NCBI GenBank assembly: GCA_026929865.2
Contig: CM049410.1
Span: 21,139,001 to 21,203,000, forward strand
Direction of reading: 5' to 3'
DNA: 64,000 nt
DNA from: Hyperoplus lanceolatus
Taxonomy: Eukaryota; Chordata; Actinopteri; Uranoscopiformes; Ammodytidae
Part shown: one piece after another, positions 1 through 64,000 of the stretch
How the letters are laid out: each line of letters opens with the position of its first letter
Numbering within the stretch: position 1 is the first letter of the stretch
Notes under the pieces: model-generated
What the model was told of the DNA's origin: nothing
Databases searched by the model: none
The model's input: only the letters and a program-made list of their open reading frames with translations
Program-made: the position numbers and the translations under genes

Positions 1-179
1 TTAAAATAGAAAACTGACCAGTTTTGTCTCATGGAAGAAGCTTTCTAAATCATATTCTACTCCAAGTTTTTTCGCGCAGTGCAGCAGCCTATAAAAGAAA
101 TAACTAGAATTACGCGCACTTGATGTCTCTGGGGAAGCAACCCCTATCCTCATATGCCAGTCTGTCTGACTTTAGAACC

Positions 180-187
180 TATAAATA
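180..187 (+). promoter_or_regulatory. hs3st2: Candidate TATA box of hs3st2
   Basis: TATAAATA lies 77 bp upstream of the chosen hs3st2 start codon, which would leave a short 5' UTR of roughly 45-55 bases. A second TATA-like string, TATAAAAG at 90-97, could serve a more distal start. Both are matches by eye only. The true transcription start cannot be read from the sequence, and an upstream noncoding exon is not excluded. Confidence 0.4.
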
Positions 188-263
188 CCCAACTCCAACT
201 GCAGACCAAGAGAGGAGAAAGACGCCGATGGAAAACCATGCAGCGCTTTGAACCCATGGCGAC

Positions 264-775
264 ATGGCACATATGTTCCTCTCCTCTACGAACAGATTCA
301 GCGCCAGATTCGCCTTTATATTCACCGTGTCACTGTCCTGCACGTATTTATGCTATAGTATTATTTTCTGTCGCAGCACAATCATGACACATCAGGGTTA
401 CGAGGGGAAGAAGTGTCCGCCGAGCAAGAGCGCAGGAGGGAAGAAACTTCTTGGACAATTAAGCGTCTGCGCTTCACTGGAAGTCAGATCCGCTCTGGAT
501 GAGTCCGCCGCCCGGCGAGGATCAAGTGATCCCCGCAACCAAAGTAAAGCCTCTGCCTCGTCTGGAAGCCACTGGGCTGACTTGCAGTTGAGAAACATGA
601 GTGTTGCGCAAAAATATGGGAATAAGAAGCTGCCTAATGCGCTAATAGTCGGTGTGAAGAAAGGAGGAACCAGGGCGGTGCTGGAGTTCATCCGGATACA
701 TCCAGATGTGCGCGCTCTCGGAACAGAGCCGCACTTTTTCGACAGAAACTATGACAAAGGGATTGACTGGTACAG
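264..775 (+). CDS. hs3st2: Heparan sulfate glucosamine 3-O-sulfotransferase 2, coding exon 1
   Basis: This exon encodes residues 1-170 and the first two bases of codon 171 of a Golgi type II membrane enzyme that moves sulfate from PAPS to the 3-OH of glucosamine in heparan sulfate. Residues 1-15 are a short cytosolic tail. Residues 16-36 are a hydrophobic signal-anchor containing [10 protein letters not shown], which I recognise from HS3ST2. Residues 40-120 form a low-complexity lumenal stem with NxS/T glycosylation sequons at 92 and 111. The sulfotransferase domain then begins with the PAPS 5'-phosphosulfate loop VKKGGTR (131-137), including the family's Lys132. The active-site segment GTEPHFFD follows (153-160; Glu155 is the likely catalytic base). 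The start is the MA-initiated ATG that places the anchor correctly; it has G at -3 and +4. The exon ends at CAG|GTGAGG, a strong splice donor. The stem diverges most. The full protein is 376 residues, against 367 in human as I recall it. Confidence 0.93.
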
Positions 776-1836
776 GTGAGGAAAATAATAAGCAAGAATT
801 CAAGTGTTTGCAATTTTTTCTCAGATTGATTCATTTGCAGTTTCCAAACTCATGTCACCTCTCTGACTCTTGATACAAACTTCCATGGCAAAATGTTGAC
901 TTAACTCGTTTTCTGTCAAGCTGAGCAATAATGCAATGTTAGGCTATAGGGCACTTAAATAACATTATTTGTATTCATCCTATGATTAATTTTGAGAGGG
1001 CACATGGTTGCACATTAGAAACACATAAAGGCACCATGTCTGTTAGTGGGTCTACTCACAAACATACACATGTCCACATGCAAACACAACTGCACACATA
1101 AGTAAGTGGCATTCAACCACCAAATGTTCACACGTTTGGTTCTACTTGTTAATTATACAGTACAATGGTGTTGCTCTCAGCGCTGCAGATGTTTCCTGTC
1201 AGCAGAGCCGCATGGTGCTGAACAGACAGCGCTGTGAAGCTGATGCAGGATCAGTCAACACCACAGCTAACAGCACAGATAACACATGACACAGGGCTTC
1301 AAACAGGCAACACCACATGTTGGTTGGTAAAGGAGCTCACAAATAGCTACACTATATTTCCTGTCGTCACTTCTTTAACACGTTTCTATCAAGATGGCCC
1401 CTACTGAATTCAATCTTAAGACAAGACACTTTTCCAATTTATATATAGATGTTTTATTCAGTGTGTTGTTTATGTAACTGAAGCATTACATCCAAGGCTC
1501 CTCTTCAACATAATATGCAAAGATCATCGAAAAGTGAAAGCCCAGTGACTAAGAATGTTTCTCTCAAGTCTGAAAAGGTCCTTGAAAAGGCTTGATGATA
1601 TCCATTTACATTATTCCTAACTGTTGGAGCTGCCTACAGCTTTCCGCTCACATACAGTACCAATAGTGTTTCCAGTGTGGAAGAGAACTGACCACAGAAC
1701 AGTGCTTCCAAGAACATGGAAGTCTGTTCTCAAGCTGCACTGCAGAAATGAACAGCAGAGGCTGCATCAAATTATCATGTATGATCGGCTGCCCGTCAAG
1801 TGTCAGCAGATGATTTGCTCAGCTCTCCTAAGACAT

Positions 1837-2041
1837 GCAAGGCAAGGCAAGGCAAGTTTATTTATATAGCACAATTCAGACACAAGGCCACTCAAAGTGC
1901 TTTGCAGGGGCAAGATTAGAATACATAAAACACATTATAAAACATTTAAAAGAGAATAAAAGAAGTAAATAAAAAAATGAAAACTCGATTTAAAAACATT
2001 TAAAAGCAAATAAAAGAAGCAAATAAAATGAAAATTGCAGG
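1837..2041. repeat. Teleost interspersed repeat (TTTATTTATATAGCAC type)
   Basis: A short run of GGCAA repeats leads into AAGTTTATTTATATAGCAC, then a CACTCAAAGTGCTTTGCA segment and an A-rich tail with two similar ATTTAAAAG-AAATAAAAGAAG blocks. This arrangement is very common in fish genomes. I cannot assign it to a named family without a repeat library. Confidence 0.6.
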
Positions 2042-2149
2042 ACAGTTAGGTTGGCGTCCTCAGTTTTCAGCTTTTTTAATAACAGACTTACACTATATTC
2101 AATGTTTGTCTTAATATAATACGCAGCCTAGGCCTAAATATTTTTTTTT

Positions 2150-2251
2150 AGCACACACACAGCACGGACAGCGTATCATGAGGAGATATTCACTGAGTTT
2201 GACAAAAGTGATTTTGAAAACAAACCTTCTCTAAAATAGCTGACACCACTT
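2150..2251. mobile_element. Half copy of the GGTGGAGTCAGCGATTCT miniature element
   Basis: The right half of the element found complete at 2339-2670 can be followed here, from a GAGGAGATATTCACTGA block through degraded CTTCTCTAAAATAGCTGAC to CCACT followed by TTTA. The left half is not recognisable. This looks like an older, truncated copy beside the better preserved one. Confidence 0.5.
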
Positions 2252-2338
2252 TTATAGTAAACAAGATGAGGTTGGATTGGTTAATTCAAATGTGGATCAG
2301 AAAAAAAAGTTTGTAATAATTATCCTGTTAGACATTGA

Positions 2339-2670
2339 AGAGGGTGATTCTGATTCTCAGTGATTCTGGAGAATGCTTGTTGTCAAAATCACTTTTTGTC
2401 AAAGTCATATATCTCCTCCGCCACACTGAAAAAAGTCCAGTGTTAATATCCAGCCTTGGCTTTGTAAACAGACATGTTGCTAGCTTCTATTTAAATACCA
2501 GTTTACTGAGCCTTGGCTGTGTATGAACAGCAGATTTTTGTTTTCCACTGCGCACACAGTACAGACAGGTAGCGGATCGCGAGGAGAAAATCACTGATTT
2601 TGACAAAAAAGTTATTTTGACAACAAGCATTCTCCAGAATCACTGAGAATCAGAATTGTTGACTCCATCT
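2339..2670. mobile_element. TTAA-flanked miniature inverted-repeat element
   Basis: The left arm reads GATTCTCAGTGATTCTGGAG and on through AATGCTTGTTGTCAAAAT. Its reverse complement appears in the right arm, ending CTCCATCT followed by TTAA at 2671-2674. The left flank is TTGA (2335-2338), a one-base change from TTAA. The arms are about 90 bp around a ~150 bp core with no coding capacity. Related copies lie near 2150, 42274, 46340 and 63846. Confidence 0.75.
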
Positions 2671-4236
2671 TTAATTTCAGGGTGAGAATTAATTTACAAA
2701 AATGAATGTACGAAAGCATTGTTAATCATGCCAAGTGAACTCATGCAGAAGTAAGATAATCCACCACAAACACAATAGAGTTATCTCAAAAGCTGCTCCA
2801 TACTACTGACAAGAGAATCAGGCCCTTTTCATCTTCAAACTAATAATAATAATTGACTTCATCCTTTCCATGTTCATTAGGCTCTCTTTTTAATCCGAAT
2901 ATCTGATATTAATCTTGTTTTTCCCCTGCATTACACTAGTTTATCAAGCGTACACTGTTTGATGTGATATAATTTCAATTGTATTCAAGAAAGACAATCT
3001 TTTTTTCTTGTCTGCATTTCACAAATTAAATAGATTTTTATGAACATTCACAAACAGAGGCACTTGTCTGTGTAACTCTTCAATAGAATGAGCTGGAAAG
3101 CCTGTTATATACTTAAGCAAATAACTCGACACAGGAAGACGTTTAATATGGGCCTGAGGACATTTCTTATCGGCCGTGAAAGTGTTGATTATTTTACACC
3201 TTCTCACACAAGGCCAGATGCAGATATGGTGTAAAGAATTCAACCAAACACCAAGTTTAACACCATAACTGAACGCAGCAGAATGTGATAACTGTGGAGC
3301 ATTTAACCGTCAAACAGAACGAAACAGACATCAGCACATCACACGTACTCCTGCACACCATTAGACCATTCACTCCAACACATAATTCGACCATCTAAAT
3401 GCAACTTAATGCTGCGACAGCAACAGTCGACTTCACCGGTAAGTAAACTGTACTGTCAGTCAAGAGATTTGGATTTAACAGAAGCACTCAATTTTGTTAT
3501 CCTGTCACTCCAAATTTAGACAAAGATAAATGGAGATCCCATTTGGATATGATGCCATTTGTGGACAAATTGCAAAGCTGGAAAATTGCACGTTTGTCAC
3601 AAGCCGTCGCCAACAGTTACAAATACTCTCAAGATAAATACTTTAACAAAAACATTGACACAAACTGTTCTGGACACTGTGTGGTTTTATGTTTGTTAAA
3701 TCCCCTAGTGGTGTTCGATGATAGTGCAGCCTGCTATAAAACAGCCATTTTGAAGTGTCAGTCTACATGTGGCAGTCGAGCGATGATTCCCAGCTCCACA
3801 ATCTCGTGCCATCCTTCGATCTGGTAGCTGTTAAATGCATTGTCTGTAAGTAAATGTTTAAGTTGGAAGTATATTGACCTAGAAAACCCTTTATTTCCAA
3901 CTTTTAGCGAGAATTATGTTTATTTCTCAACACGTTTATTTGTACATCTACATGCTATGTTATACCTCATGCTTACCCGTTTGCGTCATTAGGCTTTTTG
4001 CTAGCCTCCTAATTCATGTTCATTTGTTAGCATGTTCACTTGTTGTTAGCATAGCCTCCATTTTGTGTCCTTTTCATACTTAATGTAGGATGTATGCTTT
4101 GTACACGTACTTCTTCGGAACTGTAATGTCAACATTTCTTTTTATTCTTGTGTTACAGTTTTACAATCTATGAGCTTCAGTAAAAATACTCAATACAGAA
4201 TCCCGTTCTCCTCGAGTTATTGAAGTTCATGTTTAA

Positions 4237-5378
4237 AGCTAAAATTGAGAGTTTCAGCCGGCTGTTTTCCCAACGCTCTACCTGCTGTAGCCCCTCCCTC
4301 CGAACGACAGCTATGCGCGTTCATGTGAATTGAGTTACATTGACAGGAGACAAACACCATGTCTGATTCCGAGGTGATTAAACATTAGTAATGATAACTA
4401 CATACGTACATATTGAGCATACATTTTAATCACAGACATACCATGTATGTTAGCTTAAAATCATTGTAAGTGTGCTGGTAGGCCTAACAAAAGTAGCTGT
4501 AACAGCCAGGCAAGATAGCAAACTAATTGTAACAGAGCGGAGAGGTGTGTGTGTATCTCCTACTATCTATGCTCCTGTTCTGACCGCAGCTGGGAGGGGC
4601 TGCGCGAGGAGTGGGCTGCGTGTCAGGCTCCCGCTGCTCGTTGAGAAGAGGTGATACTTGCTCTGGTGAAAAAAGTCACCAATAACACCAGAAAAAAGCT
4701 AGATTTGTCGCTTGTCGCTGTTTTGAAAAAAAAAGTCGCCAGGGGGGCTGAAAAGTCACTAAATATAGCGACAAAATCGCTTTGAGTTGGCAACACTGAG
4801 CACAGGACAAGGGCTATATAGGGCCAGCGGGCGTCCTGCTGCAGCCTAGGGGCAGAGGAAGGGGACGAGGTCGCGGTCGGAGAGGTCTTGATGTGATAGG
4901 GCAAGAAGACATGGCCGGTGTACTTTTTTTCGAGCTCTCTCCGTCTCCCTTTCAGCAGTTAACTTTTAAACATTCGTCTTTCCTCGTTTTTTTGCTGTCT
5001 TAGCGGTGTTAGTTGTTGGTATCCTGGGAATGGTAAATTGAGGGTTCGTTTGTGAAGACATTGCTACTTGCTGTCCGCCGTAGTAGCCTAGTACCAAACA
5101 GTAGGCTAGTGTCAGACTGCTAGGGTCGTGAACGCTCACGCAACTGACGCATCAACGTCGTTGCCAAGGTCCCACAGCCAATAAGAACGGAGAATCTGAC
5201 CTCGCTCTGATTGGTCAAAATTAACATGAGCGGTGGCAATTTTGGGGGGAAGCACACAGAGGCAGGGGGGAGCAAAGTGATAAAAAAGTATTTTCAGACA
5301 ACTTCACCTACATATAGCTGAATGGCTATTATGACAGTTTTGCCAAATATTACAGTAAAAAAACTCTCAACTGCAGCT
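4237..5378. mobile_element. TTAA-flanked nonautonomous DNA transposon (AGCT..GAGAGTTT ends)
   Basis: The left end AGCTAAAATTGAGAGTTT and the reverse complement of the right end AGCTGCAGTTGAGAGTTT form imperfect terminal inverted repeats. Each is bordered by TTAA (4233-4236 and 5379-5382). The element is 1142 bp and its interior is GC-richer than the surrounding intron. It has no long reading frame. TTAA duplication with purine-first ends fits a Kolobok-like nonautonomous element; piggyBac-like is the alternative. It also contains a piece with a hAT-like end near 4640-4798. Confidence 0.7.
4640..4798 (-). mobile_element. hAT-like terminal fragment nested in the 4.2 kb element
   Basis: Read on the - strand from 4798, this begins CAGTGTTGCCAACTC and continues with repeated GCGACTTTT and TGTCGC motifs. 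A CAGTG terminus is typical of hAT elements, and this type of sequence recurs in fish genomes. No matching opposite end was found, so it is a fragment or has lost one terminus. Confidence 0.4.
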
Positions 5379-5572
5379 TTAACTGACTGGATAGCTGGAT
5401 GTTCATCTAGTGAGAACAGTACACAAACACCTGTGTAGTTCAGGCTGAAGAGACTGTTATTAAACTAGACAACAGACTGAGTGATGTTCATTGTCTTGGA
5501 CTGAGTGATTTTCTCTCACAATGTTTGGGTTGTTGGCAGCACCGTCACACAAAGTATCTCCATTTTGATTAA

Positions 5573-6494
5573 AGCCACTACGTGTAAGTCGGCACGTTGG
5601 CGACACCTTTGAACAAATGCGGTAGTATTTTAACGACGCCAGCTGTCGTGAAGCTGTTTGCTAGCTCGTGCAGGGAGTGCAAGATTCAAATAATCAGGAA
5701 GCAATATGGTGCGTGTCCGTGTGTTGAAAGTGTGGAGGGCACCGGACTCTTTTCGGCTCTGTGAGTCTATGGGTGAGACAGCATCAACTAATGGCAGTAA
5801 GTGCTAAACACACCTGATTGCAATGAGTTGATGCATTGTCACCTCTCACGGAGCTGAACGAGTCCGTGTCCTCACACCAAGCGAATGAACGAGAGATGGC
5901 AGTTAGTTAGTATGGATCACGATGAGGTAATGTGTTTATGTTGTAAATAATGACTATTTCAGATGAATAATGGTCATCTGATGATGCTGGTGAGGCAAAG
6001 TAAACTTTGTTTTAGTAGGCTACCGCTCATTCATTTAGGAGTAAACACTGCAGTCTAGGTTCGCTGCGTGAAATTGTGTATACGTTGCTTGGCAACGCCC
6101 TCCCGCCCGCCTATCACTCTCCCTTTTAGCTTTTCTTCATTGCATTTTCTTTTTTTTCTTTGATGGTTCAGCCCCGTTATCAGTCATTATGAACAAACAA
6201 CTGTCTCAAACAAGGCTCCCGCTCCCCTTCCCTCACCTGGAGCCATAGGCTTCTCAAATCGCGTTCCTGCGCCGCACTGAAATCTGCGACCAATACGGAT
6301 ATGTGACCATAGAGCATGCACGCGTGAACCGAAAATCGGACTGGGTGTACGACCAGATCAAATGCAGTAATACAAACTATATAAAAAAGTCTTTCTTTGC
6401 ACAGATGGTCTCGTTTGCTGTTAAAGGTAATTTATGATTATGAGAGGAAACATGAGGCTGTTTAAAAGATATTTAAATGTTACTCGTTGCTGCT
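5573..6494. mobile_element. Second TTAA-flanked nonautonomous DNA transposon
   Basis: The ends are AGCCACTACGTGTAA and, on the other strand, AGCAGCAACGAGTAA, bordered by TTAA at 5569-5572 and 6495-6498. It is 922 bp and noncoding. It lies only 191 bp from the 4.2 kb element and shares its AGC/GCT terminal trinucleotide and TTAA flanks, but the interiors differ. The two look like separate families with the same insertion chemistry. Confidence 0.65.
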
Positions 6495-6699
6495 TTAACT
6501 GTCACATTTGTGTCTGTAGCAAGTGACGTCATGTGTTTGTAGATTCGCTTGTGCAAGTTATCAGTGGGTCTCTCTCTCTGTCTGTCTGTCAATGAGCAGC
6601 AAGAGTAGTTGTATGTATCATGAATTAATCCATTACCCTTTCAATTAACAGATCAAAGCAGCATTGCCTCTACAATGGTTTAATTGTCATTACACTTTC

Positions 6700-6850
6700 A
6701 TTCAGATATTCATGATCCCCCAGAGGACAAATCCTGCCAACTTTGTTGATCCATGTTTCTGTCATTTTAGTTGATGGCAAGATATCTCCCAAACATAATA
6801 CCTCTCACCAGTTTAACTTCAAACATACAGATACTGTAGAGCAAATACTT
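6700..6850. repeat. Fragment of a common teleost repeat (CCCCAGAGGACAAATCCT type)
   Basis: The run ATTCATGATCCCCCAGAGGA, followed by degraded AATCCTGCCAACTTTG and GATCC segments, matches a repeat I recognise as abundant in fish. A second fragment of the same repeat lies at 8340-8560. It has no coding capacity, and the family name is unknown to me. Confidence 0.5.
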
Positions 6851-7629
6851 TCATAGCATGCTAAACGTTAGCATCTGATATGGTAACACTACGGCTGCCC
6901 AACTCCCAACCTGCTGTCATAATTAAACAGAAACAAAAGGTCAATTTCAATTTGAGAAATTAAAATTTGTTCTTGATTTTGTGACTTTAGTTTGACAAAA
7001 TAATCTCAACTCAAGCTCCACTCTAATCTTTCTATGCATTTCTTCCATGTCCTCTAGTGTGTAATGAGCATTATAGCGTTGCAAGCCTGCTACTTGATGG
7101 ATGACTCCGGTGATTAATTGATTACTGAAATGGCCATTGATTCATTTCAAATGAATGTAAGTAATTAATTTGGGCGTGGACGTTTAGTCTTGACCTTGGA
7201 ATCAGTGTGAAAAAATAATCTCAACACAAAGGTCCACGTACCAAAACATCAAAGACATTGTCCACATCAGTAAGGTGGCTCTGGTGGCATCATGAGGAAT
7301 CAATAAACAAACACATTAATCGGCTTATTTGCAGCACTAATCACTCCACTCTCTACATACTGTTTTGTTTATGAATAGGATAATATGGCCATGCATAATG
7401 TGCATTTATTTGAACTGATTTTAAGAGGCTGAGTCTATTGAACAGAGGGAAACTCACAACATGTGATGCCAATTGAACTCTCCTCAGTTGTTTCTGCACA
7501 TAGTCTTGCCTGTTACAGTTAGCTTGTGACAGATCATTTAGGCCCAGAAGAAAAATGGTGCAGTGGTCATTACCGTGGCTCCTGAAGAGAACACACACGG
7601 CCTGGCCTCATTTATTTTTGTGCGATGGT

Positions 7630-8095
7630 ATTCACATAAGTGTACAGCAACCTGATAAAACGCCGCCAATTTCCTCGCACTTCTCTCACCACTTTCTCCA
7701 TTCTCCACAGAATCGCGAAGATCAAACAAAAAAAAATAGCGTCGCCCATACACCATCAAGACTTAAAAGGGCATCTCAGCTCTATTGATTCCACCGGAGT
7801 CAGAAACACTGCCAGTAGATTCCCTGAGAAAGGGGTTGAAATTGTATAAGAGGCTGCCGCTACAAATATTCTCCAGGTCCACATTAATTGGCTCAGGGAG
7901 GCAGGGAGCTCTGGAACAATATCATCAGAAAGGTTGATGAGGACGGAAAGTTAGATGGCTCTCATTTAACACAGAGAAAACTGCACATTATACAGACAGG
8001 GATGGCAAGGCGCAACTGTGCATTATTAATGAGCTGTCTTCGTCTCAGTGCAGCTCAGAGATATGCGGTGGTTACACATTAATTACAAAACAACT
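7630..8095. promoter_or_regulatory. Candidate conserved noncoding block in the hs3st2 intron
   Basis: This stretch is of balanced composition, lacks repeats, and is rich in homeodomain-type cores: CACATTAATTGGCTC at 7880, GCATTATTAATGAGC at 8019 and ACATTAATTAC at 8077. The short open frames here are overlapping and not protein-like. The texture resembles vertebrate enhancers within developmental gene introns. This is inference from composition only. Confidence 0.3.
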
Positions 8096-8339
8096 CTTTT
8101 TTTTGATTTTATGGCCCCCAAATGAGACCGGTATGACATGGAGAGAGGTGGTTCCTTTTATTCCTTGAATAGAATACAGGAAATAATATAACGATGAGTG
8201 AATTGTGTTCTAATTTCTTGCTAAAGTAGCTGTTGTGTATGCAAATATATAACCAACAGAAGCTAGCAAAATCTGGCAAATTTAAATTTTGAGGACAGCC
8301 CAGTGTCTTGATTTAACTTTTTTGTTGGTCAAAAACTTT

Positions 8340-8560
8340 GGTCCAGAATGAAATGTGTATTTCTTACAAATACTAAATGGATTACCTTGAAATGTTGTAC
8401 ACACATCCGGGATGTCCAGTCATTATTGATTTAGTTAATCCCTTAGCTGTAACCCAACAACCACACTGAAGTTTACATTTGTGGTTTCGGGTAAAATGTC
8501 TCCACAACTATTGGATGAAATGCATTGAAATTAGTATGAGCTCAGAGTTCAACAACTGTG
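8340..8560. repeat. Second fragment of the teleost CCCCAGAGGA-type repeat
   Basis: The segments GGATTACCTTGAAATGTTGT, ACATTTGTGGTTT and AATGTCTCCACAACTATTGG occur in the order known for a high-copy fish interspersed repeat. It is diverged and has no coding capacity. Confidence 0.55.
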
Positions 8561-10829
8561 TCTGAGTGCAGCCTCACAGAACCACTTCCTTTGCTGTAGA
8601 CTCTTGTTATGTCTAGTTTTCGACCCTATTTTAAAGGTTCCTTGTGGAGTAATGGACCACCATCACCAGGGAGCCAATTTTTTTATGAGTAGATCATCAT
8701 TAAAAAACTCCCCACGGTTCCTTTTCAGAATGTATCTAGTACCTATATACACAACGTTCACATTAATTACTCCATCCACTGTGATTGGTAATAGTTTGAG
8801 TGGATCAAATGCACTAGAAGCATTTGTAAAATGAAAATTATACATTTTCGAAATGTGTTGCACTACATTTGATAACAACCCTTCTAAGAGGCAATGGCAA
8901 ATGTGTTTTGACAAACAAATAACAATTCCCGGAAAAAAAATACTATTATGAACATAATGAAAAGTCACAAAATGTTCACCCAACCTATTTGCACGAAAAA
9001 TGACTGACACCACATTTCATATCCTTGCAAAATCCGCCAGGGTCAACTATAGAGTAATTAACATGTATGGTCTTGTTTCATCAACTCAGCGCTCGGTTAA
9101 GGTTAAATAAGTTAGAGACTGGCTGAGGTGATGGCAATGCATTTACTTTTTCATTATTTAACAATAAATATGACTCCCATTCAGCGCATAAAAGTCACAT
9201 TTCTGGACTGAAAAACTATTGCCAGTGGAGGCAGCAGGCTTTGTACTTTTACTACAAAACATATTTGGTAAAACCAATTAAAGCCGCTTTAGATGTAGGT
9301 TTCTGCTATACAGGGTTGTTAATGAAGTTATTATGAATTTGTGCCTAGTCAATACATTAACCATAGATAAAGCAATAAATGAATGATGGCAGCTTGCTGG
9401 TTTGTCACTTGATGTGTCTTGAAAATTGTGAATTTTTCATTTAATTTGGTCTTCAGTAGTGCTTGCAACAAATGATAGTTTCAAAATAACTATCATCCTG
9501 GAGACATTGTTATTCTGGAAGTATCCAGCTGTCAGTGATCCCTAGGGATCAAATCGTGTCGAAGCTTTTTCCTCCTGTTTCTCACCTATATTCTTTTCAC
9601 CTATGCTGTGTATTTTTAAACTTTCCAAACATATAAGTGAAAAGTGAAACTTCTTACGGTGTGGACTATCCACTCTCTATGTATTAATATCACTACACAC
9701 AGATTTGTGCCTAAACTGTGCGTACGAACGCTTCACGCACAAATTGGTGATTAATCAATATTTTCGCACCTGGATTTCTTCGTATTCTGAGAACAAATTT
9801 AGAACCTCCTCAGTACATGCGTACACACAAATATACAAGTGTTACTGTCTTGACATGTTAAAATGGAAATACCCACTTTTTAACTAAATGCATAGCATAT
9901 TAAAACCACATTTATTTAAAAAAGTCTTAGCCTGTAGAAAATGTTTTTTAACTGTTCATTTAATAATATATTGGCCAAATGATTTGAATAACCATGAAAT
10001 TGATGCGATTTCATCTGAATTAATTATTGTATTTGTCATAATTAGATCATTCAAATACAATCTAAGTTCCTCTATTGCACTGCAGCATTATGAGACTGCC
10101 CACATTCAAAATATAAGTTTATTGTTTTGTTTTTTTGTTTGAGTTGATATTCTTTTTTAAATAAAATGATAGTTTACTGATTTCATAATGATTGGTCATT
10201 GTTTTAAATAAAGCAATTGAATTATATAATTTTAGCATTATGAGAAAAATTACTTTTAAGTGACAGTCCCTGCTAGATTAATCACTTTCTCCCTCGTGTT
10301 GACAAAATGCCATTGATGGACGTGTATTTCAATCATTCTTTCATTTTGGAGTGACGCATCAGATGGCCCCTGTTTTTCACTGGTTTCATTTTTTTGGTTT
10401 GATATCAAACCATTTACTTTTCACTTGAGCCACGTATATCAGGCGACACAACCTTTTACATTTACCAACTCCGTTCATGAAATGAATATCAGTTAAGATG
10501 CTGCACTTACACCAATAGAATGATACATGGAGGAGAAGTGTGCAGCGTCAAGACTTAATCTGCAAATCACTGATTAAGACATCAACGTCACCACGTTATA
10601 ACCATGAAGGGCTTTGCATGTGAATTATAAGATTAAAACGTATTGTTAGCCATCTAAACAGACTACACAATGTTGCAGAATGTCTTTACTGACTTGATTG
10701 TATGGTTTCAGTTCAAATCAGCAGCCCAACAGCTGACATTTCAGCAATAAATACACAAAAAGTAGGCAGAGGAAGCAGATAGACTCATCTGAGAATGTGC
10801 TGTTTAGGATTTCAGAGGCTTTTCATCTC

Positions 10830-11210
10830 CATCTCATGTCTTCATTCCAGTGGCCGTGCCACATGTTAATGTGACAGCTTGTAGCTCGGCCCAATTCAAC
10901 GCGTTATTGTTCAAGGAGAGCAAGTGTCAGTCATTTCCCTCTGCAGATCAGACCATGAATAATTGTTATTTCAAGGAAAACAAGAGCCTGGCGTTGAAAT
11001 GACAGAGATTAAATAGGTTTTGGTTCAAGGTCAAATACATTATGCAACTCTTCCCCCTCTACAACAGGACTGTATTGTCCTGCTATGAATCTGTCTTCAT
11101 TCTATTATGGGACTGAGGACAGGCCTGATGTCAAAACAGTCCTCTATTGAAAGACATTTGCCTCAGTCAAGCTGCCATTGTCAACCAATTTGTCTTCATT
11201 TAAATTAGAA
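10830..11210. promoter_or_regulatory. Candidate conserved noncoding block in the hs3st2 intron
   Basis: Non-repetitive sequence with dense motif-like content: GGCCGTGCCACATGTTAATG, CCATGAATAATTGTTATTTC, and AGGTCAAATACATTATGC. There is no reading frame of note. I infer possible enhancer function from its complexity and contrast with the AT-rich flanks. It needs an alignment to other fish genomes to support it. Confidence 0.25.
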
Positions 11211-14159
11211 AAAAGATTCTTGATTCTCAGATAGCGAATTGTTATTCAGCTCTGGTTCTCACCTATAGCGAAATTGGCCATAACATTGCTGTATTCGTCT
11301 GGACCGCTCTTTGTGAACTAGACTTTCAAGGCGGCAGGCCTCTGTTGCTGGTGATAAATGATCAGATGTCATCACAGCTGTAATCTAAGTGAGTGATACT
11401 TTAATAATGGAGCAGCCTCTCCAGTGGAGACTGGATCTGCTCTGCTGTCATATCAAGAAAGAGGAAGGTGCCATTTTTAGGAAGTGCAGTGGCACACACA
11501 TTATGAGAATCGTGCAGCACAGGAACGTTTTCTCTCAGCGCAGTCTACTTGAGTAATACAGATTGTTAATGGCAATATGCATGTCAGTCTGCGGTATTGG
11601 CTTTTCAGGATATTTCATGAAAAAATTAAGAAAAACCAGATTTGATGAAACTCAGGCAAGACAAACATCCAATACTTGAAGACTCCAAATTGAAAAAAAA
11701 AAGCAATCGCCCTTAAGCTGCTATGCTCTCAGTGCACAATTCAGACACTCAATTGATTAAGCTTGACTATCTACCGACCAGACTTCAGTACTTTCACTGC
11801 AACTTTCAATGATATTTGCATTGCATTTTGTGTTCAGTATTGTTGTTGCATGTTTTGTGTGTAGCTATAGTTACACTTTAATCAAAAGATAGGGGAATTA
11901 ACATAAAGCTGCAATTCAAACAGTTTCATGATTGTCTGTTTGATATATTTTGACTTTGCATTACCTCTGATAAGAGTTTTGAACCATTTATTCTAAAATA
12001 AAATGTCATCTTTTTGTTCCCCCAACAAAGCCCTTTGTGTATTGTGACCATCATTACACTGCATGCTGCTTAACACGATAAAACATAGGCATCTCAGCCA
12101 AGGAGACTTTCTACTTCTAATTCACTGTGTATACCCCATGTATCGTTAAATTACTCCAGAGACCAAAACAAACGCAGCATGTAATGGATACTTGATCTGG
12201 GCCTCTCCGTGGTCACCCTGTGGGTCTGCATATTGCTTAATGGGCAAGGTTCATTATTAGTCCTTGTAATGACAAACATTTAGTGGAGGTAAAGCCATTC
12301 TCTAAATCGCCTTATCCCTGCTGAAAAAACACTTCACATTGAGATGAATGGTTTCTAAGTTGAATCCCCTTCAGATCTGTGTTTACCTGAAATCTTCCAG
12401 CTCATTAGATGGTTTAAGCAATGGTCTTTTTGCCATGCGTCACCTTGAATTTTTACGAAATAATAGGAAAGATGGTGTCTACTCAACAGTTTTTAGTATC
12501 CAGTTGAACCTATACAAACATGGAGGTGATTGTCACAACCTTTTTTTACCTGACATGTGAAACTGAGATCTATGTTTCACATGACGCATGTAAAAAAAAC
12601 ATGTGTCCAATGATACTCAATGTGGAATGACTTGTCAAAAGCTGTTTCATAAAAAACATGTTTCTTTTGGCTTGTTTGCAGTGGTGTAAGGGTGTGGCAT
12701 CCTGCATGTGTAGCTTTCTTGCATGATAATGTTGTATCTGCTCCACAAATATGTACTGAAAACCAACTGGTCTGAGCTGACAATTATACAACACTTTGTT
12801 TCTAAGTTCAAACCCCAGTGAAATGACAGTAATACATTCTGAGTGCATTGATCGTTCACAGGGAGATGATTCAAAGCTGACCTTTACTTCTTCTGATGGT
12901 CTGCATCCCTGATCAACCTGCTCTGCTCTTTATAACTTTCAGTCGATGAATAAGACACACCGGAGTCCACTGTTTTAATGCGCCCCTTGCCCCTTGTCAC
13001 CCTATGAAAGAAATCATGCAAATGCTGGAATTTGGCGACACAGCAATTTCAGCTTGTGTATTTTATAAATATGCAGTGTCACATACCGGGGGTGGACCTT
13101 TGAAGTCTTCAGACGAGAGTCCAAATAGCTTGCGCGGTCGAATTTATGTTTAGTTTGGTTTCGCACTTGTTTGGTAATTGTTTGCAGTTTTACTGATTTT
13201 ATATCTGTATTTGGAAATAGTTATGTGTTTGGTTGGCTTTTGCAGGTATGTGACGTAAGGAGGGTCTGTTCAGTCTGTCAATTGTTATCTGTTGCAGAAG
13301 CAGATTTGGATTACTATTAGCCATTACCCTAAAAATGTATTATTGATATGAATGCCCACTTAACCTTTTATCAACCTGTAGTGTTTACCCCAGCATCACT
13401 GATTTCAGTTTGTTTAATACAATGGAATCTCCAACACAATAATATCTTCTTTCAAAGTACACTTTTGGAGAGCGGGTAGAGACTATATCAGAGTCTCATT
13501 CAGTCCTCCTTTACTGCTGTAACTGGACAAAAGGTCAAGGTACTGCTAATGTTGTATAGCCAGATCAAAATGGGCTGAACTACTGCGTATCTTGTTTGCT
13601 TGATGTGTTTGTTCCCCCCTAACTTGATGAGGTGGAACACTTGGCTGTCTGCAAAAGAAGACCCAGTAAAAGGTTGAAAGTGCTCATCCTCACTGGTTCA
13701 ACAAATCCGGAATATTCTATTCTGTTCTATATTTTTGCAAACCACAGATGAATGACTCCACCTTTAGAGCCCCACAAGAATTCAAAGCCTGAGTGAAAAA
13801 CAACCACTAGGCAATTTACAGATATTATCTGGCTAGCAAAAAGTCAAAGAAATCACTTTATGTGGATTTATTCAGCCATAAATCCATTTGTGATGAATTG
13901 CTTTATAGATCTATAAATACTTCAAACGTCGCATCATTTTTTTCATTTTGTATTTTAAGCTATATTCTTTATTGGCCATTGACAGTCTAATTGTTTTCCT
14001 GCATTGGCTCTGCTTCTGTAAAAAAAAGGGCTGCATGTTTTCCCAGTGGGACCAAACACTAGAGGAGAATGGTTTATCTGAGTTTAATCGGGAGTCCTTG
14101 GTATTGGGAAAAAAAGGAAAATCATTCATGTTTGTGGCTTATCCTTCCATAATTGTATA

Positions 14160-14340
14160 GCAGCACCCAGAGGGGACTAAGTGTGAACTCCAGACCTCCC
14201 GCTTCCACTGCGCCAACATAGATAAATTGTCTAGCGAAACAGCCAGCAGGCTCTGTCAGGGTCACTACAATATGCAGACAAGCTTTCAGCACACCGCGGC
14301 TCATTAATGAGTGCCAGTGACTGCCATGTATTCCACTGTT
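14160..14340. promoter_or_regulatory. Candidate conserved noncoding block in the hs3st2 intron
   Basis: About 180 bp of higher-GC, non-repetitive sequence stands in AT-rich intron. It includes CACCGCGGCTCATTAATGAG, a palindromic homeodomain-like CTCATTAATGAG core. No protein, RNA gene or repeat is apparent. The regulatory role is inferred from texture alone. Confidence 0.25.
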
Positions 14341-14969
14341 AACCCTTACTACCTGTAACTAAGAGTTGTAGAAGGATGCTCATTTTTGTTTTTTTATTCC
14401 TGTTCTCTCTCTTTATAACGAGAGGGGGATGAAGCTGCCACTAATGGGTATGCGCAAGGGATTTTGTATGTGCTAAAAAAGGAAAACAAAGGCAGTCTTT
14501 ACAGTACCTTTCCATTTGTGTATAACGGTTTCAGTGTAACGTACTGCAGAATGATGCCTTCTATGAAAACAGATGACGCAATCATTAAAATCAAACTATC
14601 CATCTTAACTATGCTATTTTTTTAAATAACAACTATGCTCTGTAATGACGTGATGACATTTTTAATGTAAGCTTACACAGATTTTCAGTCACTTCCTGCA
14701 AAACTGATAATTCAGTCCCCTTTCTACCTCGACGTATTGATAAAATATCATTCAAAATATAATAAATAATGCATAAAAAGTTCATTAAAAACTTTAACTT
14801 CAATTTCCTATCATTTCTTTTTAACCTACAGCGGCAGAAACTGTGCAATAACACCCAATGCTATGCTGAAGCATCCAGAAGCAAATTAACTCTCAGCCAT
14901 CTTTTCCTATTTGACCAGGGAAAAGGTCTCATTTATAGTATTGAGCAGATCTTCCACACCTGACTTCAT

Positions 14970-14983
14970 CCCCCCCCCCCCCC
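14970..14983 (+). repeat. Poly-C tract
   Basis: An uninterrupted run of 14 C residues. A similar C-rich stretch is at 49299-49319. Runs of this kind are prone to length error in assemblies. Confidence 0.9.
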
Positions 14984-15560
14984 ATGAGTGATTAAAATGT
15001 CACAGCCGAGCCTGTAATGCATCTTGACTTAAAGTTTCACCAAGAATCGGGGAGAAGACTGTAAATTACCCCGAATAATTTAGTGTTGACGGCTTGACTG
15101 AGAAGGTGGTATAATCAATCAAAAGCTGTTCACTCACATGTCATTTAATCAAGGTGTGTGTCTCTGAATAGGTATGCCGCTCCCGCAAAGCAAGATGTTC
15201 ACATTAAATTGCATTTTAAAGTGTATTTCTAATGATGCTAAATTTTCAGCCATTACCCTCAAAGCGGTTCCGATGAAATCACAATTGTGTCGATTTTCCT
15301 ATTGAAATTACTTATTTTCACCAAGTAAAAACTGAACAGCTCTCAGTAAAAGCACACCAGAACCCACTGCTATAAAGGCCCTGTCAATTGTATCTTCTAA
15401 TTGCCAATGCTGTGTGCAGTGGTGGTACTTTCTTGGGGGCACAGCATGGAGAGAAAAAAGAAATCCTGATACTTGGTTTACACACCTGCCTCAGGTATTG
15501 CATGCTCTCCTTCTGCTCTGTTTCCTGCTACCTGAATAACAAATTGATACAGAAATGAAG

Positions 15561-15580
15561 CTGCTGCTGCTGCTGCTGCT
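15561..15580 (+). repeat. Short (CTG)n trinucleotide repeat
   Basis: About six to seven CTG units lie in the hs3st2 intron, not in a coding frame. Confidence 0.9.
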
Positions 15581-18489
15581 ACCATGAGTTTGAGTTAGCA
15601 GAGAAAATTACTTCAAACAATCAATCTCTGCTCCTCACTTGCATTTTCTTTGCTTTATTACATATGGCCATTCAATGTAATATTAATCTGCAGTCGTTTA
15701 AATAAGGCTGGCTCATTTGTGGATGCTAATTGTATGGTAACCGGATAAATGAACATAACTCTGAGCCCCAACTACACACTGCTATGATCAAAACAATGTT
15801 TGTAGATATATTACACGCCCAGTGTACCTCATTAAAATCGCTGAAAGACAGGTTGATCTTGGAACTTGTTGGTCCATGGTGCTCCCTCGGACATGAAAGC
15901 ATCCCTTGCAAATGACCCTGATTTGAATGGACATAAAGACTGATATCCTTTGATCATTGCATTGCTCAACAATCATTTGAATGGACAGCTACAGGTAAAA
16001 TCATTATGAATAAAGTATTCTTAATGTCTTCTATCCTAGTCCATCCTAGCCCTAACTAAGTTGTTTTGTTTTGTGCCTAAACCTAGCAAAATGCCAACTA
16101 CAAGAGTCATCATATCATAAAACTCATGCCATCAAATTTTGTTTTTTTCTGTGACATTTTAGTTTCTTGTTGTTTGCTATAGAGGACTTGTTGGTCGGAT
16201 AGATATTGACTCAGGCTAACTTGGCCAATGTTACTTATTCGGTTAGAAGGTAACCAATGCCAGCATAGCAGCTTTCTACTCCTCCGAGGGTCTCCTGAGA
16301 CAATGCTGTTGCATGGGCCTTGGCTGTACTACGCACAACTCCATATCGTGTTCTAAGATACGAAAGAACCAGCTCACCAGGCGCAGACACTGAAAAAAAG
16401 TATCCCCAAGCTTCCTCACACTTCAAATTATGCTTTGCGAGCCAATGTGCGTCATTTGTTGAACCCAGAAGTTGCAATATCCCGTGTGGCCACTGCGCTT
16501 GAAATTCCCTCGCAACACAATCCCTGGGGGAATGGTATGTGCAATACTTTTTCCCTATTGCTGAGGAGCATATGTAGTTTTTTGACACAGAGGCAGAGGT
16601 ACCTTCCAACAACGTGTTCAACGTGCTTTACCTCTTGAGAATTTACCCAATTTTTACTAATTGTACTTAGACTTGGCTAAGATCTGATCACGTCAAACTA
16701 CCTCTAGATTTGAGATGCATTTGATTGCCAATGTGGTGTGGGCACATTGACACCATTCACAAATATGACCCCTAGTTCCATAGCATTCCCTTCATTGTAA
16801 TTTAGCTTCCATGTAACATGTATTTAATTAATCTGGTGCTACAACTCACTGGGAGTGAAAAAATAAAACTGCTATAAAAATCAATACCTCGAGGTAGGTT
16901 GGCACGTGTTGCAACTCGCAAAAAGTGTGAAATTTACTCTAAATTAATTATTAGGTTTGTATGTACACCTCATTTGCAGCATATGCTGTACTGCATGTGT
17001 AAACATGCTGTCAACATAAAAGGGCTCTGTACAACTGCAGGCAGCATTGTTGTATACTATTTTTGAACAGAACCATCTGTGACATTTCACTCATAAAAAA
17101 ACAATAATATACACATCTTCGTTGATCGGATGTATGGAAGATGAAAAAACAAATGATTGTCTGAAAAAAGTCTCAAAGTTATAATTGTTGTTTAATTATA
17201 TAAATTCACAGGATACAATATGCAACAAGTCAAAGAGCAGCAGGAACAAGTGAAAAAAAGTGATCTCCCATCTACAGCAGGATCATTATAAAGCAAAACA
17301 TAACAAGGCTGATCATTGGATAACTTGTGTCATGTGTTTCATAGTGCTTCCTCTTCTGGCTGACGTCATCTCCTGTACTATGGGAAAATTATGAGCTAAG
17401 CCTGTGTCCTTGAAAATAAGATGTTTTGCTCAGCTGAGTAAACAGAATTACAAAAGGCCTTTGTTTAAAACGATACCTCGCCTTGCCCCTAGCCTTATCG
17501 TATGGGAAAAACATCGTAAAGTTATCAAAGGGGCCTCTTGTTGCATATTCATCTCTACCTCCCTTCCTGTCTCACGAGTCTGGAGTGAGAGAATATGAGA
17601 GAAGTTTAGACACAAGTTAAGAATATATCGATTGTTCTATTGATTATATATGAGTAATGCAAATTAATGATGGGGGTTATAACATCATTTAATTAGTAAT
17701 ATATTTTTCCTGACACTCGTGTGTTGCATTGTCAACTCGATGTGACACTTTTTTAACCAGATCCTCTCATCTACACTATCTTCATCTCAGAGGATGGTGG
17801 AACAAATGCGTGGGATTGACAAGCCAGATAACGAAAACCACTTTCCTCGGTCACAGAAAAGAAAGATTTGTTTAGATTCTGTACATCGTGGAGAATGGCT
17901 GTACGTTTTATTTTAATTTTTGTATCACTGTTTTGCAAAGCAGTTTGCTTTAAAAGGTGCTGTTCTCATAAAAGATTAATAGTTGCTCAGGCAGCCAAGA
18001 GGACAATTCAGGATTCATAGATAAAGCTAAATGATCAATATTTCCAAGGTAATAGCTACCGCTACCCTGAGAGAGAAAACCTAAAGAAATATTTTATTCG
18101 AATATTTCCCCCAGTAATAATAAGGAAAATGTTGAATTTAATCATCAGAATTGTGTTGTAGCGTACCTGGAATGCAGAAACCAATTCAAATGCTGTGGAG
18201 TAAAGAAATAAAGGTACTCTACTGTAATCATGAAAGGAAACGACCAGTTTAATAATTTTATAACGTACTATTTTCACCCAACCAAAGGGTTATTGTAATG
18301 TGCTGAGGAAACAAAGTAAGGATGATCTCTGAATTGTGCCCAAAGCATTCATTATCTCAACAGCCAACATCAGATACTCATGAATCAACTTTCATTGAAG
18401 CAAAGTTCCAAAGCAGAATGACATGTTGCACTGGAAAGGAAAACTCACATGACAACTAGAAACATTCGCCTACCGTTTGCAAAGCTATT

Positions 18490-19560
18490 AACTTGGCAGC
18501 AGGATGATGCTAATTATGATGCATGTTCTTTTTAAACAACACTGAGTAATGTTTGGAAACTGAGGACATTAATTGTTGACATTTTGAAAGCAACATTAAT
18601 TCCCATTTTTGCTTGAAATACAACTTCAGATGATCAACATTTCGGGGTCTCCATTGTGATATTTGGGCTTCATAATGCACCATTTTTTTCAATTGTCTTG
18701 CTTAAATAAAAAGGAATGTCCCTGAAATAGACATTGTCTGGATGGCAGCATGTTGCTCCAAAACCTGTATGTACAGTAGCCTATATTTAAGCATTAATGA
18801 TGCCTTCAAAGATGTGCAGGTTACCTACACCATCGGTAACAATCTGGGTGGTCCTTTTCCTCTGGAGCCCAAAGGACACAACTTTCAGGATTTCAAAAAA
18901 CAGTAAGGAATGAAGACTCTTCAGACATCAGCACACTGTTCCACTTTGCGTCAGTCCATCTCAGATGAGCCCAGGCCCAGAGAAGTCTGCGGCATTTGTG
19001 GATGTTGATATATGTCTTTCTCTTTGCATGGTAGAGCCTTATCTTGCATTTGTGGATGAAGCGATAAAATGTGTTTACCGACAATGGTTTTCTGAAGTGT
19101 TCTATGGCCCTTGTAGTGATATCCTTTAAAAAAAGCATGTCCTTTTTTTAATGCAGTGCCACCTGAGGTCATGGGCATTACATTTTGATTTCGGACCTTG
19201 CCCTTTATGTGCAAAGATTTCCCCTGATTCTCTAAATATTTTAATTATATTATGGATTGTTGAGAAATCCTTAAATTATTTGCAGGAATGATGTTTGGAA
19301 TTAAACTGTTGGACTCTGAATGTTATCCTCTGCACTTCTTTCCAAAGTGGTGAGCCTTGCCCCGTTATTGTGAAGACTAAACCTTTACCGGATGCCCCTT
19401 TATATCATGATAATATCACCTGTTACCAGCTAACATGTTTATGTGAGTAATGTTCCAAACAGGTATTTTTTTCCCAATCTTTTCATACATGGCATCAAAT
19501 TCAAAATAAGCATTTATTTACGAAAAACAATGAAATAAATAGGATAAACGTATAACACAT
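18490..19560 (-). mobile_element. Decayed Tc1-like transposon
   Basis: A - strand transposase relic (next entry) is followed upstream, on the + strand at about 19460-19540, by TGGCATCAAATTCAAAATAA and an A/T-rich run. I recognise these as part of the inverted terminal region of a common fish Tc1-like family. Exact ends and TA duplications are no longer clear. The element lies only about 320 bp before hs3st2 exon 2. Confidence 0.7.
18510..19260 (-). pseudogene. Tc1-like transposase pseudogene
   Basis: Pieces of a Tc1-family transposase appear in order on the - strand, in more than one frame. First come weak N-terminal remnants. Next is a clear segment at 18893-19138 with EHFRKPLSVNTFYRFIHKC and a following YHAKRK..RRLLWAWAHLRW block. 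Last is a C-terminal piece at 18510-18692 whose PRNVDHLKLYFKQKWEL resembles the family's conserved tail. At the usual WSDES site the residues read MSEES, so the first catalytic Asp has become Glu. The second catalytic segment (FQQDNAKPH in the family) is largely deleted. Several frameshifts separate the pieces. It cannot encode an active enzyme and is an old insertion. Confidence 0.8.
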
Positions 19561-19879
19561 TGCCTTTGTCTGTGTTTTTTTATTAAGATTTAAAACACAT
19601 AACTTGCATTTCCATATTTGTATGTCTTTGTTGATTATAAGACCCTAAATGCCAGACAATCCACTGTAAACATGCATTTATCACATCACATACCAGGGCT
19701 GTATTCAGTACTTGGCATTTGTGATTAGAAATAATTGCACTCCTAAACTGAAAGCTCCCTCTTACGTCACTGTCATCCCTGAGGCAGGAAAATCACGAGG
19801 ACATTGCTCCTGGACTCGAGAAGAAAAAAAACTGTCCGACTCATCATGTGTGTTTTCTCCTTTTTGTTTCTCTCTCAAG

Positions 19880-20498
19880 GGGACTGATGCCGCGAACACT
19901 AGACAGCCAGATCACGTTAGAAAAGACTCCCAGCTACTTTGTCACCAGGGAGGCGCCCAGACGCATCGCCAGCATGTCTCACAGGACCAAGCTGATTGTT
20001 GTGGTGCGAAACCCTGTCACCAGAGCCATCTCAGACTACACACAGACTCTTTCCAAGAAACCCGACATCCCCACGTTTGAGGAGCTGGCCTTTAAGAACA
20101 GAAGCCAGGGCCTGGTCGACACTTCCTGGAACGCCATTCGTATCGGCATGTACATCCTGCACCTGGAGAACTGGCTGCAGTACTTCCGGCTGTCACAGAT
20201 GCACTTTGTGAGCGGGGAGCGGCTGATCACGGACCCGGCGGGGGAAATGGGACGCGTCCAGGACTTCCTAGGACTCAAGCGGATAATCACGGACAAGCAC
20301 TTCTACTTCAACCGGACCAAAGGCTTCCCCTGTCTGAAGAAGCCGGAGAGCAGCAGCCAGCCACGTTGCCTGGGCAAATCCAAGGGCAGGACTCACGTAC
20401 AGATGGACCGCGAGGTCCTCGAGCAGCTGCAGGAGTTTTATAGGCCGTTTAATACCAAATTCTTTGAAACTGTGGGACAGAACTTCAAGTGGGATTGA
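19880..20498 (+). CDS. hs3st2: Heparan sulfate glucosamine 3-O-sulfotransferase 2, coding exon 2
   Basis: This exon completes codon 171 and encodes residues 172-376 and the TGA stop. It holds most of the sulfotransferase domain. LEKTPSYF is at 184-191. The PAPS 3'-phosphate site is [14 protein letters not shown] (211-224, with Arg214 and Ser222). The substrate-cleft segment [10 protein letters not shown] follows at 229-238. [20 protein letters not shown] (283-302) matches HS3ST2 better than HS3ST4, which I recall has VDPAGEMAKVQ. Cys322 and Cys334 in FPCLKK and [12 protein letters not shown] form the family's conserved disulfide loop. The acceptor is TCTCTCAAG|G, preceded by a good pyrimidine tract. 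All key residues are intact, so the enzyme is predicted active. An unspliced ATG-started frame opens at 19848, but its first residues are intronic. Confidence 0.95.
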
Positions 20499-20990
20499 GA
20501 GAGAGAGACAAACAAAACAAGGCTGTTTATTAAAATGGCTATATACCTCTGAAGAGATGTTGGAATGTAAAAGGGTATCTTCAACAAAATATTTAAATAG
20601 AATTAAAGTTGATTGAGATATTTGCTCAGAAAAATGAACAACACATAATTATATAGAACTAAGACGTTCAAATAATGATGTAAATAGTGTCTCATCATGC
20701 TTGGTTTTGTGTTGGGTCACTCTGATACATGTGCAATTTAAAAAAAAAAAAAACATAAAACACATGTTTCTTTACCACGTACATATGAATTCATCAACCT
20801 TGTTATTCTCCAGCAACTATCACGATGGCCCTCCTGTGGTGCAAACACACCGGACCTACATTAATGACATTGCTTGAATATTCATTGCCTACATCGCTTA
20901 TTTATTCGTCACTTCTGCTCAAAATGAACCCCTGGCTTTACTGTTGAAATGAGCTCTCGACACGAAGTCTCAGCGAAATGTCAAATGAAT

Positions 20991-20996
20991 AATAAA
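20991..20996 (+). terminator. hs3st2: AATAAA polyadenylation signal, proximal
   Basis: A canonical hexamer about 490 bases after the hs3st2 stop. It could give a shorter transcript. Confidence 0.45.
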
Positions 20997-21163
20997 ATCA
21001 GCCTTTCAATTATTCTGCAATGAAATGTATAGTTGACGAAAGTTCACTACTACTGCACTGTAGTACGAGAGGAAAGAATAACAGCTATATATATACACTG
21101 ATAAAGGTTTAGCGTTTGTTGAATGTCAGCTCCTTGTGTCAGTATTTCTGCTGTGATCATCAA

Positions 21164-21169
21164 AATAAA
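21164..21169 (+). terminator. hs3st2: AATAAA polyadenylation signal, distal
   Basis: A canonical hexamer about 665 bases after the stop, followed by T-rich sequence that could act as a downstream element. I prefer it as the main hs3st2 end, without transcript evidence. Confidence 0.45.
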
Positions 21170-21280
21170 AAGCAAAAGTCATAATTTCACGGACTTATTT
21201 GACATATCATTCTGTTTTTCTTGACTACACGTGAGTGAAAATAAGCAGCAGTGTTGTGTGGTCTAGTAATACAACCATGG

Positions 21281-21893
21281 GTAACACTTTATATTAATGG
21301 TACATGAATCATCATGAATTTACATGTACTTCATGAACTATCAGTATTTCAATAGGATTTATGGTATCTCACGCATGATTTAACATAGGAACAATGCATG
21401 AATTAATGCATCAGCTAAGGTATGTCTACTATCATCTTAGAGTTATTACTGATGATCATGTCTGACTAGTCACACCAATACACCCAACCAAACCAAGTGT
21501 TGAAATCATGATGAACTCGCAATCTTTTTTCATGACTTGATCATGTTTGTGGCCATTCAAATAAAGTGGTGACATGGGTTTGTCTTATTCAAAAAATTTG
21601 ATTAAATTCAACGTCACCACTATATCAAGGTCACTGCTGTACTTGAAGAACCACAAACATGATGAAGTCATGACCAATTAATGCTTGGTGCATTATGATT
21701 TCAACACTTGGTATTTAACTAAACACACATCTATTGGTGTGACTAGTCAGACTTGGTCAACAGCAATAACTCAAAGATCATGATGATTGACGCACCTTGG
21801 CGGGTGCATTAATGAATGTGCTGTTCATTCATTACATCATGCATGAGATACCATTATTCCTAGTGAATACATGTACATATGTATTCATGGTAA
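21281..21893. mobile_element. Fold-back miniature element with GGTAACACTTTA left terminus
   Basis: Two arms of about 290 bp are imperfect inverted copies. For example, TTATGGTATCTCACGCATGAT in the left arm and its diverged reverse complement near 21838 pair, and GACTAGTCACACCAATA (left) pairs with TATTGGTGTGACTAGTC (right). The spacer is near 21570-21610. The left end reads GGGTAACACTTTATATTAAT; the matching right terminal ~20 bp is missing. The terminal motif resembles that of the large element at 35249. Confidence 0.7.
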
Positions 21894-21899
21894 TGGCAA

Positions 21900-23434
21900 A
21901 AATTTCAGGTATGAACATTTTCTCTGACTTTTTCCATGACATTTTCATTGTCCAAATGCACGCGGCAGGGATGTGAATATCCAATCACACTTAGACTAAA
22001 TGTGACAATGTCACCATTCCTTATTAAGGAAAATCAATATTCACTTGCATTCCACCTGTGCGCCTCTAGACCATGTGCTTTGGCCAAAAGCAGCATATTT
22101 AAACTGTCATTTGTGATGTTCTCCATTATTTATTTATTTTGATTAACCTGCCAATACTGTCTGCAGCAGCCCGCTCTCCTATCAGCAGACACGCCAGTTA
22201 AGCAAGAAGCTCAACTTTATCTCAGCTTAGTTAATTATAACTTCTCCCCAAGAATGCTTAGAGCTTGATGACATTTGGCAACTTTCCATGTGACCTGGGT
22301 AAGAATATTAGGTGAACTTGTATGGGGGAAAATTGATGCCTCCTCAACAGAATGCAGGACATGTTGCAAGTAAAAAACATTCATATTTCTGCAAATGTTT
22401 TCCTTGTATGCTCGTTATTTATTTATTTTTCATGTCTTTTTGTAGCATTGAAATTATCCGGCACCAGCAACATCATACATGCACTTGTGGCTATGAGAAC
22501 GCACTGTTTGCCGTTGTGCATAATGATTATCCTCCTCATTAGGAAAGACTGACTGACCATTCTAACCTTCATCATAAATACCATAGAAGCTGTAGTAAAT
22601 GTCATGAACTTTGAAAGACTCTAAAGGTGAAACACAACTCTGCCACTGTCTGACCAGTATACACTACAGTAAAATCAATTACCCTGGAGGCCATGTATTG
22701 TCCACCTTATCAAATAAAGAGAACTAATGAGGCAGCATTCAAATATGTGTTTTTTTTTGTACATTCTCCTCCTACGGACTCCAAAGTTGTAGAGGTCTTT
22801 TGTAAAACCTGCCCTGACAAGCAATTGAAATTCTCCTGAAGCTCCAACCCTGAAACTTCACTCGCTCAACACTCTTGTGTCTGTAATCTCTGTATTGTGG
22901 GGACAACATCTAAAGAAAAAAACTGCTACGAATGTGCGCTGTCCCTGAATGCACAGTAACTATATGCTGCTTTAAAAAAATATATATATGTACATCTATA
23001 ACATAAAAAATGCTCAAATATAATGATAGAAAAGGGCTGAGAATATCATATCAAGCAGGTATATCCAGCTTGCTTCATTCTTTTAGAAGACTTCTTCCAA
23101 TCGTGGGAAACCATGTTGAAGTATTAATATCGAGACATCTCCTTGTCCTTGGAAATGAACAGAAACAATGAGATGATAATGAGGATATTCCTTTTCCTCC
23201 AATGGACAATGAGCAAAGCAGAATTTCCTTTAGCCGATTTAAAAACTTGGCAGACAGTAACCCCTTCCACAGGAAATCTCATTAAATTATGGCATGCGAG
23301 CTGCCCTCCACCTGCACCATGGCACCTTTTGAATATGTCATCATTCCCCTCGGTTTCTCCGGGGACATGTTTTATCATTGCACTTCAAGCTGTTCCTCTA
23401 AATCAAAAAGATGTACCAAAAATACAAATGGATT
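21900..23434. other. Intergenic sequence without recognisable features
   Basis: AT-rich unique sequence just beyond hs3st2. The short open frames overlap and are not protein-like. I see no RNA gene and no repeat beyond short A/T tracts. Confidence 0.7.
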
Positions 23435-23438
23435 TTAA

Positions 23439-23812
23439 ACCTGCAGTGTGTAGAATTTTGGGTTTTATTTCCTATCAGATTTTGTAGAAAGTAATTATAA
23501 TATCCATAAGTACATTTAATTTAGTGTATAATAGCTGAAAAAAATGTTTTGAATTATTATTTTTTCCCTTAGAAAGGGTCTCATATATGTCCATATTTCT
23601 GCATATTTTGGACCAAGGCCTAGTGCCGCTATCTTGAAAGTGTCATAGTTGGAATGTCATCAGGTGCATTGTTTAACATTTAGAATTGTTCTTGTCCTTG
23701 AAGGCCACTGTAGCTTCTGTTATTATTCTAAAGGGTTGGGGTTACCCAGGGAGCGTTGCATTCTAGAACTTTGTAGAACTTTCTTGATGATGTCATATTA
23801 CACACTGCACCT
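23439..23812. mobile_element. TTAA-flanked miniature element (GTGCAGTGTGTA ends)
   Basis: The left end ACCTGCAGTGTGTAGAAT and the right end, read in reverse, AGGTGCAGTGTGTAATAT are terminal inverted repeats bordered by TTAA at 23435-23438 and 23813-23816. It is 374 bp and noncoding. Elements with these ends are widespread in teleosts. Confidence 0.75.
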
Positions 23813-24581
23813 TTAATTCCTCTGTGGATGCATGTTGGTATGTGTAATGACGCTTGCTTCATGCCTGGTGTAATACAACGGTCAAGCTCAGTGTCACAGT
23901 AATGAATAGATTTCCATTAAAGATGCTGCAAATATTTTGGTGGGGGAGGGGAGGAAAAGGAATAACAGCCACACAGGCGCACCTTCTGTAGGTACACACA
24001 CACACACACACACACACATACCAATGTGGAAACCTTTCCCTTCACCTCATTTCCTCTGGTCTGTTTCACATGTGCTGCTTGCCTTTCCTTCAGAAAGGTC
24101 AAGTGCAGAATGGGTCTGCAGGCACGCAGTCAACTAATTAAGCATTACTGGTGGTGGATGAATACGTACTCCTCGGATACCACAGCAGTGGGTAGCATCC
24201 CTCAGGGGTAATGAACATATTGTTGCACACAAACGCGAGGTAGGGATTTGCATTACATTGTTCTCACGCAAAATATAAAATCACTGTATACTGTGAAAGA
24301 AAAAAAGAAGCAACAATGACGATAAAAAGGAAGCAATGTCAGAGCCTTTTTCTCATTATGATCATCCTCGCAAACACAAACCATTCAAAATATTGTAAAT
24401 GATTCTAATAAAATAGAACATTTGTGCATTTTGACAGCATTATTGTGGACAGGAAAATAAGATTTGGAAGGTAAATGCAACATTTTGAAATGTTCAAAGA
24501 TTTTGAATGTCATTGTGTCCACTGGCATCTCGCATGTCGAGCTTAATATCCTATGGATTTTGGCCTTGAATTAGAAAAAAG

Positions 24582-24583
<2 letters not shown>

Positions 24584-24676
<93 letters not shown>
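24584..24676 (+). repeat. (GT)n microsatellite
   Basis: About 46 uninterrupted GT units. Confidence 0.97.
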
Positions 24677-24679
<3 letters not shown>

Positions 24680-25578
24680 TGACAATGTGACAAAGAGTAA
24701 ATGTGTGGACTTTCGAGGTACTTCATACTAACTCTGCAAGAAAGCAAGACAAGTGTTTCTAAAATGTTGAACTATTCCTTTAAGTTTCAAACGGATCTGG
24801 ATGAGATTTAATCGCATAGTAAATTAACTTTTGTTAGTGATCCATCTGTGAGAGCTTTCCAGTGCTGTGAAATCTGGAACGTCCAAAACATCTGCTACAC
24901 ATCGTTACACTCAAATGCTATTTGGTTGAAGAACCCTACTGAAAAAACAAATGGTGATAACTAATAAACTGTTATGTAGGCTGTAGCTTTGGAAGCAGAT
25001 TTGTTCAGTGTTGGCAAAGGACTGCAGTCTGGCCGCCTCCATCCATTTAAACAAGGGATCACGGAGGAAGTCAATTCAGCGCACCGGACTGCACCCAGGG
25101 GGGCCGCCAGAGGAAAGAGAAAGGGTATGCAGTGATAACAGACACCCTCTCCACGAGACCTGATAAATCCAGTCAGTCTGACTCTGTAACTTAGATAATT
25201 AAGTCCTCATTGAACTAAGAGAAAATGTGCCCGACAGCGTGTTCAGGAGAGCGGAACACAAGAAAGCAGCTCTGCCAAAATGATGACTGCTTCCCCAAAC
25301 TTTCCCCCACGTTTGTCTCTCGCCAAAATCCAAGAGCGCCGGCGGCCTCAAGCACATAGATTGGGGAAACTTGTTTTAAATCACGTGGAACGTGGTTGAA
25401 ATAAATAGTACTTCACCCTGAAGTCCTCTTACCTTCTAATGGGTGAAAAAAAAAGTATAAAAACAGACGGGTAATCTGAGTTGTAAGGCACTTCACACAT
25501 TCCATGCACACACACGTTCCACACACAAACAATGTTTCTGTTTTCATGTGGAAAGGCTATAGATTTTGTGCTCAGAAT

Positions 25579-25581
25579 CTC

Positions 25582-25650
<69 letters not shown>
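25579..25650 (+). repeat. (CT)n microsatellite
   Basis: About 35 CT units with one early interruption. It gives long Ser-Leu and Arg-Glu open frames in other readings, which are artefacts. Confidence 0.97.
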
Positions 25651-25651
<1 letters not shown>

Positions 25652-27532
25652 GTACATCATCAGCCACTGTGGACCTGATAAGATAACATGACGTACAGTA
25701 TTGAAACACTCCATGGTCTCTGTGGAGCTGTATTACCAGACCAATGCTTCTGTTGGGTCTGTTTGATAGATGCTGCACATTTGTGTTGCTTATCCAGATT
25801 GTAATTATTAATGAAAGGCTGAGATTTACGATGGCGTCTCTAATGAATTGGAACCATAAAGCTATCGTGATTGTTTGCAGGGTGTGAACAAAATGCCATC
25901 AGTGTCGTAAACACGGACGGCATTATCGAAGCATTTCTACTATGTGATTACTTCCATGCCTACGAGAGAAAAATGGGCCCATTCAGTCAGTATCAGTCTA
26001 ACACGGCCTCTCTTCTAGTACAGCCGCCCTCAACCCACATATTAAATATTTTAGGATATTTGAAGCTCACTCCAGCCAGCTCTCAACTGTGATTACTTTT
26101 CCTCGCAGAGTTTTACTGTTTGAGTCTATCAATCTTTATTGGAAGAAGGAGAATCTGCGTGCATGTTTTACCATTCATTTTAGAAATGAAGAGATATGAC
26201 GGAGACAGAATCAATATTTTTTTTTTGAAAAAGAAAAAAAAAGATTATTTGCAATCTCCGAAGTTTGAAATGCATTGACATCTCTTGCAAACTCTGTTCC
26301 ATCGACTTTGAGTACACTCATTTAGTGATCAGGAGCAGTTAGATATTATTGAGGAAATATCCTCATATATTCGTTCTTATCTAGCAAAGAGTGAGTTGAA
26401 TAAATTATTGACACTTGTCGGTTTTTGTCGGGGCTACAGCAAAGAAACAGTCAGTTTAGCACAGAGACACGGATGGGCGAAGGGTAACGCTGAAAGTGTT
26501 GTGTTAAAGCACATCCAAAGCAACTATCTACCAAGCTCTTGTCATCGCAAATTAAAGAACAAAAATTCACTGTACGTCTAACAGTTCTCTTTTTATGGAA
26601 GTGCAGTAATTTAGGTAATATAACAAGGCTTATCTGCTCTCTTTGCCTGGTAAAATTTTCACATGTGCTTTGAACTGTAAAGATACATGGAAGGCAACAC
26701 AAGAATCAATCTGAGATGCATGACACTATGCACTACACGGGTTCAAAATGTAAGAGAATTATTAATGGTTGACGTAACTGGGACATACATTGAGCTCCAC
26801 TGGAATTGTCAGCCTTTGCGTCTCACAGCATCAAAGTTGTTGGCCTATATACTGAGTCACCAAAACTGGTGCAGCAACAATATTCTGTCCAGACAAATTC
26901 AGTTAAATGTTCTTGACTCACACACATTAAAGCAAGAAAAGCATGGGACATAAGTCATACTATATATATCAAGGGGCCACACCATTAGGACACTCGTACA
27001 GTTTCATCCTCAAGGGAAGTGATTAAATGACCCGAAGATCAAAGTTCAGACTGTAATCATTCATTAGGAAATGTTCAGTTCCAGGGAAAAGCAGAGCAAT
27101 TGGAGAGCTTCCCAAACGCCGCAGTTACATTACTACATATTGTACAGAAAGAGACAAAAGACATTCTACAGTATCCGTCTTTGCACAGGATTCCTTGTCA
27201 CTGAGAAAGACATTTTCACAATGTTGCCATCACACTTTTTGTGTTGATTTTGAATACATTTCCACTTTCTGTGTTATCTATCGCAGAAGTGTCATCTTTC
27301 TGCTGCTTTTTTTTTATGTTTGCCTTGACGTCAAGCTGATGCTTTGACACAGAACCAAGATCATCCCTTGACTTTAAAGTGAATGTCTTTCTTCTTTTAG
27401 ACACGCCAACGCTTCCGCACTGCTTCAAGTAGAAACATTGAAAGTTCCCAAAAATTTGTTATTTTTTCACTCAATATGACAGCAAAGATCAGAACATAAG
27501 AATGATCTGAAGGCAGTTTAAAGTTCAAGGAT

Positions 27533-27682
<150 letters not shown>

Positions 27683-27689
27683 GCAATCC

Positions 27690-28785
27690 AATTCTATCAA
27701 AGAACAAAAAAGGGATGAGTTCAAGAAGGAGCGGAGGTGCTTCAACAGACCGTTAGATAGAGGCACTGACAGAAGAAATTTAGAACCATGCACAAAGATA
27801 AAATGTGCTTTCTCTCTCTTCTTCTTTTTTAAAGCTAAGAACATATTAGAGCAGATAACGGGGGGATGCTGTGGGTGAGCAGGTTTGATTCATGGGGCCT
27901 AGCAAATACACAGTGTCCTGGCTCCTTGTTAAATGTCCTGGAAATGGATAGTGGCCTTTCAAAAAAGGCCCCAGAACTCTGTCATGCATTCTTGCTCTGT
28001 GGAGAGTTGAGCCCCCTTTGCAAAAAGACTCCCAAGACAAAACAATATGTCAGAAGTGTGGCCCCACACGGTTCATCATGTAAAGGTCAGACATATTGCT
28101 GCATGTGGAGGGTCCTGATGAGCATCCAAAGAGAGGGACGGCGTTAAGACGACAGGAGCTGCAATTTAACACTCAACCTCCGTTTGGTGTAGATTATTAC
28201 AAAACACTGCTGGGTTTTAAAACGTAATACATATTTCTCTTCCCTAATGTCCTGCCTTATCTTGCTTTTTTTTTAAAGGCTGTGTGTGTAAATTCTCCAT
28301 TTGCTGACCTTGAGCTGGCCTGCCAACTCAGTCACAGATAGATAGCACATGAAGTTTAAGCTCAGCATAAGGAAATGTTAAAAAGACTGAAATGCTGACA
28401 TTGTCATCCTTCAGCTGGCCGTCACCACAAAAGAAGAAAAAGGAATACTGCAGACAAGCCTTCACTCGGGGGATCTGTTCACCAAAATTAGAAAAAAACG
28501 TATTTTTACATAGTTATTTGGTGTGCTTAAATATCTAAACATTTCTGGCGGCTTTGGTGTCTGCTGTCACTTAAACACAACAGAGCTGGTTTAGGGAACC
28601 AAACATGTCTTTATTTATTTATTTAGACTACACATATGAGGAGGAAATTATTTAAAACTGCAACATAAAAAGTCTATGAACTTTAAGAGCAGTCCACTTT
28701 CTCTTACTGTTGGGTATGAGGGAAAAAAACAGTGGTGTGGTTTTTTTCCTTGTGGCTTTTTATATTATTCAAAATAGATTAGAGT
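27690..28785. other. Intergenic sequence without recognisable features
   Basis: Unique, AT-leaning sequence. No gene, RNA or transposon end could be supported. Confidence 0.6.
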
Positions 28786-28787
28786 GT

Positions 28788-29976
28788 AGCCCCTTTTACA
28801 CAGAGATTGCGGCATATTGACGGAACAACATCACTCCAAAATGCCGGCTTTGCTTGCTTCTGTGTTATTTACACAGAACCAAGCAACGCCTGCCTACTGG
28901 CGCATCAGTAGCTCCTTTTACACAGCGTTCCGGAATGAAAGAGGTGCTTGTGAACAGTGTCAGGTGTGACGTAAACATTTAGCGCAGCGCCGGTCAGCTG
29001 CTTTACAACAACAACACTGGCTTGTGAATTGAGAGCAGAAGTGCTGGAGCTTGCAGTTAGAGGGCCGTATTGACAGACTGCTGTCAAGGGTATAATGACC
29101 GTTGCTAAGGATCTACGTCATAGTTTTGATGGATAGACGTCTACAAACAGGGCTACTACTCGTTCAGAAAACAATGGGATACTTTTTCAACATGACTTTG
29201 CATGTATCAGGAGAGCAGGGAACACAGGAGTCATGGTTAATGTCCGACAGGAATCCAGTCAAGACGACGTGAGTATGTTTGGCTGCATATTGACAGTTAG
29301 ACAGTAACTTCAGGCTGCAGCCCGCAATGTAAATTTTCCGCAGTCATTTTCTCCGTGAATTGTGTTATTTATGTTGGGGGATAATGCTTTGTTAGCTAGA
29401 TGGAGCTCTTGTTAAACATATTGGCCGATTAGAATTATTATTTGTAGAGTCTGCGAGTCTTGAGTTGTGTTAGCAAAACAGTAGCTCTGTGGCCCGTTCG
29501 CTATACTTTATCCCTTACTTAGCCTAGCCTAGCTTTCCCATTGTACAACTTCTCCTGGGCAGAAATAGACTCATACACTCTGCAAAATGAAGCGCGGGGG
29601 TTTGGATTGAGCAACGGACCTTATGATCAGCTAGATTATACGCCGTTCCTTTTATTTGGTGATTTTTACGGGACATCAGGCCGCCGTGATTAATGTTAAA
29701 TACACGTCCTTCAACTGCTAACATGGTCACATGTTTAGAACATAGGCTATGGACCGTCAAACGCCTCCCTGTTCCGCAACAACAAGCTGGAGCATTTAAA
29801 CAGAGAGGCGGAACTGATTGTGTCGGGAATCTTACTACCCCCCGAGGTAGTAAAATTCCCTGAACAATCTCTCGCACCTTTCTTCCCTCGTTCCGCAACT
29901 GTCGCATTTAAACAGCAGGGCGGAGGGCCGAAAGGCCGGCATATTCCCGGCTTTCACTAGCTGTGTAAAAGGGGCT
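28788..29976. mobile_element. Nonautonomous element with AGCCCCTTTTACACAG ends
   Basis: The left end AGCCCCTTTTACACAG and the right end CTGTGTAAAAGGGGCT are perfect 16-bp inverted repeats. Further copies of TTTACACAG occur near the left end, at about 28868 and 28917, as subterminal repeats. The 1189 bp interior is GC-rich with a 127-codon - strand open frame (29524-29907) that resembles no protein I know. Two internal GCATTTAAACAG copies, near 29793 and 29905, are partial duplications. A target-site duplication is not obvious, so the superfamily is unassigned. Confidence 0.7.
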
Positions 29977-30183
29977 TGTGATAATGCAATGCAGGGGGTT
30001 GTGAAATGCCACTGAATCAGCAATGTTTGAAATCAGGAGCGATCAGCAGAACTGCCTACCACTTCAAAGGGAATCAGAGAAGCACTGTAGTTTTTGATCA
30101 TTGGAGACAATTGATCTTTAGTGTTCAAAGAATATGTATGCTTCAGGCTTTCCCCAAAGAAACATTTCCAAGGAACTGCCACA

Positions 30184-30186
<3 letters not shown>

Positions 30187-30236
<50 letters not shown>
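30187..30236 (+). repeat. (GT)n microsatellite
   Basis: About 24 GT units, 97 bp before the Tc1-like element. Confidence 0.95.
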
Positions 30237-30238
<2 letters not shown>

Positions 30239-30332
30239 TAATATAAAATGCCACTTTAGATGCAAATAACTCCCACATCCCCTAATAGAACAGTACAGTT
30301 TTGCTTGGATTTTGCCTGTTTTCATTGAATTA

Positions 30333-31866
30333 CACTCAACAAAAATATAAACGCAACACTTTTGTTTTTGCTCCCATTTTTCATGAGATGGACTTAAAGA
30401 TCTAAAATTCATTCCAGATACACAATATTACCATTTCTCTCAAACATTGTTCACAAATCTGTCTAAATGTGTGATAGTGAGCACTTCTGCTTTGCTGAGA
30501 TAATCCATCCCACCTCACAGGTGTGCCACATCAAGATGCTGATCTGACATCATGATTAGTGCACAGGTGTGCCTTAGACTGTCCACAATAAAAGGCCACC
30601 CTGAAATGTGCATTTTTTTGCTTTATTGGGTATCAGTATCTGGTGTGACCACCATTTGCCTCATGCAGTGCAACACATCTTCTTCGCATAGAGTTTATCA
30701 GATTGTCAATTGTGGCCTGTGGAATGTTGGTCCACTCCTCTTCAATGGCTGTGCGAAGTTGCTGGATATAGTGGGAAGTGGTGCACGCTGTCTTATACGC
30801 CGGTCAAGCACATCCCAAACATGCTCAATGGGTGACATGTCCGGTGAGTATGCTGGCCATGCAAGAACTGGGACATTTTCAGCTTCCAAGAATTGTGTAC
30901 AGATCCTTGCAACATGGGGCCGTGCATTATCTTGCTGAAACGTGAGGTGATGTTCATGGATGTATGGCACAACAATGCATTCAAAATGCCATCAATAAAA
31001 TGCACCTGTGTTCTTTGTCCATAAAAGATGCCTGCCCATACCATAACCCCACCACCACCATGGGCCACTCGATCCACAACATTGACATCAGCAAAGCGCT
31101 CACCCACACCCATTCATCCGTGAAGAGAACACCTCTCCAACGTGCCAGACTTCATCGTATGTGAGCATTTGCCCACTCAAGTCTGTTACGGCGACGAGCT
31201 GGAGTCAGGTCAAGACCCCGATGAGGACGACGAGCATGCAGTTGAGCTTCCCTGAGACGGTTTCTGACAGTTTGTGCAGAAATTGTTTGGTTATGCAAAC
31301 CAATTGTTTCAGCAGCTGTCTCAGTGGCTGGTCTCAGACGATCTTGGAGGTGAACCTGCTGGATGTGGAGGTCCTGGGCTGGTGGGGTTACACGTGGTCT
31401 ACGGTTGTGAGGCCAGTTGGATGTACTGCCATATTCTCTGAAACGCCTTTGGAGACGGCTTATGGTGGAGAAATAAACATTCAATGCACGAGCAACAGAT
31501 CTGGTTGACATTCCTGCTGTCAGCATGCCAATTGCACGCTCCCTCAATGCTTGTGGCATCTGTGGCATTTTGCTGTGAGACAAAACTGCACATTTCAGAG
31601 TGGCCTTTTATTGTGGACAGTCTAAGGCACAGCTGTGCACTAATCATGATGTCAGATCAGCATCTTGATGTGGCACAGCTGTGAGGTGGGATGGATTATC
31701 TCAGCAAAGCAGAGGTGCTCACTATCACACATTTAGACAGATTTGTGAACAATGTTTGAGAAAAATGGTAATATTGTGTATCTGGAATGAATTTTAGATC
31801 TTTAAGTCCATCTCATGAAAAATGGGAGCAAAAACAAAAGTGTTGCGTTTATATTTTTGTTGAGTG
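30333..31866 (-). mobile_element. Complete Tc1-like element with ~280 bp inverted repeats
   Basis: The element starts CACTCAACAAAAATATAAAC and ends with the reverse complement, flanked by TA at 30331-30332 and 31867-31868, as expected for Tc1/mariner insertion. The inverted repeats are long, about 30333-30614 and 31586-31866, and highly similar. The central region encodes a transposase on the - strand that is now broken (next entry). Intact ends and TA duplications suggest a fairly young insertion. It could still be moved if a matching transposase is supplied elsewhere in the genome. Confidence 0.92.
30698..31583 (-). pseudogene. Tc1-like DD34E transposase, broken by a stop and two deletions
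   Basis: The frame starts at 31583 (MSHSKMPQMP) and continues with a helix-turn-helix segment RERAIGMLTAGMSTRSVARA, then a second DNA-binding domain. After WANAHIR a TGA replaces the family's Trp at about 31152. Reading through gives LARWRGVLFTDE with the first catalytic Asp at 31116-31118. A small deletion then removes the SRFSLYRADGRQ-type segment and shifts the frame. The next part (VGERFADVNVVDRVAHGGGG) runs to ILNA, where a second deletion of about 30 bases shifts frame again. The last part has FQQDNARPH (second Asp near 30930) and SPDMSPIEHVWD (Glu near 30825). The 34-residue gap between them is the Tc1 DD34E signature. It is not functional as it stands. Confidence 0.88.
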
Positions 31867-31869
31867 TAG

Positions 31870-34800
31870 TTGGCTGGATGCTTGGCGACGCTGGCTGATG
31901 CAGTGAGCACTTAAAGGCATCAAAGGTGACAGCTTCACTTACTTGTATGTAAGCATACAGGTCTCTAACACAGAAAGTCATGCATTTTAAATGAAGGCAA
32001 GTGTTTGGAACAATTTAAATTTATTTAAATTTTTTAATCCTACAGCATAATACTGTATGTAGGTGTTCCTGGTGCACTCAGTCCACTAAGGATTTGGGTG
32101 TGATAATAATTTTAAAAAGAATTGTGTAATATTGAGTGGTCAATGACTGGCTTCTTTGTCTCTACTTTAAAAACAGCAGGTGTTTGCTTCTTCTGGTTAC
32201 ACCCTGCAAGGTTGAAACAGCATTTCTGAAGAATCTGACAAAGGTTTATCTTTCCTTACAAGTATCCTTGGAAGAATATGCCCTTGAAGTATATTTCAGC
32301 TTGTGTATTTATTTCAACAACAACAAAAAGAGAGAAAGTTAAACCTCTACTGTACACTCAGACTAAACTGTGTGAAGGTAAGAGTGTGAAGACAGTGTGT
32401 GAGAGTTATTTCAGTGTACTTTGTGAGAGGAACTGTCAGTGTTAACAGAAGTTTTTATTTAGCCTATAACTTCCCATACCCAAACTCTGCCTCTGAATGT
32501 GTCTGTGGCTTTGACTGGTGGAGGGCAAGTTAGTTATAATATCTTCAGAAAGCCTTTCAAATCAGGGTCAGACTTTCACTTTCACATAAATCAATACTCA
32601 CAGAGATCAGGTCAGACTGAACCCCACACAGCCAGCAATAAGTGTCCTTAATGGCTTTGGGTTGGATTTTTTTTTTGAAGGGTAAAGAAACTTAGCGGTT
32701 CTCAGATGTGTCCAGAACATTGAGTTGCGTAATGTCCACAATACAAAGACCGTCTGACAAACTCCCATTTCGACAGTTTTTACCATCACTATTTGACACG
32801 TTCAGAAAATGGCTGGCAGTCTGGAGGAGTTGTTAATCCACTCCACACAGTCTGTGCACCAAAAAAAAACCTCGCTCCAGTTGGTGTGGATGGAAATGTC
32901 TCGAGTTGAATGAGAGTTTGAGCCAAAGCACTCAGAAATACAAACGACAGGTTTTATCACTTTGCTAGACTTGCTAGGAATATATTAATATCGGAGTCGC
33001 ATTGGTGTTGGATTCCGGACACCATGAACACACATTAAAGCACACATACTTTATGAATAAAAAGAGAAAATGGAGCGGAATGGCCCGTGGCTCACAAACT
33101 GGCCTGGAGGAGCAATCAAAAGGTGTCTGCAGTAGGAATCAGATAGTACCCTGCACACACCAGCCACATAAAAAAAAAATGCTGCTCCAATTTGCACTGG
33201 ATTCACACTTCTGATTGCACAAGTGGATTGACTCTCAAGCATACATGAGGAATTTATGTGCTAGGTTTTTTGTTTTTGTTTTTGTTTTTTATTCAACATT
33301 TGAATCCTTATCAAAATCACTGGCATTGGATGACGGCCACATAGAGAGAGGATTTGAGTGAAGTACACAGGATGCCTTATTATGCATGGCATGGCCCCAC
33401 ATGGGTCAGAGAGCTAAAATAGAAAAAAGAAAAAGAAATTGGTCTCGATACTCACTGACAAATCCTTATACTTATACCCTCCGGCCCCCATGCTAATCTC
33501 CATGGTGGGCAGACATTTTAACAAGCTTTTAAACTACAACCATGAGAGGAGGGGGACTCATTTTTGCTCTGAATGAACACCTGTCGATTCTTCCTTGAAA
33601 AACAGATTGGGAATACCTAACATAATCATCAAACCAAACATCCATCACTCTAGAAGGTAAATGTCATCTGTATAGGAAGGTTATCTCTGATGGGAGTTTA
33701 ACATCCAAGGTCAGTCGCTATGCAAAGAAGTTCCATTCAAGATCATTTCCAGCAGTGATGAAGAACAATCTGCAGATATACCCTCATTTTAACCATTATG
33801 TGTCCTGTCAAACTACAGTGGTCCTTATTTGAATATGTGTTCTCCGAAAGGCTAGTGATTGAGCTTAATCACCCGGCCAAAATGAGCTACACAGAAGTAT
33901 TTCTAGTTTCATAGTTGTCGCCTATTGAAGTGAGATTTCAAATTCCCCAATTAACCTCCCACTCATTCAGTCGTTTGCTAATGACTATAAAGCCAACAGG
34001 CCTTGAAATGCTTTTTTATCATCATTAGTCGTGGAATTTTTCACTTTCAGAAGTAAACTGGAGTCAAATACCGAGGGTGCAAACTTGTGAGTAAGCAATT
34101 CATGCAAACAAAAGTTTATAAAACTGTCTGACTTTATTTTAACCCCTTACAGTATGTAGCCTTGAAAGGCAATCTATAAACAGGAATTATTATGGTTATA
34201 ATGTAGTATTAAGCAGGCTAGTATTCATTTATCTTTCATCATCTATAAATTCTCCAGTACATTAAATTACACCCTTCAAAATCATTTTGTCGGTTTTAAC
34301 AGCAACATTATGGTCAGCTATAAACCATTTACTAGGAAGTCAAACAACGGACGATAGGAACAATGAAAATTCTGCCTTTAAATGAATGGAAATGCAGCAA
34401 GCACAACCTTTTCTCCCGTGTTTGATGATTTTGAAAACAGTCAAACAGTATTAGACCATGACTTGGTACAATGAAAGTGGAATCCTTTTCTGCTGCAGGC
34501 TATGTACATGTGAACAGACCCCCTCCTGCAGACATGCTACACTAGTCAGTGGTAGTAAAAACACTGCCTGCATGTGTTGGGAATTCATAAGGGGTAGATA
34601 AAGGTCAAAGTCAAGAATATTATTAATTTCATGGGAATTATAATATTAAGAAAAAATGTTAATTAATGATCAATTAAATTAGTCCAGCTAATCAAATTAC
34701 TTATTAATACCTACGGAGCACCACCCTTTGTAAAAGGGAACTTTGTATCAAATCAGAAAACAGTCTCATAATGTTAAAGGGATTTATCTTGAACCTGTCA

Positions 34801-35080
34801 AAGTTGGTTACAATGTACATTTAAGATAATGAAGGAGTGAATATTCGAGCATAGACCTTATTTACCAGCCATTAGTGAAATACAAGACACAAATATCACA
34901 GGCACTGCTTCTTAAAATCAAAATGTAAGGGTTTATTTACTTAGGCAAGTTGATTAAAACGATACACATAAGTCAATAACCATGATCTAATCTAATTTAA
35001 GAAAGCAGACATAGCACAAGCAATAATAAGAACAGTTTAGATTATAAAGCCATGTATTTCTATCTATGTGCGGGTGAGTG
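31870..35080. other. Intergenic sequence without a supported gene
   Basis: Unique AT-rich sequence. The part from about 34580 to 35085, with GGAGCACCACCCTTTGTAAA and AAAACGATACACATAAGTCA, has a retroelement-like feel and may belong with the block at 39960-41115 on the far side of the fold-back element. That is tentative. Confidence 0.4.
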
Positions 35081-35088
35081 CACATGTG

Positions 35089-35089
<1 letters not shown>

Positions 35090-35147
<58 letters not shown>
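35090..35147 (+). repeat. (GT)n microsatellite
   Basis: About 28 GT units, about 100 bp before the fold-back element. Confidence 0.95.
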
Positions 35148-35516
35148 AGAGGAACGTCACTCTAGAAATTAGATGGACGGACGCGAGAGTTGATCACGCG
35201 ATAGCTTGAGGTGGCTTTTAAGCCACGGGTAGATCAATTGCCCATAGCGGTAACACTTTACAATAAGGGTACATTAATTAATGGTTAGTTAATGCTTAAT
35301 AAGGTTTAACTTACCATTAGTTAACTGTTAACTAATGTGTCTAAAAAGCATTTACTAATTGTATTAATGTTAACTAAGGTATTAATTACTACATTATGTA
35401 CTGTTTTATAAATATCCTATATCAACCTTAGTTAACCCATTATTTAAGCTTGAACTAACAGTTGATTAATATAATAATAAGCATTAATTAACTGTTAACA
35501 AATGTCATTTTTGTAA

Positions 35517-35900
35517 CATTACTTAAGCATAATTAACCATGTATTAATGCTCTTTGTGACCCTTATTGTAAAGTGGGAACCATTTATCCATTAAGTAACA
35601 CTTAATAAATGCACACCAGTGCTGAATAGGCATTACTTAAGTGTAATTAACCATTTACTAATGGACTTTGTGACCCTTATTGTAAAGTGAGAACCATTTC
35701 TCATGAATTAACACCTAATAAAGGCATACTAGTGCTGATTAAGCATCACTTAAGCATAATTAACCATTTCTTAATGTTATTTGTGACCCTTATTGTAAAG
35801 TGGGAACCATTCATCACTTGCTACACTTAATAAATGCAAAATAGTGCTGAATAAGGATTACCTAAGTACAATCTCCATCAATCAACATTGCTCTTTGTGA
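35517..35900 (+). repeat. Tandem ~113 bp subrepeats in the left arm
   Basis: Units begin at about 35517, 35631, 35744 and 35856, with CATTACTTAAG-like starts. The first three each contain CCCTTATTGTAAAGTG (35560, 35674 and 35787), which is the reverse complement of the element's own terminal sequence. The fourth unit is decayed. The right arm carries the same array inverted at about 38880-39280, plus an extra ~30 bp partial duplication at 39131-39160. Confidence 0.85.
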
Positions 35901-37225
35901 CCTGTGTACATTCTCTATAATAACAATATTAAACATACTAAAATATTTCCAACTGGAAATCAATTCATGACAACAATCTGTTATCAACACAATTCAGTCA
36001 GAATTTAAAAATTAGAGAATTTTATTTAATTTAGAATCTTTAGTTTTATTTGGAAACACGGCTCTCACATTTGACATGAATACCGTCAAAGAACTCCAAA
36101 ATAGTTTCTTCAACAAATTATATCCAGTTTAATGATTTTCTCTGAAAGTAACAAACAGGAGGAAATGGATTACTAACAGCAATGGTGAAACACACTGACT
36201 CAGCAGTTAGGTTTAACAGGTAAATATGTATTTTCTACTCTCTTCCTTGAAGTGTATATCATTGTTGCAACATAAACAAAAATAAAATACACAAAGAACA
36301 TAACAGTTCCATTTTAATTAAGGACTAAAGATAAAACAAAATAATGATCATTCTCTTGTGACTAAACACTAGTTTAACCTGGCCCTATCATTGTTATTTG
36401 AATGAGCACATATGTATTTAATTTAACCTTTATTTATACTAGAAAGATCAGTTGAGCGGTGACCCTCATTTACAATCTCTCGCTCTCTTTAGATCCAGTT
36501 CTTGGGTTTGCTGGCCACTCCAGGCCTAGGTGCTCCTCTCCAAATGAAGCAGTTGGGCTGGAATCCAACAATCTTGTCTAATCACCAAGTTGATGTACAT
36601 GGAAAAAAATTAAAATAATCAGTTAACAGTTCAGATGCATTTTTGTTTCCTTTATCTAAATCATTATAGCATAGCATTACGGTTCCACATTATGTATTAT
36701 TATTATAACATAATGCATTGCATTGCTGAAACTGAAATATCTATGGTACCTTAATCAAATAAAATTCTCACTGAACCTTTAACAAGTTGACACTATTTTT
36801 TAATTAAAAAAACATGTAATCTCTATGACGATTCTACACAACACATGCTCAGTTTAAGCCCATTTTAGCCTGGAATAGCAACGTGCACTTTGAATATGGA
36901 AAATGCTTACATGTGTTCACATATGGTTTGGTGTCTACAAAGCTACAATTACTGCTAAAAGTTACCTGTGAAGCTAGCCAGCACAAGCCACATGCTAACG
37001 GTGCTATGCTAGCGGGAGGCTGCATCACTAATATATTTCACATTATTCATTTCTTACATACACACACACAACTATATCATCTCACTAATACCTTAGTTAA
37101 CTCACCAATAATTTTGTTGGGCTAATGGCAGCATACTGTAATTGTAACCACCACGGGTCTTTTGTGAGAAAAAAGCACATAGCTGCTGGCCTGTTGCTTC
37201 ACTGTCCAGACACACATCCTCTTTC

Positions 37226-37464
37226 TTGCTGGCTGATCGCTGGGCGAGTTCAAGTGCTTGAAAAACGTGGGTTATCCTAATGTCAATAAGGTTTGTAAAG
37301 AAATATTTTTCTTAAGTAAAGTCTCCAAACATATTTTCACCTTCCCAAAGTTGAAAATACATTGCATACATACATGCATTCCCTCTACAGCCATTGTTGA
37401 TTATCAATAGCCTATTATTGATCATATAAATCACCTATAGATCTCGTTTTTTACTGGATCCTGG
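37226..37464. other. Spacer of the fold-back element
   Basis: This is the non-palindromic centre, where left and right arms stop matching. It is AT-rich, with ACATACATACATGCATTC near 37365 and no protein-like frame. It would be the loop of a very large hairpin. Confidence 0.6.
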
Positions 37465-39547
37465 CCACTGGGAGGATAGAAAGATGGATGTGTGCCTGGA
37501 CAGTAGCAGCAGCTGAGCTACGTGCTTAAAGCCAGTTTGACCTGACCGACCCATTATTCTCATACAAAAGACCTGTGGTGGTTACAGTTATGCTGCCATT
37601 AGCCAAATGAAATTATTGGTGAGTTAATTAAAGTGTTAGTGAGATGATATAGTTGTGTGTGTGTAAGAATACTTTGAAATATATTAGCGACACAGCCTCC
37701 CGCTAGCATAGCAACGTTAGCATTAGCGCGCTGCTATATGAGCAGCGTTAGCATGAGGCTTGTGCTGGCTAGCTTCACAGGTAACTTTTAGCAGTAATTG
37801 TAGTGGGGGCTAAATAAAGTGTGTGTTCATGGACACCAAACCGTATGTGAATAAATGTTAGCATTATTCCATTATGCAAAGTGCATGTTGCTATTTCTTG
37901 CTAAAATGAGCTAAAGCTGAGCATGTGTTGTGTAGAATGGTCATAGAGATTACATGTTTTTTGGATGAAAAAATAGTGTCAACTTGTTAAAGGTTCAGTG
38001 AGAATTTTATTTGATTAAGGTACCAAAGATATTTCAGTTAAGCAATGCAATGCATTATGTTATAATAATAATATATAATGTGGAACCGTAATGCTATGCT
38101 ATAATGATTTAGATAAAGGAAACAAAAATGCATCTGAACTGTTAACTGATTATTTTAATTTTTTCCATGTACATCAACTTGGTGATTAGACAAGATTCTT
38201 GGATTCCAGCCCAACTGCTTCATTTGGAGAGGAGCACCCAGGCCTGGAGTGGCCAGCAAACCCAAGAACTGGAACTAAAGAGAGCGAGAGATTATAAATG
38301 AGGGTCACCCCTCAACTGATCTTTCGAGTATAAATAAAGGTTAAATTAAATACATATGTGCTCATTCAAATAACAATGATAGGGCCAGGTTAAACTAGTG
38401 TTTAGTCACAAGAGAATGATCATTATTTTGTTTTATCTTTAGTCCATAATTAAAAATGGAACTGTTATGTTCTTTGTGTATTTTATTTTTGTTTATGTTG
38501 CAACAATGATATACACTTCAAGGAAGAGAGTAGAAAATACATATTTACCTGTTAAACCTAACTGCTGAGTCAGTGTGTTTCACCATTACTGTTAGTAATC
38601 CATTTCCTCCTGTTTGTTACTTTCAGAGAAAATCATTAAACTGGATATAATTTGTTGAAGAAACTATTTTGGAGTTCTTTGACGGTATTCATGTCAAATG
38701 TGAGAGCCGTGTTTCCAAATAAAACTAAAGATTCTAAATTAAATTAAATTCTCTCTTTTTTAAATTCTGACTGAATTGTGTTGATAACAGATTGTTGTCA
38801 TGAATTGATTTCCAGTTGGAAATATTTTAGTATGTTTAATATTGTTATTATAGAGAATGTACACGGGTCACAAAGAGCAATGTTGATTGATGGAGATTGT
38901 ACTTAGGTAATCCTTATTCAGCACTATTTTGCATTTATTAAGTGTAACAAGTGATGAATGGTTCCCACTTTACAATAAGGGTCAAAACTACATTAAGAAA
39001 TGGTTAATTATGCTTAAGTGATGCTTAATCAGCACTAGTATGCCTTTAATAGGTGTTAACTCATGAGAAATGGTTCTCACTTTACAATAAGGGTCACAAA
39101 GTCCATTAATAAATTGTTAATTAAACTAAAGTAATGCCTATTATGGTTAATTATGCTTCAGTAACGCCTATTCAGCACTGGTGTGCATTCATTAAGTGTT
39201 ACTTAATGGATAAATGGTTCCTACTTTACAATAAGGGTCACAAAGAGCATTAATAAATAGTTAATTATGCTTAAGTAATGTTGCAAAAATGACAATTGTT
39301 AACAGTTAATTAATGCTTATTATTATATTAATCAACTGTTGGTTCATGCTTAATTAATGGGTTAACTAAGGTTAATATAGGATATTTATAAACATTACAT
39401 AATGTAGTAATTAATACCTTAGTTAACATGAATAACATCAGTAAATGCTTACTAGACACATTAGTTAACAGTTAACTAATGGTTAGTTAAACCTTATTAA
39501 GCATTAACTAACCATTAATTAATGTACCCTTATTGTAAAGTGTTACC

Positions 39548-39960
39548 CTAATGGCAATGTGGACAACTTCAAAAAGTTGAATATTCTACCTTTAATCAGT
39601 AGGGGAAGTAGCATGCAAAGCATGTATGTAACCTACTGCTTCAATCAAACACATAAGAATTATAAAGGATGATGCGGGGAGACTTTGGTTCTGTCTTCAC
39701 GCAATCTTAACTTTAAAATTACAGAAACTCAACACTCATGTATTCATTAAGAATACTTGAGGGGGAAATCACGAGTGTCAGTGTGTTTGTGTGTGTGTGT
39801 GATGTGCGTAGTTAGAAATGAGAAGGAGAGAAAACAAAAGACAGTAGCTGCAGCTCCAGCGCGTAGTGAACTGTTTCCTCCAATCACACAGTGACTGCAA
39901 ATGCGCATTTATGTACACTGAGTTGAATTGATAAAGAGGAAAGAATTCACCGGCTATAAG
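39548..39960. other. Flank of the fold-back element
   Basis: Unique sequence with a short GT-rich stretch at about 39780-39810. No gene is supported. Confidence 0.6.
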
Positions 39961-41115
39961 AGTGACAGCAACAACACATCAATACATTCCCGGTTAACGG
40001 GAGAAAAACACTGTGAGCAAAAAACACTTATGTGAAACATAAGTGAGTCAGAATTACTTTAAATCAGGAAATAGGGAGCTCGTCAGCTCTTACGTTTACT
40101 TCAAGTTAATGAACAACATAAAATAACTATCTTAGCCCAGACAATAGCCTCACGTGAATCGCTTGGTCCAGCGATGATTGGTTGAAGGCAGCTGGAGGAG
40201 ATAGGAGGAGAAAAAGGCCGCTTGCCGGGCCTTGTGCGCTGATGGAGCGCGTCTTGTGGAAGACAGTGGTGTGGAACCAGCTCATCTGATAAGGGCAGCG
40301 TGCCACAGCATGCCAAGGGATGGAAAGCAGGGGATCAGCAGCTCTTCTTGGCAATAGCGGGCTGTCTGCGGTCCGATGGGCAGCGTAGGCAAGGAGGAGA
40401 GGAGGAAGCGGAGAACTCCCTCTGCGTCGGTCCTTGTCCTTGGCTGGCGCTGCGTCTAGGGCAGCGTAGTAACGGCCTAGAGGATAAGTGATAGGCAGCT
40501 TCACTTGGCTGGCTCCGGTCCGTGGAACGGGCAGTGCGGGCGTCTTGATGAAGGGATCCTGCGTCTTTGCTCACGCTTTACGCGTGTGGGGTCGTTCTGT
40601 TTTGAGGAGAGGCTGAGGTGGCTGCTTCAGCTCTGGTGAAGAGGTTTTCTGTAGGAAAACTCTCTCGAATCCGGGAAAACAGAGGAGATGTTTCAAGCAG
40701 TCCATGAACTCGTCCAGCGAGTATAACGACTGGGACTTGGAGTTGCTTAATCCTAGGCCTCAGGTTTAAGCATGTCGTACCTTCTATCACGGCTGGAAGC
40801 CGAGGGCGAATGGCAAAGATGAGAGTCCTGCATCCTGTATTAAAACAGTCCAAATGCATTCCCATCCAATCAGAAGTTAGTTGTCTAATCAGCAAGCAGT
40901 GTTTACATTCGAACCAGCCAATACAATGCTCTTCCTTCCTTAGGAAAAGAAAGCTTTGAAGCTTGTGTCTCACAGTTGAGATAAGGTCAACACAGCAGGG
41001 TGCCTGGGCCCTGCCATGTCTGGTTTGAACTTTATGGTAGCTTCCAAATAGAGTTTCATCCTGTGGAACTTGCGGAGAATCAGTCCCCAAAGGTCTGGTA
41101 GGATTAACCAACCTT
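39960..41115. other. Unassigned GC-elevated block, possibly retroelement-derived
   Basis: About 1.1 kb is distinctly richer in G and C than its surroundings. It contains CCAAT-type motifs (40177 on the - strand, CATCCAATCAG near 40861, CCAGCCAATAC near 40914). On the - strand it has open frames of 125 codons (40127-40504) and 184 codons (40578-41132) in different frames; neither resembles a protein I know. The texture suits a regulatory region such as a long terminal repeat or a decayed retroelement. I found no LTR pair, primer site or target duplication, so the identity stays open. Confidence 0.35.
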
Positions 41116-41119
41116 TTAA

Positions 41120-42265
41120 AAGGAACTATCACATCTTAAATGAGTTTATGACCTCCGCAGGGGTCTGGGATGGTTGCATCTACAGAGAAACTTATGTAAA
41201 CATGCGTTAGACTTTAGTCTCTTGGAATTCACTGTGGCATCAGTCTTAACCCATTACAACATTTCAAATGAGACACTCTGTGTAGGCACAACACATGTCA
41301 CAAACGTTAACCTGTGTGGCTTCAGGCGTTTTCATGCATAAATAAACAATAAAACCTTCTTTTATCAAAATGAAAGGGTTAAGAACAAGAGATATTCATT
41401 CACTGCTATTCTTTATTTTATCAAAGCTTGGTCTGGTCACTATCTTCTTTGGAGAGCAGAAGATGGAGGGGCAAAAAAAAGAAACTTCTTTCATCCGACA
41501 GGAGGTTTCGCTCTAGCGTAGCGTTAAATAACGGCGACAGTTTGGTAAATAACATGTCCAAGTGACACGCCATTTGTTTGGGGGACGTGGAGCGAAGGCG
41601 GACAGGCCACTGCCCTCAGGAACACTGGAGTGTATCCTCACCTCAGCCCTGACAGATTGAAAGTGAAAACAAACATGGATCAAGAAAACTGAAGCCAACA
41701 CACACAGTATTTTAGGTGGACTTCGGTTGCCTTTTCATTAAAAGTTAATTTCTTATAGTAAAGGCATGAGAGCAGGGTATTGTACAGAACATTTTTTGAA
41801 CTGAGGAGTAGCATCATGTCTTTATTTATTTACATTAAAGGAATAAACCAGCTTGTTTGATATTTAGTATAGTCTGCAGAGGGACATTACGTGCTCATCT
41901 ATAATACTTATATAATACTGTGTGGTACTGACTAATTGCTGTCTATGGAAGTGGAGTGTGCGTGCAGGATTTATTTAGAGCCTGCTTCTGACTGTTGCTG
42001 ATTATTGATTGATTCTAATATTTATCTTTGATGATGTTAATGAGCACACAGCCTGAGAACACATCATGACTCGTGTTTGCTGTTTCAAGAAAATGTTCAA
42101 ATAATAGGTCGATACATGAAGAATAAATGGTCCGGGAAACTGATGGGGAAAACTCTCTCCAGCTTTGCAGACAACATTTTTCACAGCAGCCTCTACTTCA
42201 CCTCATATACAGTATATTTGCCTCATCCAAAACAGATTCCATCCTAATTCATTATGATGTATGAT
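41120..42265. other. Intergenic sequence without recognisable features
   Basis: Unique sequence with short A/T tracts. No gene, RNA or transposon end was found. Confidence 0.6.
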
Positions 42266-42273
42266 CACTTTAA

Positions 42274-42636
42274 AGGTGGAGTCAGCGATTCTGAGGAACG
42301 CTTATTGTCAAAATGACTTTTTGTCAAATTCAGCGAATATATCCTCATGATCCGATTTCTTTCTGTACTGTGTACAACTGTGTCAACTATGCGTTGAAAG
42401 AAAAATATTGTGTTAATAAACAGCCTGGGCTCTGTAAACCAGTATGTTAACAAAGGCTGACCAACCTGCTTCAGCTAGCAGCATGCCTGATTACAGAGTT
42501 TAGGCTCTGTATTAACACCAGATATTTCTTTATTTTTTTGCACACGGGCAGTTGATCGTGAGGAGATATTTACCAATTTTGTCAAAAAATTATTTTGACA
42601 ACTAGCATTCTCCAGAATCGCTGACCCAACATTTTG
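42274..42636. mobile_element. TTAA-flanked miniature element, full-length copy
   Basis: The left end follows TTAA (42270-42273) and reads AGGTGGAGTCAGCGATTCTG. The right arm carries GCATTCTCCAGAATCGCTGAC in inverted relation, with a decayed terminus. It belongs to the same family as the copy at 2339, including the ATATCTCC/GGAGATAT inner motif and the AACAGCCTGGGCTCTGTAAA-like core. Confidence 0.75.
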
Positions 42637-42639
42637 ATA

Positions 42640-45600
42640 AATCTACAGCTATGTCATTTTTTTTTTATTCCTGCTTTGACTACACACAAACCAGAGGGCA
42701 GATTACTACATACAATAGTGAAATAGCTTCTGCTGAACCACAACAGTCATAGGATAAAAAGCTGTTTCAGTGTGAAATGATAAAAATACTCCTGAACCGC
42801 AGTCTGCAGGAGAGAAGATCAATAATAATCAAGGCTTTTATTCGACAAAAAGGACTATCTTGTTTTTGGATTGCCTTACATCAGATGTGTATGAGTATTC
42901 AAGCCTGTGTGGTACCAAGGTTTGGACAGATAACCCCAAGCAAGTACCCTCAACTGAAATACATTCTATATGCCTTTCCCACAGGCGAAACTTGAATTTG
43001 GTGAAATGTGTTTATTTGTGGGCGTTGAGATATTGTATTTTATAAATCTGTGTAATGCCAAGAGTTTGCAGGTAAAACAGTAGGTATGTCACATCTTCAC
43101 CTGTCCTCTACATAGTGTGTTTCGATCAGTTCATAGTTTCCGAGCTAGAAACATTCTCAGAGATTACAGAGTGGCTTTCAAGATGGTGGCAGATCAGCCC
43201 AGAACTGCAGAGGAGAGATGAAAGGAGGATGGGGTGGAGAGATATGAGAGGGGGGATAGAAATGGAGGACTGGAGGAGATATAAAAAGATATATAGTGGG
43301 GTAAAAAACTTCATATTTCTTACACGATGTATCCTGCATCTCATCCAAGTGGAATGACAGCAAGCCAATCAATGCAAATACACACAAGTACATGTTGAAC
43401 TATTTGATATTTTAAACACGTCACAGAGATTTTAAGCCTGAACGTGAGATTGTGGCAGAGGTCTGAGGATAACCCACTGCTGTCATTTGAAAGGATTAGC
43501 CTAGGATTAAAGTATTTGTAAAATTAAAAACATCTTAGCAGAGTAGGAGGATCTGGTCTAAAACAGGCGTACTGATTCCCGAATCAAATAAGGGAAAAAA
43601 GGTCCCTGCAGTCGTTTCTAATGTATGAAAACTGTTTGGAAATAAAAAAGGGAAAACAGTTGCGTGGTTTCAGTGTATTCACCACCCTGTCCTCATTAGC
43701 ATTCCTTTGCACTCCTCAAGATGTGGGTCATTAAAATACCTGACGATAAATCCTGCAGAACATTGTGTTCCCATACGGATTTGAATAAATAAATTGCTGC
43801 AATTAAACATAAACACCAGTTCGACATCCCCGCCCCGAGCTCTGAGCCATATTTCATGCTAAATCCATCTGTTTGGCTCCTGTGTGAACAGAAAACAGAT
43901 ACCGTATTACCATGTAGGGCCATGATGCTCACGGCAGAACACAGTGACCTCCGCGTGCCGAACCCTCATCTCACGATATGACACTAACATTGTGTTGAGG
44001 TATTAAATAATAGGAAGACAAATTCTGATTAATAAATAATGACACACATCTGCTTTTGAAATAAAGTAATACTCACATATGCATGAATACAAACCTGGTT
44101 GTAGAAACATGGCAGTAACGTTTCTCTTCAAAAGCCATGCTCCTCAGGATGTACACTTCTGCCTCAAATATATTTATCGGTTTTCTTTAGGGGAAACAAT
44201 ATAATCCAACCAGTAGTGATTTATGACAAAATAAACTACACTGAAAAAGACTGAAGAGGGAGCTTATAATCATTGCCTCTGGAGTTCGGTGGCCAGTCAG
44301 AGAGCTTATTATTCTTATGCTAACTTATTTGCACTGTTTGTATATGCCAGGAACCCAAAATATACCGTAAATCACTGCTACAGCCTCTTTAGTTTTCCCT
44401 TTATGACAATCGATCGTGTTTACTCCCCAGTTTCTTCTTTATGAAAAGACCGGAGTTACAGGACGAACCTGACAGCAGACCAATGTCTGAAGCTTCCATA
44501 GAACACCCTGCCCTGCCACCTCCTGCCCTTTAATTAAGATTAATTACAGAACAGTCCAATATGCTGAAATGGGAAATGATATGCTCCCAGGAGCGGGGCT
44601 CTATAGATGCTCTGTCTCAGTTAGTGGAACAGCTTTTAGATTGCACTCACATATCGGTATGCTGAGCGCAGCAGGTGAGGGATTGACTGTGTCGCTGTAT
44701 TCTGTGGGCTTGGTAATACCTGGCAGAAGGGTCTCAGGATATGATGACAGTGATTAAAGGCGCTTTCATTGCATTTCAGGTAGGGTTGATTTCTTTTTAT
44801 CTTTATAATCAGTTGTCACGCACACTGTCAGACAATACACCACAAACTCCCATACGATACAGTGTGTGCAGACGTGACGGAAGCATTTTATTGTGGGAGT
44901 CCTGGTGGAGATGCACCACCCCAACCTTTTTCTTCTTCTCTTTTCTCTCTCTCGAAGGTCTTTCGGTGTGAAACAGTAGGACTGTAAGTCTTTTCCTGCT
45001 CCTTGTCATTTAGTTGGTAAAGCAAAATTGACATTTCATCACCTGTTATGTGATTGTTAGCAAGCAGTTGCTTATTTACTCATCCAGTTAAAGAGCAACA
45101 TAACAATTTATAAAGAGTCCTGTTTCTGGCCACGTGGAGAGTGCCAAGCCCAATATTCACCCTGTTCTAGCTTTGTTAACTTCTCATCTAGCTGCTTAAA
45201 GCTGGTATCTGCAACATGTGAGTTGTGTTGTTGTTTTTAGTGTCCGGAAAATGTAATTGCAGGCGTTTGAGAATTTGAGGACCTTGAGGAGTTTCTTTCA
45301 AAACTGAACATTATTGACCTTATGAAGTCAGTATATTGGCAGTTCTTACCTGCATAAGGCTCTCTCTCTGTGTGTTCTGATCCAACATTGTGACCCAGAC
45401 GTTATAAGAAGTACAGACGGAGATATTCTGTTTCGCTACACTTTCGTCACAGTGACACTCGCCCAGGAATGCCTGCTGCGTTCGATTGTATATATATATA
45501 TACGTATATACGTATATACTGTATGTGTGTGTTTTACATTGTAAGATAATTCTCACAAATCTTCCATCACAGTGCACATAGCAACAGGATGTACTGCATG

Positions 45601-46330
45601 TTTTGTTATCGTTTTTAAAGTCACGTTTCAGGCATTTATCTGGTGTGTTTTTTTCTGACTGAAACAGAACAAGCAGCAAAGGGTCGTCTTGCCACTCGCG
45701 GCCTGGATTTATCATTACTACCGATTTTGCCACTTACAAGTGGCAGCACTGAAACATGGACACTAAAGTAGGAATAAAATAAAAATATTTCTGTTTTATG
45801 TGCCCTCGCTACTGCACACATACTACATATATCACAAGCCACTGCTGGCTGCAGACTTTCTTTGTGGCCATTACAGTGTCAGCATCAAAGGCCCTTCATG
45901 TATTAGAGGAAAGGCTTTGACCGGCATAGACTGGCTCAGCCACACGTTCTCCCACTGTGAACATCACCAGAGGAAGATACATGCTGAGAGAGCCCGGAGG
46001 GGCGGCGGGAGCAGTAGCACCTGGCAAGTTATGTAATGTGAGGGTCGTATTGTTCAACAGGCATCCTTGTGTGTTGTGCTTTGCAATCTGTGAAACATTG
46101 GATCATGGAATGTGTTTGATTTTCTCACCAAGGACACATGATGGACAGCTGGTGGCTGCAAACTATTTCCCACATGCCAGAATATGACACAATTGTAAAA
46201 CATCCAGCTTCGAAGAAAGACAGCTCTGCTCACTGATGAACAATTTGAGCATTGAGAAATAAGTTTGCTCGGTCTAGATCCTTACCATGCTTGGCAAATG
46301 TTTGACAAAAGAGAAACGAATCCTACCCAC
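42640..46330. other. Intergenic sequence, partly a candidate regulatory region
   Basis: No gene is supported. The part 43600-43960 is repeat-free with motif-dense sequence such as CACCCTGTCCTCATTAGCAT and AATAAATTGCTGCAATTAAA, and could be a conserved noncoding element. A short AT microsatellite (TATATATATATATACGTATA) lies near 45487. Confidence 0.4.
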
Positions 46331-46339
46331 TTACTGACC

Positions 46340-46874
46340 TCACTGCACATCACTGCTGATTTTGACAACAAGCATTCTCCAGAATCACTCAGTGCGTTTA
46401 CATGCAGACTCATAATCGGGTAAATAAACGAATAAGACTTCAACAGGGCTTGTACAGTGCATGTAAACACCTTTATCCGAAGTACTTCGCACACAAATCG
46501 GCACACTAACGGACAAGCGAAGTCGGATAAGAACACCTAGATAACTCGTTCGTAGTCGGCATTCTCTCTGCATGTATACAGGGATCGGACATCGCATATC
46601 CGAGTTTGCGTTCTGCGCTTGCTCGAGAAACCCTCGATTTCACAAGGAAGTGGAAGGAGACGACTTAAAAAATATTAGGGTTGTTGCCGGAAGGGAACTG
46701 GATGTGGCTCTCAAGCATAGTGGAGACAGCCATGCATCGGACATTTTATCCGATTCCTGAAAGGCCATGTACACTCAGACAAGTGACGCGGTCCGTTGGA
46801 GTGTCTAGTTCGGTATATGTCTTAATCCAATCTAGTTGTGCCATGGAAACGCACTGACTGACTCCACTTTTAAA
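46340..46874. mobile_element. Half copy of the GGTGGAGTCAGCGATTCT element, interrupted
   Basis: The right arm of the family is present as GATTTTGACAACAAGCATTC then TCCAGAATCACT up to 46389. It resumes at 46857 as ACTGACTCCACTTTTAAA. The 467 bp between is a separate insertion. The left arm is missing. Confidence 0.7.
46390..46856. mobile_element. Nested miniature element with CAGTGCGTTTACATG ends
   Basis: The left end CAGTGCGTTTACATG and the right end CATGGAAACGCACTG are inverted repeats. The flanking miniature element shows what the site looked like before insertion, and ACT appears on both sides (46387-46389, 46857-46859), giving an apparent 3-bp target duplication. The interior has several TCGGATAA/TTATCCGA motifs on both strands. 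It is noncoding. The superfamily is not certain. Confidence 0.75.
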
Positions 46875-46879
46875 TGGGG

Positions 46880-49675
46880 CGATCATTTTTTAATACACAG
46901 CATCTACACTCAACCATGCACTTCATGATGTTATTCAACTCATGCAATCACATTGTAAGGCCTCTCAAGAATGGCTATACAACATTTCTGTCCCTGACCA
47001 TCAATATTACCATGACAGGCTCAGCGACAGGCGCCTCTCCATGTCACAAATGTCCCCAATACTGATGGCACACACTAATCAACAGCATAGCCTCATCCTG
47101 ACTCACTGCTCCGGCGTCAATGGCCGACGTTGAGAAAGAATGAAGAAAAATGACCCTCATGTCGTCACCAGATATAAGGATCAATCTGCTGATGATAAAC
47201 GATGCCTTCTAGGGGAAACTGAAAGGGCTCTGTTCTGTATAAGAGCTGATAACTTTCTCCAAACATATCACGCCCTTCAACGGAATGTCAGAGTGAAACC
47301 TGTTTCAGAGACAAAAGAATGCAATGATTAAATTCCTGCCTCCAGCCACCGAAACTCAACACTCACGAGGATATAGGCGTGAGCGGCAAGGTCACCCCAT
47401 TGACATTCCACGTTACATTGAGGGTTCCTCAGGTTCTGTTGGAGTGTTGTTTTTTACTCCAAACTCCCTGTGAAGAAATATGAAGTCTGAAATGTGGCAG
47501 TGGGGAAGGAATGCGGGAGAAGGAGAGACAGGTTGGAAAACTATCATTGGGTTGGACTGTAATCTATTACAATGACGTTCCCAAGGATCAAAAAGCAATG
47601 AGCTGCTGAGGGATTGATAAACTGCAAGCTTACACTGCAGTATGGTCTTAACTATGATTCATTACTGTCACTGGATCGTCTATGAAAATAAAAGAGGTGC
47701 CCAGGGAAGGCTGCTGTATTCCTTCCACACTAGATTGCTGTAAATTGCCTCTGGATTACATTTAAAGACTTTTTTTGTGGAGTTCATTTTGGTTTGTTTT
47801 CTGTTTTTACCATTTATTAAAAATGCATGAAAGTAAGAGTTTTGAGATCTTCACAAGTCACCACAGGCTTTTTCAAGTTAACATACTCAAAGCAGTTTGA
47901 TATTTTATTCATTAATGTGTTTCCTTACAACATACTAATGGAGGTATGGACTTAAACAGCTTGCCTCAAAGTCACGGCTGACATTTTACTTTCTTTATGA
48001 GGAAGTTAGTGTTCTCCAGCTCATGAGGGCGTCGGCTCTCCTCTCACAGCAACAGCTTGATGAACTCTTCGGGACACTGCGGCTCTATGGAGAAGATAAA
48101 AGCTGGCGTATGGAGGTCAGAAAAATCTGTAGAATGAGGTGTAATGCATTACTCATTAACCACAGATGAAGATATTCCACATCCTTATAAAACAAAAAAG
48201 ATAATAAAAAGGCAGCCGCAATACAAAATTCTTTTTCAAGTCAACTATGGAGAATCTGAAAATATTTTATCAGTACAACTATCTTTGGATTACGCAATTC
48301 ATCGAGTCAGTTTGTATGTCTCGAGAATTGTTTTTTAATGTTATACAAAGGTGAAATTAGCAGTGTTGTTTGCATTTTAAATTCCAGAATGAAAAAGCAA
48401 CGGCGGTGCTTATCACTGAAGAAAAGCTGTTTGGAACAGCAGTCAGAGAGTGGTGGGAATTGAAGTAGAGCACATACATAAACACACACACAAGGACACA
48501 CACACACACACCACACACACCACAGCATGCAGCAGGACTTTGGTTTAGCGTGCTGCTCTGGTTAATGCCAACGCTTTGCTGATTCATTACAGCGCTGTGA
48601 GTGCACTCATTAGTCAGTTTCTGCGGGCACTGGAAACAGCTTAAAAGTGGATTTAAATGGTCAGAAAAATGGACTGTGTACTAAAGTGCTCATATTATTC
48701 TTTGGCGTATAGGACAATCTATTATTCATCCTGCTGGGTTCATTGTTATTCTCATTGGTGAAAAGAAGAGTCTGGGGAATGCGATAGGGCCCCTTCTTAC
48801 TGTTAATTAGCAGAGCGGAGAGGAAGGATTTTTTCTTTCCTTTTTTCAAACCTTGTCAAGAACATTTCACAAGGCCATTAGGTGACTGGGAAATTTGACT
48901 CATTGCAATATCGCCGAAATATAATCTAAGGTTCACATCTCATTTCTAAAGCTATCTTTCACCTTACATTTTGAAATGAAAGTGGAAAGAAAAGGAGGCA
49001 GTAAGTGCTCCAAAAGTGGGAGTCCCTTTGATTTTGCCCTAATGTGTACTGTGCATTCATGGATGTGTTAAACTGAGGGGACTTCAAGGATGCATGAAAA
49101 AACATCATCACATAAATAAGCACATCTTGGTACAGGGGAGGCACTTAGCTCCTGTTTTCATTCACATTAAAACAAACTAAAACAATTCACCAGAGATCGT
49201 TACGCAAAATAGAGCCGTTTAAAATGGATCTTTCTGTCAGCCGCATCACTCCTCTCCAAGTGCACAAAAATTGTACCAATGGAAAGTGATGATAAACCCC
49301 CCCAGACCCCCCCCCCCCCATCAAAATGAATTAAAGACGCAATTCACTCCCTTTCAGCTCTCTCTAGATTATGTATTTGATATAACTATGTGAGTGGAGA
49401 CACAGCATTTCCATCAGGGTCGTTAAGAAATGCAGATGCTGTTGTGTTTTCAGAGCCACATTATGATTGAAAGGACTACTTTTTTTCCCCTGCATTTGCC
49501 AGATTCACGGACATCCTCCCTACATTCATTTGCAATAAATAAAAATGTTCCTCTTGACACATGTATCATCAAATTTCTATTTCACTTTTTATAATGCATT
49601 TAATAATAAAAACATTTACGTACTGTAGATGTGTTATTGCCTTCACGTGCTCAACTATCATCCGCTGTCAGATTC
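46880..49675. other. Intergenic sequence without a supported gene
   Basis: Unique sequence with a short (CA)n at about 48482-48525 and a C-rich run at 49299-49319. The part near 48540-48640 is balanced in composition and might be regulatory. Nothing more can be supported. Confidence 0.5.
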
Positions 49676-49679
49676 TGCT

Positions 49680-49934
49680 TTTTTTAACCTTTATTTATAC
49701 AGGTATATCCCACTAAGTCTGAAGACTCTTTTGCAAGGGAGACCTGTTCCCATGTACTCGCTACCATTCACACACACATAGCAGGCTAACTATCAACATT
49801 CACACGAGGCAAGGTGGGTGAAGTGTCTTGCCCAAGGACACAACAACTATGACACAGGTGGCAGGGCGGGGATCGAACCTCCAACCCTTTGATCATCAGC
49901 CAACCCGCTCTACCAACTGAGCCACAGTCGCCCC
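49680..49934 (-). mobile_element. tRNA-headed SINE
   Basis: Read on the - strand from 49934, the sequence begins GGGGCGACTGTGGCTCAGTT and contains an A-box-like TGGCTCAGTTGG and a B-box GGTTCGATCCC (49869-49879). A body follows with GTCCTTGGGCAAGACACTTC and a tail TATAAATAAAGGTTAAAAAA. The head is tRNA-derived, but the body and tail show it is a SINE of a type common in fish, not a tRNA gene. Confidence 0.85.
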
Positions 49935-49939
49935 TTTTG

Positions 49940-51780
49940 CACATTTGAAAGGGATTCTGGGTATCGTAGGCGGGGGTGGGAGGGTGGAAAGAACGAGAAA
50001 ATAAAGCCACATGATAAAATGTTACTTTTAGACATTTGACAGGTAATAAAGAATCCCAGGCCGAGCTTAACAAATGCATTAAGCCATTTCCCTAAGCCCA
50101 GGGACGTATTAGTGTGCAGTTGGAGAATATTCATTCATAAATAAATAATGGTGAAACAGCTTATGGGGGCATCTGGCTTTATATTCGTATTAGGGGCTGT
50201 GCTCATGCATCATGCTAAAGAGGATTCATGAGCATTGGAGCCTATTTCAAAAACAGTACTTTCAAGCCTTTTGTTCCTGGATGAAGGGCATAAAAAGCAT
50301 TGTTTCCTTTCCTGTTGCCTGTTAATCCCATAGTGTGTAGATCTCTTTGTGAAAATGTGGAAAATACATTTACATTCACAACACCTGAGGTCAGGGTGAG
50401 AAACTGCAAACAGCACTAGAATGTTCGAAAAATGTTAATCCACTCTCAGACATACAAATTATAAACCATTTTATACTTCACAGGCCAGAATGCACTCTTG
50501 TGTTACCTTGACAGTTTTGGCTGTAATGCAAGATGGTTACTGTCAGTGTTGTCTGTCTGGCAGCTTTTTCGAAAAAATGGAAAGTCTGTTATCCACATTT
50601 ATGGTGCACTGGGTCCTTTTCGACATTTTTGCTGCCTCCTTAAACCTGCAGTGGGATGTGTTGCTTTTTAGATGGGAGAGTTGTTGACCCCTAGTAGTCC
50701 ATGATGTTGTCTCCCTCTCTTGCAGTTTTAATAAAACCAACTGTATTCTTGACTGGCTCGTGTTTTCATAGCTCCAGAACTCCTTTTTTAAGTATACACT
50801 AGCATTCGATTATTCTCTCCATGTTTTAAAATGCCAGCTAAAAATATCACAAACAAGGTTATTTTCATCTTGTTAACATTTAGTTGACCTTATTTCAGCA
50901 GGATAATAGTATAGCGGTATCATTTCAGCTTCGAAGGGAGTCCCAAAACTAGAGCTATACAACTGAATCAGCCAAGGTAAACAAACCCAAAAGGATTGCA
51001 AACCTAATCCTTGTGTTATATTGGTAGGCATAAATGTATTCGTATGTATTCTGTACGTATATGCAAATGACGCACTCAGATATTGACCTGCCCACTGACA
51101 GGTTCAGGCGTGTTTTTATCCGGCCTTGATGGAAATGTGGCCAAACATGTCATCATCAGAATACCTGCGTGCACACCGGAGCTGCTGTCAGTAGAAATCT
51201 ACTGAGCAAAGGGGTCATTATAACCTGTCTAGTTCTGATCCTATACAGCCATACTAACGGCAGATTGGAATACTTAATACATACTGCATGATGTCCGTGT
51301 AAAATGCCTGGGATTCATAGCCATGGAAACACAATGATCCACACTGTTGGGCTGAAACAAGTCGACCAAACACTCGAGATAAAAATAATATGAATGTTGA
51401 ACCCGCTCCCTCTTATGAAGCATTTAAGATACTTTGATATTGATTGAGGCTTCTTGGATATTTAGATATCCATATTTTGTTATGTGCAGAGGATTGAATC
51501 TTTCAGTGTGATGATCACATGTGGTGAATTCCATCTTCAGTAACAAGCTGGTTGCTGAAATACTTTAAAAACTTCTTTTAATGGATGCACCTGCCATAAC
51601 CATCTTAGGACCGTATAACACGTGTAGACAGACACCCACCTCGACACAACCACCCTACCAGACAAATATCAACTTCTAAAACCGGTATTGTGGTATTGCG
51701 ACAAAAGATTACTTTTTTATAAGCATGCTATTTTCATAAGGGAAGAAAAATCTACACGACACCGTAACCACACTAGGATT
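49940..51780. other. Intergenic sequence without recognisable features
   Basis: Unique sequence; no gene, RNA gene or transposon end was found. Confidence 0.6.
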
Positions 51781-51781
51781 G

Positions 51782-51782
<1 letters not shown>

Positions 51783-51852
<70 letters not shown>

Positions 51853-51882
51853 CGTGCATGCGTGCGTGTGTGCGTGCGTGTG
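51783..51882 (+). repeat. (GT)n / (GTGC)n microsatellite
   Basis: About 33 GT units grade into GTGC-type units at the 3' side. Reading frames through it are artefacts. Confidence 0.96.
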
Positions 51883-51889
51883 TGAGCGC

Positions 51890-52885
51890 ATCTATATTAA
51901 AATCAACTCACCGTTTGGATGGCTCTGATTAAATCAGAAAGTGTGACGATTTCTCTCAGCGCTCATCACGGTGTATTTGCTTTGTCTGAAACACTAGATA
52001 AAGAAGGTAAAGGAAATGACAGCAGGGAATAATAAAAATCCAATAAAGAAAACAAGGAACAAAAAAAAGGAAAAGACTAAACTGATTTTCATTTCTTTGA
52101 AATGTCACTTGTCTTGAACCACATGGCCCTCAGTCAAAAGACTACACACACACACACACACACACCACAAACACACACACAAACACACACACAGGCAGAC
52201 ACTTCAATGATGGATACACCAGGCCGCCAGCTTCCCCACACACTCACTGTTGCCTTGGATCACTGCTCATGTTGTCCAACGCTGGTCTGCCTGGGAAAGA
52301 TCTCAACTGTCAATCTCCAAGCCGTCAGCCCTGTACGCCGACCCACCGGACCCATGGACCAATCCCTCCAACAGAAATCAAACAGCCCTCCCTCTCTGTA
52401 GTGGAAGTCTGTTGCTGTCTTGTCCGGCTTTGAACAGTAACCCTGTTGAAGGTTGAGTGAGTGGTCGAGGGATAACAAACAAGCAGTGTGAAAGTGAATG
52501 TCAAACGAAGCTCAGCAGCAGCAGATCGGAGAGAAAACAGGAAACTAATTGGCTGCTACAAAGTGGAACATGACACAAATGAATGCCAATAGTCTGGCGG
52601 AAGGTTTTAACATCCAATTTAGAATTGACATATTATTTCCTACTTTGCAATAAATTGTCAAAAAAAACACTAAATCCCTGCAGTGGTTTTGAACTAAATC
52701 ATCAACAAACTGTCCTGCTGTAAGAAGACATGCAGCAAGAAAATGATTTAGAAATAATCTCTAGGCTACCGGTTGGCTGCAGTTAAACCCACCTTTCCTC
52801 TTTATGGATTATACAATGACTTACATTTAAGAGGTATAGTGTCACTTTTCACACGGCTGCCATTATTTTTAGCGTATGTGTGAGA
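51890..52885. other. Intergenic sequence without recognisable features
   Basis: Unique sequence with a broken (CA)n run at 52144-52195. No gene is supported. Confidence 0.6.
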
Positions 52886-53009
52886 CCTCCGTAGCCAGGT
52901 CTGGACTAGCCATCGGGCGTACCGGGCCGGGTCCACAAAAAAAAATAATAATAAAAATAAAAAACTTTTTATTTATTTTTTCATTTTTTATTTATTTTTT
53001 TTTATGGAC

Positions 53010-53057
53010 CCTCGGCTGTGTGACTCGGCCCGGCCCGGCCAAGTCACACAGCCGAGG
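53010..53057. repeat. Perfect 16-bp stem hairpin inside the hAT-like element
   Basis: CCTCGGCTGTGTGACT (53010-53025) pairs exactly with AGTCACACAGCCGAGG (53042-53057) across a 16-base CG-rich loop. Confidence 0.9.
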
Positions 53058-53866
53058 ACCGAGGTCCCTTCCCTCTCGGGAGTGCCATCGACATATAAAT
53101 GTGCAAGCAGGCTGTCAACTTCACCTGAAAGTTAAATAAAACTTTATCCCAGGCCTTTACTCATTAGGATTGGTTCTAGGCTGGGCCTGGCCCAATCACA
53201 CACACAGCAGAGGGCCTCCCATTCAGAGGCTGAATTGAATTGTATTATCACGCATTCAACTTCTACTCGGTAATTATGAGCATCTGACGATGATCAGTTA
53301 CATTCAGGGCCGTCGGACTGCGGACAGACTTGAGGGGGCCCAAGCCAGAGGGGGGCTGCACCCAAAAAAATAAAAACTTATTTTTTTAATTTTCAATTTT
53401 TTTTACTGGCTCAATATAGGCCCATGATCTTTGAAGGCCCAGAAAAATTGTATTTAAGGAAAAAAAACAGATATCATGGGCCTTTCATTCGTCAGTACAT
53501 TTTTGTTATATTTTAAATAACATTGTTCAGGGCTACGAAGATCAGAGGCCTATATTGGGCCATTAACAAATACAAACAAAGGGAAAAAATTCCCGAAGCT
53601 GACTGGATTTTTTAAACATGTTCATTTCTTCTTTCTGCTTTTTGGTCATTCTGTGTCAATAAATTATTCCATAAAGTAGTACTGAATAGCTTACATAGGA
53701 AACAGTTGATTTAGTCTTAGTTTTCTCCTCAAAGTGCACCAGATTGATGAATTTTACTTTAACATTTTAAAAAAAATCTTACGGGGGAGCATTCCCCCGA
53801 ACCCCCCTAGAAGGACCAGGGTCCACGACACAGTCTCCCAAATTCCTGTGATTGACACTGTGTGTG

Positions 53867-54445
53867 TAGCCTGGAAATCCAGACCCAGATATCTTGAACG
53901 ATAGAGGGTCTGGCCACGATCAATAGTAATTTCCACCTCAAGGGGCGGCTCCTACTCGTGCATTTCAAATGCCACTGCACGCAGTTGGATAGCAATACAA
54001 CCAATCAGAGCGATGCACAAGACGACGTAAGCCCCTTTCGTTTAGCGAACAGCTGTTAAACTGTTAAATTAAACGTTTGCCGTTGTCGGTCGGCAAAATA
54101 GAACATTCCACTTACTTGCTAATGAAAGATTTGAGTGCCGTCTTCCAAATCGTTAAGGGTCGAGGCCAAAGCAGTCTCAAACTCACACAACATATCCACA
54201 GCCATCTTTGATGTTTACTATCACGGCTTCGACGTCGCATGCACGTCACTGTCGTCACCCGGTTACGTCCGCCCCAGAGTACCATATAAAGGGCTCTGGT
54301 GCGCCCATATTAGATAGAACCAATTGAAACCACCCGCCAGATCTCTGGCTTTCTTGATAAAGCTTCAACGGAGCGTGTCCAGACCAACACGCGCAGCAAA
54401 TTTAGTTTGCCAGCGCCTAGTGGCAGGTCTGGGAATGCCAGGCTA
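53867..54445. mobile_element. Nested element with TAGCCTGG..CCAGGCTA ends
   Basis: The left end TAGCCTGGAAATCCAGACC and the right end, reversed, TAGCCTGGCATTCCCAGACC are inverted repeats. CTGTGTGT occurs immediately outside both ends (offset by one base on the left), a likely 8-bp target duplication, although TG-repeat context makes the exact limits uncertain. It is 579 bp and noncoding, and inserted into the hAT-like element after that element arrived. Confidence 0.7.
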
Positions 54446-54699
54446 CTGTGTGTATGCATGTTTATTAAGAGTCATTAGACCAGGGGTTGTGTTCAAGTAT
54501 GCGTAATGATTTGGTCATTCATCAATAGAAACATTGTGTTGTCGCCTCTCAGAGGGCCCCTCAGGACTTCCTGTATAGGAGCCCAGAATTTGGTGCAACG
54601 CCCCTGCCTCCGCATATCGTATAAATAATCATGGTGGGCTGCCATGGCCAAAAATGCCCGGGCCGATTTTATGTCCCAGTCCAGCCCTGTCCATAGCTG

Positions 54700-55126
54700 T
54701 GAGGCCTGGACACTTCATAATCTGTTGTTACGGACAGGTTCATGTTGGTGACCTTTAGCTGTGCCAGCACATGCATATTATGCTACAGGCCTCACACCTT
54801 TCCCTGCTAGTACCCTCTCTGTCTCTGTCTTACACTGGTTCTTCCCCTTGAATTCCAACCGCCTTTTCTTGCCTTCAAAAATCAATTCTTATTGATTTCT
54901 CTGCACTCTCTGGGGTGGAGTCAAAAGAGGGGACAAAGGAGATAAAGCCACGGGCGAATTGCTAAAGTAACTCCGCTGTGCCATGGGGGACTGATATTAT
55001 CACGAGAGAGTGGTCACATGCTGGTAGGACTCCCTGTTCAAAGCAGTGGAGAAAAAGAGTAACAGCATTCTCCGGTCACACCAGGAAATGTGAAAACACA
55101 ACATGCCAATGCCAATCAAATAGACT

Positions 55127-55189
<63 letters not shown>

Positions 55190-56890
55190 GACTGTGGGAC
55201 TAAAACACTTTACATTTTTAGGCAAAAACAACTTCAAGTTTAAGTTTTGAGGGATGCTGCGACTTTCTGACCTCTTGTGCTTTTGGCTACTAAAGGTTGG
55301 CTGCTGAGTTAATTAACCAGTTTGATAACCAGAAGAAAAGTATAGATGTGTTACTGATCGCTGATTTAAAATGCTGAAAAGTAACAAAGAAGATTTACTC
55401 ACTTTGCAAGTAGCCTACTGCTCTTCTGTACTTTGAAGAAAGCGTACCTGTACTTAAGCAGTTTTGTGGTACTTTATAATTGTACTCATCTTAATTTCAG
55501 AGGGAATATACTACACAAATCTGACAGCTGTAGAGTAGTTGTTAGTAACTTTACAAATCGAGATCCTTCATAGAAAACATAACATTATTTACGTTGCAGT
55601 ATTGTTCTAGATGACAATACATTAAAATGTGCTTAACTTAAAAATGCCATGTACATGAATCAAAAATAAAAATCTACCATGTACGATGATATACATCTCT
55701 GAAATGTCATATTTGCATTATCAATACTTTTACTTTTTATGCTTGAAAGTGAATATATTGCAATTATATTAACGTTTTGCATGAACATTTACCTGCAATG
55801 GGGTATTTTACCTTTGCAGTTAAACTAATTACTTAAGAAAAGGATGAGAGGATTTGCTGATTAACATGTAAGTCACAGTTCGGAAATGTTTGATTGAAGC
55901 AGCTTTAAAATCAGTGATCTCAAAACATTACCATTGGCACTGATTATTTGTCATGAGCATTTTCCTATATTTTTTTACATTAAGCATAAAGATCAATAAG
56001 TTAAATAATTAACAGATGGAGAATCATTATAGGCTCTTCACTGGATTTATTTCCTGCTTGCTTGGTTAAAAAAAAATGTCTCGCTCATATCTGAATTGTA
56101 AAGAAGTATTATTGACAGAAAGTGATTGACAAGTGTTGATCCCGCCAAGAACATTGATGAGATCCACGGGGGAAAAAACAGATAAATAATAGCAAATGTT
56201 TAAAGGTCCTAAGTATTGAGTACACACAATGACACTGTATGAATTAAAGTTTAATTTATTACTATGTATGTTATGTATGAAACTAAAAACTAAACTTTAG
56301 TACATGAAATGTCATTTTGAACAGAGGTATTGAAATCTTTGCCGTTATACTGCCACGTGGACACTGTAGTTGAGCTCAGACCCCCACTGCTCCTGTAGTG
56401 TGCTGCAAGAGAAAAGCTCAAAATAATAATGCTGGCCAGAAATGTATAGAGCCGCTCATTTATTGCACGGCCTTGAGGTCAGAAGATAACAGCGTCTCTG
56501 CAGCACTGAGACAATGAGCATTAGTTTTCAAAAGCTCACACACTTTGCTTACCGAACCCCAACTGGATAAGGAGTCCAATATTTGAACATTAAAATATAA
56601 ATGTCTTCAGTGTCTCATGCTGCTTCAGTAGTTTGTGATTGACAGTGCTGTTGATCCAAAAAGTGAGTTCCACTGATGCAATGTAACACTCATTACTGGC
56701 TCAAGGTGAGATCGCAGGCTCTTCTGACATGAATTCATCTGAAGTTGGGAAATAGTAACACGCAGAACTTGAATGTTAATTTAACTTTTTTAAATCAATG
56801 AAAGTGATGAGCTGTATGGACTAAAGCAGGGGGACAGTTAGGTTAGAGAAAAGCTCCCTCTAGTGTAGGAATGAATACACTCACACAAGC
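54700..56890. other. Intergenic sequence downstream of usp31
   Basis: Unique AT-rich sequence with the (GA)n microsatellite listed separately. No gene is supported. It separates the predicted usp31 transcript end from the mobile-element-rich part of the window. Confidence 0.6.
55128..55186 (+). repeat. (GA)n microsatellite
   Basis: About 29 GA units. The Arg-Glu open frame through it is an artefact. Confidence 0.96.
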
Positions 56891-56894
56891 ACAT

Positions 56895-59800
56895 CACTGT
56901 TACTGTTTCAATATTTTTATTACGATTTTTTTCATTTTGTACTTGCATGGGTAAACCAACAAAGTATATACACATTTGTCCATTGGAGAAATAAGGGGGG
57001 AACAAAAAATACGTAAAAAAAAGTGCATACATGATAACAAAAAAGAAATAAATTAACATAAAAGACTTTGACACAGCCTAATGAACTCGTCTGAAACTAC
57101 TGAATGTCACGACACATTGCTCAGCTCTTTAGGAAAATAGACAAAGAAAATAAGAAAGTGGCAAATGCTGGAACAAGAGGCCTTAATGTAAAATGAACAA
57201 ACATGAAATATACAAAAGGCCATTAGACAAGAACAACCTCATGAACCAACAAAAAATACAGTAAACAGCATTAAGTGAAGACAAGTCTCAATGAATACAA
57301 CACTTTTTTTTCTACAAAACCCTTTTACGAATAATACATAAAAAAACAAAAGTATAAGACAATTATGTCAAAGGGGAGACGTGCTATACATTTAGCACTT
57401 TAGTGTTGCTTGTGAGCTTAAAAAAAGTAAGAGAGATTTAAGACATTCAATTATTACACAGCTCTATGGTTTATGTATCATCCAAATAAAAGATAGAAAG
57501 TATCACTTACCATTTGTTTTGCTTAAGGCTTCAGGAAAGTTTCAGTATTGCCGGTTTTAGCGTAATCTTTAAAAAAAATGGCCTCATCTATCAGAGCATT
57601 ATCTAGCCCAAAAATAAAGCCTAAGTAACTTATTTGGGACATTTCTGTCCATTCAGCAGAGAGCTGTAGTATCCGCAGAATCTTCCGTCTGTGGGATTTT
57701 GGTATTTCACTATCAGTGGTTATTGCAACTTTGAGTGGTAAAATAAAAATAAAAATGCTTTGTCATGAATGAATGGTTTCCCCTTGAAAAAGTGGAACTT
57801 TTTGATACTTTGTGAACAGCTCGAAAACAAAACTGCTGTGTCATAACAATAAGTCAATGTAGGATTCTCTAATCTTAATTAACTTCCACAGGGACGTCTC
57901 TATGCATTTTAACTAGCACAGTGATGGATGTTTTATACTCATTTCACCAGTTATCAGAGACACATATAGTGTTGCTGCTTCAAAGCCTGTTTGGAAGTTG
58001 CCTTTTGTCTGCTGATACACTGCAGCAAAAGTTTACAAAGAAAAAAATAATTAAAATCACATCACGATTGAAATGATTGATGTGGCATTAATTCTACAAA
58101 AAACTATTGACTGAACACTTACATTTTAATGTCATTGTTCATAACATTCTGTAATATAAAACTACAAATGTACTATCTTTCTTTATTGCATTGTGTCTAT
58201 ATATATTTATATATCCATTTGAGTTGCCTTTATATGGACAGACTGAGCACATCTTTGATGCAGCTGAGGCCATTTCAACCGGGGTTCACAAACTGTTATT
58301 ACTGAAGTGAATTAAAGGAAGGCCTTTTTCACAATACATACACATTTACATGAGGTTAGTAACCACAGAGATTATCACATCCTTATTGTTGTCTCTGCTG
58401 GTGTGCAATAGTAAATATTCATAACAACAAAAAAGGCAGTAACCCACCAGTTGAATAGGAGAAGCCAGAGAGCACAGATCAGCAGAATTCAAAAACAAAA
58501 TAATGAGGGAAAAAAATATTCTAAACTCAATGGGGAATGGTAAAAGCAAGTATGGCATTAAATAAATCTAGGAAATTGAAGTAAAATCCCTTCAGATGTA
58601 GAGATTGAATACTCGAGACACTCTTTCTAAATATTGGTACGGATGTGCAAATTAAGCAAATGGAATATACCAGCCATGCTCTACTTTACACAGCCGCAGA
58701 ATCTTGCATAGTTGATAAGATACATGCATTAGCGTTCATGCAATGGCGCAATACCAAAAGGAACGTTCTCAATTCTGTACATATAGACAACAAATAAAAC
58801 ACAGAAAATAACTGCAGTGAAGAAAGCTACCGAGGAGAATCAATTATTTAAAGATTGATTCACGTTTTCTTACAGTTTTCATTGCTTTTTGACATTGTGT
58901 TTCAACAGGTGTGTAATATGGATTACGACATAGGGAGTGCAATACTTATCTAGTCTATGTTGCACTCATTGGCATTTCAAACCGCAGTTTCCCTCATCTA
59001 AATCGATGAACATCAAGCAATGAGATGATGAGTGGGTTATTGCTCTACCACTAGTATGTTTGCCAAGACATTATAAAACTAAAAAAAAATAAAAAGTGTG
59101 TCTCTAAATGACAGGCAGGTAGAAAAAGTAATTATGTCATGACATTCAACTAATACATTGGGGATATTTAGACATCCCTGCAATACACTACAGACCGATA
59201 CTGACTCAATGAATGAACCCGCTTGTCTCGTCTAATCGTCTGAACCTGAAAACATGGCCTATGGTAATGCAGGCCATGTGGTGGCTATAAACGAATGAAA
59301 AAAGGGTTGGAAAACAAGGGAAAATGTTTCTGTTTTCAGATTAGCTTTTGTATAGGAAAAATCGTTTTTTCATTGGCTACAATGTGAAGATGATAGGAGC
59401 CTCACATCTTAATGCACTGAGGGGTTCAGCTACGTGACCAGATAAATAATCCAACAAACTTCTCATTTTGCAAGTGGATAAATGGATAAACAAGTGTTTG
59501 TGTGTGTGATGGCATAATCCACCCCTCAAAGGCAGACATAGCCACTACAACTTAATAACAGACTTTACAGCAAATTACAGAAAATGTTCCTGCTTTTGAT
59601 CCAAAGTGCCATGCATAGGTTCCTGATAAGATAACAATGTGAAGTAGAAAAAGAGCAGCTAAAGGAATACCACCACATTTGGAACAGCAGTATGTTATGT
59701 TCAATGGCCGGTGACAGCTTGAGCACATGAAGCTACACTATGTTTTCTAATGGTAGGAAATAACCAAATACAGAATTTATGTTTGCCTTATTCTGTTGTG

Positions 59801-62254
59801 TCTGTCTATGGCCTAATTATCCTCAAGAGATGGCAGATAAATTTGAATAAAACCATGCTGCGTCGTATTTCTTTTTGACCGTATGGCCAATTTACCTGTC
59901 AACTGTGAATTGATAACAAGCTTGTGAATCTTGCCATTCCAAATAATAATAATTATGTCTGACTGTATAAGCTAACATTACATGCCAGTCACATTAAAGC
60001 TGCTTCTGATTAGCTCAATTTGCAACAGTCCATTTAAATAACATACATTCATCTTTAAACTGAGTGGTATTTCTCTGAAACCATCCGAGAACCAAATGTA
60101 AACCTGTCGGATGCTACAGAGCAACAGTTGAGAGAAACACAGTCTAGAATTCAAAGACTGTAAATGTATAAAGTAAAAATAAAAAAAAGTTTTACTAATG
60201 CTTGGATTTCACAAAAATAACCACATTCATTCAAAAACATACACTATGCTGGTATCTAATGTATGGATATTGCTATTGCAGATGGGTAAATTACACATTG
60301 ATAGTGCTGATTGTTCAGAACAAGAGCAGATCAGATTTCCTGCAAATGATATGTACCATGCAGTATCTGTTAGTTGAGAAACGCAGCCTGCATATCCATA
60401 TCTGGAGAACAACTGCTCGGAGACAAAATAAATGTTGTTCTATGAATGACTTAAATAGCTCATTATCAATATTCTGTTTTAGCGTGACAAAGAAAATAAT
60501 GGCAAAGTATTGTCTTCTCAAATGAGGTACCACAGGTTATGAGAAATGCTGCCAACAGGTTTCTGGTTCACTGGATTGTGTGGTCACAGTTCTGAACATC
60601 GGCATTTGAACATATGCTCATTAAGAAACATCAGTGCCAGAGGAGCATCGGTCTGTTACAGCACCAGGTGAAGTAAATGACCCCTGAAACATTGAGATGA
60701 ATGTACCCTTTTACCATTTACAGTCTAAGGCCTGTTTACACTACGATATGTCTCCAAATCATCAAGAGACAACATATTAAAAATGAGATCATTACATTGT
60801 AAAGTTAGTGTGTATTTATCTATATATATTTATATATGATAATCTTCTCAGTAGAAGAAAACTAATTTATCTATACAAAGTGCGAACAACACAACATTCC
60901 TACTCAGTGATGCGTCTTGGACTACAATGTTGCCAAAGGCAATTACTTGTTTCCGCATACATTATTGAAAGTATTGAAAGGCGCTTACGATCATTTTCTT
61001 CTTGCTTATGTATAGGAAAAATTGGGTTATGTACTATATACTTTGTCAGAACCTGTACAGACACATACAGGTATATATGTATTCATATACTCTGTTTTAA
61101 AATTGTTTAATTCCAAGGACATCATTCCTTTGGGGAAAAATAGTTCAAGAAAAATAACTAGTAATGAAACAAATTAAGTTTAAAAATATTGGAAAAAAGC
61201 TCTCAATGTGTGTATTCTTTCTCATCTCAAATCCTCGTTTCTCCCCCTTGGGCCGGCCATCACATCTCTTTTTATATTATTTCAATAATCTCTATGATCC
61301 TGAGTCTATAATCAGGAAAGTTTAAATCATTTCTTATTTGTCTTTTCAGCTTCATATCAATCCCAAATACTCTCAATATGCAATAACTGTATATAGTCCG
61401 CTATGTCTTTCTACTATGTCTTCTATAACTTTAGAGAAAAAACCCTGTTACTGTTAGCCCCCATTAACCAATACATGAGGTGCATCTGGAAAAACAGACG
61501 GCAGGTCAATTTAAACAGCGTAAAACAATCATTCATCTAACACGAATGCTCGGCCACAATTATTTTGGACAGCCGTCTTACTTCCATCTTAATCTGAAGG
61601 ATGTGTATATGTCGGTTCAAAATCTCACTCCACAAGACTAATTATGCATTCCTGTTGCATAAAAAGTGAAAATGTTTTTCAGTCCCTTCATTTCTTTTAA
61701 TGTAGAGGCTGCTGTACTTTAGGATATTTTGCAGGCAACCTAAATGTTCTGTTTGCAGCGATGTAAAGATATAACAAAGCTCTGGTCTGAAGGAAAGATA
61801 ATTGTAAATGCTGTCAGTTGTTTCATAGGCCTCCAATACACACAATCAAAGCAGATGTGCTGTGCAGCTATATGCATAATAGCATGCTCATGTTCCTACC
61901 CTCCAAGTGAGAAAACATGTGTCGAGCGATCACCCTGCACTCCTTTTTCTAACACTCATCAGAATCTTACCTAGATTCAAACAGTGTATATGCTAGGAGT
62001 ACACACTGCATCAAAACCTAGAACTGGCAGGATATCAGGCAAGTGTTTGAAACCAAAATATGCAGGTGAAGGATTGTTAACTCAAACCTTTAACTTTTCC
62101 TCAAAGCTGGCTGCTCACATACAACCCTCAAAGCCATCATCTGATGCCAGTGAACAGAACCATAACATCTAAAAAATATCTCTTTACAAACACATCTGGC
62201 TCACTGAAACTTAGGCACAAAGAAAAGAGCTGCATGTAACTACTGTCTGATATA
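56895..62254 (-). other. usp31: usp31 3' UTR (predicted, about 5.3 kb)
   Basis: This long AT-rich stretch below the usp31 stop codon is notably free of the transposons and long microsatellites that fill the intergenic part, as expected for transcribed sequence. It contains no other gene. Mammalian USP31 is also known for a long 3' UTR. The lower limit is set by the polyadenylation signal at 56916-56921. Shorter transcripts using internal signals are possible. Confidence 0.55.
56916..56921 (-). terminator. usp31: AATAAA polyadenylation signal for usp31
   Basis: AATAAA on the - strand is followed, 10-40 bases downstream, by GTAACAGTGATGTGCTTGTG and TGAGTG, a GT-rich element typical of cleavage sites. 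This makes it a good candidate for the distal usp31 end. Confidence 0.5.
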
Positions 62255-63753
62255 TCATTGAGGCCTCTGTGTTGTACGTGCAGGAGATTGCATGCTAGAC
62301 GACAACTTTCGGGAAGACGCCATCCTTTCGAGAGGCTTCTTCCCGTTTGCGGGAGACTTGAGACTTACTTCAGACATGGAAGACTTGGATTTGCCAACGT
62401 TCAGAAGGGTGCGACTGAGAGAGCTGGGGGGCTTAGAAGACGTTTTTGTCTCTGACTTTTTCCCTCCTCCTTGAGTCTCTGCAGACGACTGTGAAGACTC
62501 GGCGTCCGCTGTCTTGCCATTGTCGCTACATACGTCCTTGGCTTGTCCATTCTGCTTGCCTGTCCTCTCTGAGGGCTTTTTGGCAAGCATGGAGCTTTTT
62601 CCCAAATCAGCCGACCGGCGGCTTTCCCTTTGTCGGAGGGCGCTCTTGAAGAAAGACAAGCCTTTCTCCTCTGGTTTGCTGCTGCGCTGCAGTTCTCTGG
62701 TGGAGACACTGGGGGAGCGCAGGCTAGTGACTGAAGAGCTGCTGCTGGAGCTCCTCACTGATCTCCTCTCAACGCGGTTGTTGTCCCCACTCTTAGAGAG
62801 TGAAGAGCGGGCTAGTGAGCTGCCTCCTCTGATGTGGTCCACCAGGGGGCTAGTGTGCATAGAATCTCTGCTGAAGCTCCTCTCTACCCGCCTTCTCTGG
62901 CTACTAATGGTGCTTTTATCTGCAACACTGGAGTTCTTTTGTGACGTGGGCGAGGGAGAAGCAGAGGACTGGGGATTAGATCGGAGACATGGCCTATGTT
63001 GTGGCGTTGCCTCCAGGGGTTTAGCTGCCTCCTTTGTTGTTTTGGAGGGAGTTCCACTGGGCGTAGAGGTGCTCTTCTTGGAGGTCACACTCTTTTCTTT
63101 AGTACTGCTCATCTTTTTGCCTTTCACCGGCGTGCTGGAAGGCGTCTCGGACGCAGAGGTCTTCTGCGTTGAGCACAAGCGTTTCTTGGAGATTTTCTCT
63201 TGCGCCGCTTTGCTGGAACTCTTTGCCGAGCCCGAGCTTTCCGCCTTGGAGCCAAATCCTCCGATACTGCTCTTACGTTTCTGTTCTTTGGAGGGAGTAG
63301 CTTGTGCCGGTAGAACGTTTTGGTCTATGGCTGTGATCTGGTTGTTGTTTTCACTTGGGTCACTTCTGGTGCTCCTCTTGTCCACCGGAGTGGGAGCCCT
63401 GCAGTACATCATGTCTAGGAACCTTTTGTTGTTGTCCTGCTCACTGAAGTTGCTCTCCATCATGGACAGGGGAGACCTGCTGCCAAAGTAGCGTTCATGT
63501 CTGCTGTAGCTGCCAAAACAGGACGTGGAAACTTTGTCATCGCCGGCTTCTCCTATCCGCTCCAGAGGAGGAGAGCAGCGGGAGTCCAGGGAGAAACGTG
63601 AGGGAGAGTTGGACCTCATGTGGAGCTTGGCAGAGAGAGACCAGGACGGCTTTATCCCACTGTCACTGAGAGCTAGAGGGCTGGCTACGGAAGACCTGGA
63701 GGACAGGCTCTGACGCTGGATGCTCCGAACAAATGGGCGGACAGAGAATCCTC
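62255..63753 (-). CDS. usp31: Ubiquitin-specific protease 31, last coding exon
   Basis: This exon encodes the C-terminal 498 residues of USP31, a cysteine deubiquitinase that in human cells is linked to NF-kB signalling. The catalytic USP domain lies upstream, outside the window. The exon starts after the - strand acceptor TTTTTTTGTTAACAG; its first two bases finish a split codon. The peptide is strongly rich in Ser, Lys, Arg and Pro and is probably disordered. Segments I recognise from vertebrate USP31 are SIQRQSLSSRSSV (residues 10-22 of the exon peptide), WSLSAKLHMRSNSPSRFS (37-54), EEKGLSFFKSALRQ (361-374) and RKLSSSMQ (481-488) close to the end. Between them conservation is low. The stop is TGA at 62255-62257. 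A TTG codon just upstream could mislead a start caller, but it lies in the intron. Human USP31 is about 1350 residues, so about a third of the protein is here. Confidence 0.93.
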
Positions 63754-64000
63754 CTGTTAACAAAAAAATGTTTTATGAAATAAATTGAACTTTCGTTAAA
63801 CACAATTAACTGGACTTAAGTGCTGTTGGAAACCCTGAACTAAAAAGGTGAAATAAGCGATTCTAGAGAAAGCTTGTTGTCAAAATTCATTTTTAACAAG
63901 CTTTCTCCAGAATCTCTGACCCCACCTTTAATTGAAATTACACAAACAAAAATGTCAGTGCTAATAAATACTTGCAATGCACCAAAAGCAAAGCGGTCAT
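63754..64000 (-). other. usp31: usp31 last intron (partial)
   Basis: The intron begins above the acceptor AG at 63754-63755 and continues beyond the window. It holds a miniature element at 63846-63927. Confidence 0.85.
63846..63927. mobile_element. Short hairpin copy of the GGTGGAGTCAGCGATTCT element
   Basis: The element is reduced to its two ends. GCGATTCTAGAGAAAGCTTG pairs with CAAGCTTTCTCCAGAATCTC. The right border is CCT followed by TTAA (63928-63931); the left border is TAAA, a decayed TTAA. The whole 82 bp can fold on itself. Confidence 0.75.

Follow-up and report, generated by a model that had tools for sequence, protein, structure and literature searches.

Foldback elements resembling the palindrome

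The kind of element described here is already known from foldback elements such as Tetris and Galileo. Tetris, a foldback element of Drosophila virilis, is described as lacking a transposase and as having arms of up to 1,735 bp around a non-coding middle, each arm made up of an outer flanking domain, tandem repeats of ≈220 bp, and an inner domain (PMC4079207). Its ends are shared with the MITE DAIBAM, which is seen as a deletion derivative, and homogenization of its repeats is suggested as possible (PMC4079207). Galileo, a foldback-like element of the P superfamily in Drosophila, is reported to have long arms as well (to ≈1.26 kb) with internal tandem repeats that hold extra transposase-binding sites, and its two-TIR copies outnumber nearly complete ones (PMC3573991, PMC3688188, PMC4168063).

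The palindrome that we examined lies in a 64-kb window, the whole stretch of DNA analyzed, and belongs to a non-autonomous foldback transposon family with copies at many genomic sites. Its arms, at 1.9 to 2.0 kb, are longer than those of Tetris, to which we liken it by description and not by sequence, and we count ≈150 copies by spacer matches, in an animal that has a vertebrate-like gene, as against the three structurally complete Tetris copies reported (PMC4079207). Galileo differs in its 7-bp target-site duplication, its known THAP-type transposase, and its shorter arms. In 5.39 million open-access papers, tip sequences of our element yielded a single listing, which has no evident link to transposons; repeat libraries may already catalogue the family.

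Structure of the palindrome

The complete element spans 35249 to 39547 (4,299 bp, no strand assigned), and the limits proposed by an earlier sequence-only reading proved to be its exact ends, GGTAACACTTTACAATAAGGG … CCCTTATTGTAAAGTGTTACC. The left terminal inverted repeat tip (GGTAACACTTTACAATAAGGG, 35249–35269, forward strand) is matched by its counterpart on the right (39527–39547, reverse strand). Self-alignment delimits a left arm (arm A, 35249–37173, forward), a right arm that is the left arm inverted (arm B, 37554–39547, reverse), and an unstranded spacer (37174–37553). The inverted repeat as aligned (35237–37173 against 37554–39558) is 90.8% identical over 2,024 columns including gaps, and the arms are 94.9% identical at gap-free positions. 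The description of the arms as near-perfect copies therefore holds for some ungapped mirror segments (99% at 35778–36315) but not for others (78% at 36902–36950), nor near the center, where several indels separate the arms. Strong homology ends at 37173 and 37554, giving a spacer of 380 nt rather than the ≈240 bp first proposed, although patchier homology continues some 60 to 80 nt inward on each side and brings the figure close to that estimate.

Each arm contains tandem repeats: approximately three units of 113 bp on the left (35517–35866, forward), with the tip motif inside them in reverse orientation, and a mirror set spaced by 111 to 144 bp on the right (38896–39280, reverse). An exact internal copy of the 15-nt tip motif lies at 35559–35573 (reverse), and further copies start at 35673 and 35786 (reverse) and at 38968, 39080, and 39224 (forward); elsewhere in the window the motif is absent at up to two substitutions. 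These internal motifs are candidate transposase-binding sites. No gene was recognized inside the element, consistent with its initial description as a fold-back element without a recognizable transposase. The longest stop-to-stop frame is 98 amino acids, a Pfam scan of this frame alone returned one sub-threshold match (E 0.1), and an Rfam search of the 64-kb window returned none. The predominance of inverted terminal repeats over the 4,299 bp, the tandem repeats within the arms, and the dispersed copies with common ends and a target-site duplication are all features of foldback (long-TIR) elements. At 4.3 kb, the element is too long for a MITE, usually under 600 bp (PMC3573991).

Copies and insertion sites across the genome

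A genome search for copies with the same ends, recommended by the sequence-only reading, was productive. The tip GGTAACACTTTACAATAAGGG has 843 exact matches (420 forward and 423 reverse; control 0). At up to two mismatches, a spacer 28-mer (37412–37439) has 154 matches and an arm 28-mer has 277, a ratio of 1.8, with controls at 0. The spacer query yielded 237 candidates, the best 40 of which were scored, all at 98 to 100% identity. Twenty other loci across 12 contigs carry the element; these fetched copies are the best spacer matches, so that the sample leans toward young and intact copies. Together with the window copy, they have the same ends and lengths mostly of 4.2 to 4.35 kb. Both arms are retained, at least partly, in 20 of the 21, the exception being L026 with a single arm. 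The first 100 ends listed, which cover C1 and most of C2, gave 25 exact-end pairs less than 10 kb apart, and 8 of these span 4.1 to 4.4 kb. Non-palindromic copies encoding a transposase, which would have spoken for a chance inverted duplication, were not encountered among the 21: both arms persist at least partly in 20, and no transposase was recognized between the tips. The length of the palindrome and the genome-wide copies sharing its ends exclude a chance origin. The element has multiplied as a ready-made palindrome to ≈150 copies, as judged from the spacer count.

Insertion duplicates 8 bp. This duplication is perfect in 5 of 15 two-ended copies; one further copy matches at seven of eight positions, and another, L012, has a perfect 7-bp duplication in a shifted register. 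In-register matches are six of eight or fewer in nine of the 15, L012 included. Shifted controls (35 per copy) average 1.1 to 4.5 of eight, with single controls reaching 3 to 6, and five copies (the window copy, L012, L014, L016, and L018) score no higher in register than in the best of their own shifted controls. In the window, the left target-site copy (CCCATAGC, 35241–35248, forward) is identical to the right copy (CTAATGGC, 39548–39555, forward) at five of eight positions, equal to its best shifted control. The flanks of the two-ended copies are largely different apart from a few shared repeats. One clear empty site was found, in which the joined flanks of L027 match a stretch adjoining L010 that lacks the element. 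L027 carries a 240-bp terminal duplication and truly ends at 6035, so that its right flank in the flank comparison is element sequence; the 15-copy arm alignment took it to 5796, which affects the first columns alone.

History of the arms

In all 15 aligned copies the inner arms split into A and B, from which it follows that the palindrome is older than the amplification of the family. The window copy likewise inherited most of its arm differences, since 78 of its 99 single-base differences are common to at least half of the nine other subfamily I copies. Both results contradict the suggestion that high arm identity marks a recent origin, and the palindrome is not a singular one.

The accompanying suggestion of gene conversion between the arms fared better. 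In the middle kilobase (approximately 35813–36794, forward, with its mirror at approximately 37975–38955, reverse), the arms within one copy are more similar to each other than either is to the same arm in other copies, from which we conclude that arm-to-arm conversion has occurred in the family, with each mirror arm of a copy partly correcting its partner. A permutation over all 15 copies overstated conversion because of the two subfamilies; rerun within subfamilies, values as high as the observed own-copy similarity arose in 1 of 2,000 and 1 of 120 permutations. Of 20 mid-arm variants seen twice, 10 occur in both arms of one copy (eight of them in three subfamily II copies), nine in the same arm of two copies, and one in different arms of two copies, as sampled in 15 copies, so that "private" variants may occur in unsampled ones. 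The outer 600 columns of the 15-copy alignment show no own-copy excess. A weak excess in the inner zone of subfamily II (4 of 120 permutations) indicates that the homogenized zone is not sharply limited.

Candidate sources of transposase

Matches to five transposase families occur in the genome: 19 P-type (PF21787), 18 KDZ (PF18758), 11 Merlin (PF12762), and 8 Mutator-like (MULE, PF10551), together with 722 hAT candidates (PF05699), the best 150 of which were scored; hAT, Merlin, and MULE matches were taken as coordinates only. No tip pair surrounds a transposase in the 19 P-type and 18 KDZ-type loci, read for ≈1.5 kb per side. At L033, the tip-like ends belong to a separate ≈256-bp element next to the transposase and do not enclose the gene itself, and L041, L044, and L048 have weak tip matches with no pair around the gene. 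The comparison of tips with transposases covers C1 and C2 (the tip lists end at 36.1 and 24.6 Mb of C2). There the five families have 26 matches, every one of them more than 28 kb from all 200 listed tips; these include 19 of the scored hAT matches and one match each of Merlin and Mutator-like type.

No autonomous partner was found among the tip loci and candidates examined. C1:19274743-19280875, with 6.1 kb between tips, reads as an interrupted palindrome copy: one of two pieces opens with 217 bases of arm (91–92%) before turning into unrelated sequence, and in the other the match is limited to 18 bases. At C1:792833-797136, the tips carry a seven-of-eight duplication (AAAAATTT/AAAAATGT) and enclose an 80-amino-acid frame with 81 genome-wide matches, five at 99 to 100% including itself. 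The places near the other four match its start only from base 27 to 38 inward and so do not share the tip, for which reason it was rejected as the autonomous partner; it looks like captured sequence. Sequence capture by TIR elements is treated in PMC8277862. Tips of the GGG and GGT types together give 2,326 exact ends. In four GGT-tip pairs (L072–L075), the middle pieces do not resemble the palindrome at E 1e-3, and three of their frames, one from L072 and two from L073, have no Pfam match at E 1.

Four small elements of the same genome (L066–L069, 305–351 bp) share the tip GGTAACACTTTACAATAAGGG, are too small for a transposase, and have seven-of-eight duplications in two cases. L067 (351 bp; seven-of-eight duplication) consists of 227 nt from one end fused to 124 nt from the opposite end, at ≈93%, and is clearly derived from the palindrome by internal deletion; the other three share pieces of ≈45 to 125 bp with its ends at 75 to 94%.

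Alternative explanations

A non-autonomous foldback DNA transposon is, with high confidence, the best explanation, given the defined ends, the 8-bp duplication, the ≈150 copies, the retention of both arms, the empty site, and the lack of a recognized gene. Faulty long reads are known to generate long palindromes, and a falsely mirrored read, for example from a missed hairpin adapter, could in principle have produced this one. The 20 other loci on 12 contigs, the largely different flanks of the two-ended ones, and several 8-bp duplications make such an artefact extremely improbable, and arm differences common to several copies are not what a mirrored read would produce. An inverted duplication arising by chance, or a segmental duplication of DNA that is not mobile, would explain why nearly all copies keep both arms, as expected of a duplicated block, but it is very improbable in view of the sharp common ends, the 8-bp duplications, the empty site, and flanks unrelated save for a few repeats. 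The similarity of arms within a copy might instead reflect one arm rebuilt from the other by fold-back synthesis during transposition or gap repair, which would likewise place variants in both arms of a single copy. We consider this unlikely, because shared A/B differences are kept in the inner arms of all 15 copies and the outer 600 columns lack an own-copy excess; if whole arms were resynthesized from a central hairpin, these features would be lost, although patchy repair would leave them.

Compatible with the transposon explanation, and somewhat favored, is membership in a known superfamily with ≈8-bp duplications (hAT, P, Merlin, Zisupton/KDZ, or Mutator-like) whose transposase moves the element. 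Duplications of about this length occur in Merlin, Zisupton/KDZ, and Mutator-like elements too, and all five families have matches in the genome. The termini of hAT elements are of CAG/TAG type, whereas this element ends in GGTAACAC. The 8-bp duplication, perfect in five of 15 copies, fits both P (8 bp; 7 bp in Galileo) and hAT, for which that length is stated (PMC3706591), and the P-superfamily element Galileo is described as likewise having long, internally repetitive arms (PMC3573991, PMC3688188). Against membership stand the lack of tip pairs within ≈1.5 kb on each side of the P-type or KDZ-type genes, the distance of the C1 and C2 transposases from listed tips, and a tip unlike that given for zebrafish Pdre2 (CATACCTGTCAAC; PMC10983969).

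As a foldback transposon, the element would receive its transposase in trans from a relative with the same tip, GGTAACACTTTACAATAAGG. That enzyme would bind at the tip as well as at three further tip motifs in each arm, cut the element out, and paste it elsewhere as a whole 4.3-kb palindrome. The palindrome formed before the burst of copies. Conversion within single copies later made the mid-arms more alike, and affected the center, where the arms differ by indels, much less or not at all.

A possible signature of gap repair and its implications

Where paired target-site copies disagree, the mismatches concentrate at mirrored positions, with a tendency toward CC. CC stands 5 to 6 bp outside the terminal GG at 14 of 43 ends, compared with about two at other offsets; these statistics were computed after the pattern was noticed, and the p-values are descriptive. 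The pattern looks as if the tip had been copied into the flank during gap repair. Tentatively, and with the odds somewhat against it, the tip may edit the target duplication on insertion: during filling of the 8-nt gap, the element's terminal 5'-GG would briefly template the nascent strand, through a fold-back that pairs the tip GGTAA with a TTA-like flank, and CC would remain, in register, at the positions filled first in one target copy or in both. Among the papers listed on fish or foldback elements and on templated edits of target duplications, none describes this, as judged by title and start of abstract; the signature may be new.

Instability is expected of palindromes as long as 4 kb, yet this one has spread as a unit, and its ≈150 copies form a natural replicate series for where along a palindrome the arms convert each other; here, conversion is chiefly mid-arm, with no sign of it in the outer 600 columns. 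If the tip does edit its target, it is a specific rule, and not age, that sets the two copies of one duplication apart, and mismatched duplications would not mean old insertions. Confirmed in more copies, the junction signature would expose a gap-repair step at transposon insertions and would caution against dating insertions by imperfect target duplications.

Structure of the palindrome

The outer limits proposed in the sequence-only reading, 35249 and 39547, coincide exactly with the ends of the element, which carries GGTAACACTTTACAATAAGGG at one end and the complement of GGTAACACTTTACAATAAGGG at the other. Self-alignment gives an inverted repeat at 35237–37173 and 37554–39558 with 90.8% identity, gaps included. 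This identity is uneven: the arms agree at 99% across 538 nt in mid-arm, at 92–98% in the segments adjoining and outside that stretch, and at 78–97% in short, indel-broken segments near the centre. The tip stands at the start of each arm, and three further exact copies of its 15-nt core, in inverted orientation, lie within each arm in tandem repeats of 113 bp (left) or 111–144 bp (right); the core is absent from the rest of the window at up to two substitutions. In Galileo, additional transposase-binding sites within the arms were demonstrated in vitro (PMC3688188), and by analogy the internal cores are candidate binding sites. No coding sequence was recognised in the longest open frame of the element (98 aa), the one frame scanned.

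Two plus-strand exons (252–779 and 19752–20498), ≈20 kb apart, belong to a heparan sulfate glucosamine 3-O-sulfotransferase 3-like gene, and the palindrome lies ≈15 kb downstream. The protein they encode marks the genome as that of an animal, probably a fish. The window also holds a GATA tetranucleotide array (27533–27682; 37.5 copies, 100% matches), a Tc1/mariner-type transposase fragment on the minus strand (31152–31607; PF01498), and two long open frames that overlap on opposite strands (62255–63772, minus; 62475–63491, plus), of which the serine-rich, 505-aa minus-strand frame gave no hit to Pfam at E 0.01.

Copies across the genome and their insertion

Searching the 807-Mb assembly (527 contigs) with a 301-base spacer query returned 237 candidates, and all 40 that were scored are 98–100% identical. 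We compared 21 copies, the window's own plus 20 taken from the top of the list of 39 further scored loci, a sample that is therefore biased toward young, intact copies. Fourteen of the 21 are collinear at ≈4.2–4.35 kb, two of them with end changes: at locus L022 one end is truncated by 53 bases, and in L027 a terminal 240-bp stretch is repeated at one end (5797–6035), possibly a step in arm lengthening. Elsewhere we found a 0.4 kb deletion (L016), a rearranged copy (L013), insertions (L009, L023, and L025), loss of the outer part of one arm (L010), and one missing arm (L026); both arms are at least partly present in 20 of the 21. Over the whole genome, 28-mer counts are 277 for one from the arm and 154 for one from the spacer (controls 0 for both), a ratio of 1.8 where intact palindromes would give 2.

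The GGG tip of the palindrome has 843 exact matches in the genome and a variant ending in GGT has 1,483 (control 0 for each). Among the first 100 listed GGG tips, pairs closer than 10 kb span 305 bp to 9.8 kb, and 8 of these 25 pairs measure 4.1–4.4 kb. The sequences of four short pairs show that L067 derives from the palindrome by internal deletion and that the other three have only end pieces in common with it. At C1:792833–797136, GGTAACACTTTACAATAAGGT tips bound a 4.3 kb element that has a 7/8 target duplication and holds an 80-aa frame without a Pfam match. This frame has 81 matches genome-wide, with 99–100% identity at four loci besides its own; close to those four, the start of the element matches only from base 27–38 inward, and the element has apparently captured a repeated coding sequence.

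Target duplications were scored in the 15 palindromic copies with both tips. A perfect 8-bp duplication is present in five, with 7/8 matches in one, 6/8 in three, 5/8 in two, 4/8 in two, and 3/8 in one; L012 matches at 2/8 in register, but shifting the register reveals a perfect duplication of 7 bp. Shifted controls (35 per copy) gave means of 1.1–4.5 of 8, with single controls reaching 3–6, and the 5/8 match of the window's copy is not above its best control. The joined flanks of L027 align to an element-free repeat beside L010, differing by one base in an A run at the site, and the L013 flanks, joined likewise, match a repeat beside L011 with a 13-base gap adjoining the site. The palindrome family is mobile DNA, and the palindrome itself is a foldback non-autonomous transposon, a kind already known. 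Tetris and Galileo are closest to it in build, and its size and copy number are large.

Merlin, KDZ, and Mutator-like types make duplications of ≈8 bp. For P and hAT, this length is given in a published report (PMC3706591). Duplication size thus points to a P, hAT, Merlin, KDZ, or Mutator-like type; all five have transposase matches in the genome, none of them tied to the tips among the 100 tips listed per pattern.

History of the arms

We aligned the 15 copies that have both arms. In the inner arm (columns 1600–2099), all left (A) arms cluster separately from all right (B) arms, which argues that the palindrome had already formed when the burst began and was multiplied as a whole unit. In mid-arm (columns 600–1600, ≈35813–36794 of the window and its mirror), identity between arms of the same copy is 0.985 and, per 200-column block, at least equals the between-copy values for arm A and arm B (0.968–0.985). 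Here five copies form a subfamily whose arms tend to cluster by copy (own-arm sister support 98 for L021, 93 for L027, 83 for L028, and 68 for L015; L018 lacks a clean pairing), and the other ten, including the window's, have A and B arms in separate groups with parallel branching. Permuting arms within each subfamily, we found a mid-arm own-arm excess in the larger (0.9809 versus 0.9789; 1 of 2,000 permutations as high) and in the smaller (0.9933 versus 0.9881; of 120 orders, the observed one alone is this high). By the same permutations, there is no excess in the outer 600 columns (359/2,000 and 98/120, respectively) or in the inner columns of the larger subfamily, and a weak one in the inner columns of the smaller (4/120).

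Twenty mid-arm variants occur exactly two times: 10 are shared by the two arms of a single copy, 9 by like arms of two copies, and 1 by arm A of one copy and arm B of another, a class that independent mutation would make ≈14 times as large as the first. The corresponding counts are 1, 9, and 2 in the outer arm and 1, 5, and 0 in the inner arm (to column 2000). Eight of the 10 both-arm variants belong to L021, L027, and L028, one to L022, and one to the window's copy. Cross-polishing during assembly could also make arms of a copy alike, but it is unlikely because short reads would not favor the same copy's other arm over ≈270 others. The alignments instead offer good evidence for gene conversion between arms of a copy, which would have been strongest in mid-arm and repeated in some lineages. 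As 78 of the 99 single-base arm differences in the window's copy are common to at least half of the other copies in its subfamily (15/26 in the outer, 8/16 in the middle, and 55/57 in the inner zone), its arm structure is mostly inherited.

A junction signature beside the tips

Mismatches between target copies are non-random. Of 19 two-ended elements, palindromes and small elements together, 16 match at 4/8 target bases or more; in these, the 26 mismatches number 3, 5, and 5 at positions 1–3, 2 at position 5, and 5 and 6 at positions 6–7, with none at 4 or 8. Read inward toward the tip, the changed bases tend to be CC, which stands at −8/−7 or −7/−6 in 14 of 43 ends (13 of 35 in palindromic copies only), against a mean of 2.1 and a maximum of 6 at 14 offsets farther out. 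The pattern was noted in the flanks of the window's copy (35241–35248 and 39548–39555) and in those of L009–L028 and the small element L066; both ends of C1:792833, where flanks are short, were left out of the count. The CC lies 5–6 bp outside the terminal GG, and at five ends TTACC, 5–6 bases, and the tip GGTAA follow one another as an inverted copy of the tip. Copies with perfect duplications contribute none of the 14. In L027, the empty relative resembles the left target copy, AAAAAAAC; the right copy is AAAAAGGC.

Random decay does not account for this pattern, and target preference alone is insufficient, since the two copies of a single duplication differ. Our best guess is that the terminal GG of the tip is copied, or a hairpin stem corrected, while the 8-nt gap is filled. 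Against this reading, however, some ends carry CCC, for which two Gs cannot account, the flanks of L011 and L027 are little complementary to the tip, and mismatches in L017 and the small elements L067 and L068 do not fit. Three of the 14 CC ends (L016 right, L022 left, and L025 right) lack a good comparison partner, and the pattern was seen before the statistics were computed. The junction signature merits a genome-wide test.
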